Part shown: positions 1 to 57,495 of the stretch, piece by piece
Position numbering within the stretch: the first letter of the stretch is position 1
Layout of the letters: the number at the start of each line of letters is the position of its first letter
DNA from: Bacillus sp. FJAT-42315
Lineage (GTDB): Bacteria; Bacillota; Bacilli; Bacillales; Domibacillaceae
Direction: 5' to 3'
Assembly (NCBI RefSeq): GCF_002797375.1
Contig: NZ_KZ454941.1
Coordinates: 2,080,344-2,137,838, forward strand
DNA: 57,495 nucleotides
Notes under the pieces: model-generated
The model's database searches: none
Told to the model about the DNA's origin: nothing
What the model saw: only the letters and a program-made list of their open reading frames with translations
Position numbers and translations under genes: made by a program

Positions 1-318
1 ACCGATCATCTTCTTTGGAAATGGAAAATATATAATATGCTTCTCAATTTAGAAGAGATTGATTCTAAACAAGTCACTTCCTATAAATCATGTCGACTTG
101 GGGCATGGTACTATAGTGACTTACATCCATCGATCAAAAAGAAACCAGCTTTTCAACAACTAGAAGAGCCTCATCAAGCAGTTCATCATTATGCAAAATT
201 AGCCGTGGAACATTATGAACAAGGCAATAATGATGAAGCTCAATCTGCTTTTGAAGAGCTGCAAAAGGCATCAGAGCACGTAATGGATTTATTATCTCAG
301 TTAGAAAAAGAAATCTAA
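1..318 (+). CDS. Methyl-accepting chemotaxis protein, C-terminal CZB domain (partial, 5' end outside window)
   Basis: The reading frame is open from base 1, so the gene begins left of the window and only its last 105 residues are visible. They form a chemoreceptor zinc-binding (CZB) domain. Visible residue 3 is the His of TDHLLWKWKIYNM, Cys31 is in CRLGAWYY, and His58 and His62 are in PHQAVHH, which gives the expected 3His/1Cys zinc site. CZB domains sit at the C-terminus of soluble or membrane chemoreceptors and sense zinc or oxidants such as hypochlorite; the sensing role is family knowledge. The ATG at 37 is internal to the domain and is not the start. The signalling domain itself is not visible. 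Confidence 0.85.
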   Translation, partial: TDHLLWKWKIYNMLLNLEEIDSKQVTSYKSCRLGAWYYSDLHPSIKKKPAFQQLEEPHQAVHHYAKLAVEHYEQGNNDEAQSAFEELQKASEHVMDLLSQLEKEI

Positions 319-330
319 CCATTAATAAAA

Positions 331-352
331 GGGCTACTTCTTCATGTAGCCC
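331..352. terminator. Intrinsic terminator between the chemoreceptor and desR
   Basis: GGGCTAC and GTAGCCC form a 7-bp stem with an 8-nt loop. On the minus strand the stem is followed by TTTTATTAAT, so it terminates desR best. On the plus strand the T-tract is weak. Confidence 0.7.
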
Positions 353-357
353 TCTGC

Positions 358-957
358 TTATTTAAACCAGCCCTTCTCCTTTGATTGGGAGATCGCTTCA
401 ATTCGATTTTTCACTTCTAGCTTATCAAAAATAGTTGAAATATAATTCCGAACCGTCCCTGTCGTAATATGAAGCTCTGTGGCAATTTCTTTTGTGCTTT
501 TCCCGTCAGCCACAAGAGCTAATACATCTTTTTCTCTCTCTGTTAAAGGATTTTCTTCACTATAAAAGTCATCCATTAACTCCGGAGCATAGATTCGACT
601 GCCCGACATAATGCTTCGAATCGAGCTAGCCAACTCTTCGCTTGGGCTATCCTTTAATAAATAGCCACTTACCTTCGCTTTTAATGCTCGTTGAAAATAG
701 CCTGTACGAGCAAATGTCGTTAAAATAATTACTTTACAGTCAAGCCCTTTTAGTTCTTCTGCTGCCTCTAGCCCACTTTTTCCTGGCATTTCAATATCCA
801 TAATACAGACATCCGGCTCTAATTGCTGCACAAGAGCAATCGCCTCTTCCCCATTCGCCGCTTGTCCGACCACTTCCATATCATCTTCTAAATTGAGCAA
901 GGAACCTAAGGCTCCTAACAGCATCCGCTGATCTTCAGCAATCACTATTCGAATCAT
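358..957 (-). CDS. desR: Response regulator DesR (NarL/LuxR family)
   Basis: 199 residues: an N-terminal receiver with the acidic pair E8/D9 and phosphoacceptor D54 (CIMDIEMPG), then a C-terminal LuxR-type HTH (LTEREKDVLALVADGKSTKEIA, roughly 135-190). D54 is the same position as in B. subtilis DesR. In the known system phosphorylated DesR activates the lipid desaturase gene des after a temperature drop. It is the last gene of des-desK-desR and overlaps desK by 4 bp (ATGA), so the two are translationally coupled. The identification rests on the sequence and on the complete operon context. Confidence 0.93.
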   Translation of the reverse strand: MIRIVIAEDQRMLLGALGSLLNLEDDMEVVGQAANGEEAIALVQQLEPDVCIMDIEMPGKSGLEAAEELKGLDCKVIILTTFARTGYFQRALKAKVSGYLLKDSPSEELASSIRSIMSGSRIYAPELMDDFYSEENPLTEREKDVLALVADGKSTKEIATELHITTGTVRNYISTIFDKLEVKNRIEAISQSKEKGWFK

Positions 958-2090
958 TTAAGACTCTCCTTTTCTCTCTGACGAATGTGATTAGGAATTT
1001 TCATAATCAAGGTCGTTCCATGATTGTTTACGACTTCTAATGTCCCGTTCACAAACTCTAGACGCTCTCGCATCCCTAACAACCCGCTACCTTTACCGAC
1101 ATTATTTTCTTCCACAAGACCAACACCATCATCTTGAACAAACAGTCGAACATGATCGGCTGTTTGTTCCACACGGATGTGACAAGTAGAGGCATGGCTA
1201 TGCTTCACAATATTCGTCACCGCTTCTTTCATACACATACTTAATATATTTTCTAAGAACAAAGATACATTCGTTAATTTCAATTCTGGTTCACTAATTA
1301 ATTCAATTTGAGCCGCCTTTAAAATTTGTCTCACAAGAACCATTTCTTCTGATAAGCGAGCTCCACGCATCGAGGAGACCATTTTTCTCACTTCTTTTAA
1401 CGCGGTTCGAGCCGTTTGTTGAACGTCTGTCATTTCATTGCGAGCTTGCTCCGGATTTTTAAACACTAACTTTTGAGCTAAATCGCTTTTCAGGCCAATT
1501 AGTGAAAGCTTTTGTCCCAATGTATCATGCAAATCTCGGGCAATTCGTTGACGCTCTTCCTGTTTAACCAACTCTGAAATTCGATCATTGGCATCCTTTA
1601 ATTTCACTTCAAGCTCTTCCTGCTTTTTCTTATTATAAATATTAAATGGAAGGAGAATAACACTAATCCAAATAATGATAATAAACGGCAGCTGTGATAA
1701 AAATAATTCATCTTGCAGAACGATATTATAATTAATCGAGATTGTCGTAGCGACAAGGTGAATCACATATAGCGTAATAAAAGCACCACGTTTTTTGATA
1801 TGTCCATTATAATAGGCAATATAAAACGCAAAATAGACAAATTGAAACAGAATCGTCATCGTGATCGATATCGTGATCAGAATACAGGACCACAAATAAA
1901 CAGGCCAATTATTTGAAATAAACGCAAACCGTAAAGAAACAAAAAACAAAACCGTTAAAATAATCCCAACAATAATTTCAACCGTCGAAGAAGATTGAAA
2001 AATAAAATAAAAAGGAAGAAAGCTCAAAATACTCCATATATAAGGGGCTGTTCCAGTACCTTTTTGAAAAATCTTCAATCGTTTCAACAT
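954..2090 (-). CDS. desK: Sensor histidine kinase DesK (thermosensor)
   Basis: The N-terminal half (about 15-155) holds four to five hydrophobic segments. It is followed by a coiled linker, a HisKA_3 H-box (RIARDLHDTLGQKLSLIGLK) and a HATPase domain ending with GKGSGLLGMRERL. The start is set at the ATG at 2090 because GAGGG lies 7 nt upstream; this puts the phosphorylated His at residue 188, as in B. subtilis DesK. A TTG start six codons earlier is possible but has no ribosome binding site. DesK measures membrane order and switches between kinase and phosphatase towards DesR. Confidence 0.93.
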   Translation of the reverse strand: MLKRLKIFQKGTGTAPYIWSILSFLPFYFIFQSSSTVEIIVGIILTVLFFVSLRFAFISNNWPVYLWSCILITISITMTILFQFVYFAFYIAYYNGHIKKRGAFITLYVIHLVATTISINYNIVLQDELFLSQLPFIIIIWISVILLPFNIYNKKKQEELEVKLKDANDRISELVKQEERQRIARDLHDTLGQKLSLIGLKSDLAQKLVFKNPEQARNEMTDVQQTARTALKEVRKMVSSMRGARLSEEMVLVRQILKAAQIELISEPELKLTNVSLFLENILSMCMKEAVTNIVKHSHASTCHIRVEQTADHVRLFVQDDGVGLVEENNVGKGSGLLGMRERLEFVNGTLEVVNNHGTTLIMKIPNHIRQREKESLK

Positions 2091-2162
2091 ATTTAAACCC
2101 TCATTCAATCATTTCACATCATTTCATCTATTATTTTACCATATCTTCCTAGCTAATAGCAG

Positions 2163-2222
2163 AAAAACCATGTATCCTCACTATAACGAAATGTTGTAAA
2201 AGAGGAAAGACACATGGTTTTT
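2163..2222 (-). terminator. Hairpin between des and desK
   Basis: Perfect 11-bp arms AAAAACCATGT and ACATGGTTTTT are separated by 38 nt and lie directly downstream of the des stop codon. It probably ends or attenuates the des transcript, so that desKR would depend partly on readthrough or on its own promoter. A similar des/desKR separation is known in B. subtilis. Confidence 0.65.
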
Positions 2223-2235
2223 ATGAATGAAGTGT

Positions 2236-3276
2236 TTATTTTTGTTTTACAGGAACATACGCCTGTTTCTTATTTCGATTGTTAGCATATTGTTTTAGTT
2301 CTTTAAACCCAATAAATTGATCGTTTTTATCATCCCATAAACGGAATTTCAACGAGGTTAAGCTCGTCGCTAATGTAACTGTTGGGACATTTTGTAAAGG
2401 TTTCGTCTCATTATGAGCCTCTTCAAGCTTATAATTCGGAACTCTTGGACTTAAATGATGAACATGATGGAAACCGATATTCCCTGTCAACCATTGCAAT
2501 GGCTTAGGAAGCTTGTAGAAAGAACTTCCCTCTACCGCTGCTTTCACATAATCCCAATGTTCATTTTCTTCAAAGTAAGAATCTTCAAATGTATGTTGTA
2601 CATAAAACAACCATACACCGACAGCGCCTGCAATTAAAAAGATCGGCGCTTCAACTAAAAGGAAGGCTTTCCAACCTATCGTCCAGCAAAGAAGAGCGAT
2701 GATGGAAACGATTGCTACATTTGTGAAGTACACATTTAATCTCTCTTTCTTTCTTGCCCCTTTTCGGTTAAAACGATTCGTAATCAAGAATACATATGTC
2801 GGTCCAATTCCAAACATCACAATTGGGTTACGATACAAACGATACGCGATCCGGCGCCATAGTGGAGCTTCTAAATACTCATCCACCGTTAACATCCAAA
2901 TATCTCCCGTTCCGCGCTTATCTAAATTACCGCTCGTTGCGTGATGGACTGAATGACTATGCTGCCATTGATAAAACGGGAAGAACGTCAAGATACCAGT
3001 AATTGTACCAACAATTTGATTCGCTTTGCGATTTTTAAAGAATGAATTGTGGGTGCAATCATGAAAGATTATAAAAACCCGTGTCATCAAAAAAGCACCA
3101 ACTGTAGCAAAAACTAAAGTGAGTAAATATGAAATCTCGAGACTTTGGTAAGCCAAAATCCACATGAGAATAAAAGGAACGATCGTGTTAAATAACTGTC
3201 GGACACTATCTTTTGTACTCGATTTCTCAAACGGAGCCATTTGTTTTCTTAATTGCTTTTGTTGTTGAATCGTCAT
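2236..3276 (-). CDS. des: Acyl-lipid (fatty acid) desaturase Des
   Basis: 346 residues, an integral membrane desaturase with the three His boxes HDCTHNSFF, HSHSVHH and HHVHH, and with four or more hydrophobic segments between them. It introduces a cis double bond into acyl chains of membrane phospholipids (delta-5 in B. subtilis Des), using oxygen and reduced ferredoxin or flavodoxin. The start at 3276 has AAGGGG upstream. It is first in the des-desK-desR cluster, whose products sense membrane order and induce this gene. All His ligands are present, so it should be active. Confidence 0.93.
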   Translation of the reverse strand: MTIQQQKQLRKQMAPFEKSSTKDSVRQLFNTIVPFILMWILAYQSLEISYLLTLVFATVGAFLMTRVFIIFHDCTHNSFFKNRKANQIVGTITGILTFFPFYQWQHSHSVHHATSGNLDKRGTGDIWMLTVDEYLEAPLWRRIAYRLYRNPIVMFGIGPTYVFLITNRFNRKGARKKERLNVYFTNVAIVSIIALLCWTIGWKAFLLVEAPIFLIAGAVGVWLFYVQHTFEDSYFEENEHWDYVKAAVEGSSFYKLPKPLQWLTGNIGFHHVHHLSPRVPNYKLEEAHNETKPLQNVPTVTLATSLTSLKFRLWDDKNDQFIGFKELKQYANNRNKKQAYVPVKQK

Positions 3277-3305
3277 GTCTTTCCCCTTCTTTCCTTGATA
3301 TCATC

Positions 3306-3361
3306 ATTGTAAAGAAGGAAAATGACTCTTTGAAGTAGCACCCGTCATATAGGGAGTATGA
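3306..3361 (-). promoter_or_regulatory. Candidate des promoter with upstream dyad (DesR operator?)
   Basis: On the minus strand there is a -35-like TTCAAA (3329-3334), a 17-bp spacer and -10 TACAAT (3306-3311). Further upstream TCATA (3345-3349) and TATGA (3357-3361) form an inverted repeat with a 7-bp spacer, centred about 20 bp upstream of the -35 box. DesR is known to activate des from sites upstream of and near -35. The assignment is inferred from position only. Confidence 0.45.
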
Positions 3362-3510
3362 TAAATGTCATGTCCCACTGAAAAAGCTAGAGTAGATGCG
3401 GGTTTAAACGAATAATTTAGGTGTTATTTTTCAAAAAATTCATTTTTTATACGAGCGTTCGCTTTGTCAATTGGTGAAATAACCATTTAAAAGATCTCTA
3501 GAACAAAGAG

Positions 3511-3554
3511 AATATCCCAAAAGTCCTTTTTTTCATAGACTTTTGGAATATCCC
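3511..3554. terminator. Hairpin downstream of the MerR-type gene
   Basis: CCAAAAGTC (3517-3525) and GACTTTTGG (3538-3546) pair, with further partial pairing of the flanking AATATCCC sequences. The T-tract follows on the plus strand, which is the wrong side for the minus-strand gene at 3588, so its function as a terminator is uncertain. The remaining 3362-3510 bases between this hairpin and the des promoter show nothing recognisable. Confidence 0.4.
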
Positions 3555-3587
3555 TTTTTAAATAAGTTTACATAATATAATTATGAT

Positions 3588-4325
3588 TCACTTGTTATTA
3601 TCAGCATACACAGCCATCGCATCTCGCATAAATCGAGCTAATCCTTCTCCGTATTGATCAATGTTCTTCGTAAAGCGCTCATCATCCACATACATTTGCC
3701 CTAGCCCTTTAAAAGCTTCAAGCGAGTAATTCCCCATTTTATTCAAAAAGTTATACCATTCTTTAATCACTTCTTGTGCTTCCTGAGAGGCTGGAGAATG
3801 ATGACGAAGAGCGGCCAATTTTTTATAGATGACATCCCATTCCTTAGACATTTCTTTTTGCTCATCTTTTGTTATATTTCCTATTTTCTTGTTAGACTCA
3901 TCCACCGCCTGATCGCCCCAGCGCTCCCTTGCTTCTTGTTCGTATGGATTATGACTAAAATCAAACCCTGCAAATTTCTCTTTGTTGGACATGTTAATTT
4001 CCCCTTTCATATGTTGAATCGTTTGATCAATCGTCCCAAGCATTCGATCAATTCTCTGGCGCTTCTCCAGCAACATTTTTCGATGGAGTTGAAGAGCCTC
4101 TTCCCGGTCAAATGAAGGACTGTTAATCACTTCTTTAATCTTTTTCAAAGGAAAGTCTAGCTCTCTGAAAAATAAAATCTGTTGCAACGTCTCAAGGTTG
4201 TCGTTAGAGTATAGGCGATATCCCGCTTCTGTTACCTCATCAGGAACCAATAATCCGATTTCATCATAATGATGCAGAGTACGTACACTAATCCCAACTA
4301 AATCAGATACTTCTTTCACTCTCAT
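3588..4325 (-). CDS. MerR-family regulator with TipAS effector domain (TipA/Mta-like)
   Basis: 245 residues. Residues 1-70 are a MerR winged helix ([26 protein letters not shown]... AGYRLYS), residues 75-110 a dimerisation coiled coil ([20 protein letters not shown]), and residues 118-243 a TipAS ligand-binding domain ([12 protein letters not shown]). Family members such as Mta and TipAL bind large hydrophobic or thiopeptide drugs and activate promoters with long spacers by untwisting DNA. An internal ATG ([10 protein letters not shown]) may give a short form made only of the TipAS domain, as in TipAS. The upstream promoter has a 19-bp spacer, so autoregulation is likely. No efflux gene lies next to it. 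Confidence 0.85.
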
Positions 4326-4351
4326 TCCTTATTGGCCTCCCTTCACCACTA

Positions 4352-4382
4352 ACAATAAAGTATGACGTAACGTTAGAGTCAA
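4352..4382 (-). promoter_or_regulatory. MerR-type promoter with 19-bp spacer
   Basis: Minus strand: -35 TTGACT (4377-4382), a spacer of exactly 19 bp (4358-4376) and -10 TATTGT (4352-4357). The spacer contains CTAACGTTACG with the self-complementary core TAACGTTA. A 19-bp spacer with a central dyad is the signature of promoters remodelled by MerR-family activators, and the gene behind it encodes one. Confidence 0.65.
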
Positions 4383-4538
4383 GCGCTAAATAACTTCCTT
4401 TTATAAGTTAAACGAGAGGATGTGTCGTTTTTGCAAAAAATTATATTTTTCAGAAAATAAAACTATAACGTTTGACTGTATGGTTTTCTATATGCTAAAT
4501 TTTAGCTAATTTATAATGACATAGAGGAGAGAAAAAAG

Positions 4539-5531
4539 ATGTTAAAAAATTTTTTGGCCCGCTTTGGAAAGGGTGCCGCTAAAGTTGATTTGCGTTTTGA
4601 AAATCGTCCGTATGTTACTGGTGACATAGTAACTGGAGAAGTACATATACAAGGCGGAGAAGTAGAACAAAAAATAAACAGTTTGTCTGTCCGCCTTATG
4701 ATGAATGTCACAACAAAGGAAGGAAAGGTAACTCGAGAGGTTACATCCATTCCACTTGCAGGAGCAGGTGTCATTTCGGCTAAAGAGCTAAGAGTAATCC
4801 CTTTCACATATACAATTCCATTAAATTTACCAGTTTCAAGACATAAAGTATCTTATTATTTTGATACACAGCTGGATATTGACGGTGGCTTTGATCGTAC
4901 AGATGTAGATCACTTAATGGTAGATGTGCAAAAACCAGTGCGAGCTATTTTTCAAGCATTAGAACATCTAGGATTTCGTGAAAAAGCAAACTCTGGAAAA
5001 TTAGATAAATACGGTCAAGAATTTGCCTTTTCACCAACAGGAATGTTTTCTGGACAAGTGAACGAGGTAGAACTTCGTTTTGCATATGAAGACACAGGTG
5101 TATATGTGTGGATGGAAGTAGACTGTCGACAAGGCTATCAAGAAATTGAAGCAAAAAGAGAGTTTTTCTTAGAAAATTTAGTACTGCAATATGAAACGCA
5201 GTTAGTAAAGCTGTTACAACAATATATAACAGAAGCGGTAGAAAACCCTTATATGTATGAACAACCATTCTCTTATAAATCTAACTCTGCTTATCATGGT
5301 ACCCACGGTAGTTCATTAAATGGAATGGTTGGTGGTTTAGCGATAGGGATACTAGGTAGTATGTTGCTGAGTGAAATAATGGATAGTCTAGGTGAAATGG
5401 CTGAAAATGCAGCAGAAGGTTTCGGGTTTGAAGAAGATGATTTTGAAGAAAATGACTTTGAAGATGATGGCGACGACGGTGGATTCTTTGATTTCGGTGA
5501 TGATGGCGGTTTTGATGGTGGGGATGATTAA
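4539..5531 (+). CDS. spo0M: Sporulation-control protein Spo0M (arrestin-fold) with extra acidic tail
   Basis: 330 residues; the start has GAGGAG 10 nt upstream. Residues 1-240 are the Spo0M arrestin-like beta-sandwich (opening FLARFGKGAAKVDLRFENR, then YVTGDIVTGEVHIQGG). In B. subtilis Spo0M affects early sporulation and cell shape. The protein is longer than the usual roughly 255 residues. After a Gly-rich hydrophobic stretch (SSLNGMVGGLAIGILGSMLLS) it ends in about 45 residues that are almost all Asp, Glu, Gly and Phe. The gene stands alone, flanked by the MerR gene on the other strand and a strong terminator. Confidence 0.88.
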   Translation: MLKNFLARFGKGAAKVDLRFENRPYVTGDIVTGEVHIQGGEVEQKINSLSVRLMMNVTTKEGKVTREVTSIPLAGAGVISAKELRVIPFTYTIPLNLPVSRHKVSYYFDTQLDIDGGFDRTDVDHLMVDVQKPVRAIFQALEHLGFREKANSGKLDKYGQEFAFSPTGMFSGQVNEVELRFAYEDTGVYVWMEVDCRQGYQEIEAKREFFLENLVLQYETQLVKLLQQYITEAVENPYMYEQPFSYKSNSAYHGTHGSSLNGMVGGLAIGILGSMLLSEIMDSLGEMAENAAEGFGFEEDDFEENDFEDDGDDGGFFDFGDDGGFDGGDD

Positions 5532-5536
5532 GATGA

Positions 5537-5563
5537 ATAGGCAGAGAGGATTCTCTGCCTATT
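5537..5563 (+). terminator. Intrinsic terminator of spo0M
   Basis: AATAGGCAGAGA pairs with TCTCTGCCTATT over a 3-nt loop and is followed by a T run (ATTTTTTG). Confidence 0.85.
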
Positions 5564-5595
5564 TTTTGTTTACTAGCTTCATATAATCAAAATGA

Positions 5596-6252
5596 TTAAT
5601 CTTTCATTAAGTGCACAAAAAGCAACAGTAAAAACGAAAGACTAACCATACAAATCACCCACATCCAAGCCATCTCCATATTGCCAGAATCAATCGCAAT
5701 GTAGATGGCTAACGGCGTGGTCTGCGTTTTTCCTGGGAGATTTCCGGCAAACATTAACGTCGCACCAAACTCTCCTAGCGCTCTAGTAAAACTTAAGATT
5801 CCACCTGAAATAATCGCTTTTAAAGCGAGTGGAATCGAAATGAAAAATAGAATTTTCCACTCACTTGCTCCATCTACACGGGCAGCATCTTCTATGTCAT
5901 GATCAACTGCTTCAAATCCAGTTTTAGCTGATTGGTACATGAGCGGAAACGCAACGACAGTCGAAGCAATGACAGCTGCCCACCAAGTAAACATGACAGG
6001 CTGGTGAAATAACCACTCGATCACTTGTCCGATGACGCTATTTTTTCCGAATACAATAATTAATAAAAAACCGACGACAGTAGGTGGTAACACTAAAGGC
6101 AACAGTAAAATTGTTTCCAAGATCACCTTACCTTTAAATGAGCGATTCGCCATGATCTTCCCCAATAAAATGCCGGTCACTAATACAATGAACCCTGAGA
6201 CAACGGCAATTTCAACGGAAAGCTTGACTGGTGACCAAAAATCGGTGGCCAT
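5596..6252 (-). CDS. modB: Molybdate ABC transporter permease ModB
   Basis: 218 residues with five or six hydrophobic segments and the MetI/ModB EAA loop (GFEAVDHDIEDAARVDGASEW). RALGEFGATLMFAGN is a very characteristic ModB signature. It lies 4 bp after modA and is co-transcribed with it. It forms the membrane channel for molybdate or tungstate delivered by ModA. No ATPase gene (modC) follows; the next gene downstream is convergent spo0M. Confidence 0.93.
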   Translation of the reverse strand: MATDFWSPVKLSVEIAVVSGFIVLVTGILLGKIMANRSFKGKVILETILLLPLVLPPTVVGFLLIIVFGKNSVIGQVIEWLFHQPVMFTWWAAVIASTVVAFPLMYQSAKTGFEAVDHDIEDAARVDGASEWKILFFISIPLALKAIISGGILSFTRALGEFGATLMFAGNLPGKTQTTPLAIYIAIDSGNMEMAWMWVICMVSLSFLLLLFVHLMKD

Positions 6253-6256
6253 TGAA

Positions 6257-7054
6257 TTAATTTACCCCTTTAAAACCATACTTTTCAAATGTTTCCATGG
6301 AGGTTGAGCTTTGTAGATATTCATAAAAGGTTTGTGCTTCTTTTTGATGAGCACTATCTTTAATCACTCCTACCGGATAAATAATCGGTGTATGTGTTTC
6401 TTCTTTAGCCGTAGCTGCGAGATCCACTTTCGTTGAAACCATCGCATCTGTTTTATAAACAATCCCAGCTTCTACATTGCCCGTTTCTACATATGTAAGT
6501 ACTTGGCGCACATCTTTGGCGTAAACGATCTTCTGTTCAACGTCTTTCCACACCTGTAAGTTTTCTAACGATTCCTTTGCATACTTTCCTGCAGGTACGG
6601 ATTCCGGTGTACCGATTGACAGTTTCTCTACTTTTTTCAAGTCTTCAAATGTTTGAATGTTTTTACCTGTCTCTTTTGGAACGATCAATACTAATTCATT
6701 CGCAAGAAGGTCTGTTCCTTTTTCCTTCTCAATCATTCCTTCTTCTACTAATTGATCGAATTTATCCTCTGCCGCTGAGAAAAAGAGATCGACCGGTGCT
6801 CCTTGAGAAATTTGTTGTTGCAAGGCACCTGAACCACCAAAGTTGTAAACAATCTTCACGTTTGGATGTTCCTTTTCGTAAGCAGCTTTAATATCATTTA
6901 ATGCATTTTGTAAACTAGCAGCAGCAGAAATCGTTAATTCGACTGATTCTTGCTTCGCTTTTTCTTCCGTTTTGCTTTCTTCCGAAGAAGAACATCCGGA
7001 TACGATGCTAAACATGAGCATCATTAAAATGATTACACCATAAAACTTTTTCAT
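6257..7054 (-). CDS. modA: Molybdate-binding lipoprotein ModA
   Basis: 265 residues from the ATG at 7054, chosen because AGGAAGGAAG lies just upstream; an ATG 27 bases earlier would leave the signal peptide out of register. MKKFYG, a hydrophobic core and the lipobox ending VSGCSSS mark a lipoprotein. The mature part is a periplasmic-binding-protein fold with ModA motifs (AAASLQNALNDIKAAYE, NFGGSGALQQQISQGAPVDLF). It captures molybdate outside the membrane for ModB. First gene of the modAB pair. Confidence 0.93.
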   Translation of the reverse strand: MKKFYGVIILMMLMFSIVSGCSSSEESKTEEKAKQESVELTISAAASLQNALNDIKAAYEKEHPNVKIVYNFGGSGALQQQISQGAPVDLFFSAAEDKFDQLVEEGMIEKEKGTDLLANELVLIVPKETGKNIQTFEDLKKVEKLSIGTPESVPAGKYAKESLENLQVWKDVEQKIVYAKDVRQVLTYVETGNVEAGIVYKTDAMVSTKVDLAATAKEETHTPIIYPVGVIKDSAHQKEAQTFYEYLQSSTSMETFEKYGFKGVN

Positions 7055-7089
7055 TTTTTTCTTCCTTCCTAAACTAATCATAACAAACC

Positions 7090-7111
7090 ATAACTAATTA
7101 TAATTAGTTAT
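7090..7111. promoter_or_regulatory. Perfect 22-bp palindrome in the modA / regulator intergenic region
   Basis: ATAACTAATTA is followed at once by its exact complement TAATTAGTTAT. It lies about 36 bp upstream of the modA start and about 84 bp upstream of the divergent regulator start. It contains TATAAT, which can serve as a -10 box for modA. This is the natural place for a repressor site, and the adjacent HTH/PBP protein is the obvious candidate to bind it. Confidence 0.6.
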
Positions 7112-7194
7112 AACGAAAAAGGAAAGACTTAATAAAAAGGATTTGTGACAAAGCACGGACGAATGAGATATGATAGAAGGATGGAGGGATAGAC

Positions 7195-8121
7195 ATGCCA
7201 AAAGAGCTTTCCTATACGATTGAGGAAGTTGCACAATTATTAAAGGTATCAAAATTGACAATATATGATCTTGTTAAAAAAGGAGAATTACCTGTATTCC
7301 GTGTAGGTAGACAAATGCGGATGGATGCGAACGACTTGGAGATGTACATCAAGAAACAGAAAACAGGGTCATCTCCTAGCCCTGCAATGACGCTGCCTAA
7401 ACCGCCAACGAAAGAAACCACGGCAATTGTCATTAGTGGACAAGACCTTGTTCTTGATTTATTAGGAAAATACATTGAAAAAAACTCGCATTATAAAACG
7501 CTGCGTTCGAATACTGGAAGCTTCAACAGTTTGATCTCGATGTACAACGGAGAATGCGATATCGTTAGTTTACATATGTTTGATGGGGATTCTAGTGAAT
7601 ACAACCTACCTTATGTGAAAAAGATATTAGTCAGCCATCCTTATATTTTATTGAATTTAGTTTCGCGAAAAGCCGGTCTTTACGTTCAAAAAGGAAATCC
7701 CTTAAACATCAAGACTTGGGCCGATTTGAATCAAGAACATGTGACAATCATCAATAGAGAAAAAGGATCAGGCGCAAGAATTCTGCTTGATGAACAGCTT
7801 CGCATCCATCAAATCTCTCCGTCAGAAATTAGAGGATATAATAAAGAGGAAACGAATCATCTCGGTATTGCTTCTGCCGTGGCAACAGGCGCGGCTGACG
7901 TTGGAGTAGGTATTGAAAAAGCGGCTAAAATCGTCGGGGTCGATTTTGTACCATTGATTACTGAACGGTATGATATCGTCATCTTAAAAACACCAGAAAA
8001 TAAACTGCTTATTGATCAAGTGAAGGATATACTTACTTCTACATCTTTTCATGCAGAAATCCAATCACTTGGAGATTATGATCTTTCACAAACAGGCTCG
8101 ATCATTTATGAAACTTTCTAG
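7195..8121 (+). CDS. One-component regulator: excisionase/MerR-like HTH fused to periplasmic-binding-protein domain (YvgK-like)
   Basis: 308 residues. Residues 1-55 are an HTH_17-type DNA-binding domain (YTIEEVAQLLKVSKLTIYDLVKKGELPVFRVGRQ). Residues 75-308 are a type-2 periplasmic-binding-protein-like domain (GSGARILLDEQL, ASAVATGAADVGVGIEKAA) with no signal peptide, so it acts in the cytoplasm. B. subtilis has the same arrangement (yvgK beside the modA/modB homologues yvgL/yvgM). The inferred role is sensing of molybdate or a related oxyanion and control of modAB through the palindrome at 7090-7111. A start with GGAGGG lies 7 nt upstream. Confidence 0.8.
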   Translation: MPKELSYTIEEVAQLLKVSKLTIYDLVKKGELPVFRVGRQMRMDANDLEMYIKKQKTGSSPSPAMTLPKPPTKETTAIVISGQDLVLDLLGKYIEKNSHYKTLRSNTGSFNSLISMYNGECDIVSLHMFDGDSSEYNLPYVKKILVSHPYILLNLVSRKAGLYVQKGNPLNIKTWADLNQEHVTIINREKGSGARILLDEQLRIHQISPSEIRGYNKEETNHLGIASAVATGAADVGVGIEKAAKIVGVDFVPLITERYDIVILKTPENKLLIDQVKDILTSTSFHAEIQSLGDYDLSQTGSIIYETF

Positions 8122-8127
8122 AACCAT

Positions 8128-8163
8128 AATAAAAACGCCCTTCTTATGGAGGACGTTTTTATT
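8128..8163. terminator. Bidirectional terminator
   Basis: AATAAAAACG and CGTTTTTATT pair around a GGGC/GGAC-containing stem, between two convergent genes. A-rich and T-rich flanks serve both strands. Confidence 0.75.
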
Positions 8164-8167
8164 ATAA

Positions 8168-8650
8168 TTAAATGATCACTTCAATGACAAACCAAGTAAT
8201 CATGATTCCTTGAATTAATGCTTTTGCGAGGGTGCCGCTTAAAAAGCCGACAAATGTCGCATACCCTACAAAGAATGCTTGTTTAACATCCTTTAAAATG
8301 ATGAGTTCCGTCACAAGTACAGCTACAAACGGAACGATTAGAATGCCAAAAGGTGGTATAACAAATGATCCAACAATAACGGCGACGGCTGCGACTCCTT
8401 CGCCCCATTTGGATCCCCCATATTTTTTGACAAAATAACTGTTGGCCAGCATATCCGCCACGAATATTAGCGCTGTAAATACCGCCATCGCAATCCAAAA
8501 CAAGATGGACAGCTCATCATTATTGATCCCGAAATGATAGAGAAGGAATCCTCCCCATATGACTAAAACGGATGGAATAATCGGGAAAATCAACCCAACA
8601 AAGCTTGCAATAAATAATACGACAATGCCGATCCAAATAGCGATAGACAT
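8168..8650 (-). CDS. DUF456 family membrane protein
   Basis: 160 residues from the ATG at 8650, which has AAAGGAG 8 nt upstream; an earlier ATG at 8683 would put the ribosome binding site inside the gene. Four to five hydrophobic segments with Gly- and Pro-rich turns (GLIFPIIPSVLVIWGG, KYGGSKWGEGVAAVAVIVG, PPFGILIVPFVAVLVTE) match the DUF456 pattern, as in B. subtilis YqgC. The function is unknown. It is monocistronic and ends in the shared terminator. Confidence 0.8.
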   Translation of the reverse strand: MSIAIWIGIVVLFIASFVGLIFPIIPSVLVIWGGFLLYHFGINNDELSILFWIAMAVFTALIFVADMLANSYFVKKYGGSKWGEGVAAVAVIVGSFVIPPFGILIVPFVAVLVTELIILKDVKQAFFVGYATFVGFLSGTLAKALIQGIMITWFVIEVII

Positions 8651-8774
8651 AAAGTTGCTCCTTTCTACTTCATCATAAAACACATTTGATGACTAGTTCT
8701 ATCCTTATATACGGATGGACATGCATAATGGTTCCCTTTAAAATTAAAAAATAAAGTATTAAGGAGATTTAATA

Positions 8775-9083
8775 ATGAATCAAAAAGAATTAGAAAAACA
8801 AATGATAGAAAATTATCAACGAGATGAGCAGATGATGATCTTAGTATTTGCTCAATGGTGTGTAAACCATGACCTTAACCCTGAAGAGTTATATGGGCGT
8901 GCTTATCCACAACAGATGGCCAATCCAGCCTTACAACAAGCCATCGATTTAACCGTACCGAAAGAAGAAGCGGGCGACATTCACGATGACACTTTATTAA
9001 ATGTTCTTTCACTATTCGGCAACGAAGAGCTCGCGTTTATTGTCACTGAGGAAATCGCTGCTCAACACAAACACAAGCTCTAA
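8775..9083 (+). CDS. Small conserved Bacillaceae protein of unknown function
   Basis: 102 residues with an AAGGAG ribosome binding site. It is soluble and rich in Glu, Gln and Leu, with no membrane segment or signal peptide. Motifs such as MMILVFAQWCVNHDLNPEELY and LLNVLSLFGNEELAFIVTEEI suggest an all-helical protein. I do not recognise a characterised family. It is flanked by terminators and probably transcribed alone. Confidence 0.65.
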   Translation: MNQKELEKQMIENYQRDEQMMILVFAQWCVNHDLNPEELYGRAYPQQMANPALQQAIDLTVPKEEAGDIHDDTLLNVLSLFGNEELAFIVTEEIAAQHKHKL

Positions 9084-9091
9084 AATACAGC

Positions 9092-9130
9092 GGCTGTCTC
9101 ATAAAAAGATGATTTATTTTTGAGACAGCC
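9092..9130. terminator. Bidirectional terminator
   Basis: GGCTGTCTCA (9092-9101) pairs perfectly with TGAGACAGCC (9121-9130), with A-rich and T-rich flanks, between convergent genes. Confidence 0.75.
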
Positions 9131-9142
9131 TTATCCTTTTAA

Positions 9143-11707
9143 TTACCACCTATTCCAGTATTGTTCTTGCCTTCTTTGATGACATGAATCGCATATTGGA
9201 AATCTGAAATCAGCTGGCAACCTTCTTTGACACTTCCGACATGTTTTATGAATATGTTTCACTTCTGTTTGTAACTGCTCATGCACCCGCTCACTAATCT
9301 CTTCTCGCATCCGTTCCCAATAAATCGCTTCTGTTGACTTATTTAACTTGTATAAAAACAGCAAGTGCAGACCGAGCGCTTTATAAGCAAGCTCCAACTC
9401 TTCTAAGCTGTTCGTTTTCCATTTCGGTTCAGGAAGTTCCGCCCCTTCCACAATCGCCTTCATCGTCATTAGCCATTGCTTCGTTAAACCAGAGTCCTTC
9501 GTTGAAAACGGCAAATGTAAAAAGCTATATAAATCCGACATGGAAAGCCTCGCTTCAATGTCACTACCAGCCACTAATGAATATAGTTCTTTTTCCTGTG
9601 TAAGCGCCGACTTTTTCGTTCCTTTTGGGCTTTTGAATTTTTCCCATAGTTCAAAAAAAGTTCCTAAATTGCGGTCATACGTTTGAAATCGATCAAACAC
9701 GCTCGGTGTCGGGGCAATCGCAAACGAGCTAACAGGGGTATCTTGTTTTTCTAAAAGGCTCATCATTTTTTTAATATCCGAAGTAAAGGCGACTTTTCCG
9801 ACGGGATACATTCCTTTACGACCCGCTCGGCCAGCAATTTGTTTTACTTCTTGTGACGTTAATCTCCTTCTTCTCGTCCCATCAAATTTTTCATTTTTTA
9901 AAAAGACGATACGGCGAATCGGTAAATTAACGCCCATTCCAATCGCATCCGTAGACACAATCACATTCGTTTTTCCATCGATAAACTGCTGCATTTGCTT
10001 CTTTCTCGTTTCCGGCGGCATACTTCCATAAATCATACTAACCGCATGCTTATTTCTTTTCAAACTCGCCGCTGTTTCCAGTACTTCTCTTCGTGAAAAA
10101 CAAACGAGAGCATCACCAGGTTCCACCTTAGAAAGCTTAAATGGCTTGGATTCCACTTGAAGGGGAAGCTCGCGCTCGTATTCAATCAGTTCATACTCAC
10201 TCTCTCCTAAAAGCTGAATAAGCATCTCTTTAATATTTTTACTACCAATAATATGTACTTCTTTCGCGTTCGCTTTCGTAATCGCTTTATACCAAGAAAA
10301 CCCGCGATCTTTATCTGCAAGCATTTGCGCTTCATCGATGACGATTAACTCATAAACATCTTTTTCATGGAACATCTCGACTGTGCAAGCAGCATGGCGG
10401 GCAGCAGGTTGAGTTTTTTCCTCTTCACCTGTTTTCAAAGAACAAGGAATTCCATCCTTATTTAATTTATCGTACACTTCTAGAGCTAGTAGACGAAGCG
10501 GAGCCAAATAAAGACCGCTACTCGCTTGTTTCATCCTTTGTAATGCCTGGTGTGTTTTTCCTGTATTGGTCTCACCAATATGTAGCACATATCGAACATT
10601 TCTCTCGACAGAAGGCTGATACTCTTGGCCAAAAAGCTCTGACAGCAACCGTTCTTCTTCTGCTTTTTTTCGCTCAAGCTCTGCCCGTTCAAATGCCTCT
10701 CGCTCTTCTCTTTCTTGTACATGTCGTTCATATATTTCTTGATGAATGCGCTCATCAAATGGTAGCTCAGCGATACTTAACAAATCCACCACATACTCTT
10801 CTAATAGTTGGTCAAATACGAGCGTCCCACTATCGACTAACGGATGGTCATAATACTCTAGTAACGCTTCTTCTGTTAGTGGCTGTTGAAATACCTCTTC
10901 ATATTCTGCTTTTACAGAAGCCGGGATATGCTCCATCAGCACCTCTAATGTGCGCTCAATCCACTCTTGTTCAAAAAACTCAATATAACGGTCATTATAC
11001 GTTTCGTATTCAACTTCCTCTCTTCCCCAATCGAATGTTCGTTGAAATTCCCCCGTACATTCATACGAAAACTCTTCTAAGCTTGAATACTTCTCTGAAT
11101 CAAAATGACCATCCTCCACTAATTCATGCTCAAAAGGATAGATTTCCACAAGGTTGTATTTTGTTTCTTGCAAATTCTCAGCTAATTGTTTAGCAAATAG
11201 ATGTCGAAAGCTTAAATATAAGTAAGTATCCTGCTCGTCTAAAATACGTTCGACGATGGGTTCCAGTTGTTGAAGTAGTTCTTGTTGTTTTCTTTGTTGA
11301 CGCAGCTCTTGCTCGTATTTTAAATAATTTATTCTCGCTTGTTCATATGTAGTAGACCATGTAAGTTCATTTTGAAATTTATGTTGTAACCAGTTGATGA
11401 CATCAAAAGGTTGATAGCTTCTAATTTCCGTACGAAATAGTTGATTAACTAATTTTCGATTCCCTTCCTCGATATTGATTCCTTTTTCATTTAAATATTT
11501 TCTTTTCTCTTTCCTCGAAAGCTCGTTTGATGCTTTATTGACCCAGACATTTAACCAAATTTGCTCAGCGAACTCTCCTCTTTCTAACAAATATTGTTCA
11601 AAGGTTGGCATTGTCTCTTGTCTACCGAGGTAGCGACTAATATCTTGACGAACTTTTTTTTTCGTTAATTTTACCGCTTTTTCATATGTTTCGACCCATT
11701 TAGTCAT
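9143..11707 (-). CDS. SUV3-like DEAD/DEAH-box RNA helicase with C-terminal zinc ribbon
   Basis: 854 residues. Residues 1-370 are a charged, helical N-terminal region, coiled-coil in places (many Glu, Arg and Gln), unlike any domain I recognise. The helicase core starts near residue 375 with Walker A GETNTGKTHQAL and continues with APLRLLALEVYDKL and Walker B VIDEAQMLAD (DEAQ rather than DEAD). Motifs V and VI are VSTDAIGMGVNLPI and QIAGRAGRKG. This order and the GETNTGKT motif are typical of SUV3, the mitochondrial degradosome helicase. The C-terminus has a four-Cys zinc ribbon (CRKC...CDSC). The substrate is unknown; RNA unwinding is inferred from the family. A perfect palindrome lies just upstream of the start. 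Confidence 0.82.
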   Translation of the reverse strand: MTKWVETYEKAVKLTKKKVRQDISRYLGRQETMPTFEQYLLERGEFAEQIWLNVWVNKASNELSRKEKRKYLNEKGINIEEGNRKLVNQLFRTEIRSYQPFDVINWLQHKFQNELTWSTTYEQARINYLKYEQELRQQRKQQELLQQLEPIVERILDEQDTYLYLSFRHLFAKQLAENLQETKYNLVEIYPFEHELVEDGHFDSEKYSSLEEFSYECTGEFQRTFDWGREEVEYETYNDRYIEFFEQEWIERTLEVLMEHIPASVKAEYEEVFQQPLTEEALLEYYDHPLVDSGTLVFDQLLEEYVVDLLSIAELPFDERIHQEIYERHVQEREEREAFERAELERKKAEEERLLSELFGQEYQPSVERNVRYVLHIGETNTGKTHQALQRMKQASSGLYLAPLRLLALEVYDKLNKDGIPCSLKTGEEEKTQPAARHAACTVEMFHEKDVYELIVIDEAQMLADKDRGFSWYKAITKANAKEVHIIGSKNIKEMLIQLLGESEYELIEYERELPLQVESKPFKLSKVEPGDALVCFSRREVLETAASLKRNKHAVSMIYGSMPPETRKKQMQQFIDGKTNVIVSTDAIGMGVNLPIRRIVFLKNEKFDGTRRRRLTSQEVKQIAGRAGRKGMYPVGKVAFTSDIKKMMSLLEKQDTPVSSFAIAPTPSVFDRFQTYDRNLGTFFELWEKFKSPKGTKKSALTQEKELYSLVAGSDIEARLSMSDLYSFLHLPFSTKDSGLTKQWLMTMKAIVEGAELPEPKWKTNSLEELELAYKALGLHLLFLYKLNKSTEAIYWERMREEISERVHEQLQTEVKHIHKTCRKCQRRLPADFRFPICDSCHQRRQEQYWNRW

Positions 11708-11735
11708 TTGTATCTCCTTTTTTATCTTATCAAAT

Positions 11736-11762
11736 TTCTTATTGAAGTAACTTCAATAAGAA
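11736..11762. repeat. 27-bp perfect palindrome upstream of the helicase
   Basis: TTCTTATTGAAGT, a single central A, then the exact complement ACTTCAATAAGAA. It ends 29 bp before the helicase start codon and 40 bp after the stop of the AlkD-like gene. It could be an operator over the helicase promoter or a tight-loop terminator for the AlkD-like gene; the T-tract after the stem is poor (ATTTGATAAG), which favours the operator reading. Confidence 0.5.
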
Positions 11763-11801
11763 GAGTGTCAATCCTTCTCAGATCAACACCCCGACACGCA
11801 G

Positions 11802-12509
11802 CTAACATCTTACATATTTTCGTTTGAAACCGAGCCTCCCTCTATCTATTTCTTTTTGAATACTTTCGTAAGCATTGAGGAAACTGCTTTTTTTCTTGTC
11901 CCGTTTGACTTCTACTGTACCTACTGCCTTGGCGGTCTCAACTGCCTTTTCATGTAGCGGTAGATAGGAAATCCCCACGGTATATAGAAAATTATTCATA
12001 GCGGATTTTGCTCGTTCTGGTGAATCATGAATCGTATTTTTTACCATATCAAGCATAGCAGAAATTTTACTTTCGGAGAATTCAGTATCTTTGCGATTCC
12101 CTAACAGCCAGCAGTAGCAACTCCAGCCTGCTGACATTCTCAGTTCTTCACCGCTTGCGATCCATTTATCAGCAACATCTTGTGCAATATCTGACTCGGA
12201 TAAAGTGACTGCCACCACGTAATCAGACAGCATATAAAAATACGCTCCATCCATCCAACGATCAAAATCCGATTCAGTCATAGCTTTTGGATCTGCAATA
12301 ATGCCTGCAAAGTACATGGCATCATAATTACCTGTGGCATACAGTTCTTCTGCTAAACATTGATTTCTTTTGATTTTTTTTGCAATTGGTTTCATAGCGC
12401 CTGTAGCCACACCAAAAATCGGCTCGTGCGCACCGTTGGATATATACATTTTTTTAGATCGTTCTTTACCGAGGGCTTCAAGATTCTGCATAACTGTTTC
12501 GGCATCCAT
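11802..12509 (-). CDS. DNA alkylation repair family protein (AlkD-like HEAT repeats)
   Basis: 235 residues, start with GGAAGGGAG upstream. It is predicted all-helical and resembles the DNA alkylation repair family built of HEAT-like repeats (GVATGAMKPIAKKIKRNQ, AEELYATGNYDAMYFAGIIADPK, WIASGEELRMSAGWSCYCWLLG, AMNNFLYTVGISY). AlkD-type enzymes excise positively charged alkylated bases. Many family members lack proven activity, so glycosylase function is inferred. It is monocistronic, and Gly/Arg/Lys at its end give a basic tail (RGRLGFKRKYVRC). Confidence 0.75.
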   Translation of the reverse strand: MDAETVMQNLEALGKERSKKMYISNGAHEPIFGVATGAMKPIAKKIKRNQCLAEELYATGNYDAMYFAGIIADPKAMTESDFDRWMDGAYFYMLSDYVVAVTLSESDIAQDVADKWIASGEELRMSAGWSCYCWLLGNRKDTEFSESKISAMLDMVKNTIHDSPERAKSAMNNFLYTVGISYLPLHEKAVETAKAVGTVEVKRDKKKSSFLNAYESIQKEIDRGRLGFKRKYVRC

Positions 12510-12823
12510 TGGGCGTTAACTCCCTTCCTTATTATATCAACCAATTTATTTATATTCTTTAGTTAGCTGAGAAGCCGTAAAACTTGTTTTCAACGTACGA
12601 TACATGAAATCCCCTCTCTTGTCATCATTATAAAACGAACGTATGATCCTATCAAGATCAAATAGAAAACTCTATCCTTTTTTCTTTCGACAAGGATGGG
12701 GAAGGAGAATTCTCTCGGATTATGTTAAAAACTACAGAAACGACTTGATGGTTACTTTACACCCTTCTTATAAGAAATACAAAAACGCCCCTTTCACTTG
12801 CAGAGGCGTCTCGCTTCTTATAG
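12510..12823. other. Intergenic stretch without a convincing gene
   Basis: 314 bases. The right end holds the terminator of the SDR gene. An open frame on the plus strand starting at 12643 runs into the SDR gene, lacks a ribosome binding site and has no recognisable composition, so it is not called. The AlkD-like promoter is presumably at 12520-12600, but no clear -35/-10 pair was identified. Confidence 0.5.
12785..12809 (-). terminator. Intrinsic terminator of the SDR gene
   Basis: On the minus strand GACGCC...GGCGT forms the stem (ACGCC 12785-12789, GGCGT 12805-12809, with AG/CT extension) and is followed by TTTTTG. Confidence 0.75.
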
Positions 12824-13909
12824 TTACTGGTTCACTAACACTTGATCTGTTTTCTTGCCATTCCGCTTTTGAAAACCATGAACGATTCGTAAAAGCATGT
12901 CTTTGTCCATGCGAAGATGCTCTTCTTTGCCTTGTTGTAGCAACTCTTTCGTATGGCCATCATGGAAAACAATCGAACGATTTAAATAGTCTTTAAACAC
13001 TTCTAACGGTTCATTCATTTTTTGCTCCCGGCTCGACAGGCTGTCCTTTTGCTCGTACGGTGTGATCTCAACCGAATAAAAGTCAAAGGCTTCTTTAACC
13101 GTTTCTAACACTTCCTTATTGGTCGGCGGTGCAGGGTTCGTAATATTATAGATCGTATTGCTTTTTCCATATACTAAACCTAATGCCAATACTTTCGTGA
13201 CATAATCAACAGGCACAATGTTTGAAACAGCGTCCTTTTCCATTAACAAATGGAAGATTTCTTGTTCGTGATTTGGCTTTCTTTTCGCTTTTTTCTTTAA
13301 TAATTCAATCGTACGTAAGATGCCATAAAGGCCAAAGGTAGTATCCGCTTCCCCTGTCTGTGAATCACCAATAATGATCGCCGGACGCATAATCATCACA
13401 TCGAAACGATCACTAGCCGACATAACTAAATGCTCGGCATGGCACTTGCTTTCTTCATAAGAATTAATAAACGTCGATTGAAGAGGATAAAGAGATTCGA
13501 TTCCTTCTGTCCGCTTCCCTAATGTGTAGGCTGTGCTAACATGAAAGAATGTTTTCGCCTGAACGAGTTCAGCAAAATCCAGCACCCGCTTCGTTCCTTC
13601 TACGTTCATCTCAAAAGATGCCTCGCGATCATTTTCATCAAAAGAAAGAAGAGCAGCCGTGTGATATACGGCATCGATTTGTCCGTTCAATGATTGTAGC
13701 TTAGATGATTCGATCCCTAAAAGCGCTTTCGTTAATTCCCCTTCTACTGGATGCACATTTGCTCGATGCTCGACCTTTAATGTTTGCACGAGCGCATCAA
13801 ACTTCTTTACATTTCGTACTAAAGCATAAATGTGATGCCCCTGTTCTACTAATCTTTTAATTAAATTAGAACCGAGAAAACCCGTTCCACCTGTAATAAA
13901 AATATTCAA
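12824..13909 (-). CDS. Extended SDR / NAD(P)-dependent thioester-reductase-like oxidoreductase
   Basis: 361 residues from the TTG at 13909, giving MNIFITGGTGFLGSNLIKRL; AAGGAAGAGG lies just upstream, whereas the GTG six codons earlier has no site of its own. The Rossmann motif TGGTGFLG, the YxxxK catalytic pair (SYEESKCHAE) and the male-sterility/NAD_binding_4 pattern (AVYHTAALLSF, VEGTKRVLDFA, FFHVSTAYTLGKR) are present. Related domains reduce thioesters or modify sugars and lipids; the substrate here is unknown. It stands alone. Confidence 0.75.
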   Translation of the reverse strand: MNIFITGGTGFLGSNLIKRLVEQGHHIYALVRNVKKFDALVQTLKVEHRANVHPVEGELTKALLGIESSKLQSLNGQIDAVYHTAALLSFDENDREASFEMNVEGTKRVLDFAELVQAKTFFHVSTAYTLGKRTEGIESLYPLQSTFINSYEESKCHAEHLVMSASDRFDVMIMRPAIIIGDSQTGEADTTFGLYGILRTIELLKKKAKRKPNHEQEIFHLLMEKDAVSNIVPVDYVTKVLALGLVYGKSNTIYNITNPAPPTNKEVLETVKEAFDFYSVEITPYEQKDSLSSREQKMNEPLEVFKDYLNRSIVFHDGHTKELLQQGKEEHLRMDKDMLLRIVHGFQKRNGKKTDQVLVNQ

Positions 13910-14638
13910 ACGTCCTCTTCCTTTCACTAATTCAAACTTCTATAAAGAGAATGAGTGAAACATTCATCTCATTCTGTACGTTGTTTCTATCATGGGAATG
14001 CTTATAATTCACCATTTCTCAGTATAGCATAGTTTAACATGAATGATAGGATATGTTTCGATAAAGTGAAACTTCAATTAGTAATGAAAAATTCTTGACA
14101 CACAAAAATAGAAGGTGAAGCAAATGGTCGTACTTTACATCACCTTCTTGAAAAAATCTATTACACCGCTGTGTAGTATTCTAGACACAAACGATGTATC
14201 ATCAATTGCTAGAAAGCATCCTACTTTTGCTGCCTGTTTTGATGAAGGCTTATTATTGTTGGTTTAGAATAAAGCTACAAATGTTGATTTTATAATGGAA
14301 GAAACCCAAGCATTTTGAAAAAAGATTGATCAAAATGGATTCTTTTCTTTTTGAATGAACTTCTCCGTTTATAAAATGGTTTGATCAAAACTCACTTAGA
14401 GTTCTTTAATTTAAAGAGGCAAAGTATCGCAACTGTTTTACAAACATCGTGACTTTATTCAAAAAATCGCGTCATTTTTATAAACTTCGTAACTTTATTT
14501 TATAGCCATAGAAGGGGATCATAGACAATTAATGTAGCAAATACACAGCACTTTCAGGTAGACAAGTGATGTCTCGTGTAATGTTTGAACTCTTTGACGG
14601 GAGACATTATAAAGATTTCAAGCTATACAATTCCACGT
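13910..14638. other. Gene-poor stretch with inverted and tandem repeats
   Basis: 729 bases without a convincing gene. It contains an inverted repeat AGAAGGTGA...TCACCTTCT near 14110-14148, the four-unit tandem repeat listed separately, and ATGTCTC...GAGACAT near 14569-14608. A 42-codon open stretch on the minus strand near 14130-14260 has no start and no recognisable family. Confidence 0.5.
14426..14505. repeat. Four 20-bp imperfect tandem repeats
   Basis: Exact 20-base periodicity: units at 14426-14445, 14446-14465, 14466-14485 and 14486-14505. The approximate consensus is WTCGYRACTTTATTTWAAAC: each unit starts with ATCG or TTCG and is followed by a T-rich then A-rich tract. No rep or recombinase gene is next to it. 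Confidence 0.7.
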
Positions 14639-15001
14639 TTATTTGATGACCTTAATCCAATAAGCATTCGCACGCCCTGGAGAAGTAAGTTGAACTTTTC
14701 CATCAAAATAAATTTTCACCTTTTGCTCAGGTTTTAACTTATTGGCTGGAACATACCAAGGTAATTGGAAAATCGTTCCCTCGTTTTCGTAAGTAGCAAA
14801 TACATTATTCTTTAGTTTTTTATATTTAGAAATATCTTCAACAACTAGTATTTGTGTCCCTTTGCCCTCAGCTTCAGTAGAAATATTAGCAATATAGCCA
14901 AACTCGGTAGGTGTGAAATAAAAGAAAGCACCCCCCAAAAATAGTAAAATAGAGAAGAGTCCTAAAATAAAAATAGATATTCGTTTTTTGACTGTGTTCA
15001 A
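14639..15001 (-). CDS. Membrane-anchored extracytoplasmic protein, DUF3221/YobA-like
   Basis: 120 residues from a TTG at 15001 with AAGGAAGG 9 nt upstream. Residues 8-29 are a single N-terminal hydrophobic segment (ISIFILGLFSILLFLGGAFF). The small beta-rich domain that follows has ILVVEDISKYKKLKN and KVKIYFDGKVQLTSPGRANAYWIKVI, the layout of the DUF3221 family. The function is unknown. It follows the truncated gene at 15030, 28 bp away, probably as the second gene of a former operon. Confidence 0.6.
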   Translation of the reverse strand: MNTVKKRISIFILGLFSILLFLGGAFFYFTPTEFGYIANISTEAEGKGTQILVVEDISKYKKLKNNVFATYENEGTIFQLPWYVPANKLKPEQKVKIYFDGKVQLTSPGRANAYWIKVIK

Positions 15002-15029
15002 TTTAATGTTCCTTCCTTTTTAATCTGTA

Positions 15030-15523
15030 TTATATCTTAGACTTAAATGTTAAAAAGTTATTGAATAACCATAAAAGTAAATTTTCAGAGATTATTTTTA
15101 AGTCAAGTTGATTGGTTTCTTCATTTAATTCTAGTCTATATTTTTCATTTATATCAAGTTGATTGGCATATTTTTTAAAGTCATTCTGCATTTTAACTAG
15201 TTCTTTATTTGAATATTTTACAGGCTTAATTAAAATGTCATCAGGATCTTTTTTCTTTAACTTCATAGCAACTTCTTTTAATGACCTTTCATTACTCAAA
15301 GTATTTACAGATTGAGAGTGTTCTTTGTACTGAATCACCATTCTATTTCCAGTAAAATAATAGTCACCTTCTTCCTCAATGTTTTTCATAGTTTTATTAA
15401 AGCTCTTTAATTCTTCCTCTAATTCTTTTAATATTTCTTGTTGGTGTATTCCGTCGTCAATAATCTTTTGGTTTTGGCTATCTAATTCTGAAAAACTTTC
15501 AGCATTTGCGACTTGAAAATCAA
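15030..15523 (-). pseudogene. Hypothetical protein gene with its 5' end replaced by the IS605-group element
   Basis: About 164 residues of native sequence remain, starting with IDFQVANAESFSELDSQNQKII. The frame upstream runs straight into the right end of the element, where it picks up a GTG and four IS-encoded residues, the same GEGS residues that precede the fragment next to the second copy. Beyond the element the original frame meets a TAA within a few codons, so the true start has been lost. The remaining protein is charged, Lys/Glu-rich and partly coiled-coil, with no recognised domain. It might still be translated from an internal start such as the Met of MKNIEEEGDYYF. Confidence 0.55.
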
Positions 15524-15679
15524 TTGAACCCTCCCCCACTTAACGCTCTTACGAGTCGTTTGAAGTGGGGGATTCTGTTTCCTGCGAACACCAGTGTATC
15601 CACCAGTTATTGAGCAGGCTTTCCTCCGCAGTTCCTGCGGTTAGGTCGTCCAAGCGGCTTACGCCTCCGACAGTCTATT
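15524..15679 (-). ncRNA. Predicted omega (reRNA) scaffold at the right end of copy 1
   Basis: TnpB-guiding RNAs overlap the 3' end of tnpB and run to the right end of the element. Here that segment holds the hairpin CCGCAG/CTGCGG and a terminal stem CCCCCACTT/AAGTGGGGG with an inner AACGACTC/GAGCGTT helix, ending ...GGGTTCAA. The guide would be the adjacent host sequence on the minus strand, beginning TTGATTTTCAAGTCGC. Presence and 5' end are inferred. Confidence 0.55.
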
Positions 15680-16780
15680 TCAATTTATTAGCCTTAATGC
15701 TTCCTTTTTAAGATTTGTAGCTGCATTGATATCCCGGTCATGGTCTGTGCCGCAAGAAGGACAAGTCCATTGACGTAAGGCGAGACGTTTCACTTCTTTA
15801 TGCTGATGACCACAAGAAGAACATAGTTGAGAACTCGCAAACGTCTTGGATACGACAACGATTTGCTTTCCATACCATTTCGCCTTATATTCAAGCATTT
15901 CTCGAAATTGCGACCACGATGCTTCGCTAATGGCTTTCGATAGCTTTTCGTTTTTTAGCATATTTGACACTTGCAAATCTTCTATGCCTACAATGTCGTG
16001 ATTTTTGACAATATAGGTAGAGATTTTGTCTAAATAGTCTTTTCTTGCGTTGGTGATTTTTTCATGAATACGAGCTACTTTGATTCTTGCTTTGTTCCAA
16101 TTAGAACCGCCTTTTGTTCGTCTACTCATCACTTGTTGGGCTTTAGCTAGTTTTTGCTCCAATGCGCGGAAGAATTTTGGATTATGAAACTTTTGCCCAT
16201 TACTTAATATTGCAAAATCACTTAACCCTACATCCACTCCAACAGAAGAATTAGTCTTAGGTAATTCTTTCACTTTTGTTTCTGTAAGAATGGATACAAA
16301 GTACTTTCGGCTTGGATTCCGTCTGATTGTTACATTTAAAATCCTACCTTCTATTTCTCTGCTTTTGGCAAATTTAACAAATCCGAGTTTAGGCAATTTG
16401 ATCGTATGTTCGACGATAGCGATGTTCCCGTTTGTGTGTTTCGTTTTGTAGGATTGAACTTTGTTCTTTTTGGACTTAAAACGAGGAGCGTCATTTTGTT
16501 GGTTGAAAAAGCGGTCAAACACATCTGAGAGGTTTTCCAGAGAAGACTGCAAAGCAATACTGTCTGGCTCTTTCAGCCACACAATTTCTTTCTTCAGTTG
16601 TGTGAGTTGTTTCGAACATTTGTTGAAAGACAGACCTTTTCCTGTCTGTTTATAAGTATCATTCCAAAGAGATAGGAAATGATTAAAGACAAATCGACTG
16701 GAGCCAATGGTTTTGTTGATCAGAATCGCTTGTTTTTCTGTCGGATAGATACGAAACTTATAGGCTTTATGAACGATCAT
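15680..16780 (-). CDS. tnpB: RNA-guided endonuclease TnpB (IS605 OrfB family)
   Basis: 366 residues from the ATG at 16780, preceded by AGGAGGTGA; an upstream ATG would add seven residues without a better site. An N-terminal HTH_OrfB_IS605 region ([28 protein letters not shown]) precedes a RuvC fold with Asp in [10 protein letters not shown], Glu in [10 protein letters not shown] and Asp in DRDINAATN. The C-terminal zinc ribbon has CSSC and CPSC. All catalytic residues are intact, so it should be an active omega-RNA-guided nuclease. It is transcribed away from the RHH gene. Confidence 0.93.
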
Positions 16781-16808
16781 GAGTTTCACCTCCTCATCCA
16801 TTATGTTA

Positions 16809-16850
16809 TGATATACATATTATACCAATTAAGATGTTATTTGTATATCA
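16809..16850. promoter_or_regulatory. Inverted repeat between tnpB and the RHH gene (copy 1)
   Basis: TGATATACA (16809-16817) and TGTATATCA (16842-16850) form perfect 9-bp arms with a 24-bp spacer. The spacer holds TATAAT (minus strand), a -10 candidate for tnpB. Seven bases of each arm are kept in copy 2 although the spacer differs. A likely operator for the RHH protein. Confidence 0.5.
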
Positions 16851-16865
16851 TTTAGGGGTGAAAAC

Positions 16866-17021
16866 ATGGAAAAACAATCAGTTGTATTACGATTTCCTAA
16901 AGTTCTTTTAGAGAGGGTGGATGCCTACAAAGAGCAAAAAGGGTTTGGGACTCGCACCCAAACTATTTTCCATTTGCTACAAGTAGCTCTCGAACAGTCG
17001 GACAATCGAGAGGGCAAATAG
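16866..17021 (+). CDS. Small ribbon-helix-helix (CopG/Arc-like) protein of the IS element
   Basis: 51 residues; the ribosome binding site is TAGGGGTG. The sequence starts MEKQSVVLRFPKVLLERVDA and continues with KEQKGFGTRTQTIFHLLQVA, the beta strand-helix-helix pattern of RHH DNA-binding proteins. It is divergent from tnpB (85 bp between starts) and conserved in copy 2 (43 of 51 residues identical). It lies inside the element, between the left end and tnpB, where tnpA would usually be. Inferred role: repressor of tnpB and of itself through the inverted repeat between them. Confidence 0.75.
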   Translation: MEKQSVVLRFPKVLLERVDAYKEQKGFGTRTQTIFHLLQVALEQSDNREGK

Positions 17022-17155
17022 CCATCCCTTGTCCGAAGGTGATTCATCCCCCACCTACTCATTGGGCTATCGCCCTACACATTCCTTGAGGTGGGAGTCT
17101 TCTCGCCTAAAAAGATAAAGTTTAGTCAATTTTCGAGTAAAAAGCACCGAAAATA

Positions 17156-17195
17156 AAAAGCCAAGAATGTTGATTTTACGACATTCTTGGCTTTT
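17156..17195. terminator. Bidirectional terminator-like hairpin
   Basis: AAAAGCCAAGAATGT (17156-17170) pairs perfectly with ACATTCTTGGCTTTT (17181-17195). It lies between IS copy 1 and the moa operon and may belong to a gene displaced or lost when the element inserted. Confidence 0.65.
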
Positions 17196-17320
17196 GCTAT
17201 TTTTAATTTCCTGGCTGAAAAATCACTTTTTGGACAGCCCCAGTATGGACAGTTCTATTAAACTTTAAACAAATACTATTTAGCGAGGAAGCTTTAATTA
17301 GTCAAGTTCTTCTTTAAAGA

Positions 17321-17381
17321 GAATAAAAACTCTCGTCGTCCTTCCTGTGTTTTTATCAGTGAGGCGACGGGAGTTTTATTC
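17321..17381 (-). terminator. Intrinsic terminator of the moeB-moaD operon
   Basis: AATAAAACTCCCGTCG and CGACGAGAGTTTTTATT pair across a 26-nt loop (one mismatch) directly downstream of moaD. Confidence 0.75.
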
Positions 17382-17392
17382 TGGTTGATGAT

Positions 17393-17626
17393 TCACCCAC
17401 CACTCACCGGCGGAATAAAAGCGATCGTATCTCCTTCTTTGACAATCGTTTCATCCATTGCAAAGTTTTCATTAACAGCGGCCATGACTTGATGTAAAGA
17501 AGAAACTTGATAACGCTCTTCTATCCACTTCTTCACTTGCGAAACGGTCATTTCTAGTGCTTCAATCGTTAATTGGCTCTCTCCGATTTCTTCTTGTAAA
17601 TGAGCAAATAATAAAACAGTAATCAT
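17393..17626 (-). CDS. moaD: Molybdopterin synthase small subunit MoaD
   Basis: 77 residues, a ubiquitin-like fold ending in the required Gly-Gly (IAFIPPVSGG). Its C-terminus is adenylated by MoeB and thiocarboxylated, and donates sulfur to precursor Z together with MoaE. It overlaps moaE by 4 bp and is last in the minus-strand operon moeB-moeA-mobB-moaE-moaD. Confidence 0.93.
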   Translation of the reverse strand: MITVLLFAHLQEEIGESQLTIEALEMTVSQVKKWIEERYQVSSLHQVMAAVNENFAMDETIVKEGDTIAFIPPVSGG

Positions 17627-18096
17627 TGGAATCCTCCTTCTTTTTCTGGTTTGCCATCTGGATAAGGGACGTTTTCAAGCTGATCGCCAACCCATTCTGT
17701 TCCATCTTCCCAAAACTCTTTTTTCCAGATTGGGACAATTTGTTTAATTCTTTCAATCGCATATTCATTCGCTTCGTAAGCCGTTTTGCGATGAGGCGAA
17801 GAGACAGCGATCACAACAGCAATATCAGAAATGTCCAATCGTCCTGTACGATGAGTAATCGCAACTTTTGCATCTGGCCATTTCCCCTTTATTTCTTCAG
17901 CAATTTGGGCAAGCATTTTCACGGCCATTGAAGGATAAGCTTGATATTCTAACTGGAGCGTTTTCTTCCCTTTTGTTAACTCACGAACAGTGCCGATAAA
18001 AACCGTAGTCGCTCCCGCATTTCTGCTAGCGACTTTCTTCGTCACTTCCTCTGTCACAATCGGTTGATCGGTAATTTCAAATAACGTTTGTTCCAT
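17623..18096 (-). CDS. moaE: Molybdopterin synthase large subunit MoaE
   Basis: 157 residues of normal length. MoaE motifs are FIGTVRELTKGKKTLQLEYQAY, HRTGRLDISDIAVVIAVSSPHRKTAYEA and the catalytic Lys region IVPIWKKEFWEDG. It forms the heterotetramer with MoaD that converts cyclic pyranopterin monophosphate to molybdopterin. It overlaps both mobB (20 bp) and moaD (4 bp). Confidence 0.94.
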   Translation of the reverse strand: MEQTLFEITDQPIVTEEVTKKVASRNAGATTVFIGTVRELTKGKKTLQLEYQAYPSMAVKMLAQIAEEIKGKWPDAKVAITHRTGRLDISDIAVVIAVSSPHRKTAYEANEYAIERIKQIVPIWKKEFWEDGTEWVGDQLENVPYPDGKPEKEGGFQ

Positions 18097-18619
18097 CTTG
18101 TTCCCTCACTATTCTTATTAAAAAATCGATATATTGCTTGTCATCTACTATCGGAAAAGCCGGATAGGGTAGGTCATTGGATAAATGACATGCCTCCCAA
18201 TATATTACACATTGAATGTTAGATAACGAATGAAGCAATGGAATATCTTCCGCACTACGTAATAAGACAACTTTTGGATAACTTTCTTGTTTATAACCTT
18301 CCACAAAAATCACATTGATGTCAAAGGTTTGATACAACGTCAGTAATTGTTGAAGGCTCCATGCTTCGCGTTTAACCGTTAAGGATAATACACCGGCTCC
18401 TTCTACGCCCGAAACGACTGCCCCAGCTTGATAATGCCGCACACTATCCTTCGATGCTGATTCATTCACAGGAACTCCGCCGTGACCGTGATGCTTAATG
18501 GAGGCAGAGAGAAGCCCTTCACTAGTTGCACGATGAATCAGTTTCTCCATTAACGTCGTTTTTCCGCTATTTTGAAAGCCGACTACCTGTAGGATGGAAC
18601 AATGTCGTGCCAAGGCCAC
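18077..18619 (-). CDS. mobB: Molybdopterin-guanine dinucleotide biosynthesis protein MobB
   Basis: 180 residues from a GTG at 18619 with AAGGAAG upstream inside moeA. P-loop VVGFQNSGKTTLMEKLI, SIKHHGHG and the Walker B-like VIFVEGYKQESYPK match MobB. It is a GTP-binding accessory protein for MGD formation, which formate dehydrogenase requires. It overlaps moeA by 37 bp and moaE by 20 bp. Confidence 0.92.
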   Translation of the reverse strand: MALARHCSILQVVGFQNSGKTTLMEKLIHRATSEGLLSASIKHHGHGGVPVNESASKDSVRHYQAGAVVSGVEGAGVLSLTVKREAWSLQQLLTLYQTFDINVIFVEGYKQESYPKVVLLRSAEDIPLLHSLSNIQCVIYWEACHLSNDLPYPAFPIVDDKQYIDFLIRIVREQDGTNVI

Positions 18620-19872
18620 TCACTTCCTTGAAGATCTTCTAATAACAGCACATCAACGACCATTCCTTTTTCATACCCTCTCGTTCCCCCTGGAAGCACG
18701 ATGAAGGCATTGGCCTCTGCCAGTGAAGAAACCGCACTGGATTTATTAAAGCCAGATGGCGACGCGACTAGTTGACCATCATTGAAGGAAAGATTCGCAC
18801 GTACAAATCTTGTAAAAGGATTGGGCTTTTTGAAGTCTCCTCCTAGAATAGCTTGCTCTCTTCGTAAATGAGGCGAGGAATTCCATGAGAACGTACGAAT
18901 GATTGGGCGCACAAATAATTCAAATCCGACATAACAAGCAGATGGATTACCAGAAAGCCCGAATAACAATTGGTTATTTAACTGAGCAACCGTCGTGACA
19001 CTGCCTGGTCGCATCGCAATTTTATTAAATAACACTTTTGCCCCTAATTGCTCGTAGATTTCCGGCAAATAATCATAGTCTCCAACCGATACGCCACCAG
19101 TCGTAATCAGAAAATCGACTTCTTCGATCGCTTCTTTGACAGCGGCCACACAAGTATCCAACTCATCGCTGAATTTACCGAAGTAACGCGCTTCTCCACC
19201 TGCTCTTTCAATTTGTGAAAGAATCATATAAGCATTGCTATTACGGATCTTCCCTGGTTGTAGCGGTTCATTGGCATCTAATAGCTCACTACCTGTAGCT
19301 AACACACCGATGACGGTTTTTTTCACAACTGGTACTTCGTGATAGCCAAATGTCGCAAGCAATGCCGAAACACCTGGATTGATGTATGTTCCCTTCTTGA
19401 CTAAGACGGCTCCTTTTTTCATATCTTCCCCTTGAAAAGAAATATTGTCGCCGCTTTGATAAGGACGTTTAATCTCCATATAGCTTTTATCATTCTCTTC
19501 ATATGCCCGAGCCAACTCAAGCATAACGACAGCATTACAGCCTTGCGGAATTTGAGCACCTGTCATGATACGTACCGCTTGTCTCTCTTTCACCTGCTCA
19601 CTAAAAACAAATCCAGCGCCAATTTCTCCAACTACTTCAAACGAAATCGGTTGTTCTGCACTCGCTGAAATGCTATCTTCCGCTCGAATCGCAAATCCAT
19701 CATAAGGTGAGCGATCAAAGGAAGGTACATCATGATCAGCGATCAAATCTTCTGCTAAAAAACGACCGTATGCCGAGGGCAAAGACACGAATTCTTTTTT
19801 TCCTTGCTGAGCAAATTCCATCACTCTTCGTACCGCTTCTTCTACGGCGATCGGGGTTCTTTTTTGTAACAT
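18583..19872 (-). CDS. moeA: Molybdopterin molybdenumtransferase MoeA
   Basis: 429 residues with AGGAG upstream. MoeA motifs run in order: DVPSFDRSPYDGFAIR, RIMTGAQIPQGCNAVVMLE, GEDMKKGAVLVKKGT, VLATGSEL and TTGGVSVGDYDYLPEI, then the C-terminal domain IV (GLSGNPSACYVGFELFVRP). It inserts molybdate into adenylylated molybdopterin. It lies 15 bp after moeB. Confidence 0.95.
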   Translation of the reverse strand: MLQKRTPIAVEEAVRRVMEFAQQGKKEFVSLPSAYGRFLAEDLIADHDVPSFDRSPYDGFAIRAEDSISASAEQPISFEVVGEIGAGFVFSEQVKERQAVRIMTGAQIPQGCNAVVMLELARAYEENDKSYMEIKRPYQSGDNISFQGEDMKKGAVLVKKGTYINPGVSALLATFGYHEVPVVKKTVIGVLATGSELLDANEPLQPGKIRNSNAYMILSQIERAGGEARYFGKFSDELDTCVAAVKEAIEEVDFLITTGGVSVGDYDYLPEIYEQLGAKVLFNKIAMRPGSVTTVAQLNNQLLFGLSGNPSACYVGFELFVRPIIRTFSWNSSPHLRREQAILGGDFKKPNPFTRFVRANLSFNDGQLVASPSGFNKSSAVSSLAEANAFIVLPGGTRGYEKGMVVDVLLLEDLQGSEWPWHDIVPSYR

Positions 19873-19887
19873 GTTTCACCACTCCTT

Positions 19888-20904
19888 TTATCCTAATAAA
19901 CGATAATAAAGACTTCTAGCTTGCTGAATATCATTTGTTCCATGAATCAATACGCGGCCACCTTGAAAAATGACGAGGCGATAATCGTCTAATTGACAAG
20001 AAAGCAAATACGGATTTCGGTGAATAGCTCCTTGATGGCCTAACTGTCTTTCTAAACGATCGAAGTCATAATTCATTTCGTTAGCCGGCCGAATTTGCAC
20101 CGTATTACGCCCACATAAAACATCCGTTTTCGTTTGATTTTCATAAGCTAAATACGGATAAATTCGAGCTTCTCCGCAAGATGGGCAATGTTGATCTTTT
20201 ACTGTATCTAATTTTACGGCATAGTGCTGATTTTTCCATAAATCAAACGTTAAATACGTATTTCTAACAGCTTGGATATCTCCAACTAAAATTTTTAAAG
20301 CTTCTGCCACTTGATACGCGGCAACCATTTGAACAGCTGGACTAATAATACCGACTGTATCACAAGTAGCTCCCGTGTTTGGTACCTTTTGAAGGAGACA
20401 GTGAAGACAAGGCGTTTGTCCCGGAATGATCGTATAGGTCGCTCCATAACTCCCTACACAAGATCCATATACCCATGGAATATCATGCTTTTGCGACAAG
20501 TCATTGATTATGAAACGAATATCAAAGTTATCCGTCCCGTCTATCATCACATCGACGTCTGTCAGCAATGGCTCTAGCGTATCAGCTCGCGCATCCATAA
20601 CTAGTCCTTGGATGTCAACATCAGAGTTAATATTCTCTAACCGATTTTTCGCTGCGACTGCTTTTGGTAATTGTTCTTTCGCGTCCTGCTCGCTATAGAG
20701 CTGCTGGCGCTGCAAATTACTCCATTCCACGTAATCTCGATCAATAATCGTCAACTTGCCAACGCCAGCCCGGACGATCGCTTCTGCACTGGCACTTCCT
20801 AAAGCCCCTGCTCCTACAATTAACACGTGCTTCTTTTGGATATTTTCTTGTCCTGAGTTTCCGATTGGTTGAAATAACTGCTGTCTTGAATATCTTTCGC
20901 TCAC
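19888..20904 (-). CDS. moeB: Adenylyltransferase MoeB/ThiF (E1-like MoaD activator)
   Basis: 338 residues. An E1-like Rossmann fold with GAGALGSASAEAIVRAGVG, the ATP-binding RxxxxxxQ/DxDxVxxSNLQRQ stretch (DRDYVEWSNLQRQQLY), IDGTDNFDIRF and the zinc ligands CLHC and CPSC. About 95 residues beyond the E1 core form a C-terminal extension with the pattern CGRNTVQI, as in Bacillus MoeB-type proteins. It activates the C-terminal Gly of MoaD. It may also serve ThiS, since no thi genes are here to separate the roles. First gene of the operon. Confidence 0.92.
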   Translation of the reverse strand: MSERYSRQQLFQPIGNSGQENIQKKHVLIVGAGALGSASAEAIVRAGVGKLTIIDRDYVEWSNLQRQQLYSEQDAKEQLPKAVAAKNRLENINSDVDIQGLVMDARADTLEPLLTDVDVMIDGTDNFDIRFIINDLSQKHDIPWVYGSCVGSYGATYTIIPGQTPCLHCLLQKVPNTGATCDTVGIISPAVQMVAAYQVAEALKILVGDIQAVRNTYLTFDLWKNQHYAVKLDTVKDQHCPSCGEARIYPYLAYENQTKTDVLCGRNTVQIRPANEMNYDFDRLERQLGHQGAIHRNPYLLSCQLDDYRLVIFQGGRVLIHGTNDIQQARSLYYRLLG

Positions 20905-20938
20905 GGAATGACCTTCCTTTCTCTATGTAAATTTTCAT

Positions 20939-20966
20939 TTGACGTTTTTATTTTTGCTATTATAAT
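20939..20966 (+). promoter_or_regulatory. Sigma-A-type promoter for moaB-mobA-moaC
   Basis: TTGACG (20939-20944), 16-bp spacer, TATAAT (20961-20966), 40 bp upstream of moaB in the divergent moeB/moaB intergenic region. Confidence 0.7.
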
Positions 20967-21006
20967 GGAGTCATTGATTTTATGACTATGAAAAGGAGGA
21001 ATATGG

Positions 21007-21501
21007 ATGCATCCAACTCATTCAAGTACATCGGTCTCCGCGGCGATTTTAACCGTTAGCGACACGAGAACCGTAGAAAATGATCAAAGTGGTCAACAGA
21101 TTAAAGCCTTGCTCGAATCCGCTACATTCCAGGTTGTTCAACATCAGATTGTGAAAGATGAACAACTAGCCATTATAGATAAGGTTCAAGCCTGGTGTGA
21201 AGATCCAAACATTCATGCGATTATCGTCACCGGAGGAACCGGGTTTACTCCAAGGGATGTCACCTATGAGGCTCTCACATCCCTATTTGAAAAAGAAATG
21301 ACAGGCTTCGGAGAATTATTCCGCTCCTTGAGTTATACGGAAATTGGCCCACGAGCGATGTTCAGTCGTGCTGTTGCTGGCTGTAAAAACCAAACCGCTA
21401 TTTATGCTTTGCCAGGGTCCACCAATGCCGTCAAATTAGGTATGAATCAACTCATTATCCCAACTGTCCAACATTTTATTGGGGAGTTAAACAGACAATG
21501 A
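21007..21501 (+). CDS. moaB: Molybdenum cofactor biosynthesis protein MoaB
   Basis: 164 residues, with AAGGAGGA 8 nt upstream. MoaB/MogA motifs include AAILTVSDTRTVENDQSGQ, IIVTGGTGFTPRDVTYEAL and ALPGSTNAVKLGMNQLI. It adenylylates molybdopterin before MoeA inserts molybdenum. First gene of a three-gene plus-strand operon; it overlaps mobA by 4 bp. Confidence 0.93.
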   Translation: MHPTHSSTSVSAAILTVSDTRTVENDQSGQQIKALLESATFQVVQHQIVKDEQLAIIDKVQAWCEDPNIHAIIVTGGTGFTPRDVTYEALTSLFEKEMTGFGELFRSLSYTEIGPRAMFSRAVAGCKNQTAIYALPGSTNAVKLGMNQLIIPTVQHFIGELNRQ

Positions 21502-22073
21502 CGATGGCCGGCGTCGTATTAGCAGGTGGCAAATCCTCTCGTTATGGCAAACCAAAAATGTTTGAACTGTACGAAGGAAAATGCTTATATGAATATAGCT
21601 TAGATGCGTTAAGAGAGCACTCTCTTCATCCATTGATTATTTCTACGAATCCAGACTTGTTGCCAAAATTTAAGCAAGTAGACGTCCGTTTTGTCATTGA
21701 AGAAGAACAAAACTATCAAGGACCATTATTCGCCTTACATCATATCATGTCTTCGGTGCCAGATAGCGAATGGTTTTTTGTCCTGGCTAGTGACCTACCT
21801 TTTATGACTTCTGCTTTCGTCGAAACGATGATTTCACTCACAGAAGATCAATATGATGCGATCGTGCCCACGCAGTCGAATCGAATTCAACCGCTTACGG
21901 CACTGTATCACCGAAGAAGCCTAGACAAAGCACAACTGCTTCTGCAAAACAATAAAAAAAGCATGCGAGCATTATTAGACCAATTAACTGTACGTTACGT
22001 ACCTTTCGCCAACGATCAACAAGAGTTTATTAACATCAACTCGAAAGAAGATTGGCCTAAAGAAATCAAATAA
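21498..22073 (+). CDS. mobA: Molybdenum cofactor guanylyltransferase MobA
   Basis: 191 residues. The nucleotidyltransferase signature is GVVLAGGKSSRYGKPK near the start, followed by VLASDLPFMTSAFVETM and PLTALYHRRSLDKAQLLL. It transfers GMP from GTP to molybdopterin to make the MGD cofactor used by formate dehydrogenases. Overlap ATGA with moaB; moaC follows 21 bp downstream. Confidence 0.93.
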   Translation: MTMAGVVLAGGKSSRYGKPKMFELYEGKCLYEYSLDALREHSLHPLIISTNPDLLPKFKQVDVRFVIEEEQNYQGPLFALHHIMSSVPDSEWFFVLASDLPFMTSAFVETMISLTEDQYDAIVPTQSNRIQPLTALYHRRSLDKAQLLLQNNKKSMRALLDQLTVRYVPFANDQQEFININSKEDWPKEIK

Positions 22074-22094
22074 TACATACTTCAGGAGGATATT

Positions 22095-22583
22095 ATGAGT
22101 AACTTTACCCATTGGAATCAAGACGGTCGACCGAAAATGGTCGATATTTCACAAAAGGACGTCACAAAACGGACAGCCATCGCTAAAAGCACGATTGCTA
22201 TGTCTAATGAATTATACGAAGCCATTCAACAGGGTCTGATTAAAAAAGGTGATCCAACACAAGTCGCTCAAATCGCAGGAATTATGGCCGCGAAAAAAAC
22301 GTCTGACCTCATTCCGATGTGTCACCCGATCATGCTCCAAGGAACCGATTTTACCTTTGACTACGAGCAAACGAACGAAGGATATGACTTGCATATGCAA
22401 GTCACCGTTAAATGTCAAGGAAACACCGGCGTTGAAATGGAGGCTTTAACAGCTGTATCTGTCGCTGCCTTAACTTTCTACGACATGTGCAAAGCGGTTG
22501 ATAAATCGATGGTCATTAAAGAGACTCATTTAGTCCAAAAAACCGGCGGCAAAAACGGTGACTTTTTCCATGAACGTACATAA
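22095..22583 (+). CDS. moaC: Cyclic pyranopterin monophosphate synthase MoaC
   Basis: 162 residues, preceded by AGGAGGAT. MoaC motifs are [65 protein letters not shown] and KTGGKNG. It works with MoaA in the first step from GTP. Last gene of moaB-mobA-moaC. Confidence 0.95.
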
Positions 22584-22612
22584 AAAACCCGGCATTTGCT
22601 GGGTTTTTTATG
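22579..22612 (+). terminator. Intrinsic terminator after moaC
   Basis: ATAAAAAACCC and GGGTTTTTTAT pair with an inner GGC/TGC-type extension over a short loop; the strong T-tract follows the moaC stop directly. Confidence 0.8.
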
Positions 22613-22706
22613 ATTTGTCAATTATGAATGAAACGGTTGAACGAACACCTTCCGCTTTCGAGCTTTCGGATCGTCTAGCTTCGAAACAGTCGGCTCTACT
22701 TTCGTA

Positions 22707-23507
22707 TTAAGAAATTTTTTGTAACTTAGTTTGTTGTACTTGTTGTTTTGGGTAAGACATGAAGTAAGCCATTCCGACAAATACAGCTCCTCCAACAACA
22801 TTTCCTAAAAATGCGGGAACAACATTTCCTAAAAACTCGATCCATGTTACATGTCCAGAAAAGATGGCAGCTGGAATAACAAACATATTGGCAACAACGT
22901 GCTGGAATCCAATCGCAACAAACGCCATGACTGGGAACCAAATACCAAAGATTTTCCCAGCAAAATCATTCGCTCCGTAAGCTAGCCAAACAGCTAGACA
23001 GACAAGCCAGTTACAACCAATTGCAGAAATAAACGTTTGCATAAAGGAATCAGCAACTTTTGCCTCAGCAATTGCTACCGTTTTATCTAAAAATGGTCCT
23101 GTTTCTGTTAAACCGACAACATGACCAAAAAAGTAAGCGACAAATAAAGCACCAATTAGGTTCGCTAACGTAACCCAAAACCAGTTACGAGCTAAGTCTG
23201 CTACTGTAATTCTTCGAGCATAAAGTGCCATAGGTACAGACATCATGTTTCCAGTAATTAATTCTGCACCAGCAAGAATGACTAAAATGAGCCCCAATGG
23301 GAAAACAGCTGCTCCTAAAAATCCAGCAAAGCTTCCCCACTCTGGTGGCATACTTCCTATCACTCGAATATCAAGTAAAAATCCTAACGCAATGAAAGCT
23401 CCTCCTAAAAACCCAAGTATAAGCATTGTTGTTATCGGTAATTTTGCCTTTCCAACACCCGCTTCAATGGCTATTTCTGTAATTTTATCTGGTTTATTAA
23501 AAGCCAT
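22707..23507 (-). CDS. Formate/nitrite transporter family channel (FNT, FdhC/YrhG-like)
   Basis: 266 residues with six hydrophobic segments. FNT signatures are AGAELITGNMM, SAIGCNWLVCLAVWLA and GFQHVVANMF (FEHSVANM-type loop with the channel His). It moves formate, or possibly nitrite, across the membrane. Its position 46 bp downstream of moaA and near fdhF favours formate as substrate; B. subtilis has an FNT gene (yrhG) beside its formate dehydrogenase too. Confidence 0.88.
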   Translation of the reverse strand: MAFNKPDKITEIAIEAGVGKAKLPITTMLILGFLGGAFIALGFLLDIRVIGSMPPEWGSFAGFLGAAVFPLGLILVILAGAELITGNMMSVPMALYARRITVADLARNWFWVTLANLIGALFVAYFFGHVVGLTETGPFLDKTVAIAEAKVADSFMQTFISAIGCNWLVCLAVWLAYGANDFAGKIFGIWFPVMAFVAIGFQHVVANMFVIPAAIFSGHVTWIEFLGNVVPAFLGNVVGGAVFVGMAYFMSYPKQQVQQTKLQKIS

Positions 23508-23553
23508 GCCTACATTCCTCCAATTTACCTCTTGTTATCAAATTTTCTTCTTT

Positions 23554-24570
23554 CTATCCACCAATATGAGACATTTCTACTTTCGTATTTGTCCGCGGGC
23601 GGGTCTGATTGGTCCGCTCATCAGAATAGCGGTCGCTTCGATGACTCCAAACGCTTTCGATAATTCCAGCAATAGCGTCATCACTTTGTCCCGAACGGAG
23701 CAGTTCTCGAAGGTCGGTTCCAGCTGTAGCAAATAAACAAGTATACAGTTTTCCCTCAGCAGAAATCCGCGCTCTTGTACAAGTGGAACAAAATGAATCG
23801 GTCACCGATGAGATGATCCCAATTTCTTGGTCGCTATCGATGTAGCGATAACGAGTTGCTACTTCTCCACTGTAATTCGGTGCCATCGGTTCGATGGGAG
23901 AAAATTGATTCACTTGATTCAATATTTCTTGCTTAGACGTCACATCATCTAAACGCCATCCGTTCGAATTACCTACATCCATGTACTCAATAAAGCGAAG
24001 GTTGTGCTTTTTCTCTTTAAAAAAGCGAGCCATTGGAATAATATCTTGGTCGTTTTTCCCTTTTTGTACGACCATATTTACTTTAACTTTCATACCTACT
24101 TCTGCTGCTTTTTCAATGCCTTCTAACACGGTCTTTACTTTTCCTCTGTTACCATTCATCGCTAAAAAACGTTCTTCGTTTAATGAATCCAAACTAACAG
24201 ACACACGTGATAAACCCGCTTTCGCTAAGGTTTCCGCATGCTTTTTCAACAGTGCTCCATTCGTTGTTAAAGCGATGTCCTCTACTCCGTCGATTTGATC
24301 GATCCGTTCAATTAGTTCTGGCAGATTCCTTCTTAACAGCGGCTCTCCACCGGTGATTCGTATCTTTTTCACACCAAAAGAAACAAAAATTTTGACTAAT
24401 CGTTCCATTTCATCAAATGATAAAATTTTATCAGAAGGTAAAAAAGAATAATCACTTCCAAAAATCTCTTCAGGCATACAGTATCGACAGCGGAAATTGC
24501 AACGATCGGTCACTGATAGACGTAAATCTCTTAAAGGGCGACGCAGCTTGTCCTGTACTTCTGTATTCAT
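23554..24570 (-). CDS. moaA: GTP 3',8-cyclase MoaA (radical SAM)
   Basis: 338 residues from the ATG at 24570, which has GAGGTGAAG upstream; an earlier in-frame ATG at 24606 has none. The radical-SAM cluster motif is [10 protein letters not shown], followed by [13 protein letters not shown] and [15 protein letters not shown]. The C-terminal [4Fe-4S] ligands are in [15 protein letters not shown] and YTCLF. The terminal GG, needed for catalysis, is present (SHIGG). Operon: DUF2294, fdhD, moaA, FNT on the minus strand. Confidence 0.95.
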
Positions 24571-24624
24571 CTTCTTCACCTCTTTTCTTAAATTAGTGGT
24601 TTTCATCGTTAGCTATCTTTCAAA

Positions 24625-25422
24625 TTATGAGTTCAGCTTAATTCTTTCAGGACAAGTGTAAATATTTAGTGATTGCTGACGAATGAACCCAACAGTTGTT
24701 ATACCTAATTGTTCAGCTAATTGTAAAGCTAATTCTGTCGGAGCGGACTTCGAAAGTACGATTTCACATCCTATTTTTGCTACTTTCAGCAAAATTTCTG
24801 ATGAAATTCTCCCACTAAAAACTAATACTTTATCCCCTATAGAGATATCATTTCTTAAGCAGTATCCGTATATTTTATCAAGCGCATTATGCCTCCCAAT
24901 ATCCATTCTGCTCAAGATTGTCCCATTTATATCACATAGAGAAGCATTGTGAACCCCGCCCGTTTGTTGAAACGTGACGGCCGAGTTTTGCATGTCATTC
25001 ATTAAGCGAAAACAATCTTCTGGCGTAATTTGTACGCGGACTTGATCCATCTTTTTTGCCGTTAAGGCGTCGTTAACAAATACAAAACCTTGTCTACTCA
25101 TCCCACAGCATGAAGTGATATATCGCTTATTTTGAAACTTGTGATAGTAAGGGTTTACTTTCTTTGTTTTTACGTGAACAAAGCCGTCTTTTTCTTGAAT
25201 CGATATATCTTCAATGTCTTCAAATTTGCGAATAATATTTTCTGAAGCAAGATAGCCAATCACCATATCTTCAATATGCTCGGGGGTACAAACCATTGTG
25301 ACAAACTCCTCTTGGTTAATTTTCACCGTAACCGGGTACTCTGTCACAATCACATCTTCTACCTTTTCTACTTGACCATTGTCTACACGAATAATTTCTC
25401 TCTTTACTTCCGCTTCCCTCAT
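24625..25422 (-). CDS. fdhD: Formate dehydrogenase accessory sulfurtransferase FdhD
   Basis: 265 residues, start preceded by AGGAGGT. FdhD motifs: TEYPVTVKINQEEFVTMVCTP, GYLASENII, the Cys pair in TSCCGMSRQGF (the CxxC-like sulfur-transfer loop, here CC), TGGVHNASL, DIGRHNALDKIYGY and VFSGRISSEIL. It passes sulfur from a cysteine desulfurase to the molybdenum centre of FdhF. It lies between moaA and DUF2294, divergent from its client fdhF. Confidence 0.94.
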   Translation of the reverse strand: MREAEVKREIIRVDNGQVEKVEDVIVTEYPVTVKINQEEFVTMVCTPEHIEDMVIGYLASENIIRKFEDIEDISIQEKDGFVHVKTKKVNPYYHKFQNKRYITSCCGMSRQGFVFVNDALTAKKMDQVRVQITPEDCFRLMNDMQNSAVTFQQTGGVHNASLCDINGTILSRMDIGRHNALDKIYGYCLRNDISIGDKVLVFSGRISSEILLKVAKIGCEIVLSKSAPTELALQLAEQLGITTVGFIRQQSLNIYTCPERIKLNS

Positions 25423-25432
25423 CTTTGACCTC

Positions 25433-25777
25433 CTAATCTATATCTTTATCAAAAATAAACACGGAAACTGCCATATCTTCTTCGATCTTGATATCGGAAA
25501 ATAAATGGACTAATTTTGCCCCCATTAATTCTTCCATTCCCTCAGGAGTTGCTTTCGAGTACACTTCTTGAATCATTCTCGTTCTTGCTGCATGAACCAT
25601 CGCAACCCCATCTGGCGTACTCGCAATAAATTTTTCTGTCGGTGTCAAGTTTCCATAAAGCGTGGATATTGCCATCTTTTCAACGAATATAGTGTGAATC
25701 CGTTCCGGCCCTTTCCCAAACAGATCTTTACGAAGTTTACGAATGATATCATTGAATTCATGAACTTTTTTAGACAT
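25433..25777 (-). CDS. DUF2294 family protein
   Basis: 114 residues from the ATG at 25777 (GGGAG 10 nt upstream); an ATG three codons earlier sits on that site. The DUF2294 pattern is RKLRKDLFGKGPERIHTIFVEKM, GNLTPTEKFIASTPDG and ARTRMIQEVYSKATP. No catalytic function is known for the family. It lies 10 bp before fdhD and 371 bp from divergent fdhF, so a role in formate metabolism is possible but unproven. Confidence 0.8.
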   Translation of the reverse strand: MSKKVHEFNDIIRKLRKDLFGKGPERIHTIFVEKMAISTLYGNLTPTEKFIASTPDGVAMVHAARTRMIQEVYSKATPEGMEELMGAKLVHLFSDIKIEEDMAVSVFIFDKDID

Positions 25778-25887
25778 AATAGGCATTCTCCCATCATAAA
25801 AAATACTTATTAATATTTTTGATAAAGCGATTTCACCCTTACAATTTGTTAATGATAAATCAACTTTGCTAAAATTTAAAGGAGAAG

Positions 25888-25910
25888 TTTGTGATAATTA
25901 TTCTCACAAA
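25888..25910. promoter_or_regulatory. 23-bp dyad upstream of the fdhF promoter
   Basis: TTTGTGA (25888-25894) and TCACAAA (25904-25910) are perfect 7-bp arms with a 9-bp spacer, centred about 66 bp upstream of the expected fdhF start of transcription, an activator-like distance. The inner part TGATAATTATTCTCA also matches the Fur-type 7-1-7 box TGATAATNATTATCA with one mismatch. The binding factor is not determined. Confidence 0.5.
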
Positions 25911-25929
25911 AGATGTTTTATAGTTTATA

Positions 25930-25958
25930 TTGTTTATTTTCTGGGAAAGAGCTATAAT
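25930..25958 (+). promoter_or_regulatory. Sigma-A-type promoter of the fdhF leader
   Basis: TTGTTT (25930-25935), exactly 17 bp, TATAAT (25953-25958). Expected transcription start is near 25965, leaving a leader of about 184 nt before the fdhF start codon. Confidence 0.7.
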
Positions 25959-25963
25959 AAGCG

Positions 25964-26121
25964 ATGGTGCAGATGGATCCGGAATATTTTCCAATGTTTT
26001 AGGTCTATCGGTTTATTAAATAAAAACTGGATTGGTCTTTTAGTAAGATCTGCTAAGAAGCTTATCCACCATGAATTTTTTGCATGTTTAGTAGACATGT
26101 CAATTCGTGGTGGATTTTTTT
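25964..26121 (+). ncRNA. Structured fdhF leader with terminal terminator: candidate riboswitch or attenuator
   Basis: The leader ends in a strong intrinsic terminator placed directly before the fdhF ribosome binding site: ATCCACCATGAATT (26064-26077) pairs with AATTCGTGGTGGAT (26102-26115; one wobble), then seven T. Upstream, GCAGAT (25969-25974) can pair with ATCTGC (26048-26053), enclosing GGAA/TTCC, CCAAT/ATTGG and CGGTTT/AAACTG hairpins. ATGGTG at the 5' end can pair with CACCAT (26067-26072) inside the terminator arm, giving a mutually exclusive antiterminator. No known riboswitch consensus was recognised; no T-box sequence is present. Confidence 0.6.
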
Positions 26122-26148
26122 GTGTGTTTAAAAGGGAGGTACACAAAG

Positions 26149-29076
26149 ATGACTGAAATTAAAATCAATGGAAAAGAGTACTCAGCGAAACAAGGGCAAA
26201 CGATTCTAGAAGTAATTAACCAAAATGAAATCGCCCATCCACAAGTTTGTTACGTTCCAGAAGTAGACCCACTTCAAACATGTGACACTTGTATTGTCGA
26301 AATCGACGGAAAGTTAGTTCGTTCTTGTTCAACAAAAGCAGAAAGTGGCATGAACATTCAACTAGCTTCTCCTAAAGCGAAAGAAGCGCAAACGGAAGCG
26401 ATGGATCGTTTATTAGAAAATCATTTACTTTACTGTACAGTGTGCGACAACAATAACGGGAACTGTACGTTGCATAACACCGTAGAAATGATGGGCATTG
26501 AGCATCAAAAGTATCCATATGAACCAAAAGTGGATCCAACAGAAGTAGATATGTCTCACCCATTCTACCGTTACGATCCAAACCAATGTATCGCTTGTGG
26601 TCAATGTGTAGAGGTATGTCAAAACTTGCAAGTCAACGAAACATTATCACTTGATTGGGAAGCTGAACGCCCACGTGTTGTTTGGGACGAAGGCGTTGCC
26701 ATCAATGATTCTTCTTGTGTTGGCTGTGGCCAATGTGTCACTGTTTGTCCATGTAATGCCTTAATGGAAAAATCCATGTTAGGCGAAGCTGGATTTATGA
26801 CAGGCCTAAAGCAGGATATGCTTGACCCAATGATCGACCTAATTAAAGACGTAGAACCAGGCTACAGCGGGATTATGGCTGTATCAGAAGTAGAAGCAGC
26901 CATGCGTGACAAGCGTACGAAGAAAACGAAAACTGTTTGTACGTTCTGTGGTGTCGGATGTTCATTTGAAGTATGGACGAAAGATCGTAAAATCTTGAAA
27001 GTTCAACCATCTAAAGGGCCAGTGAACGCGATCTCTACTTGCGTAAAAGGAAAATTCGGTTGGGACTTCGTCAATTCAAAAGAGCGCTTAACGAAACCGT
27101 TAATTCGTAAAGATGGTGCATTCGTTGAATCTTCTTGGGATGAAGCACTTGACTTAATCGCTTCTAAATTAGGTGCGATTCAAAAAGAATTCGGTTCAGG
27201 ATCAACAGGTTTCATTTCTTCTTCTAAAATCACAAATGAAGAAAACTACTTAATTCAAAAAATGGCGAGACAAATTTTTGAAACGAATGACGTTGATAAC
27301 TGTTCACGTTATTGTCAATCTCCAGCAACGGACGGTCTATTCCGTACAGTTGGTATGGGTGGAGATGCTGGAACGATCAAAGACATCGCTAAATCAGGTC
27401 TTGTTATTATTGTCGGAGCTAACCCAGCGGAAGGACACCCTGTATTAGCTACTCGCGTTAAACGTGCGCATAAATTACATGGTCAAAAACTAATTGTGGC
27501 AGATATTCGTAAGCATGAAATGGCTGAGAGATCTGATATCTTTATGCGACCGAAGCAAGGAACAGACCAAGTTTGGTTAATGGCTGTAACGAAATACATG
27601 ATCGACCAAGGTTGGCATGATGAGAAATTCATTTTAGAAAACGTCAACTTCTATGAAGATTTCAAAGATGTACTTCAAAAATACACATTAGAGTATGCTG
27701 AAGAACAAACAGGTATTTCTAAAGAAACGTTAATTGAAGTAGCGAAAATGATTCGTGATGCAGACGGCACTTGTGTCCTTTGGGGAATGGGTGTCACTCA
27801 AAACACTGGTGGTTCTGATACATCCGCTGCGATTTCTAACTTATTGTTAGCAACAGGAAACTACCGTCGTCCGGGCGCTGGTGCTTACCCGCTTCGTGGT
27901 CATAATAACGTACAAGGTGCTTGTGACATGGGTACTTTACCAAACCTACTTCCTGGTTACCAAAGTGTGACCAATGATGAAGCACGCGCCAAGTTTGAAA
28001 AAGCTTACGGTGTAAAAATCAAACCAGAACCAGGTTTAAATAATATTCAAATGCTTCAAGCCGTTGAAGAAGGAAAAATGAAAGCGATGTACGTTGTCGG
28101 AGAAGATATGGCTTTAGTTGACTGTAACGCCAACCATGTACATGATGTTTTATCTCAACTTGACTTCTTAGTCGTTCAAGATATTTTCCTTTCTAGAACC
28201 GCTCAATATGCCGATGTTGTGTTACCTGGTGCTCCTTCTCTTGAAAAAGATGGAACATTTACAAATACAGAACGTCGTGTTCAAAGACTATATGAAGTAT
28301 TACCACCACTTGAAGATGCAAGACCAGACTGGAGAATCCTTCAAGATGTTGCGAACCGTTTTGGTGCGAATTGGAATTACAGTCATCCAAGTGAAATTTA
28401 CGATGAAATGGCTAGCCTCTCCCCTATTTTTGGAGAAGCAAACTATGAAGTTCTTGAAGGCTGGAATAGCTTCTTCTGGGGTAGCCTTGATGGTAAGAGC
28501 ACGCCACTTCTATATGTAGATGGCTTTAACTTCCCAGATAAAAAAGCTCGTTTCGCGTTATATGATTGGGTAGAGCCAGTGGAATTCCCTGAAGAATACG
28601 ATTGTCATATTAACAACGGTCGTGTACTTGAACACTTCCATGAAGGAAACATGACGAATAAATCAGAAGGTATTCAAGCAAAAGTACCAGAAATTTACGT
28701 GGAAGTATCACCAGAGTTAGCGAAAGAACGCGGAATCAAAGATGGTTCTCTCGTACGCTTAGTCTCTCCATACGGCGCGTTGAAATTAAATGCACTAGTA
28801 ACCGATCGCGTCCAAAAGAATGAGCTATTCTTACCGATGAACTCTGTAAGCAAAGACTCGGCGATTAACTTCTTAACAGGTCCAGCTGTTGACCGTTGTA
28901 CGTTCACACCTGCTTACAAGCAAACGAAAGTGCGTGTAGAAGTGTTAAAAGCCGATGGTGGAAAAGCACCATTACCAAAAACAAATCCACGTTACAAAAA
29001 ACGTCACCCGCAAAACGGTGTCGAAGCAGAACGTAAATGGAAGCGTCCAGGCTACGTTCACTTAACAACGAAATAA
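26149..29076 (+). CDS. fdhF: Formate dehydrogenase, molybdopterin-containing alpha subunit
   Basis: 975 residues from the ATG at 26149, which has GGGAGGT upstream; an ATG at 26107 lies in the terminator and is not used. Order of domains: a [2Fe-2S] ferredoxin-like domain (cysteines in CYVPEVDPLQTCDTCIVEI, CTVCDNNNGNC), two [4Fe-4S] motifs (CIACGQCVEVCQ, CVGCGQCVTVCPC), then the molybdopterin oxidoreductase starting CTFCGVGCSFEV. The predicted Mo ligand is Cys in NCSRYCQSP, not selenocysteine. C-terminal MGD-binding domain from about residue 870. It oxidises formate to CO2; the electron acceptor is not evident because no NAD/FMN subunit is encoded here. Confidence 0.94.
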   Translation: MTEIKINGKEYSAKQGQTILEVINQNEIAHPQVCYVPEVDPLQTCDTCIVEIDGKLVRSCSTKAESGMNIQLASPKAKEAQTEAMDRLLENHLLYCTVCDNNNGNCTLHNTVEMMGIEHQKYPYEPKVDPTEVDMSHPFYRYDPNQCIACGQCVEVCQNLQVNETLSLDWEAERPRVVWDEGVAINDSSCVGCGQCVTVCPCNALMEKSMLGEAGFMTGLKQDMLDPMIDLIKDVEPGYSGIMAVSEVEAAMRDKRTKKTKTVCTFCGVGCSFEVWTKDRKILKVQPSKGPVNAISTCVKGKFGWDFVNSKERLTKPLIRKDGAFVESSWDEALDLIASKLGAIQKEFGSGSTGFISSSKITNEENYLIQKMARQIFETNDVDNCSRYCQSPATDGLFRTVGMGGDAGTIKDIAKSGLVIIVGANPAEGHPVLATRVKRAHKLHGQKLIVADIRKHEMAERSDIFMRPKQGTDQVWLMAVTKYMIDQGWHDEKFILENVNFYEDFKDVLQKYTLEYAEEQTGISKETLIEVAKMIRDADGTCVLWGMGVTQNTGGSDTSAAISNLLLATGNYRRPGAGAYPLRGHNNVQGACDMGTLPNLLPGYQSVTNDEARAKFEKAYGVKIKPEPGLNNIQMLQAVEEGKMKAMYVVGEDMALVDCNANHVHDVLSQLDFLVVQDIFLSRTAQYADVVLPGAPSLEKDGTFTNTERRVQRLYEVLPPLEDARPDWRILQDVANRFGANWNYSHPSEIYDEMASLSPIFGEANYEVLEGWNSFFWGSLDGKSTPLLYVDGFNFPDKKARFALYDWVEPVEFPEEYDCHINNGRVLEHFHEGNMTNKSEGIQAKVPEIYVEVSPELAKERGIKDGSLVRLVSPYGALKLNALVTDRVQKNELFLPMNSVSKDSAINFLTGPAVDRCTFTPAYKQTKVRVEVLKADGGKAPLPKTNPRYKKRHPQNGVEAERKWKRPGYVHLTTK

Positions 29077-29093
29077 TGGAAGGAGTGTAATCG

Positions 29094-29570
29094 ATGGCAG
29101 CACCTATTACAACGATTCAAAAACAACAACTAACAGAAGAACAAATCAAAGAACAAAAACTAGAAGATTTAAAAGCGCTCCTTTCAGAAAATGAAGAAGC
29201 GTTGAATCAAATCTTCTCGATTGTAGGAGAACTAAATAAAGTAGGAGCACTTGAAGCAGCGACTAAGCTGCTTCAAGCGAAAGAAGAAGTAGCAGGCATT
29301 GTTCTACATCAAGTCTCTCGTGAACCAGTAACGAATTTAATCAATCATTTTATGGGTGTCGCAGGTGTAATGACTGCTATGGACCCTGAAATGACGAAAA
29401 AACTCGTGAGCAGTTTAAACTCTGGAATCGATGAAGCAAAACAGATCAAGAACGATGAAAAAGTCGGCGTGTTCGACTTGATGAAAGTATTGAAAGACCC
29501 AGACGTGAACCGTGCAGTGAACTTCGGTGTTCACTTCTTGAAAGGTCTAGGCAAAGGATTGAAAGAATAG
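29094..29570 (+). CDS. DUF1641 protein, formate dehydrogenase partner (YjgD/YrhD-like)
   Basis: 158 residues, 17 bp after fdhF with GGAGTG upstream. DUF1641 pattern in the C-terminal half (HFMGVAGVMTAMDPEMTKKLVSSLN, LKDPDVNRAVNFGVHFLKGLGKG). In Bacillus such genes always follow the fdhF-type gene (yjgC-yjgD, yrhE-yrhD). The role is unknown; a membrane- or quinone-related adaptor has been suggested, but nothing in the sequence settles it. The N-terminus is helical and highly charged. Confidence 0.87.
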   Translation: MAAPITTIQKQQLTEEQIKEQKLEDLKALLSENEEALNQIFSIVGELNKVGALEAATKLLQAKEEVAGIVLHQVSREPVTNLINHFMGVAGVMTAMDPEMTKKLVSSLNSGIDEAKQIKNDEKVGVFDLMKVLKDPDVNRAVNFGVHFLKGLGKGLKE

Positions 29571-29585
29571 GCAGGGATAAACACG

Positions 29586-30632
29586 ATGCTAACAAACGAA
29601 CAAGTATTACAAGCTCTGGAGAAAGTTAATGATCCAGAGCTTCATAAAAGTATTGTTGAATTAAACATGGTAAGAAACATCCAAATTCAAGATGGTCACG
29701 TGCAACTAGAAGTTGTATTAACGATTCAAGGCTGTCCGCTCAAAGCGAAAATCCAACAAGATATTGAAGATGCTCTTAGACATACCGGTGCTGTAAGTGT
29801 CTCTTTAACTTTTGGTGCGATGACCGATGAAGAACGTCAAGCGTTAACGAAATCACTCAAAGCAGAAGCGGTAACGGAAACAGGCATGCCCAAAATGTTA
29901 CGTCCAGATTCCGGAGTCAAATTTATTGCGGTAACGAGCGGTAAAGGCGGCGTTGGTAAATCAACAGTAACAATCAACTTAGCGGCTGCCCTTGCTCGCT
30001 TAGGAAAACGCGTAGGCATTTTAGATGCAGATATTTATGGATTTAGCATTCCAGCGATGATGCAAATTAAACAACAGCCAACGATGATTGACCAAACGGC
30101 GATTCCTTCTACTAGCCACGGCGTAAAAGTAATGTCGATGGGCTTTTACTCTAAGGATAACCAACCAGTCATGTGGCGTGGGCCGATGTTAAACAAATGG
30201 ATTCGCAATTTCTTAGTCAATACGCATTGGGGAGAGTTGGATTACCTTCTCTTAGACCTTCCTCCAGGGACAGGTGATGTGGCGATTGATGTAGCGGCAA
30301 TGATCCCTCATGCTAAAGAAATTATCGTCACTACTCCTCACAATGCTGCTTCTCATGTAGCATCGAGAGCAGGAGTGATGGCTAAACATACGAAACATCA
30401 CATTATGGGTGTCGTCGAAAACATGGCGTACTACGAAGAAAACGGCGAAAGAAAATATTTATTTGGACAAGGTGGCGGTGATAGACTAGCTGAACAGCTA
30501 CAAACAGCCGTCATTGCCCAAGTACCATTCGCTCAACCAGAAGAAAACACCGGCACTTCTGTATATGATGAAGAATCCATCGTCGGCGAAGCCTTTACTA
30601 GCTTAGCAGAAGATATTATTCATTATCATTAA
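29586..30632 (+). CDS. Mrp/SalA-type P-loop ATPase with N-terminal MIP18 (DUF59) domain
   Basis: 348 residues. Residues 1-85 are a MIP18-like domain (VLQALEKVNDPELHKSIVELNMVR, LTIQGCPLK). Residues 110-348 are a ParA/Mrp ATPase with the deviant Walker A TSGKGGVGKST, and LLDLPPGTGDVAID. The CxxC found in Fe-S-carrying Mrp/ApbC proteins after the VENMAYY motif is missing (VENMAYYEENGERKYLFG), as far as I recall also true of B. subtilis SalA. It follows DUF1641 by 15 bp, so it is probably co-transcribed with fdhF; Fe-S cluster delivery to the cluster-rich FdhF is an attractive inference. Confidence 0.85.
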   Translation: MLTNEQVLQALEKVNDPELHKSIVELNMVRNIQIQDGHVQLEVVLTIQGCPLKAKIQQDIEDALRHTGAVSVSLTFGAMTDEERQALTKSLKAEAVTETGMPKMLRPDSGVKFIAVTSGKGGVGKSTVTINLAAALARLGKRVGILDADIYGFSIPAMMQIKQQPTMIDQTAIPSTSHGVKVMSMGFYSKDNQPVMWRGPMLNKWIRNFLVNTHWGELDYLLLDLPPGTGDVAIDVAAMIPHAKEIIVTTPHNAASHVASRAGVMAKHTKHHIMGVVENMAYYEENGERKYLFGQGGGDRLAEQLQTAVIAQVPFAQPEENTGTSVYDEESIVGEAFTSLAEDIIHYH

Positions 30633-30636
30633 TTAT

Positions 30637-30682
30637 AAAAAGGTATCCTGAACAAGTACAAAACTTGTTCGGATACCTTTTT
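30637..30682. terminator. Bidirectional terminator
   Basis: AAAAAGGTATCC-N-GAACAAGT pairs with ACTTGTTC-GGATACCTTTTT around a 5-nt loop, between convergent genes. Confidence 0.88.
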
Positions 30683-30683
30683 C

Positions 30684-30968
30684 TTATGCCTGTTCTTTCA
30701 ATACTTGCATAAAATAAAACCGATATGTATTCGCAACAAACGTCTCTAGCGGTAGTTGCACATTTAACTGATATTTGCTAAAAATAAACGCAAAACGCTC
30801 TAGCCCCTTTTCACGAAGAAGCTCCCCCACTTCCGCTCCATGCTTTTTCGTTAACTCCTCAATGAGCGGCTCGATCATCGGCCAGCAAGTAACCTTCAAC
30901 TGCTCCAACGCTTCCTCATCACCTTCTTGCTGATAACGTTCAATCCACCACTTAATGTTTTCTTCCAT
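30684..30968 (-). CDS. Small uncharacterised protein, faintly resembling a sigma-factor region 2
   Basis: 94 residues, all-helical, no membrane segment. The pattern LIEELTKKHGAEVGELLREKGLERFAFIFSKYQ...FVANTYRFYFMQVL has the spacing of sigma-70 region 2 (core-binding and -10 helices), but it lacks region 4 and is too diverged for certainty. It starts at an ATG at 30968; the upstream sequence has no strong ribosome binding site. Monocistronic. No function assigned. Confidence 0.55.
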   Translation of the reverse strand: MEENIKWWIERYQQEGDEEALEQLKVTCWPMIEPLIEELTKKHGAEVGELLREKGLERFAFIFSKYQLNVQLPLETFVANTYRFYFMQVLKEQA

Positions 30969-31064
30969 TATATAATGACTCCAATCTATGAAAAATGATC
31001 AGTTTCTTCTATTATATATAGAAACTCTTTTGAATGGGAATCTTTTATGAAATGTCTCAATTTA

Positions 31065-31113
31065 AAATAAAGAAGGAAGCAGGTTAGGGGAACCTTGCTT
31101 CCTTCTTTATTTT
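31065..31113 (-). terminator. Terminator of the phosphonate operon
   Basis: AAAATAAAGAAGGAAGCAAGGTT-type arm pairs almost perfectly over about 22 bp with its partner around a 5-nt loop (one mismatch), just downstream of the DeoR gene and followed by T-rich DNA on both strands. Confidence 0.85.
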
Positions 31114-31153
31114 ATGTTTTTAGTATACCTTCTTCATATTAAACATTGACATA

Positions 31154-31939
31154 TCAGCACTTAATCCACTTTACATGATGATTGATCAAATATTCCTTCC
31201 AATCTTCGGGGGAATGTTGGTTAGAAAGAATGTAGTCAATTTTGTTCAATCCGGTGATCTTATACGTGCCTTTTTCTCCGATTTTTGAATGATCGGCTAG
31301 TACAAAGGTTTGTTTAGCCTGCTTCATCATCATTTCCGATAGTCTTGCTTTCTCTAAATCGTAGGAAGAAATTCCGAAGCTCGGAAGAACCGCATCGACT
31401 GAAATAAACGCTTTTTCAAAAGATAAATGGTTCAAGATTTCCTGTGACATCGGGCCAGCCGTTCGAAAATGCTTGGAACTAATCATTCCACCAATAAATA
31501 TAATCTCTCCATCGAATAGCTTCTTGTTTGTTGCGGCGATTAACTGATTAGCAAACTCAAAAGAATTTGTAATAATGGTCAAATCTTTTATATGAAGAAG
31601 ATAAGGAACTAATTGCAAAGTCGTGCTTCCTTCATCGATTAAGATGACATCTCCATTATTAATGAAGGTCGCTGCTTTATAAGCGATCCTTTTCTTTTCA
31701 TCAATATTTAAAATCTTTCTTTCAAACATCGAAGGCTCAATTAACGGAGAATTAGTAGCCTTGACCGCTCCTCCGTATACTTTTTTTAATTTTTGACTTT
31801 TGTCTAAGTCTTCTAAGTATCGACGAATCGTTTCAGTAGAAACCGCAAATTCATCGGCAAGGTCAGCTACTTTGACCTTGCCCTTCACTTCTAATTTTTC
31901 TAGAATCATTCGCTTTCTTTCTTCACTTATTACAGACAT
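31154..31939 (-). CDS. DeoR/GlpR-family regulator of the 2-aminoethylphosphonate operon
   Basis: 261 residues. N-terminal DeoR HTH (ERKRMILEKLEVKGKVKVADLADEFAVSTETIRRYLEDLD, then YGGAV), and a C-terminal DeoRC sensor domain of the ribose-isomerase-like fold (DEGSTTLQLVPYL, TNSFEFANQL, IGGMI, ADHSKIG). DeoR regulators generally bind phosphorylated small metabolites. Last gene of the operon, 43 bp after the dehydrogenase-like gene, so it probably autoregulates with it. Confidence 0.87.
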   Translation of the reverse strand: MSVISEERKRMILEKLEVKGKVKVADLADEFAVSTETIRRYLEDLDKSQKLKKVYGGAVKATNSPLIEPSMFERKILNIDEKKRIAYKAATFINNGDVILIDEGSTTLQLVPYLLHIKDLTIITNSFEFANQLIAATNKKLFDGEIIFIGGMISSKHFRTAGPMSQEILNHLSFEKAFISVDAVLPSFGISSYDLEKARLSEMMMKQAKQTFVLADHSKIGEKGTYKITGLNKIDYILSNQHSPEDWKEYLINHHVKWIKC

Positions 31940-31982
31940 TGCCGGTCCTCCATCACGGTTATTTAGTTCAACATATTAAGGA

Positions 31983-33158
31983 CTAAATAGTAGGAGTTAC
32001 TTCTTTCACTTCCTCATGGACAAAAATCCCTCTCTTTTCTAGCTCCTCAAAGATCATAGCCGGATTTGTAAAAGCCTCTTCAGGCGTAATCACACCCTTT
32101 TTCTCTACATGACCACTAGCGATTAATTGAGCGGCGATCGCAAAAGGAGTAGCCACATTTCGCGTGTAGGCGCGGAGTTTTTCCCATCCAGGTACGGAGC
32201 CATCTGAAGCAGGATGAGTATGGTAAAGAGTATGGTTGACTTTCTTCCCGTCTTTCTCTCCTTCCACTTCTACATGAAGAGAATACCCATATAACTCTGT
32301 TGTTTGCCCTTCTTCCGATTGGATTAAGTATTGAGAGATACAATCCATAATCCCCACTTCTTTTCCATTCACATGAATCGGTGTATTTTGTAAAATGCCA
32401 TATTCATATAAGGCTTTCACCAATCGCATATTTTTTTGAGGCCACGTTCCACGAGTTTCAATTAATTGAACTCCTTTGTCTTTCAACGCTTTTGATAACG
32501 TCACCGTCTCTGCATGTGGAATAATATATTGAACAGTTTCCCCATATGGCTCAGGCAACTGAATCGTTCTTGGACGCGCAAATGGTGGCACTTGCTTCAT
32601 CTCACCATTTTCAAAAACAACCCTTGTCGGCAGCTCTGGATCATATTCATACGTGGTTGTTTCCGTAATCGATGCAGAAAAGGCAATCGGACGAAATGAT
32701 CCGTGACTAACTCGAACATTTTCTACTGTATCTAATTGATTCGCTGCATGCATCGCCATCATTTGGGTTAATCCTGGCGTCATTCCGAACCCTGGAAGCA
32801 ATGTTTTTCCGTTTTCAACAAATACATCACTCCATTGGTTTTCTTCACCAAAGCCATTTAAGTTAATGCCATGACAGCCTGCTTTAGCGATGCATTCGGA
32901 AGACAGTCCGTTTAGCTTAATCGTCGTTCCGTCTAAGACGATATCGTAGCCCTTCATCTTCGCAACGGTTGAATCAATATCCGTTACATCAACTTGAACA
33001 AAATCTACTCGTGGATCATTTAACCACTCAACGACTTTTCTGCCTTCTTCCTCATTATAATCTGCGACAGTGATCGTTTCGAAATTAGAATATTGAACTA
33101 AATCAAGAATTGCTTCTCTACAAATTTTACCTGCTCCACCTAAACAAAAGATTTTCAT
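31983..33158 (-). CDS. Saccharopine dehydrogenase-like NAD(P)-binding protein in the phosphonate operon
   Basis: 391 residues. N-terminal Rossmann domain ([48 protein letters not shown]) and a C-terminal catalytic-like domain ([58 protein letters not shown]). This is the saccharopine dehydrogenase/homospermidine synthase-like family. It overlaps phnW by 4 bp, so tight co-expression is certain if the operon is transcribed, yet no known step of 2-aminoethylphosphonate breakdown needs it. It may act on an amino-acid or imine by-product; substrate unknown. Confidence 0.78.
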
Positions 33159-34252
33159 TGATAGACAGCTCCTTCCAAAATAATAGCGGTTAATTTTTTG
33201 ATGTCTTCAGCGTGAACATCACCAATATTCCCAATTCTAAACGTATCTGTTTGTGACACCTTCCCTGGGTAAATAACAAACCCCTGTTTTTTCAAACGTT
33301 CATAAAACGAAGGGAAATGAAAATCTGCATTAGGAAAGCAGAAAGACGTAATAATTGGTGAGTGATACTTTTCCTCGATGAAAGGAACAAACCCAGCTTC
33401 TTTCATCCCTGCTACTAGTAACTGTTGATTGTTTGTATAACGTTGTTGTCTCGCTAACACGCCACCTTCTTCTTCAAGCTCTACTAAAGCTTGATAAAAA
33501 GCTCGAACGATATGAGTTGGAGAAGTGAAGCGCCATTTTCCATTGAATCGTTCCATCGTCTCCCATTGACCATATAAATCAAGTGAAAGGGAACGAGCAA
33601 TGCCTTTACACTTTTCTAGCTCTGCTCGCTTCGCTATTACGAATCCGAAACCTGGTACGCCTTGAATACATTTATTTGCACTGCTAATTAAAAAATCAAT
33701 TTGCCAATCTTCCATATCGATGTCAATTCCACCGAAGCTACTCATCGCATCAATGATCGTAATTTTGCCGTATGTTTTAGCTACTTTTGTGATCTCTTGA
33801 ATAGGATTTAACACCCCGGTCGTCGTCTCGCAATGGACAGCGGCAATATGTGTAATGTCTGAATGAGATTTCAGAAGTTCTTCTACTTTTTGTGCAGAAA
33901 TGGGCTCGTGTTCTTCGGTCTGACAAATGACCGTGTCAATGCCAAGAATATTAGCTATTTGTGCGATTCGATTCCCATAAGCACCGTTCACACAAACGAG
34001 TAATTTTCCGTCAGATCTGATAACAGACCCAATTGTTGCTTCTACCGTGAAAGTACCACTTCCTTGCATTAACACAGAGGTATAGTCTTCACTGTTTTTC
34101 GTAGCTAGATGAACGAGCTTGCTGCGAACCTGTTGAACAAGTCCATTATAGTCATCGTCCCATGTACACCAATCTCTTAACATTACTTCTTTTACTGTTT
34201 TCGTCGTTGTCAGTGGCCCAGGTGTCAATAATAAATAATGTTGATTATCCAT
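33155..34252 (-). CDS. phnW: 2-Aminoethylphosphonate-pyruvate transaminase PhnW
   Basis: 365 residues from the ATG at 34252, which has AGGAGG 11 nt upstream within phnX; a start 57 bases earlier has no site. Class V PLP aminotransferase: [60 protein letters not shown] and the PLP Lys in [19 protein letters not shown]. It converts 2-aminoethylphosphonate and pyruvate to phosphonoacetaldehyde and alanine. It overlaps phnX by 8 bp. Confidence 0.94.
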
Positions 34253-35060
34253 GTTGCTTTGCGCCTCCTGCCACTTGTTGTTGCTCAATTTGATCGATGA
34301 CACTTTCAAGATCAGCCAGTTGTAAAATTGTGAAGTGAGCTCCTGCCGCTAGCAAACGCTCTTTTACTTCTTGAATTTTTGCTTCTAACTTATCCGCTTC
34401 CATTCCTTTTACTTCGTTTTCCGTTAACCCAAGTTCACTGCTGCCTAAAATGACGCCAACTGTCCACATACCAGCATTTCTACCCTCTTTCATATCCGAG
34501 ACGGTATCGCCAACTTTAATCATGCTACTCATCGGGTATACTCCCAATTCGATCGCATTCATGTAGCACATCCACGGATATGGACGACCCGCTGGCACAT
34601 CATCAGAAGTGATGTAATAATCTGGTTTATAGCCTTGTCTTTCAGCACCTGGTGCGACAATTTTCATCATTTCGGACGTATAACCAGTCGTTGATCCAAG
34701 TTTGATCCCTCGCTGACGTAGTTTTTTCATCAGTTCTAAACATCCAGGTACTGGCGTTGTATAATCTGGTAAAATAGCAAACAATTCTTCTTCAAATCTG
34801 CCGTACATCTCTTCAATATCGCTTTCCTGTGGCTGACGATCGTATGTAGCTTCCCATAACTCTTTAATACGCGGCATGTCAGTGATGGCGCGTATATGGT
34901 CAATTTTTAATAACCCCATCGGTTTGCGAGCCTCTTCAACAGTGATTTCAATGCCCTTCTCTTTAAAAATTTGCATAAATACTTGAACAGGAGCAAAACA
35001 TCCGTAGTCCACTGTTGTTCCTGCCCAATCAAAAATAACTGCTTTAATGTTTGTTTCCAT
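34245..35060 (-). CDS. phnX: Phosphonoacetaldehyde hydrolase PhnX
   Basis: 271 residues, start with GGAGAG upstream. HAD superfamily: nucleophile Asp11 in [16 protein letters not shown], the Schiff-base Lys52 in [22 protein letters not shown] and [17 protein letters not shown]. It cleaves the C-P bond of phosphonoacetaldehyde to acetaldehyde and phosphate. Together with PhnW this is a complete 2-aminoethylphosphonate degradation route. Confidence 0.95.
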
Positions 35061-35072
35061 TTCTTCTCTCTC

Positions 35073-36830
35073 CTATCTTTTTTGCCAATGCAACGCACGT
35101 TTATTTAAATACTTCGTTAATAGTTCATATAAGGCTCTGACAATAATGTTCGTTAACAATATGAGTGAGCTCATTGCCGCTGCTGCAGCTAAATTCCCAG
35201 CGTCATCCATATTCACAATCGAAATCGCGGCTAACTTGAAATCTGGTGAATATAAAAACATGACGGCTGATACGGTCACCATCGAGTTGACGAAGAAATA
35301 CATCGACATTTCTAAAATGGCCGGTAAGCACATCGGCACCGTTACTTTAAAAAATGTTTTGTAAAATGGGACGCCCATTGATTCAGAAACGAGTTCATAT
35401 TCTTTATCTAGCTTTTTTAACGCCGTAGTCGCTGTAACAAACGACACAGAATAAAAATGAATAATATTTGCCATCACAATAATCGCGACCGTGCCATACA
35501 AGAAATGGAATGGGTTCGACACGGTCCATGAGAAAAATTGAACTTCAGGCTGGCTAAAGAAAAAGATATATCCTAATCCAATGACAAGACCAGGTACGGC
35601 TAATGGAATGATGGATAAGAAATAACTTATTTTTCTTAACCCAGCCATCCGACGTATTTTTTCTATTCCGTAAGCAAATACAAAGGTCAGTATTGTACCT
35701 AAAATGGCTGTAATGAAAGCGACAATGGTACTATTTTTAAATGCTTCCATTCCGTCACCTGTATAGCTAGAGAAATTTAAATGATCGAGAGTAACGCTCA
35801 GATCATATGGCCAAACTTTCGTGAAAGCTGCGACCAATACCGCAAATACCATAAGTAAAATCGCACCTGAGATCACCGAACAAAATAGGAATAAAAGAGC
35901 ATCCCTCATTCGATTGTTTTTAATTACAAACGGCTTAGATTTAGCAGAAATCGCCGCTGAATTTTTTTGCATCGTCAACCGATCAACGGTGAAAGCGAAA
36001 ATTGCTGGTAGCATTAAGATGAGTCCTACCGTCGCACCCATGGCCATGTTTTGTTGCCCGATGACTTGTTTATAGACATCAGTGGCCAGTACATTGTATT
36101 GTCCACCCACAATTTTCGGTGCACCGAAGTCGGTAAAGCTCAATGTAAACACAACGAAAGCAGCGCTGATCAACCCATACTTTACACTAGGCATCGTGAT
36201 CGCCATAAATTTCTTAAACTTGCTTGCCCCAAGCGTATCTGCCGCTTCATACATTTGATAATCCGCCCCTTGAAAGGCGATTAATAAAATTAATACTGCT
36301 TGTGGGAACGTATAGATGACTTCAGCCATAATGATCCCAATTGGGCCATATAATTCGAGCGACATACTCGGTAATAATCCGAAAAAGCCATTCGTGATTA
36401 ACCCTTGATTTCCAAACAAATACATTAAGGCAATCCCATGCATCATCGTTGGTGCAAACAACGGAAGCATCGCTACTGATTTAAAGAACATTTTTCCTGG
36501 AATGGCTGCTCGAATCAGCGCGAAAGCATAAACGAAAGCTAATGTCACAGAAATCAGTGTAGTCATGCTAGAGATAAATATTGTATTTTTCAATGATTGT
36601 ACTAACGTTGGTGATGAAAAATAGTGGGCGAAGTTATCTAGCCCAACAAATACGCCCTCTTTATCATAAAAAGCTTGTACAAATAATTGATAGAGCGGAA
36701 AAACGAGCAATAATAGAAACGTGCCGATCATGCCGAGAAGAAGTAAACGTTGCAACCATTCATTTTTTCCGGCCTTCTGCTTTATACGACTTCTGACCAT
36801 CGCTTTCTCGTTCTTTTCGAGCCATTCCAT
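35073..36830 (-). CDS. phnU2: 2-Aminoethylphosphonate ABC transporter, fused double permease
   Basis: 585 residues with about twelve hydrophobic segments. It is two MetI-type permease domains in tandem, each with an EAA loop (YEAADTLGASKFKKFMAITMPSV in the first half; ELVSESMGVPFYKTFFKVTVPMC in the second). This double-domain layout is typical of the PhnU2-type permease of the PhnS2-T2-U2 system. It lies 12 bp before phnX and directly after the ATPase gene (adjacent, no gap). Confidence 0.85.
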   Translation of the reverse strand: MEWLEKNEKAMVRSRIKQKAGKNEWLQRLLLLGMIGTFLLLLVFPLYQLFVQAFYDKEGVFVGLDNFAHYFSSPTLVQSLKNTIFISSMTTLISVTLAFVYAFALIRAAIPGKMFFKSVAMLPLFAPTMMHGIALMYLFGNQGLITNGFFGLLPSMSLELYGPIGIIMAEVIYTFPQAVLILLIAFQGADYQMYEAADTLGASKFKKFMAITMPSVKYGLISAAFVVFTLSFTDFGAPKIVGGQYNVLATDVYKQVIGQQNMAMGATVGLILMLPAIFAFTVDRLTMQKNSAAISAKSKPFVIKNNRMRDALLFLFCSVISGAILLMVFAVLVAAFTKVWPYDLSVTLDHLNFSSYTGDGMEAFKNSTIVAFITAILGTILTFVFAYGIEKIRRMAGLRKISYFLSIIPLAVPGLVIGLGYIFFFSQPEVQFFSWTVSNPFHFLYGTVAIIVMANIIHFYSVSFVTATTALKKLDKEYELVSESMGVPFYKTFFKVTVPMCLPAILEMSMYFFVNSMVTVSAVMFLYSPDFKLAAISIVNMDDAGNLAAAAAMSSLILLTNIIVRALYELLTKYLNKRALHWQKR

Positions 36831-37847
36831 TTAACTGCCCATCCTTTCACTATAGGACAGCATTTGCTTTTCACCGATGGAAAGTGTCAATGTACTGCCT
36901 TGTTGGATTTTCTGCTGGTGGACAATCGTAGCTGGCAAGTCAATTAATACAAGCTTATCGTGTAGCGGAGAGCCATTTTGCTCAAGCTTGACCATTCCTC
37001 TATACACTGGACCTCTAAATTCGAGTTTTTCAACAATCGCGGAAATCCCTTCTCCTTGAGTTAAAGTAATATGCTCTGGACGTATCGCCAAAATACGGCC
37101 TTCAGGATGGCTCGGCTGTAAATTGATAAAATTCATCGCGCCGATGAAATCAGCAACAAATGGATTAGCTGGTAACTGATAAATTTCCTGAGGCGTACCG
37201 ATCTGCATAATTTCCCCACGATTCATGACGATAATCTTATCCGCCATCGTTAAAGCTTCTTCTTGATCATGTGTCACCATAATCGTTGTAATTCCTAGCT
37301 TTTCTTGAAGATCGCGAATTTCAAATCTAAGTTTTTCTCGGACTTTCGCATCTAATGCAGATAATGGTTCATCTAATAAGAGAAAACTAGGCGATAAAGC
37401 AAGAGCACGTGCAAGAGCGATTCTTTGTTGCTGACCACCTGATAGCTGAGCAGGATAACGATCTTTCAAATCGACTAATCCGACCATCTCTAACGCAGCT
37501 AATGCTTTCTCTTTCACTTCTTTCTTTGGCATTTTCTTTGCCTTTAGTCCAAACTCAATATTGCTTAAAGCCGTTAAGTTTGGGAAAAGGGCATAAGATT
37601 GAAAGACAATCCCGAAGTTTCTCTTAGCTGGAGGCACGGCTGTCACATCTTTGCTATCAATAAAGATCCGTCCCGCAGTCGGTTCCTCTAAACCGGCAAT
37701 CGTTCGAAGCAAGGTTGTTTTCCCGCAACCACTTGGACCTAATAAACAAACAAATTCTCCTTTGGCCACATGAAAAGACAAGTCATTTAATGTGGTCACA
37801 TTCCCAAAAACTTTTCTAATATGGTCAATTTTCAAGTAATCTTGCAT
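36831..37847 (-). CDS. phnT2: 2-Aminoethylphosphonate ABC transporter, ATP-binding protein
   Basis: 338 residues: Walker A GPSGCGKTTLLR, Q-loop VFQSYALFPN, signature LSGGQQQRIALARAL, Walker B FLLLDEPLSALD, H-loop VTHDQEEALTMAD, and a C-terminal TOBE regulatory region from about residue 240. This is the CUT/phosphonate-2 class of import ATPase. It lies between the binding protein and the fused permease. Confidence 0.87.
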   Translation of the reverse strand: MQDYLKIDHIRKVFGNVTTLNDLSFHVAKGEFVCLLGPSGCGKTTLLRTIAGLEEPTAGRIFIDSKDVTAVPPAKRNFGIVFQSYALFPNLTALSNIEFGLKAKKMPKKEVKEKALAALEMVGLVDLKDRYPAQLSGGQQQRIALARALALSPSFLLLDEPLSALDAKVREKLRFEIRDLQEKLGITTIMVTHDQEEALTMADKIIVMNRGEIMQIGTPQEIYQLPANPFVADFIGAMNFINLQPSHPEGRILAIRPEHITLTQGEGISAIVEKLEFRGPVYRGMVKLEQNGSPLHDKLVLIDLPATIVHQQKIQQGSTLTLSIGEKQMLSYSERMGS

Positions 37848-37868
37848 ATTTTTTCTTCCTTTCGCCTA

Positions 37869-38948
37869 TTATTCTTTCGGCTCGGCTTTTTGACCAAATT
37901 CCTTCTCCCATTTACTTAAGATCGCTTCTCGGTTTTCAGCGGCCCATTTCAAGTCATTTTTCTCAAATAATTGACTAACTACATCAGTTGGGAAACCTTC
38001 TGGTGCTGGGAAATCATTCTTGATCGTCGCAAATCCATTGGCATTAAAATATTCTTGCATCACATCATCAGAAATCGCCCAGTCTAAAAATGCTTTCGCT
38101 AGCTCCTCCTCTTTGTTCTCCTCTTTTTTGATGAGTGCGTTCGCCTCTACTTCCCAACCTAATCCTTCTTTTGGAAGCACAACTTCGACGGGTGCTCCTT
38201 TTTGTTTTTCTTTTACGGCACTGTACACCATCGATACACCAATTGGATATTCACCAGCGGAAGCAAGCTTGGCCGGTTTCGATCCTGAGTGAGTATAAGT
38301 CGCAATATTTTCATGCAGCTTTTTCATGTACTCCCAGCCTTTTTCTTCACCCATCATTTGTAACCAAGCAGATACTGTTAAGAATCCTGTACCGGATGAA
38401 GCTGGATGAGGCATCACAAGCGTTCCTTTATATTCTGGCTTTACTAAGTCTTCATAAGATGTTGGCATCGGTAACTTTTTCTTTTCCAACTCAGCTGTAT
38501 TGACGGCAATACCAGTCATAAACGCTGTATTTCCTACCCATTTTTCTGGTTGATTATTATCTTTAAATTGCGGTTGTACACGATCAATCCCTTCAGGTGT
38601 GTAGCCTTCTAACATGTCTTTCTCATCAAGAGCTAACAAACTAGAGGCCGCTGTTCCCCATATAACATCCGCTTCTGTGTTTTTGCCTTCAGCTAGAAGC
38701 TTAGCTGTGATTACTCCCGTTGAATCTCGAACAATATTTAAATCAACATCAGGATACTTCTTCTCGAATGATTCAAGATAGACTGGGATCAACTCTTCTT
38801 CGATTGCTGTATAAACCGTCAACTCTCCTTCAAGGTTGTCACCATTGCCCTTTTCAGTAGCTTTTTCTTTCCCACCTGAACAGCCAGCAAGTACAGATAA
38901 TCCTAGAATCGCCGTAAGACCAATTAACTTTTGTTTCGTTGGTTTCAT
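37869..38948 (-). CDS. phnS2: 2-Aminoethylphosphonate-binding lipoprotein
   Basis: 359 residues from the ATG at 38948, preceded by AAGGAGAG; an ATG six codons earlier overlaps that site. Signal peptide with lipobox LSVLAGCSGG, then a type-2 solute-binding fold (GELTVYTAIEEELIPVYLESFEKKYP, LVMPHPASSGTGFLTVSAWLQMMG, FLDWAISDDVMQEYF). The family also includes iron(III)-binding proteins; the neighbours phnX and phnW identify the ligand. First gene of the seven-gene operon. Confidence 0.87.
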   Translation of the reverse strand: MKPTKQKLIGLTAILGLSVLAGCSGGKEKATEKGNGDNLEGELTVYTAIEEELIPVYLESFEKKYPDVDLNIVRDSTGVITAKLLAEGKNTEADVIWGTAASSLLALDEKDMLEGYTPEGIDRVQPQFKDNNQPEKWVGNTAFMTGIAVNTAELEKKKLPMPTSYEDLVKPEYKGTLVMPHPASSGTGFLTVSAWLQMMGEEKGWEYMKKLHENIATYTHSGSKPAKLASAGEYPIGVSMVYSAVKEKQKGAPVEVVLPKEGLGWEVEANALIKKEENKEEELAKAFLDWAISDDVMQEYFNANGFATIKNDFPAPEGFPTDVVSQLFEKNDLKWAAENREAILSKWEKEFGQKAEPKE

Positions 38949-39288
38949 TCCTTTTCTCTCCTTCATGTTGGTTTCGTTGTTTTTTCTTACAACTTCACTA
39001 TAAGAAATGAATGTTAATACTCATTTGGTCGTTTGTTAAAACTTTGTTTAGTATGCGAGTGCTTGGAATTGTGCGTTTTCATGTATAATCCAAAGAAAAA
39101 CCACACTCAATCCTCCTGATCATTTACATTTCCTTTACATTCAGAGAAGAATCCCACACAAATCCACCATTAATCCGAAATTCATGTGGGATGTTAAAAT
39201 TCGAGGGCCGATATTCCCCATAATACGAAAAAGCAGTAATTCCTTTTCACAGGAATTACTGCTTTAAATGACGATCTAATAATTTTCT
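38949..39288. other. Upstream region of the phosphonate operon
   Basis: 340 bases without a gene. It must hold the phnS2 promoter; TATAGT near 38999 on the minus strand is a possible -10 box with no convincing -35. An inverted repeat TCCCACA...TGTGGGA lies near 39150-39190. The left-reading terminator of the PAS remnant is listed separately. Confidence 0.5.
39229..39265 (-). terminator. Intrinsic terminator after the PAS remnant
   Basis: GCAGTAATTCC (39233-39243) pairs perfectly with GGAATTACTGC (39252-39262); on the minus strand it is followed by TTTTTCG. Confidence 0.8.
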
Positions 39289-39602
39289 TCACTTTAAAAC
39301 ATTAGTAGCATGCTCAAATTTTTCAATATTTTTATTGAATTGATGTTGAGTGTCTATGATTGTTTCTTGTAATTTACCAATTACTTGAATTTCTTGTTGA
39401 AACTTATGACCTTTAATAAGATCACTCCTTAACTCTGTATATTTTTTACTGTTTCTAAATTCCATCGTACAGAACTGTTCGTGGCGCATATTTTTCAGTT
39501 CATTCACTGTATAGCCCAAAGTTTTTGCAAAGTTTTCATTTGCCCAAATAACTTTTCTATCTAGATTGAATTCTATCATTGCTAGATTTGACTCTAACGC
39601 AG
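39289..39602 (-). pseudogene. Remnant of a PAS-domain chemoreceptor, cut by IS copy 2
   Basis: The native frame starts at the element end with TALESNLAMIEFNLDRKVIWANENFAKTLGY, the start of a PAS domain as found in Bacillus chemoreceptors with an N-terminal PAS. It goes on with MRHEQFC. Where the PAS domain should continue with its last strands the sequence jumps from GHKFQQEIQVIG to KLQETIIDTQHQFNKNIEK and then stops, so an internal deletion and a lost signalling domain are likely. The 5' end has been replaced by the element: the GEGS residues before it are IS-encoded. Confidence 0.65.
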
Positions 39603-39758
39603 TTGAACCCTCCCCCACTTAACGCTCTTACGAGTCGTTTGAAGTGGGGGATTCTGTTTCCTGCGAACACCAGTGTATCCACCAGTTATTGAGCAGGCTT
39701 TCCCCCGCAGTTCCTGCGGTTAGGTCGTACAAGTGGTTTACACCTCCGACAGTCTATC
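39603..39758 (-). ncRNA. Predicted omega (reRNA) scaffold at the right end of copy 2
   Basis: Same hairpins as in copy 1 (CCGCAG/CTGCGG and CCCCCACTT/AAGTGGGGG) with almost identical sequence. The guide would be the adjacent host sequence on the minus strand, beginning CTGCGTTAGAGTCAAA, different from copy 1 as expected for two insertion sites. Confidence 0.55.
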
Positions 39759-40859
39759 TCAGCTTATTAGTCTTAATGCTTCTTTTTTAAGATTTGTAGC
39801 TGCGTTGATATCTCGATCGTGCTCTGTGCCGCAAGAAGGACAAGCCCATTGGCGTAAGGCGAGACGTTTTACTTCTTTATGCTGATGACCACAAGAAGAA
39901 CATAGTTGAGAACGTGCAAACGTCTTAGACACGACAACGACTTGTTTTCCATACCATTTCGCCTTATATTCAAGCATTTCTCGAAATTGCGACCACGCTG
40001 CTTCGCTAATGGCTTTCGAAAGTTTTTCGTTTTTCAGCATATTCGACACTTGCAAATCTTCTATGCCTACAATGTCGTGGCTTTTGACAAGATAGGTAGA
40101 GATTTTGTCTAGATAGTCTTTTCTTGCGTTCGTGATTTTTTCATGAATACGGGCTACTTTGATTCTGGCCTTGTTCCAATTAGAACCTCCTTTTGTTCGT
40201 CTACTCATCACTTGTTGGGCTTTAGCTAGTTTTTGCTCTAATGTGCGGAAGAACTTAGGATTCTTGAATACTTCTCCCGTACTTAGAATAGCGAAATCTT
40301 TAATTCCAACATCCACCCCGACAGAGGAATTAGTCTTAGGTAATTCTTTCACTTCTGTTTCTGTAAGAATGGATACACAATACTTTCCACTTGGATTCCG
40401 TCTGATCGTCGCACTTAAAATCCTGCCTTCCACTTCTCTGCTTTTGGCAAATTTGACAAATCCGAGTTTAGGTAATTTAATGGTATGTTCGACGATGGCG
40501 ATGTTCCCGTTTGTATGTTTCGTTTTGTAGGATTGAACTTTGTTCTTTTTGGACTTAAAACGAGGAGCGTCATTTTGTTTTTTGAAAAAGCGGTCAAACG
40601 CATCTGAGAGGTTTTCTAGAGAAGACTGTAAAGCAATACTATCAGGTTCTTTCAGCCACACAATTTCTTTCTTCAGTTGTGTGAGTTGTTTCGAACATTT
40701 GTTGAAAGATAGACCTTTTCCTGTTTGTTTGTAAGTATCATTCCAAAGCGACAGGAAATGGTTAAAAACAAATCGACTGGAGCCAATGGTTTTGTTAATC
40801 AAAACAGCTTGTTCTTCTGTGGGGTAAATACGAAACTTATAGGCTTTGTGAACGATCAT
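39759..40859 (-). CDS. tnpB: RNA-guided endonuclease TnpB (second copy)
   Basis: 366 residues from the ATG at 40859, with GAGGAGATGA upstream, the same start as in copy 1. RuvC acidic residues are intact: Asp in [10 protein letters not shown], Glu in [10 protein letters not shown], Asp in DRDINAATN; zinc ribbon CSSC/CPSC. Differences from copy 1 cluster in [16 protein letters not shown] versus [16 protein letters not shown]; elsewhere the proteins are nearly identical. Expected to be active with its own omega RNA. Confidence 0.93.
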
Positions 40860-40949
40860 GAGTTTCATCTCCTCACACGTTACGTTATGTCTTTATATAC
40901 ATATTATACCAAACAAAATATTCTTTGTATATCGTTTAGGAGTGAAGAC

Positions 40950-41105
40950 ATGGAAAAACAATTAGTTGTATTACGATTTCCTAAAGTCCTTTTAGAGAGG
41001 ATGGATGCATACAAAGAGCAAAAATGGTTTGGGACTCGCATCCAACCTATTTTCCATTTGCTACAAATAACTCTCGAACAGTCGGACCATCGAGAGGGTA
41101 AATAG
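40950..41105 (+). CDS. Small ribbon-helix-helix protein of the IS element (second copy)
   Basis: 51 residues: begins MEKQLVVLRFPKVLLERMDA and continues KEQKWFGTRIQPIFHLLQIT. AGGAGTG precedes the start. It shares the beta strand and both helices with the copy at 16866. Substitutions such as G to W in the turn and T to P in helix 2 (TQTIF to IQPIF) may weaken it. The ATYTATACA-type inverted repeat upstream is conserved in its inner seven bases. A longer frame upstream overlaps tnpB and is not used. Confidence 0.72.
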   Translation: MEKQLVVLRFPKVLLERMDAYKEQKWFGTRIQPIFHLLQITLEQSDHREGK

Positions 41106-41237
41106 CCATCCCTTGTCCGAAGGCGATTCATCCCCTACCTACTCATTGGGCTATCGCCCTACACATTCCTTGAGGTGGGAGTCTTCTCGCCTAAAAAGAT
41201 AAAACAAAAATACATTATGAATTCAGAAACTAAAAAA

Positions 41238-41259
41238 CCTAAATCCAAATGGACCTAGG
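41238..41259 (-). terminator. Intrinsic terminator of the acidic lipoprotein gene
   Basis: On the minus strand CCTAGGTCC and GGATTTAGG pair over a 4-nt loop, followed by TTTTTTAG. Confidence 0.75.
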
Positions 41260-41272
41260 CTTTTCACAATTA

Positions 41273-41473
41273 TTATTGACCTTCTTCTTCAGTATCTTCT
41301 GTTTGTTCAGCATCTTCAGTATTTGTATCTTCTGTTTGTTCAGTATCCGTTTCCGTTTCCTCTGTGTTCGTATCGTCTTCATTGGTTGCGTCGTCATTGC
41401 TACAACCTGTAGCAACACCTAGGATCATTAGAGAAGCTAATAATAACATAAACCATTGTTTTAAACTTTTCAT
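41273..41473 (-). CDS. Small acidic lipoprotein
   Basis: 66 residues from the ATG at 41473 (AAAGGAGG upstream). Signal peptide and lipobox (MKSLKQWFMLLLASLMILGVATGCS), then about 40 residues of Thr, Glu, Asp and Asn repeats such as TEQTEDTNTEDAEQTEDTEE. An 18-bp direct repeat (41293-41310 and 41326-41343) underlies part of it. The tail is probably disordered and exposed outside the membrane. Function unknown. Confidence 0.72.
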   Translation of the reverse strand: MKSLKQWFMLLLASLMILGVATGCSNDDATNEDDTNTEETETDTEQTEDTNTEDAEQTEDTEEEGQ

Positions 41474-41744
41474 TCTCTTTTCCTCCTTTAAAGTAGCAAT
41501 CAATATTACATAACTAATCATACTAGATTTAGAGAAAAATAGAAGTAACCATTCCTTTTTTTAACAAATGATTTACATTATCTTATAATTTTTAATTTTC
41601 TTTTTACTTCACCTCAACATTAACTGTCTTCTAATCGATGGGTATCATCTTGTTTTTTAGTTACTCACCTACAAGGTTGACAGAATGATGAAAAGTATAC
41701 GTTATGATAAACTAAAAAGGAATATATACAATTGAGGCGAGCAT

Positions 41745-42686
41745 ATGAAAAATCATCTAACTTTATGGGAGAGCTTTACAGAGTTGCAAGAATGGTATCA
41801 AAAGGATGTAGAGGTACCGCTCACGGCCTTAAGAGAAAATAAAGGAAAAATAAAACAGAATGAATACCTGTATTATCGTCAAACAATAGACGAACAAGAT
41901 ATCGCCAATTACTATCGATTCGTGAACAACTACTCGGGTGATGGCCACTCCCTCTTTTATCAATACCATGAATTAGTAACACGCACGCACACATCACAAG
42001 TCCCATATTTTTTGAGCAAAGATCATTACTTGTACACTTGGGTTGACCTGCAGCCGGATGGATCGGTGAAAAGTATTTACTCAGGCGAGCATAAAGATCC
42101 GCAAACGATGCTAGAGGAAGACTATCAAACAATCAAAAAAAGATATATTGAGTTTCAAATTCTACTAAACTGTTCCAAACAGTTCGGACTTTGCCTCGAC
42201 AAAAAAATAAACAGCATTGATACCGAATTGAAATTTAATACCGAACATATTGTTCCTCAATCTTGGTTCGGGGGTCAGGAACCGATGAAAGGAGACCTTC
42301 ACCATTTATTTGTTTGCCAGCCAGAGTGTAATACAGCTCGATCTAACTTTCCTTATATTGATTTTTCCTTTTATGAGCCGGAGTCACCGAAAGAAAAAAT
42401 TCAAAATCGCTGTGGGGTAGCCGCAAATGGTGGGTTTGAACCAGAGAATGGAAAAGGCACCGCTGCTCGAGCGATGCTTTACTTTTTGTTGCGTTATCCT
42501 AACACAATTAGAAAATCATTTTTAAAACAAATCAATCTATCCCTACTAATTAATTGGCATGAACAATTTCCTGTCACTATTTACGAAAAACATCGAAACC
42601 GAGCGATCTATCGCATTCAAGGCAATCGCAACCCTTTTATCGATCAGCCGGAGCTTGCGGCTAAATTAGTATTTCCGCTGAAATAA
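41745..42686 (+). CDS. Endonuclease I family nuclease (Bsn/YurI-like)
   Basis: 313 residues, preceded by GAGGCGAG. Endonuclease_1 motifs: FNTEHIVPQSWFGGQEPMKGD, LHHLFVCQPECNTARSNFPY (beta-beta-alpha-metal His and Asn) and RCGVAANGGFEPENGKGTAARAMLYFLLRYP. Secreted homologues degrade RNA and DNA extracellularly. This one shows no signal peptide (MKNHLTLWESFTELQEWYQK), so it may act inside the cell or be exported otherwise. It converges on exoA. Confidence 0.85.
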   Translation: MKNHLTLWESFTELQEWYQKDVEVPLTALRENKGKIKQNEYLYYRQTIDEQDIANYYRFVNNYSGDGHSLFYQYHELVTRTHTSQVPYFLSKDHYLYTWVDLQPDGSVKSIYSGEHKDPQTMLEEDYQTIKKRYIEFQILLNCSKQFGLCLDKKINSIDTELKFNTEHIVPQSWFGGQEPMKGDLHHLFVCQPECNTARSNFPYIDFSFYEPESPKEKIQNRCGVAANGGFEPENGKGTAARAMLYFLLRYPNTIRKSFLKQINLSLLINWHEQFPVTIYEKHRNRAIYRIQGNRNPFIDQPELAAKLVFPLK

Positions 42687-42689
42687 GTT

Positions 42690-42715
42690 CATCCCCCTTA
42701 ATCCAAAGGGGGTGA
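42690..42715. terminator. Terminator between the nuclease gene and exoA
   Basis: CATCCCCCTT and AAGGGGGTG pair around a 6-nt loop between convergent genes. There is little T-tract on either side. Confidence 0.55.
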
Positions 42716-42717
42716 TC

Positions 42718-43473
42718 TCACTGAAGCTCCAAAACTACCGGACAGTGATCACTTCCGAGTACATGAGTGTGAATCGAAGCCTCCTGCAACTTAGAAGTCA
42801 ATCGTTCTGACACGATAAAATAATCAATCCGCCAGCCAATATTTCGTTCTCTTACTTTATTCATATACGACCACCAACTATAGGCATCTGTCGTATCCGG
42901 ATAAAAATAACGAAAACTATCAACAAAGCCCGCTTCAAGTAGTCTAGTCATCTTCCCTCGTTCTTCATCTGTAAATCCAGAATTCCCTCGGTTTGTTTTG
43001 TCATTTTTTAAATCGATCTCTTGATGAGCAACGTTTAAGTCTCCACATAAGATGACCGGCTTAGCTTCATCTAATTGTTTTAAATACGCTCGTATCTCCT
43101 CTTCCCACTCTAATCTTTCAGCTAAACGTGAAAGATCACGCTTCGCATTAGGTGTATAGACATTCACGAGATAAAACTCTTCAAATTCTAACGTAATAAT
43201 TCTACCTTCCACTTCATCTTCATTACTCCCTACACCATACGAAACAGACAAAGGACGTTGTTTCGTAAATACTGCCGTTCCAGAATACCCTTTCTTCTCT
43301 GCATAATTCCAATATTGCTCATATCCTTCAAGCTCTAAATCAATTTGTCCCGCCTGCAATTTCGTTTCCTGTAGGCAGAAAATATCCGCATCTACTTCAT
43401 GAAAGTAATCTAAAAACCCTTTTTTCACACAGGCTCGCAAGCCATTGACATTCCAAGAAACTAGTTTCATCAA
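42718..43473 (-). CDS. exoA: Exodeoxyribonuclease III / AP endonuclease ExoA
   Basis: 251 residues. Exo III family motifs: LVSWNVNGLRA, CLQETKLQ, GYSGTAVFTK, VYTPNAKRDLSRL, LCGDLNVAHQEIDL, WRIDYFIVSERL and the terminal SDHCPVVLEL. Cleaves DNA 5' of abasic sites and removes blocked 3' ends in base excision repair. Monocistronic. Confidence 0.94.
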   Translation of the reverse strand: MMKLVSWNVNGLRACVKKGFLDYFHEVDADIFCLQETKLQAGQIDLELEGYEQYWNYAEKKGYSGTAVFTKQRPLSVSYGVGSNEDEVEGRIITLEFEEFYLVNVYTPNAKRDLSRLAERLEWEEEIRAYLKQLDEAKPVILCGDLNVAHQEIDLKNDKTNRGNSGFTDEERGKMTRLLEAGFVDSFRYFYPDTTDAYSWWSYMNKVRERNIGWRIDYFIVSERLTSKLQEASIHTHVLGSDHCPVVLELQ

Positions 43474-43537
43474 ATCTTATTCGTCTCCTTACCCTGTTAA
43501 ATAGTCTTTCATTATATCATTTTTCAGAAAAGCAAAA

Positions 43538-43569
43538 AACCTCTAGACACAATGTGCATCCAGAGGCTT
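43538..43569 (-). terminator. Terminator of the second ABC operon
   Basis: AGCCTCTGG and CTAGAGGTT pair (one bulge) on the minus strand directly after the PHP gene; TTTTTTGC follows. Confidence 0.75.
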
Positions 43570-43573
43570 ACTT

Positions 43574-44575
43574 TTATTCAATAATTGGTTTCATGATTCT
43601 TTGACGTTGCTTAAACGTACACAGTTCCTTCACCCCATATTGGGCAAGCATCTTCTTCCCTTGGTCAGTATAAGAGCCTACATCATCTGGAAAGTGAGAA
43701 TCCGATGAGGTGGTAAATTTCACTCCATGCTGAATCAAAATAGATAAAAAGGTCGGACTTGGACACATTTCCTTTACGGGGTAGCGATAATATAAGCCGG
43801 AATTGATCTCTGTCGCTGTATCGGTCTCTACTAATGCTTGAGCGATTCGTTCATAAAATGAAAGCAATTCGCTTTCATGTGGACGATGATTAAACACTTT
43901 TAAATTATCTAAATGAGCCACAAAATCAAATAGACGAGAACGAATTGATTGCTCCACAGCTCCAAAAAATCGTTCATACAACTCTAGTAAATGGTACTCA
44001 TTAAATTTTTCTTTTGCCTCTGGATTATCAAATCCCCATCCTTCCACAAAATGAGTGGAGCCGATAATATAATCCCATGGATAACGATCCAAATAAGGCT
44101 TTAACCACTTTTCTCCCCCTGGAAAATAATCCGCTTCAATCCCTAATCTTAAAGCGATACCTTCTTGTTCCCACTCTACTTTCGCTTCTTCAATCGTATG
44201 GACAAACTCTTCAATATTTTCCGTCATGACTTGATCTAGCCAAAGCCGTTGCTTCTTTCCTAATTCCGTTTCATCCATTGTCATATAGGTTTCAAAGTAA
44301 GGACGTGTATCTGTAAATCGATACAGGTGATCAACAATCCCTACTTCTTGAATCCCTAGTTCTTTTGCTTTTTTTAAGTAAAAGCGGAGCCATTCCTTTG
44401 AATAAGCGCCAGCTGATAACCTCAAATTTAACTGATCCATACTATGAGCAAGCCAGGCTTTTGTATGTTTCTTAGGTGCCTCTTTTTTAAAATGTGAGAT
44501 GGCTTGATTCGTTCGATCTAACCATCGCAATGAATATGGTCCTTCTTCTAAGTGAACATGATAATCTATTTTCAT
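43574..44575 (-). CDS. PHP-domain phosphoesterase (HisJ-like) of the second ABC operon
   Basis: 333 residues. PHP metal ligands are visible in order: DYHVHLE, IVDHLYRF, GIEADYFPG, GSTHFVEGW, AHLDNLKV and SSDSHFP. Closest in layout to histidinol-phosphatase HisJ, but it lies outside a his operon and carries a long insertion after the first motif (KHTKAWLAHSMDQLNLRLSA). In this context it is more likely to hydrolyse a phosphomonoester released from the imported compound. It overlaps the DeoR gene by 4 bp. Confidence 0.8.
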   Translation of the reverse strand: MKIDYHVHLEEGPYSLRWLDRTNQAISHFKKEAPKKHTKAWLAHSMDQLNLRLSAGAYSKEWLRFYLKKAKELGIQEVGIVDHLYRFTDTRPYFETYMTMDETELGKKQRLWLDQVMTENIEEFVHTIEEAKVEWEQEGIALRLGIEADYFPGGEKWLKPYLDRYPWDYIIGSTHFVEGWGFDNPEAKEKFNEYHLLELYERFFGAVEQSIRSRLFDFVAHLDNLKVFNHRPHESELLSFYERIAQALVETDTATEINSGLYYRYPVKEMCPSPTFLSILIQHGVKFTTSSDSHFPDDVGSYTDQGKKMLAQYGVKELCTFKQRQRIMKPIIE

Positions 44576-45369
44576 ATTACTCCCCTACCTTTAGCTTCAA
44601 TCCATTTTATATGTTGTAAATTTTTATGCTGTTTCCACTCCGCTGGCATCGCTTGATCACAAATAATAGAATGAACCTCTTTCGTGGGACAAATCTTATA
44701 AAACGATTTATTTCCTAACTTGGAACAATCGGCTAACAAAACAACTTCATTCGTTTGCTTGATCATTTGAGCAGAAACGATCGATTCTTCTAGATCAAAA
44801 TCACTAATATCTTGAGGTGTAATGCCTCCACAAGAAATAAACGCTTTATCAAATTGAAAATGTTCTAACATATGGCATGTTAATGTGCCCGCAACCGATT
44901 TTTGTTCAGGGTTAGCCACGCCACCAAGCACAATCACTTTGCCGTCAAAAAAACGATTCTCAATTTGTTTATTCAATAGATCCGCAGCGGCTAAAGAATT
45001 GGTCACAACTGTCAATCGTTGCACTCCGACGATATGTTCAGGAATATGAACGGTCGTTGTGCCGACGTCAATCATGATGGTGTCATTGTCTTCGATGATT
45101 TCCGCTGCTTTTTTGCCGATTTCTCTTTTTTGGTAATATTGATCATTCATTTTTTTATTAAAATGAGCTTCTTTCTGTGTTTGTCCATATTTCACAGCTC
45201 CACCATGGACTCTTTTTAACTTTTTCTCTTTCTCTAATATATCTAAGTCTTTCCTAATCGTCTCTGGCGTCACTTGTAATTGATGAGCCATCTCCGCGAC
45301 CATGATCTTCCCGACACTTTCAATTTCTTTCAAAATATAGACGTATCGTTCTTTCTGTAATGTACTCAT
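44572..45369 (-). CDS. DeoR-family regulator of the second ABC operon
   Basis: 265 residues. N-terminal HTH (ERYVYILKEIESVGKIMVAEMAHQLQVTPETIRKDLDILEKEKKLKRVHGGAV), then a DeoRC domain (IMIDVGTTTVHIPEHI, TNSLAAADLL, VLGGVANPEQKSV, LADCSKLGNKSFYK). It overlaps genes on both sides by 4 bp, so it is embedded in the operon. It is related to but clearly distinct from the DeoR regulator of the phosphonate operon. Confidence 0.87.
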   Translation of the reverse strand: MSTLQKERYVYILKEIESVGKIMVAEMAHQLQVTPETIRKDLDILEKEKKLKRVHGGAVKYGQTQKEAHFNKKMNDQYYQKREIGKKAAEIIEDNDTIMIDVGTTTVHIPEHIVGVQRLTVVTNSLAAADLLNKQIENRFFDGKVIVLGGVANPEQKSVAGTLTCHMLEHFQFDKAFISCGGITPQDISDFDLEESIVSAQMIKQTNEVVLLADCSKLGNKSFYKICPTKEVHSIICDQAMPAEWKQHKNLQHIKWIEAKGRGVI

Positions 45370-46370
45370 GATAGCTCAATGACATCCTCTTTCTGTACAT
45401 ATAAAGTGACAACTTCATTTAGGCGCTCAAGTTCATTCGATTGATGCAGAAAATCGGAAAAATAAGTCATTTGATGATTCTCTAGCTCGTAACGAGCAAT
45501 ATTTCCAAGCAACTGAACGTCCTTCACTTTTCCAATAATAACGAACCCACCCTCTATCGGAATCGAAGAAAACGCTTCAGGTCGAATCGCATATTTTTTA
45601 CTTGAAGAAAAGTGCTCCTCTTTCATCAATGTATTTAACTGTTGCCCGGTTAAAATATTATAATTACCGATAAATCGAGCGGCGAATTCATTTTTCGGCT
45701 TCGTATAAATCGAATGAGGAGTCCCACTTTGCACGATTTGCCCATTATTTAATAAAAAGATTCGATCACTCATAGCCATCGCTTCTTCTTGGTCATGTGT
45801 CACAAGAATCGTCGTCATGTTCAATTCTTGTTGAATGCGTCGAAGCAGCTTTTGCAAACTTTTTCGTATTTGAGCATCTAAGGCACTTAAAGGTTCATCT
45901 AATAAAAGCACTTTCGGTTCTACAATTAAGGCACGAGCCAACGCGACCCTTTGCTGCTGACCTCCCGATAATTCTCTCGGATATGATGCTTCCTTTCCTT
46001 CAAGACCAACCATTTCAATGAGTTGCCGAACTTTTTGCTTTATGGTGTCTTTGTTGACCTTTTTCATTTTTAAACCGAACGAGATATTTTCCTCGACAGT
46101 CATATTAGGAAATAGCGCGTAAGATTGAAAGACCATTCCGACATTTCTTTCTTTCGCTTTTACATTTGTGATCTCTTTCCCGTCCATCATAATGCGCCCT
46201 GCATCTGGAGCAGTTAATCCAGCGAGTATGCGTAGTAATGTACTTTTCCCACATCCGCTTGGTCCCAGTAAGGTCACAAATTCTCCTTCTTCTAAAGAAA
46301 GATTGAGTGATTGCAGAACTGCTTTATCATGAAATGACTTATTTATATTTTGAATGGTAATATAACTCAT
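45366..46370 (-). CDS. ABC transporter ATP-binding protein (spermidine/iron/phosphonate class)
   Basis: 334 residues. Walker A GPSGCGKSTLLR, Q-loop VFQSYALFPNM, LSGGQQQRVALARAL, LLLDEPLSALD, VTHDQEEAMAMSD; C-terminal TOBE region from about residue 235. It powers the two permeases encoded just upstream. Overlaps the DeoR gene by 4 bp. Confidence 0.88.
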   Translation of the reverse strand: MSYITIQNINKSFHDKAVLQSLNLSLEEGEFVTLLGPSGCGKSTLLRILAGLTAPDAGRIMMDGKEITNVKAKERNVGMVFQSYALFPNMTVEENISFGLKMKKVNKDTIKQKVRQLIEMVGLEGKEASYPRELSGGQQQRVALARALIVEPKVLLLDEPLSALDAQIRKSLQKLLRRIQQELNMTTILVTHDQEEAMAMSDRIFLLNNGQIVQSGTPHSIYTKPKNEFAARFIGNYNILTGQQLNTLMKEEHFSSSKKYAIRPEAFSSIPIEGGFVIIGKVKDVQLLGNIARYELENHQMTYFSDFLHQSNELERLNEVVTLYVQKEDVIELS

Positions 46371-46373
46371 GTA

Positions 46374-47153
46374 TTATACCTGCTCCTTTTTAACTTTGGT
46401 GAGTTGGATAATGATGAACGAGACGATGCACATTAACAAGAAATAACAAACGACAATCGCACTCGCTATATGACCACTCTTACTTAACTGTTGATATAAA
46501 AAGATTTGAACGGTCTCAAATCGGCCACCAAGAACTAAATTAATGAGAACAAACTCTCCAAACAAAATCGAAAATGATAATAAGGAAGAAACTAATAACC
46601 CTGATAATATATTAGGTATAATGACCGATCGAAAAGCGGTCCACCGACTGGCCCCTAATAACTCAGCCGCTTCCATTAATGAAACCGCATGAATCGTTCG
46701 CAAGCTATTTCGTGTTCCTTGGTACATAAAAGGTAGAATCCCAACAAAATAGGCACCGATCACCACTAAAGTCATAGATAGATTCGTATCTGCATACGCT
46801 CTAATTAATCCAACAGCAAGAATGACACCTGGCATCGCATACGTCATAACGACTAATACTTGAATAAACTTCTCTAACTTCGGTGCATAGACGACGATAC
46901 TAAATACCGTTGGAACAATAATGACTAGGCCGAGAAGTGTAGAAACAAGTGATAACGATAAGGAACGGCCTAAAGCTTCAAAAAATCGCGAATCTTGAAA
47001 CAACGTCTTGTACCATTCTAACGTATACCCCTCTGGTAACACCGTTGCGTTCCAATCGGTAGCGAAAGAATACAGCAAAGTAGCTAACAATGGTAGTGCT
47101 AAATAAATTGCCGCAATGCCGGCCATAACCATAGGAAGAAGCGGCTTTCTCAC
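46374..47153 (-). CDS. ABC transporter permease (second subunit)
   Basis: 259 residues from the GTG at 47153 (GGAGGG 7 nt upstream), with a GTGA overlap with the previous gene; an ATG 33 bases earlier lacks a ribosome binding site. Six hydrophobic segments and an EAA loop (LMEAAELLGASRWTAFRSVIIPNI). PotC/CysW-like inner-membrane permease. Confidence 0.85.
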   Translation of the reverse strand: MRKPLLPMVMAGIAAIYLALPLLATLLYSFATDWNATVLPEGYTLEWYKTLFQDSRFFEALGRSLSLSLVSTLLGLVIIVPTVFSIVVYAPKLEKFIQVLVVMTYAMPGVILAVGLIRAYADTNLSMTLVVIGAYFVGILPFMYQGTRNSLRTIHAVSLMEAAELLGASRWTAFRSVIIPNILSGLLVSSLLSFSILFGEFVLINLVLGGRFETVQIFLYQQLSKSGHIASAIVVCYFLLMCIVSFIIIQLTKVKKEQV

Positions 47154-47995
47154 GATAAATCCCTCCGAACTTTTCGAGTTAACCACTCATTGATCAACAT
47201 CGCAACGACAAGAATCAAGCCTAAGATGACGGCTAAGGCACTTCCAAGCTCTGGACGCGCAAAAATATCACCTGAAACAAGAGCACCAATTCGAATCGTC
47301 ACTAAATTATATGAACTACCTGTTAAAGCAAAAACAGAAGCATAGGCACCCATCGCATTCGCAAATAAAATGCTAAAGGTTCCTGCTAAACTTGGTAGCA
47401 TAAAAGGCAAGCCTACCTTCCACCAAAATTGAGCCGTTGACGCCCCAAGCAAAGAAGCTGCCTCTTTCCACTGCACTTGAATACCTGAAAACACCGGATA
47501 TAAAAACATCACACAAAGCGGCAACTGAAAATAAATATAGATTAAAACGAGCCCAGACCATGAATAGAGATGAAATGTTTCTAACAAGTTAATTCCATAT
47601 TTATGTAAGAGCAAAGTGAACACTCCGCTATTTCCGATCAGAACGATAAATGCAAAGGCTAACGGAACGCCTGCAAAGTTAGAGGTAAGGTTCGTAATGA
47701 CTAAAATTCTTTCCTGTATTTTGGAAGAAAATAGCGTGATAGCATACGAAGCAAACACACCAACAACAATCGCAACCAAGCTAGAGACAAACGAAATCAA
47801 TATACTATTTTTAAAGGCTTTGTGGTAATACACACTAGCGAACACTTCTTTATATTGCTCGAGAGTAAACCCACCCCCTGTACCACTTTGAAAGCTCGCC
47901 ATGATCATAGAAACAAAGGGAATAAATAAAAAACATACAATCAATAAAAAAAATGGAACAAGACTAGCAATGACCATTCCATTTAGACGCTTCAA
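47150..47995 (-). CDS. ABC transporter permease (first subunit)
   Basis: 281 residues with six hydrophobic segments. The EAA loop is WKEAASLLGASTAQFWWKVGLPFML. PotB/CysT-like permease partner of the next gene, together equivalent to the two halves of the fused permease in the phosphonate operon. Confidence 0.85.
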   Translation of the reverse strand: MKRLNGMVIASLVPFFLLIVCFLFIPFVSMIMASFQSGTGGGFTLEQYKEVFASVYYHKAFKNSILISFVSSLVAIVVGVFASYAITLFSSKIQERILVITNLTSNFAGVPLAFAFIVLIGNSGVFTLLLHKYGINLLETFHLYSWSGLVLIYIYFQLPLCVMFLYPVFSGIQVQWKEAASLLGASTAQFWWKVGLPFMLPSLAGTFSILFANAMGAYASVFALTGSSYNLVTIRIGALVSGDIFARPELGSALAVILGLILVVAMLINEWLTRKVRRDLS

Positions 47996-48027
47996 ACTAA
48001 CCAGCTCCTTTCTTACAAAAAGGCGTC

Positions 48028-48858
48028 TTATTCAGACGCCCCGACTACCCCTGGAATTGTTAACGGCTGCATCGCCGATGAAGGTTGAATATTTAATAAA
48101 TGACAAGCTAAAGGAGCCAATTGAAGTTGTGGGATTTCTTCTTCTACAATTTGCGGCTTCACTTTTTCACTGATGATATACAACGGCACAGAACGTTCCT
48201 CAAACGTTGTTCCTCCATGCAGTCCATCTGTATTCATCCCGTGATCAGCGGTGACGATCACTTGATAACCTTCTTTTAGCCATTGTGGTAACGCATGCGC
48301 TAAAATGATATCCGCACCAATATCTCTGCCTCGATACTGTTTGGAATCAGACGTAAATTTATGGCCATCGTCATCGACATTCATCGAATGGATATAAAGA
48401 AAATCTGGTTTGTACGTATGTAATAAATAATTCGCATCAGCAAATAAATGGCTATCAGGATAATGATCTTCCCAATAGAAAATTCCTCTTTCAATCGCAT
48501 GTGTACCTTCGAACTGAAAACGATCTCGTTCTGGAAGAAATGGTGCGCGACTATATAACTCACTAACCCAATAATACGAAGCAGTCGCGTTGGTTTTACC
48601 TTGTTCCTTCGTTAAATGGAATAGGCTTTTTTCATGAGATAATCGAACGACGCCATTGTGTGTAATCCCATTTTGATAAGCAGGTGTTCCTGTTAACAAC
48701 ACTTCATACAGTGGACGAGACATGCTTGGAAGCTCTGATTGTACTTTATATCGTGCTGCCTTCCCTTTTTCAACAAGATGATTAATATAACCCATTTGCG
48801 AGACGGCCGTATCAAATCTTAGGCCGTCGATCGTAATAAAAATCAGTTTATTTTGCAT
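48028..48858 (-). CDS. Alkaline phosphatase superfamily hydrolase (nucleotide pyrophosphatase / phosphonoacetate hydrolase-like)
   Basis: 276 residues, no signal peptide (MQNKLIFITIDGLRFDT). Metal-binding pattern of the superfamily: Asp in TIDGLRFD, a Ser/Thr nucleophile in the ELPSMSRPLYEVLLTG stretch, MNVDDDGHKFTSDS, VTADHGMN and the terminal His region DGLHGGTTFEERSVPL. It overlaps the binding-protein gene by 11 bp (ATGCAAAATAA). The cytoplasmic location fits hydrolysis of an imported phosphodiester, phosphonate or sulfate ester. Substrate unknown. Confidence 0.8.
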   Translation of the reverse strand: MQNKLIFITIDGLRFDTAVSQMGYINHLVEKGKAARYKVQSELPSMSRPLYEVLLTGTPAYQNGITHNGVVRLSHEKSLFHLTKEQGKTNATASYYWVSELYSRAPFLPERDRFQFEGTHAIERGIFYWEDHYPDSHLFADANYLLHTYKPDFLYIHSMNVDDDGHKFTSDSKQYRGRDIGADIILAHALPQWLKEGYQVIVTADHGMNTDGLHGGTTFEERSVPLYIISEKVKPQIVEEEIPQLQLAPLACHLLNIQPSSAMQPLTIPGVVGASE

Positions 48859-49951
48859 GCACTAACACCTTTTCTTCCCATAATTGAGGTAATTGTTTCG
48901 TTGTTTCCTCCCAAGCTTTGTCATCTTCGACTGGACGAACATTTTTGTACATCTCATCAGGTAATAATTTTGCTTCTACTTCTTCTGGAAGTTCGGCTTT
49001 CTCACGAATTGGACGAGCATACCCTTCTGCTAAGTTCATTTGACCTTCATCGGATAAAATGTATTCGCGTGCTAACATCGCGGCATGAGGATGTTTCGCA
49101 TATTTGTTAATAACAGTTGCATACCCTGACATGACAGACGTTTCTTCTGGAATAATAACCTCAAAACGTTCTGGATCGATTTGATCACGATAGTTTAATG
49201 CATTAAAATCCCATACGATAGCGACTTCTACTTCACCTTTTTCTAAAGAAGCTACACTCACATCACCACCGCCGATTCTTCCTTCCTTCGCTAAATCAGC
49301 AAAATAATTTAAGCCAGGCTCAATGTTTTTTTCATCTCCACCATTCGCATAAGCGGCAGCCAATACAGAAAATTGTCCTTGATTCGCTGTTGGTACGTCA
49401 CTGATTGTTACTGAATACTCGCTTTCTTTTAGCTCTTTCCATGATTTAGGAATTTCCTTCACCTTTGTTTTATCACTAATGAAGGCAATCGTTCCTGTAT
49501 ATCCAACGATCCAATCTCCATTATCATCTTTCGCCCATTCAGGAATCTCATCCCAATAAGAAGTTTTATACGGAAGTGTCAGTTCTTTCTCTTCTGCGAT
49601 TGGGCCAAATGCTACACCAACGTCCCCAATATCAGCTGTGGCATTTTCCTTTTCTGATTCAAATTTTGCTAATTCCTCGGCACTCGACATATCTGTATCC
49701 GTATGTTTTAAACCATATTTTGTGTTTAAATCTTCCCAGGTTCCCACCCAGTTCGCCCATGTATCTGGCATTCCAACTGAATTTACTTCACCTTCTTCTT
49801 TTGCCTTTTGTTCCACTTCTTCTACAGATAGTTCATTGTAATTCGTTTCTGATTTAGCAGCTTCCTCTGAATCGCCTGAGCATCCAAACATTAAAGGAAT
49901 AGACAATAGCCCAACACAAGATAATTTAAAAACCGACAAATTTACACGCAT
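48848..49951 (-). CDS. ABC transporter substrate-binding lipoprotein of the second operon
   Basis: 367 residues from the ATG at 49951 with AGGAGG upstream; a longer frame adds 23 residues that would spoil the signal peptide. Lipobox PLMFGCSGD. Type-2 solute-binding fold (VNSVGMPDTWANWVGTWEDL, AFISDKTKVKEIPKSWKELK, GEVEVAIVWDFNAL). Related to the polyamine/iron/phosphonate-binding class, but I cannot name the ligand. First gene of the seven-gene operon. Confidence 0.85.
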   Translation of the reverse strand: MRVNLSVFKLSCVGLLSIPLMFGCSGDSEEAAKSETNYNELSVEEVEQKAKEEGEVNSVGMPDTWANWVGTWEDLNTKYGLKHTDTDMSSAEELAKFESEKENATADIGDVGVAFGPIAEEKELTLPYKTSYWDEIPEWAKDDNGDWIVGYTGTIAFISDKTKVKEIPKSWKELKESEYSVTISDVPTANQGQFSVLAAAYANGGDEKNIEPGLNYFADLAKEGRIGGGDVSVASLEKGEVEVAIVWDFNALNYRDQIDPERFEVIIPEETSVMSGYATVINKYAKHPHAAMLAREYILSDEGQMNLAEGYARPIREKAELPEEVEAKLLPDEMYKNVRPVEDDKAWEETTKQLPQLWEEKVLVHAK

Positions 49952-50122
49952 GTTGATCCTCCTGATTTTTGTTTTGTTTTGTTTTACAAATAGAATTATA
50001 GAATTCAAAAATAAAGCCAATATTAATCAAATGTAAAATCTACTTTCTGTATTTTTAATTAATTGTAAACAAATCAAGAGGATTTTTAGCAAACAAAACC
50101 CGCGATGTTTTTTTACAACACA

Positions 50123-50159
50123 AAAAGGTCTAGACCATTTTGTGTGATCTAGACCTTTT
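50123..50159 (-). terminator. Terminator of gltS
   Basis: AAAAGGTCTAGA and TCTAGACCTTTT are perfect 12-bp arms around a 13-nt loop, just after the gltS stop codon. Confidence 0.85.
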
Positions 50160-50164
50160 ACTTA

Positions 50165-51355
50165 TTACTTAAATAATTCAATACTTGTTAAAATAATTGG
50201 CATGGCTACGATGTCAATTAAAAATGAACCAGCGATCGGTACGATTAAAAAGGCATTTCTAGACGGACCATATTTCGCTGTCACAGCGGACATATTCGCC
50301 ATCGCATTTGGAGTTGCTCCAAGACCATGTCCTAACATTCCACTGATCATCACTGCCGCATCGTAATTCTTTCCAAGTACTCGGAAAACGATAAATATAC
50401 TAAAAATCATGATAAATACAACTTGTACAGCAATAATAAGTAACATTGGTAACGCAAGGTCTGCAATTTCCCAAAGCTTAATGCTCATTAACGCCATAGC
50501 TAAGAAGATATTTAAAGAGATATCACCGATGATTTGAACTGTTGGCATGTTAATGAAATCTTCATTTACTTTATCAATAATAAAGCGAACGATTACAGCT
50601 ACAATCATGCCTCCAACGTAGCCAGGTAATGTTAAACCTGTTGCACTTGCAAACCATTCACCGAAGTATGATCCAAGCGCCATACAGAATGTGACTAAAA
50701 ACATTTGACGCATCCAAGTCTTCTCATCACTTAATCGAACAAAATGTTCTTTTTTCGGTTCTTCTAATTTGTTCATTTTGCTATCATCTGATTTCAAATT
50801 ATACTTTTTCATTAAGTAGCCTGCTGTTGGTCCACCAACTAATCCACCACAAACCAAACCTAATGTAGCCGCAGCTAACCCGATCGTAGTTGCTGTTGAT
50901 AGTCCAAGTTGCTCAATCGTTCCACCGTAAGCAGCCGCTCCACCGTGTCCCCCTGACATGGAAACTGCTCCCGTTAAAATACCGATTAATGGGTCGATAT
51001 TCATTATTTTAGCTAAAGAAATCCCAATAGCATTCTGCATAAATGCTAATACCGTACACATTCCCCAATAAATGAGTAATAATTTTCCACCGATTTTAAT
51101 TAAAGTTGTGCTCGCTCCTAAACCAACCGTCGTGAAGAATGCTAACATAAACAAACTTTGCAGTGACGTATCAATTGTAATCTCAACGATGTTAAATTTA
51201 TTTAAAACAGTCACGATAATAGCAAAAAGCAACCCACCAACAACCGGAGCTGGTATGCAAAATCTATCGAAAAATGAGATTTTTTTAATTAAAAAAGAAC
51301 CGATCATAAATACGAATACGGCCAAAAACAAACTTGTTACTTGATTAAACTCCAT
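50165..51355 (-). CDS. gltS: Sodium/glutamate symporter GltS
   Basis: 396 residues with ten or more hydrophobic segments. GltS signatures: two inverted Gly-rich half-motifs (IPAPVVGGLLFAI; SMSGGHGGAAAYGGTI; VCGGLVGGPTAGYLM; GMLGHGLGATPNAMANM). Na+-coupled glutamate uptake. Start has AAGGGGTG upstream. Divergent from the LysR gene, which is its probable regulator. Confidence 0.9.
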   Translation of the reverse strand: MEFNQVTSLFLAVFVFMIGSFLIKKISFFDRFCIPAPVVGGLLFAIIVTVLNKFNIVEITIDTSLQSLFMLAFFTTVGLGASTTLIKIGGKLLLIYWGMCTVLAFMQNAIGISLAKIMNIDPLIGILTGAVSMSGGHGGAAAYGGTIEQLGLSTATTIGLAAATLGLVCGGLVGGPTAGYLMKKYNLKSDDSKMNKLEEPKKEHFVRLSDEKTWMRQMFLVTFCMALGSYFGEWFASATGLTLPGYVGGMIVAVIVRFIIDKVNEDFINMPTVQIIGDISLNIFLAMALMSIKLWEIADLALPMLLIIAVQVVFIMIFSIFIVFRVLGKNYDAAVMISGMLGHGLGATPNAMANMSAVTAKYGPSRNAFLIVPIAGSFLIDIVAMPIILTSIELFK

Positions 51356-51400
51356 ATAAACACCCCTTAGTTATTCTTGCTGTAAGCGTTTGCCATAGTA

Positions 51401-51430
51401 TAGTATACAAAATATAATATATATATACTA
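51401..51430. promoter_or_regulatory. Inverted repeat in the gltS/LysR intergenic region
   Basis: TAGTATA (51401-51407) and TATACTA (51424-51430), 7-bp arms with a 16-bp AT-rich spacer. The position between divergent genes fits a LysR-type operator. Confidence 0.45.
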
Positions 51431-51488
51431 ATACTACATTTCGATACTGATATAGCTTTTTTCTATATCTAACTAAAAGGAGCACCTT

Positions 51489-52412
51489 ATGGACTTTCGT
51501 AAATTGCAATATTTTGTCGTAACTGCACAAGAACAGAGTATTTCAAAAGCAGCTGTTCTTCTCCATATTTCACAGCCTTCCCTGAGCCATTCGATCAAAA
51601 AACTAGAGGAAGAATTAAAGTTTTTGTTGTTTGAAAGAACAGCCAAAGGAATAGAGTTAACCGAACCAGGCAAACGTTTTTATAATCGAGCGCTAGAAAT
51701 ATTACAGCATGTACACAATGTAGAAATGGAAATTGAAGAAATTCAACAAATGGGAGAGGGGAAATTATCGATCGGCTTAATCGAGTCCGTTCGAAATTGG
51801 CTCCCTAAAATGGTCGCTGACTATACGAAGCAACATCCAAAATTAAAAGTGGAATTAAAAGAGATGTTAGCACCAGAGGGAATTGTTCAAGCATTAAATC
51901 GTTTGGATGTACATTTTGTCATTTCAAACCATAAAATCAAATCAGATTTAATTCATGTGCAAGAATTGTACTCGGAGCCTCTTGTTGTGGCGATGAATAT
52001 AGATCATCCATTAGCTAATTACCAACGACTTTATTTAGAGGATCTTGCCACAGAATCCTTCATTGTCAGTACACATGGATTACAAACAAGACAGAATTTA
52101 CTTCAAATGTTTCAACGTCACAATTTATCCCTCAAAATCCAATTTGAAATCGAACGGTTTGAAATGGCTTGTCGCTTAATTGAACATAACGTTGGAATTG
52201 CCTTGCTTCCCGTCAATTCAATTAAAAGCTATCGAAGTGATGACATTATTTACAAATCGATTGAAGACGAGTCTATTTTCCGAACCATTTATTTACTGAC
52301 GATTAAAAATCGCTACCTCCCTCCTGTTGTGGAGGAATTCATTCAGCTCTTGTTAACAAAAGAAAATGACAGCTTAGTTGAACATAACTGGATGATTGAT
52401 TCATACGTTTAA
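51489..52412 (+). CDS. LysR-family transcriptional regulator
   Basis: 307 residues with AAAGGAG upstream. N-terminal LysR HTH (MDFRKLQYFVVTAQEQSISKAAVLLHISQPSLSHSIKKLEEEL...LFERTAKGIELTEPGK), then a LysR substrate-binding domain (LSIGLIESVRNWLPKMVADYTKQHP). In Bacillus divergent LysR genes commonly control the neighbouring transporter; gltS is inferred as target. Confidence 0.9.
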   Translation: MDFRKLQYFVVTAQEQSISKAAVLLHISQPSLSHSIKKLEEELKFLLFERTAKGIELTEPGKRFYNRALEILQHVHNVEMEIEEIQQMGEGKLSIGLIESVRNWLPKMVADYTKQHPKLKVELKEMLAPEGIVQALNRLDVHFVISNHKIKSDLIHVQELYSEPLVVAMNIDHPLANYQRLYLEDLATESFIVSTHGLQTRQNLLQMFQRHNLSLKIQFEIERFEMACRLIEHNVGIALLPVNSIKSYRSDDIIYKSIEDESIFRTIYLLTIKNRYLPPVVEEFIQLLLTKENDSLVEHNWMIDSYV

Positions 52413-52423
52413 TTATTTTTCAA

Positions 52424-52454
52424 ATCAAAAAGGGGTTTCCCCCTTTTTTGATTA
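52424..52454. terminator. Bidirectional terminator
   Basis: AATCAAAAAGGGG pairs with CCCCTTTTTTGATT around a short loop; it overlaps the last codons of the MFS gene. Confidence 0.8.
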
Positions 52455-53693
52455 ATTCATCGACTTCGGTTGAACAGGCTGAGTACTCATTTCAGTTTTC
52501 ATGTAATACAAAGGTAGAATAAACAATAACCCGATCATAAATAGAAGAGCAGCTGCTTGATATAAAGAAACGATCGTAAACATTGTTAATAATTTCCCCG
52601 CTATACTCATCGTCACGACCATAGACCCGGTAAAAAGCGGCATTAAAATCCCATTCACTCGACCAATAAAGCTACCTTCTGTATTTTTTAATATCATCGT
52701 ATTGATACCAATCTGAATACAAGGCATAAACAACCCGCTAATAAATTCAGCTACTAACGTCAGCCATAAGTTAGTGGATAACCCGATCACACTGATGCCG
52801 ATCGCATTCATAAACATGCCTAATATTAGCATTCGTTGGGGAAGAATTTTTTGAGAAAACATCATCGCTAAAGCTCCCCCAGCAATCATCCCACTTCCAT
52901 TGACCATCAATAACCATTGTAGATTTTCTTTCTCCAACCCTAATTGTTCAGTCACAAGGAAAATATTTAACGGTTGAATTAATCCAATACCAAGACCAGC
53001 TGCTATAAAACAAGTCCCTAATAACTTCAGTACTTTCCTCTCCCATACATACTGAAATCCACTTTTCATTTCTTGTAGTAAGGTCGTGTTCACTTTTTCT
53101 TTATCAACTGTTTGGTCTTTAGGAATAAAAGTTAACATGAGAGCGGAGAGCAAAAAGGCTACTCCTGTAAAGCCAATCGAAGTATAGATCCCAAAATTTT
53201 GATAAATCACCGTTCCGAGTGCTGGACCTAAAATCATAAATACAGCAAAAATCGTTTGATAAATAGACATCGCCGCTTGCACGAGTGACTCCGTTAAATG
53301 CAATTTAAACAGCTTCATACCAGAAGGCTGAGAAAATTGTGAGAGAATAGATGAAATAAGCATCGCTAAAAAGACCAGTTTCCATGTGCTGACCATTAAC
53401 GCTAATAAGACGGCGAACACGGACAAGGCACTTAAAATATCACACCAAATCATCGTTCTTTTCGGACGCCAACGATCCGCGAACGTCCCCCCAATAAAAG
53501 AAAAGAGAAAAATCGGAGCAAATTCTGCGACTGAGATCATCGATACAGCAAAAGGATCTCCCTTTGTTTGTTCCATGATAAAAAGCAACACCGCAAAATT
53601 TCGAATCCAAATGCCAACTTGAAGAAATAGAGCTGAAGCAAGAATCGCACGAACAAAGGGATTTTTTAATAAAGATGACTGATCAGCTGACAT
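52452..53693 (-). CDS. MFS transporter (drug-efflux-like)
   Basis: 413 residues with twelve hydrophobic segments. MFS motif A-like loop is GGTFADRWRPKRTMIWCD after segment 2; the central loop is KDQTVDKEKVNTTLLQEM. Resembles MFS_3-type exporters such as enterobactin or macrolide efflux proteins. Substrate unknown. Monocistronic; an unassigned neighbour of the cell-wall gene that follows on the other strand. Confidence 0.82.
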   Translation of the reverse strand: MSADQSSLLKNPFVRAILASALFLQVGIWIRNFAVLLFIMEQTKGDPFAVSMISVAEFAPIFLFSFIGGTFADRWRPKRTMIWCDILSALSVFAVLLALMVSTWKLVFLAMLISSILSQFSQPSGMKLFKLHLTESLVQAAMSIYQTIFAVFMILGPALGTVIYQNFGIYTSIGFTGVAFLLSALMLTFIPKDQTVDKEKVNTTLLQEMKSGFQYVWERKVLKLLGTCFIAAGLGIGLIQPLNIFLVTEQLGLEKENLQWLLMVNGSGMIAGGALAMMFSQKILPQRMLILGMFMNAIGISVIGLSTNLWLTLVAEFISGLFMPCIQIGINTMILKNTEGSFIGRVNGILMPLFTGSMVVTMSIAGKLLTMFTIVSLYQAAALLFMIGLLFILPLYYMKTEMSTQPVQPKSMN

Positions 53694-53754
53694 ACGGGTC
53701 TCCTTTTCTATTGCTAACTAACATATTCATTACAGGTGGGCATACAATTTATTA

Positions 53755-54285
53755 ATGAAACTTGCCTTCTATGCAAAGGTGGTGATCACCATTACCCATA
53801 CGGTAAAGTCAGGTGAGACGCTAAAGTCTATCTCTGAAGATTATCGGATCTCCTTATCCAAGCTGATCGAAGCTAACCCTGGAATTCAACCAAATTTCCT
53901 TTATATTGGTCAAAAGATTGTCATTCCAGGACTACCTTCTCCCGAAACAATTCCTTACAAAATTTCTGTTTCTCTGTCTGCTCGAACGTTGTCATTAACA
54001 TATCAAGGAAGAATCATACATGTTTATCCAGTAGGTGTCGGTAAAATGCTCACTCAAACACCGGTTGGCACTTTTGTGATTATTAATAAAGCGCCGAATC
54101 CCGGCGGTCCGTATGGTACGATGTGGATGAGTTTATCGAAAAAATCATATGGCATCCATGGAACAAATAACCCTTCCTCGATTGGAAAATATGTATCAAA
54201 AGGCTGTATTCGAATGTACAACCATGACGTTGAACAGTTAGCCAAAACGGTTCCAATTGGTACTGGGGTAAACATTCATTATTAA
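53755..54285 (+). CDS. LysM plus L,D-transpeptidase (YkuD-like)
   Basis: Up to 176 residues. An N-terminal LysM domain ([20 protein letters not shown]...[18 protein letters not shown]) precedes a YkuD catalytic domain with [24 protein letters not shown] (catalytic His and Cys). It makes 3-3 cross-links or lipoprotein attachments in peptidoglycan and appears in Bacillus spore/cell walls. Start: the ATG at 53755 has only a distant AGGTGGG, whereas AAGGTGGTGATC (53776-53787) ends 3 nt before an in-frame ATT at 53791. The family normally starts just before [10 protein letters not shown], so the ATT may be the real start (164 residues). Confidence 0.88.
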
Positions 54286-54297
54286 TTTTTTACTGTC

Positions 54298-54327
54298 AAG
54301 ACGTCTGCCTCAATCGGCAGACGTCTT
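54298..54327. terminator. Bidirectional terminator
   Basis: AAGACGTCTGCC and GGCAGACGTCTT are perfect 12-bp arms over a 6-nt loop between convergent genes. Confidence 0.88.
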
Positions 54328-54331
54328 TTAT

Positions 54332-55423
54332 TTATTTTGCTACAGGTTCTTGATTGATCTCCACTAGCCAATCAAATGGATCTGGTTCTGTTCCATTTTG
54401 AATACCTGTAATCGTTTGATATAGTTGTTTAGAAATTTCTCCTGTTTCTCCTTCATTAATAACAAGTTTTTCATCTTTCCAGGAAAATTCGCCAATCGGT
54501 GAAATGACAGCTGCTGTTCCGGTACCGAACGCTTCTTCTAATTTTCCAGCTTGATACGCGTCATATACTTCTTGCATGGAAATTTTTCGTTCTGAAACTG
54601 GTACTCCCCAATGCTTCAATAATTGAATAACGGAATTGCGCGTCACCCCTTCAAGGATGCTACCGTTCAATGCTGGTGTAACAACTTCTCCATCAATTTT
54701 AAAGAAAACATTCATGCTACCGACTTCTTCGATATATTTCTTCTCTACTCCGTCTAACCATAAAACTTGAGAGTACTCTTTTTGACTAGCCACTTCTTGT
54801 GCTTTCAAACTAGAAGCATAGTTTCCTGCTGTCTTTGCTTCACCTGTTCCACCCGCTACCGCACGAACATAGTCGCTCTCGACAAGAATTTTTACTGGCT
54901 GAATGCCTTCTTTATAATACAAACCTACCGGAGAAAGAATAATAATAAATTTATAGTTGCTTGACGCATGGACTCCAAGGAAAGGCTCTGTTGCAATAAT
55001 GAATGGACGAATATATAGTGATGTTCCTTCTGCTGTAGGAATCCACTCTTTATCGACTAAAATCAATTTTTTCAATGCTTCTAAGGCTAATTCTTCATCA
55101 ATATTTGGAATGCATAATCGATCATTCGAATGATTTAATCTTTGCAAATTTCTTTCCGGACGGAATAATAAAATTCGTTGATCTTTTGTTAAATAAGCTT
55201 TCATTCCTTCAAACACTGTTTGTCCATAGTGAAAAATCATTGAAGCAGGGTCTAACGTAAGTGGCTGATATGGAACAACGCGAGGATCATGCCACCCCTT
55301 CCCTTCTGTATAATCCATCACAAACATATGATCAGTAAATATTTTCCCAAATCCTAATTGATTAGATTCTGGTTTTGGCTTTCTTTCAGGACTTAAGTTT
55401 ACTTGAATTGTTTTTTCTGACAT
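54332..55423 (-). CDS. ilvE: Branched-chain amino acid aminotransferase
   Basis: 363 residues (BCAT type of the YbgE/YwaA length). PLP class IV fold: FGKIFTDHMFVMDYTEGKGWHDPRVVPYQPL, FEGMKAYLTKDQRILLFRPERNLQRLNHS, PLP Lys in GTGEAKTAGNYASSL, and GTGTAAVISPIGEF. Final transamination for Leu, Ile and Val, or the first step in their breakdown. A weak match to a CodY box (GAAATTTTCTAAACC) lies about 35 bp upstream of the start. Confidence 0.93.
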   Translation of the reverse strand: MSEKTIQVNLSPERKPKPESNQLGFGKIFTDHMFVMDYTEGKGWHDPRVVPYQPLTLDPASMIFHYGQTVFEGMKAYLTKDQRILLFRPERNLQRLNHSNDRLCIPNIDEELALEALKKLILVDKEWIPTAEGTSLYIRPFIIATEPFLGVHASSNYKFIIILSPVGLYYKEGIQPVKILVESDYVRAVAGGTGEAKTAGNYASSLKAQEVASQKEYSQVLWLDGVEKKYIEEVGSMNVFFKIDGEVVTPALNGSILEGVTRNSVIQLLKHWGVPVSERKISMQEVYDAYQAGKLEEAFGTGTAAVISPIGEFSWKDEKLVINEGETGEISKQLYQTITGIQNGTEPDPFDWLVEINQEPVAK

Positions 55424-55749
55424 TTTGCATAACTCCTTGCTGAATAGATATTTGGTTTAGAAAATTTCACCAATGAATAAATGTATACTTATTATATTAC
55501 AATTTTTTAGAATCTTTACACAATAGTTAATTGCAAAAAAAATAAAATTTTACAAAGACATTATTTTAAAAGCTGGAAAATAGTATGTCGACTTACCGAT
55601 AAGAACTTGTTTACTTTAAAGGCTATTTGATTTAAATCTTTAAATTTGAATTTTGCACATAATGTATTTTTATAAAATAAACTGAGAGTGTGAGAAAATA
55701 AAAAAGGGACTGCTAATAAATCCAGCAATATCCCTTTATACCACTCTGT
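55424..55749. other. AT-rich intergenic region upstream of ilvE
   Basis: 326 bases without a gene. It presumably carries the ilvE promoter (TATAAT near 55492 on the minus strand, with no convincing -35) and ends with the terminator of the kinase gene. No T-box (AGGGTGG) element was found despite the branched-chain role of ilvE. Confidence 0.5.
55703..55737 (-). terminator. Terminator of the PAS kinase gene
   Basis: AAAGGGA-TGCT pairs with AGCA-TCCCTTT (with one-base bulges); T-tract follows on the minus strand. Confidence 0.7.
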
Positions 55750-57495
55750 TTAATTTACATTAATAGGTAAACGAACTTGCACTTTCGTCCCTTTGGACTC
55801 TTCACTCTCAAATATGATTTTTCCTTTATGGTGCTCAATGATTTTAAAGCTGACCATAAGGCCTAAACCAGTCCCTTTTTCTTTATTAGAGTAAAAAGGT
55901 TCACCTAGTCGCGGGATGCGATCTGGAGCTATCCCTACCCCCTCATCAATTACTTCAACACATATATGTTCCTTACCTAATTGTTTTGTTTTAACTAATA
56001 AGTTCCCTCCATCGGGCATGGAATCGATCGCATTCTTAATCAAATTAAGCATCACTTGTTTTATTTGCTTTTTCTCTAACTTTACAAGCGATAGCTCTTG
56101 AGTGATATCTGTCATCAGTTCAACTTTATGAAGTAAGGCTTCTGGATGCATAAAATCAATTGTTTCGTTTACTAATTGATTGATATCATGCACCTCGAAC
56201 TTTGTTTCTTGATTAGGTTTAGCTAACATTAAAAATTCCTGCATAATCGATTCAATTCGCTCAAGCTCAGATAAGATGATCTCGCTGTATTTATTGTGGG
56301 TTTCTTGCCCCCACAATTGTGTAAATCCTTTAATTGCGGTTAAAGGATTTCTCACTTCATGGGCGATTCCTGCGGCTAATTGACCAATCGCTCCTAGCTT
56401 ATCTTGTTTATTTAGTAACAGCTCTTTTTCCTTTAAGCTAGAAATGTCCTGTGTCACTGTCGCTACACGATGAAGATATTTTTTATCCTTTATCGGTGTT
56501 TTTCGCGACCTTAACCACTTAATGCTGCCATTTTTATGAAAAATCCGATATTCTACTTCTGAATCTGTATCATTCGATTTTAAAAATTGTTTAAATGCTT
56601 CTTGATCCTCTTCATGAACCAGTTGATAAATAATGTGAAAGTTTTTATAAAAGTTCTCTTTAGAATGACCAAGGATTCTCTCATAAGATGGGCTAACATA
56701 CACGACTTCATTCGTTGAAAAATCAAACACACAAAATATCTCGTTTATATTTTCTGATATTTCTAAAAATTTTAGTTCGTGCTCTTTTAATTCTTTTACT
56801 TTTCGGTCTAATAATAAGGCCGCTTCGACTTTATCCGTAATGTTTCTAGTAACTCCTACAATGGCAACAATCTTGCCGTGGCTATCCTTAACTGGTGTAA
56901 CTGATATGATCGCATGTATGAGCGAGCCATCTTTTTTTTGGCGAATTGTCTTATGATTGCGGACCATGTTACCTAATTGAAGAATTTCTGAGAATATTTT
57001 GCGTTCTCCCCTCAAATGATAAGGAATAATTGGCAGTTCTTCCCCCATCAATTCATCTAAACTCCAGCCGTAAACCTTTGCAAATGCCTCATTTACATTT
57101 ATAATTTTTCCTTCATGATTTAAAATGTAGACAGGATCATTAGTAGTGGTCAAAAATGCCTCACACCATCCTAAACAACTGGTAGTTTCCTTTTTCCCTA
57201 TTAAATAAAACAACATATGATGCGGATCGTACATAACACTCCATTTATAGATGAATAAAGTACCGTTTTGATGCCTAATTTTTTCGGTAGTCACAATAGA
57301 GTTCGAACTCTCTATTGCTTGTTTTATAAGTGCAATTATTTTTTTATATGGTTTGCTGCTCCAAAAATCAAATATTGAAATAGTTTCATCTTTCGGATCT
57401 ACTCCTGTCACATTAATAAATACAGGATTCCCCATTAAAATAACACCCTTTAAATTCATTGAACAAACTAGATCCGAGCTATTTTCCCAAAACCA
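55750..57495 (-). CDS. PAS-domain sensor histidine kinase (partial, N-terminus outside window)
   Basis: 581 residues are visible. The frame stays open to the right edge with a PAS-like sequence (WFWENSSDLVCSMNLKGVIL), so the ATG at 57459 is internal. Domains: truncated PAS (visible 1-90), PAS (about 115-225, VYILNHEGKIINVNEAFAKVYGWS), PAS/PAC (about 245-360), HisKA with GIAHEVRNPLTAIKGF, and HATPase_c with MLNLIKNAIDSMPDGG, VIDEGVGIAP and GTGLGLMVSFKIIEHH. No membrane segment is visible, so it resembles soluble Bacillus sporulation-type kinases (KinA/KinE-like). The partner regulator is not in the window. Confidence 0.88.
   Translation of the reverse strand, partial: WFWENSSDLVCSMNLKGVILMGNPVFINVTGVDPKDETISIFDFWSSKPYKKIIALIKQAIESSNSIVTTEKIRHQNGTLFIYKWSVMYDPHHMLFYLIGKKETTSCLGWCEAFLTTTNDPVYILNHEGKIINVNEAFAKVYGWSLDELMGEELPIIPYHLRGERKIFSEILQLGNMVRNHKTIRQKKDGSLIHAIISVTPVKDSHGKIVAIVGVTRNITDKVEAALLLDRKVKELKEHELKFLEISENINEIFCVFDFSTNEVVYVSPSYERILGHSKENFYKNFHIIYQLVHEEDQEAFKQFLKSNDTDSEVEYRIFHKNGSIKWLRSRKTPIKDKKYLHRVATVTQDISSLKEKELLLNKQDKLGAIGQLAAGIAHEVRNPLTAIKGFTQLWGQETHNKYSEIILSELERIESIMQEFLMLAKPNQETKFEVHDINQLVNETIDFMHPEALLHKVELMTDITQELSLVKLEKKQIKQVMLNLIKNAIDSMPDGGNLLVKTKQLGKEHICVEVIDEGVGIAPDRIPRLGEPFYSNKEKGTGLGLMVSFKIIEHHKGKIIFESEESKGTKVQVRLPINVN

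Follow-up and report, generated by a model that had tools for sequence, protein, structure and literature searches.

A widespread two-hairpin transcription attenuator of formate dehydrogenase genes in Bacilli and its likely DUF2294 partner

The leader of the formate dehydrogenase gene fdhF in the window (i.e. the whole stretch of 57,495 nucleotides analysed here) is real and conserved, and represents a transcription attenuator that is widespread, lies outside Rfam and is not described in the literature that we searched. The repetition of one hairpin motif and the overlap of its second copy with an intrinsic terminator are solid, and a partnership with a protein of the DUF2294 family (PF10057) is likely. 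Sequence conservation, covariation, repeated hairpins, terminator overlap, a shared regulon and co-occurrence with DUF2294 genes are observed. On this basis, we interpret the leader as a two-hairpin antiterminator that is controlled by the DUF2294 protein, perhaps in response to a formate-related signal, and assign this reading a probability of about 0.57.

The initial annotation of this DNA had placed a promoter ahead of a leader of about 184 nt, with a strong intrinsic terminator just before the fdhF ribosome binding site, and this layout is borne out. On the plus strand, a sigma-A-type promoter can be read at 25930–25958, with TTGTTT (25930–25935) and TATAAT (25953–25958) separated by a 17-nt spacer; TATAAT was found at 14 of 14 homologous loci (alignment A1), where it also served as the cutting mark for the rows, no locus being dropped for lacking it. 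The terminator (26064–26121, plus strand; from sequence and folding) consists of a stem at 26064–26115 and seven T at 26115–26121, and stands directly 5′ of AAAAGGGAGG, the ribosome binding site region of fdhF (26130–26139, plus strand), whose ATG is at 26149. A simple promoter/terminator scanner reported neither the leader promoter nor the leader terminator: the former was missed because its −35 element matches at 3/6 positions and the scanner wants four, the latter, in our own reading, because its stem is interrupted. Folding of 25960–26121 beats that of shuffled sequences (z = −3.74), with one of 200 shuffles equally good. Rfam gave no match at gathering score across the window, and the leader alone, searched up to E 10, gave nothing but SpF43_sRNA and snoR77, at scores that fall far short of gathering. 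This agrees with the earlier statement that no known class is recognizable, and covarying helices are nevertheless present (see below).

The fdhF gene (26149–29076, plus strand) encodes formate dehydrogenase subunit alpha (TIGR01591, 811 bits; cut-off 666) and appears to be of the ForC/YrhE type, judging from its synteny with DUF1641 (PMC8808070). It is followed on the plus strand by genes for a DUF1641 protein, the ForE/YrhD type partner (29094–29570; PF07849; PMC8808070), and a Mrp/ApbC-like P-loop ATPase (29586–30632; best NCBIfam matches MrpORP and ApbC, each below its cut-off), which by synteny is the next cluster member here and in several loci. Divergent from fdhF, a minus-strand gene (25433–25786) encodes a 117-aa DUF2294 protein of the YrhF type (PF10057, 3.8e-32, 111.1 bits; cut-off 23), which matches only PF10057 in Pfam and has no match in NCBIfam. 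Downstream of it on the same strand are fdhD, moaA and a formate/nitrite transporter gene (22707–25422; TIGR00129, TIGR02666 and TIGR00790 above cut-off; PF01226). The formate-specific FocA model scores below its cut-off on this transporter, and the signature scan detected no element before its gene, which lies closely behind moaA.

Two hairpins, both on the plus strand and both identified by covariation and a signature scan, make up the conserved part of the leader. P1 (25972–26009) reads UGG (25974–25976), N7, AUA (25984–25986), a loop, UGU (25995–25997), N7 and CUA (26005–26007). P2 (26028–26068), for which competition with the terminator is additional evidence, begins with a UGGAU foot, followed by UGG (26033–26035), N7, GUA (26043–26045) and the loop AGAUC; its 3′ side reads UGC (26051–26053), N7, CUU (26061–26063) and an AUCCA foot (26064–26068). 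From a reading of the aligned rows, P1 and P2 are homologous copies of one motif, UGR-N7-RYA-loop-UGY-N7-YUA.

The homologous leaders do contain covarying pairs, but these lie in P1 and P2. In A1 (14 rows), 11 of 35 predicted pairs have changes on both sides. In A5 (36 diverse rows), whose counts lean towards the covariance model R1 because its rows were picked among R1 matches, 87.6% of cells pair and 16 of 33 pairs are changed on both sides; the covariation score is 0.278, compared with at most 0.104 for slid alignments, and was reached by none of 500 shuffles. The set had been reduced from 46 rows, picked for diversity from 132 A3 rows, by leaving out five focA rows, four rows with parts misplaced by MAFFT (L071, L042, L046 and L077) and L008, which has a one-base deletion. 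By contrast, the two helices of the initial annotation behave like chance in the 14 A1 rows. ATGGTG/CACCAT pairs in 48.6% of cells (shuffles 48.1%, slides 21.6–45.9%) and its covariation score was reached by 293 of 500 shuffles, while GCAGAT/ATCTGC pairs in 63.1% (shuffles 62.3%, slides 33.3–46.4%), which exceeds slides but not shuffles, and its score was reached by 153 of 500.

Conservation in A5 is concentrated in the paired anchors. UGG is present in 34/36 rows in P1 and 33/36 in P2, RYA in 36/36 in both, UGY in 36/36 and 35/36, and YUA in 34/36 and 32/36; the seven-base spacing between anchors is kept in 32/36 and 35/36 rows on the two strands of P1 and in 36/36 on each strand of P2. The lower-anchor G·U wobble is invariant (36/36 rows in each hairpin), and the upper U·G occurs in 35/36 rows in P1 (C–G in one) and 28/36 in P2 (C–G in seven, U–A in one). 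P2 has an internal mismatch and a small internal loop, where columns 83–118, 88–113 and 89–112 pair in 3/36, 10/36 and 20/36 rows, respectively. The letters that are most conserved sit in the helices, and neither the loops nor the linker are constant in length or sequence: P1 loops span 4–17 nt (6 nt in 12/36) and P2 loops have 5 nt in 28/36 rows, 6 nt in seven and 8 nt in one. When both strands of the window were scanned, the two-hairpin signature occurred at one place, the fdhF leader. It gave 89 matches in 2.27 million strand-bases of fetched loci, compared with none in three passes shuffled in blocks of 200 nt; this is not a genome-wide rate, as the loci had been selected for carrying the element or DUF2294 and some come from the same genomes. 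Leaders of focA-like genes have an unrelated terminator sequence, yet both of their hairpins keep the signature anchors.

The UGGAU foot of P2 pairs with AUCCA (26064–26068), which forms the first five bases of the terminator 5′ arm, so P2 would be the antiterminator. Predicted folding energies are −46.9 kcal/mol for the terminator and −44.1 kcal/mol for the antiterminator fold; forcing the P2 foot thus costs 2.8 kcal/mol and leaves a shortened hairpin apart from the U run. Given this gap, termination should be the usual outcome for the leader RNA alone, and a modest gain in binding energy on P2 would suffice to tip the balance. A terminator before the gene and a conserved antiterminator that excludes it, i.e. 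the arrangement of a transcription attenuator, are therefore both found here in sequence and energy terms. The proposal that terminator and antiterminator are mutually exclusive is retained for P2, although the particular antiterminator first drawn is not supported by homologues.

We then examined how widely the element is distributed. A blastn search with the 221-nt leader matched 15 of 101 genomes (its own included), of which 14 were usable; the match at L015 was rejected as a chance similarity to the ribosome-binding-site end of the query. At E ≤ 0.01, R1 matches 74 of the 397 genomes searched in the order, belonging to 20 of 135 genera; two of these genomes were later unconfirmed (G016 and G041) and one has another RNA type (G244). 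The class was searched with a second covariance model restricted to P1 and P2 (R2), which hit 32 of 398 genomes, some of them from families beyond the order. The P2 pattern occurs in 58 stretches of named genomes (i.e. Bacillus subtilis and licheniformis groups, Geobacillus, Priestia, Fictibacillus, Gottfriedia, Domibacillus, Paenibacillus and others); 43 of these have the full two-hairpin signature (45 if one more mismatch is permitted), and all 11 stretches inspected individually show a leader with terminator. The R1 matches in G041 and in G016, the latter before what we take to be an adenine deaminase-like gene, were rejected because R2 does not confirm them; FdhF is absent from both genomes at E 1e-30. 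At L095 (5001–5145), a 47.8-bit, R2-negative R1 match precedes an adenine deaminase-like gene, and a different leader may sit there. Weak R1 matches on the strand opposite an element were attributed to the palindromic terminator.

Among 93 sequence-distinct tandem pairs, 74 precede fdhF, 10 focA-like genes, four PF03458 genes, one DUF2294 and one PsiE; the other three are at L226 and L251, where the stretch ends first, and L127, before a HepT-like gene. A run of five T follows within 90 nt in 91/93 pairs, compared with 588/2000 random places in the same loci. With the covariance models, the element lies directly before DUF2294 in seven loci (L043, L052, L053, L055, L057, L058 and L075), all from genus g27; possible self-control is thus documented for that genus alone. 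Elements precede PF03458 (‘glycine transporter’/TRIC-like) genes at L054 (3001–3134), L060 (3001–3139), L115, L117 and L127 (4437–4532), and DUF2294 is divergent beside them at L054 and L060. PsiE (PF06146) follows an element at L139 (5027–5124) and stands behind DUF2294 at L052 (3703–4113). An element or relic also lies 5′ of presumed HepT-like genes at L127 (14835–14933) and L096 (5001–5152, together with a presumed MntA-like gene), perhaps owing to insertion behind a leader.

DUF2294 is present in 289 of 397 genomes of the order, with several paralogues, and family presence alone therefore says little. A search with the window protein separates a subtype, hereafter type I, with 60–100% identity and E at most 2e-41 in 74/397 genomes; the other listed matches stand well apart (51% identity or less, E at least 2e-32). 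When the R1 and type-I genome lists were compared by eye, with genomes lacking type I searched for the element by R1 only (few exceptions), the two coincided in 70 genomes, leaving G012, G016, G041 and G244 with R1 only and G014, G154, G186 and G325 with type I only. Follow-up revealed the element in G325 (by R2), in G014 (by R2 on the locus, 35.6 bits, and by signature; R2 was negative on the whole genome) and in G154 (by signature only; R2 negative). G186 has no convincing element, with a 25.8-bit match elsewhere, and G244 carries the type-II RNA described below. RNA and type-I protein thus occur together in 73 genomes, G012 having only the RNA and G186 only the protein, so that 73/74 genomes with the protein have the element and 73/74 genomes with a confirmed element have the protein (Fisher 5.5e-78, uncorrected for kinship among genomes that are not independent). 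Two genomes are informative here. G309 (L054) combines the element with type-I DUF2294 and a PF03458 gene but lacks FdhF at E 1e-30, which separates the element/DUF2294 pair from formate dehydrogenase in one genome. G012 (L094 and L163) keeps both of its elements, while DUF2294 is missing between its channel gene and fdhF, unlike in G006 (L093); this is the best evidence against DUF2294 being obligatory, and G012 retains two divergent genes for double-domain DUF2294 proteins.

The AlphaFold2 model of the window DUF2294 protein (pLDDT 92.3, pTM 0.82) predicts an alpha/beta fold in which strands form two pairs; a PDB search by sequence revealed no clear relative, and fold comparison gave none usable. 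Residues invariant in 59 DUF2294 sequences (among others R16, R19, G24, K25, G26, P27 and A67-R68-T69) would be compatible with a nucleic-acid surface, short of proof. PF10057 (MpsC/DUF2294) is filed under a sodium and membrane-potential system, but deletion of mpsC in S. aureus caused no growth phenotype (PMC6689103), so the Pfam name says little. The flanks of YbcI-like DUF2294 genes yielded no such RNA. At L150, two c-di-AMP riboswitches (1958–2095 and 2238–2381) lie beside a YbcI-like DUF2294 gene.

A second DUF2294 subtype (type II, 45–50% identical; 20 loci, i.e. L097 and L254–L272) is accompanied by its own RNA. The usual gene order is MFS transporter, DUF2294 and molybdopterin oxidoreductase, and Pfam gave PF07690, PF10057 and PF00384 at L256, the one locus tested. 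Between DUF2294 and the oxidoreductase lies a single hairpin like UGG-N6-RYA-GCGnnCC-UGY-N6-CUA, overlapping an ACCACCG terminator (e.g. L256, about 3900–4001, minus strand). It was recognized in 17 of 20 loci, 16 by a pattern written after inspecting the same loci and L267 by eye; the pattern is absent from L269, L270 and L271, and occurs outside its set once in 3.05 million strand-bases of other loci. Rfam had no match in the three loci tried (L097, L256 and L264). RNA subtype thus matches protein subtype, as a cognate RNA–protein pair would show.

The element has probably been encountered before in B. subtilis. An Hfq co-immunoprecipitation study lists a 139-nt ‘New sRNA or yrhE leader region’ with the top ratio of its Table 2, and an sRNA ncr2184/ncr60 of 234 nt at yrzI–yrhG, and its authors considered uncharacterised Table 2 leaders likely new regulatory elements (PMC3574147). 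The portions of that article available to us give no structure, homologues, partner or mechanism for the yrhE leader RNA. The B. spizizenii yrhE leader is this element, with a divergent gene for a type-I-like DUF2294, and the channel-gene leaders of three B. subtilis-like genomes (L070, L072 and L076) have P1, which the pattern detects in two of them and inspection by eye in the other, and a diverged P2 recognized by eye. Because of these features, we infer that the RNAs of PMC3574147 are two-hairpin elements. A 200-nt stretch near yrhE also stands within a long candidate table (PMC4448311). The ForCE proteins are menaquinone-linked formate dehydrogenases, with forCE2 seemingly unexpressed under anaerobiosis, fermentation or formate induction (PMC8808070). 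Benzoate and low pH raise yrhEFG (PMC2788229), and RoxS tables list YrhF at a ratio of 0.42 and forC2 and forE2 at 0.69, which is correlative only (PMC10433868). Term searches of the accessible text of PMC8632094, PMC11109978, PMC6429828, PMC2965389, PMC4448311 and PMC4342826 returned no account of the leader, and the literature searched, with few subscription papers, contained no description of it or of DUF2294 antitermination.

We propose that the leader works as a cis-acting transcription attenuator composed of P1 and P2, one motif used twice, and then the intrinsic terminator. By default, the terminator would form and transcription would end about 30 nt before fdhF. Pairing of the P2 foot UGGAU with AUCCA would instead leave a shortened hairpin detached from the U run, and a regulator gripping P1 and P2 together would stabilize P2 so that RNA polymerase passes. 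The DUF2294 protein of the adjacent gene (YrhF in B. subtilis) is the most likely such regulator; we infer that it recognizes the leader RNA by binding and thereby switches the gene on, that it probably acts as a dimer with one hairpin per subunit, and that the switch signal is formate or a related one-carbon or redox signal. Its targets would be fdhF, the formate/nitrite channel and, in one genus, DUF2294's own gene.

The initial annotation favoured a transcription-attenuating riboswitch and listed an RNA-binding antiterminator last. Attenuation is supported by the covarying helices and by the exclusion between P2 and the terminator, but metabolite or cofactor sensing becomes the second choice, because both hairpins are versions of a single motif whose loops vary, and because the element tracks the DUF2294 gene; repetition and co-occurrence favour the RNA-binding antiterminator. 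In a riboswitch, P1 and P2 would form a tandem or joint aptamer for formate, a one-carbon or a molybdopterin-type compound, and DUF2294 would be a regulon member only. The attenuation architecture, broad distribution and coherent formate regulon would suit such a device, as would G012, which keeps the element without type-I DUF2294. However, a conserved unpaired core is absent, the element and DUF2294 have been kept as a pair in G309, which lacks FdhF, and a related RNA accompanies the second DUF2294 subtype, all of which make the riboswitch distinctly less probable than DUF2294-controlled antitermination. It is rather unlikely that the two-hairpin antiterminator is bound by another regulator encoded elsewhere. 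A repeated helical motif suits protein binding in general, and besides G012 there are elements at genes without adjacent DUF2294 (L127, L129, L139 and L140), but the genomes of these four loci (G548, G461 and G582) hold DUF2294 elsewhere. There is little chance that the leader is constitutive, with an ordinary terminator and hairpins that serve RNA stability or an Hfq/sRNA function: the B. subtilis leader region was recovered as a short Hfq-associated RNA (PMC3574147), but the overlap of P2 with the terminator is precise, and the two hairpins are found again before several genes that are functionally linked yet have unrelated terminator sequences. Ribosome- or leader-peptide-mediated attenuation is most improbable, as the 9-codon frame opened by an ATG in P1 of the window (25973–26002; M D P E Y F P M F) is shorter in L005 and L006, longer in L003, without its ATG in L009 and, in our reading of the homologues, not preceded by a clear ribosome binding site.

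If DUF2294-controlled antitermination is correct, it would provide a regulatory logic for formate dehydrogenase and formate-channel genes of Bacilli, of which forCE2 is noted to depart from the usual formate and anaerobiosis control (PMC8808070). It would also explain the B. subtilis leader RNA catalogued in 2013, give a function to members of a family found in 289 of 397 genomes of the order and add a new RNA–antiterminator pair with a simple modular code. More tentatively, and with slightly less than even odds, DUF2294/PF10057 may include a family of RNA-binding antiterminators in which each subtype recognizes its own kind of hairpin: two hairpins with a spacing of 7 bp for type I, and a single one with a spacing of 6 bp and a conserved GCGnnCC loop for type II. 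The genes under such control would be those for formate and related one-carbon, transport and redox functions throughout Bacilli, with yrhF–yrhE of B. subtilis among them.

Several known systems resemble the proposed attenuator in part. ANTAR-controlled antiterminators (e.g. NasR, AmiR and EutV) act on two short hairpins with conserved hexanucleotide loops, the second of which overlaps the terminator. The present leader shares the two hairpins and the overlap of the second with the terminator, and protein-dependent antitermination is proposed for it, but here the loops vary, no conserved hexanucleotide is found in them and the paired anchors are conserved; moreover, Pfam assigns the divergent neighbour to PF10057 only. 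RAT sites of LicT/SacY/BglG-type antiterminators are single hairpins read by PTS-controlled BglG-type proteins. They resemble P2 in being hairpins with conserved features that exclude a terminator when bound (binding being proposed here), and differ from the present element, which has two repeated hairpins and a formate-linked regulon. Attenuating riboswitches (e.g. Moco, THF, SAM and purine classes in Rfam) have the same anatomy of leader, antiterminator and terminator, whereas this leader matches no Rfam family, T-box included, and keeps its conserved letters in paired anchors in place of an unpaired core.
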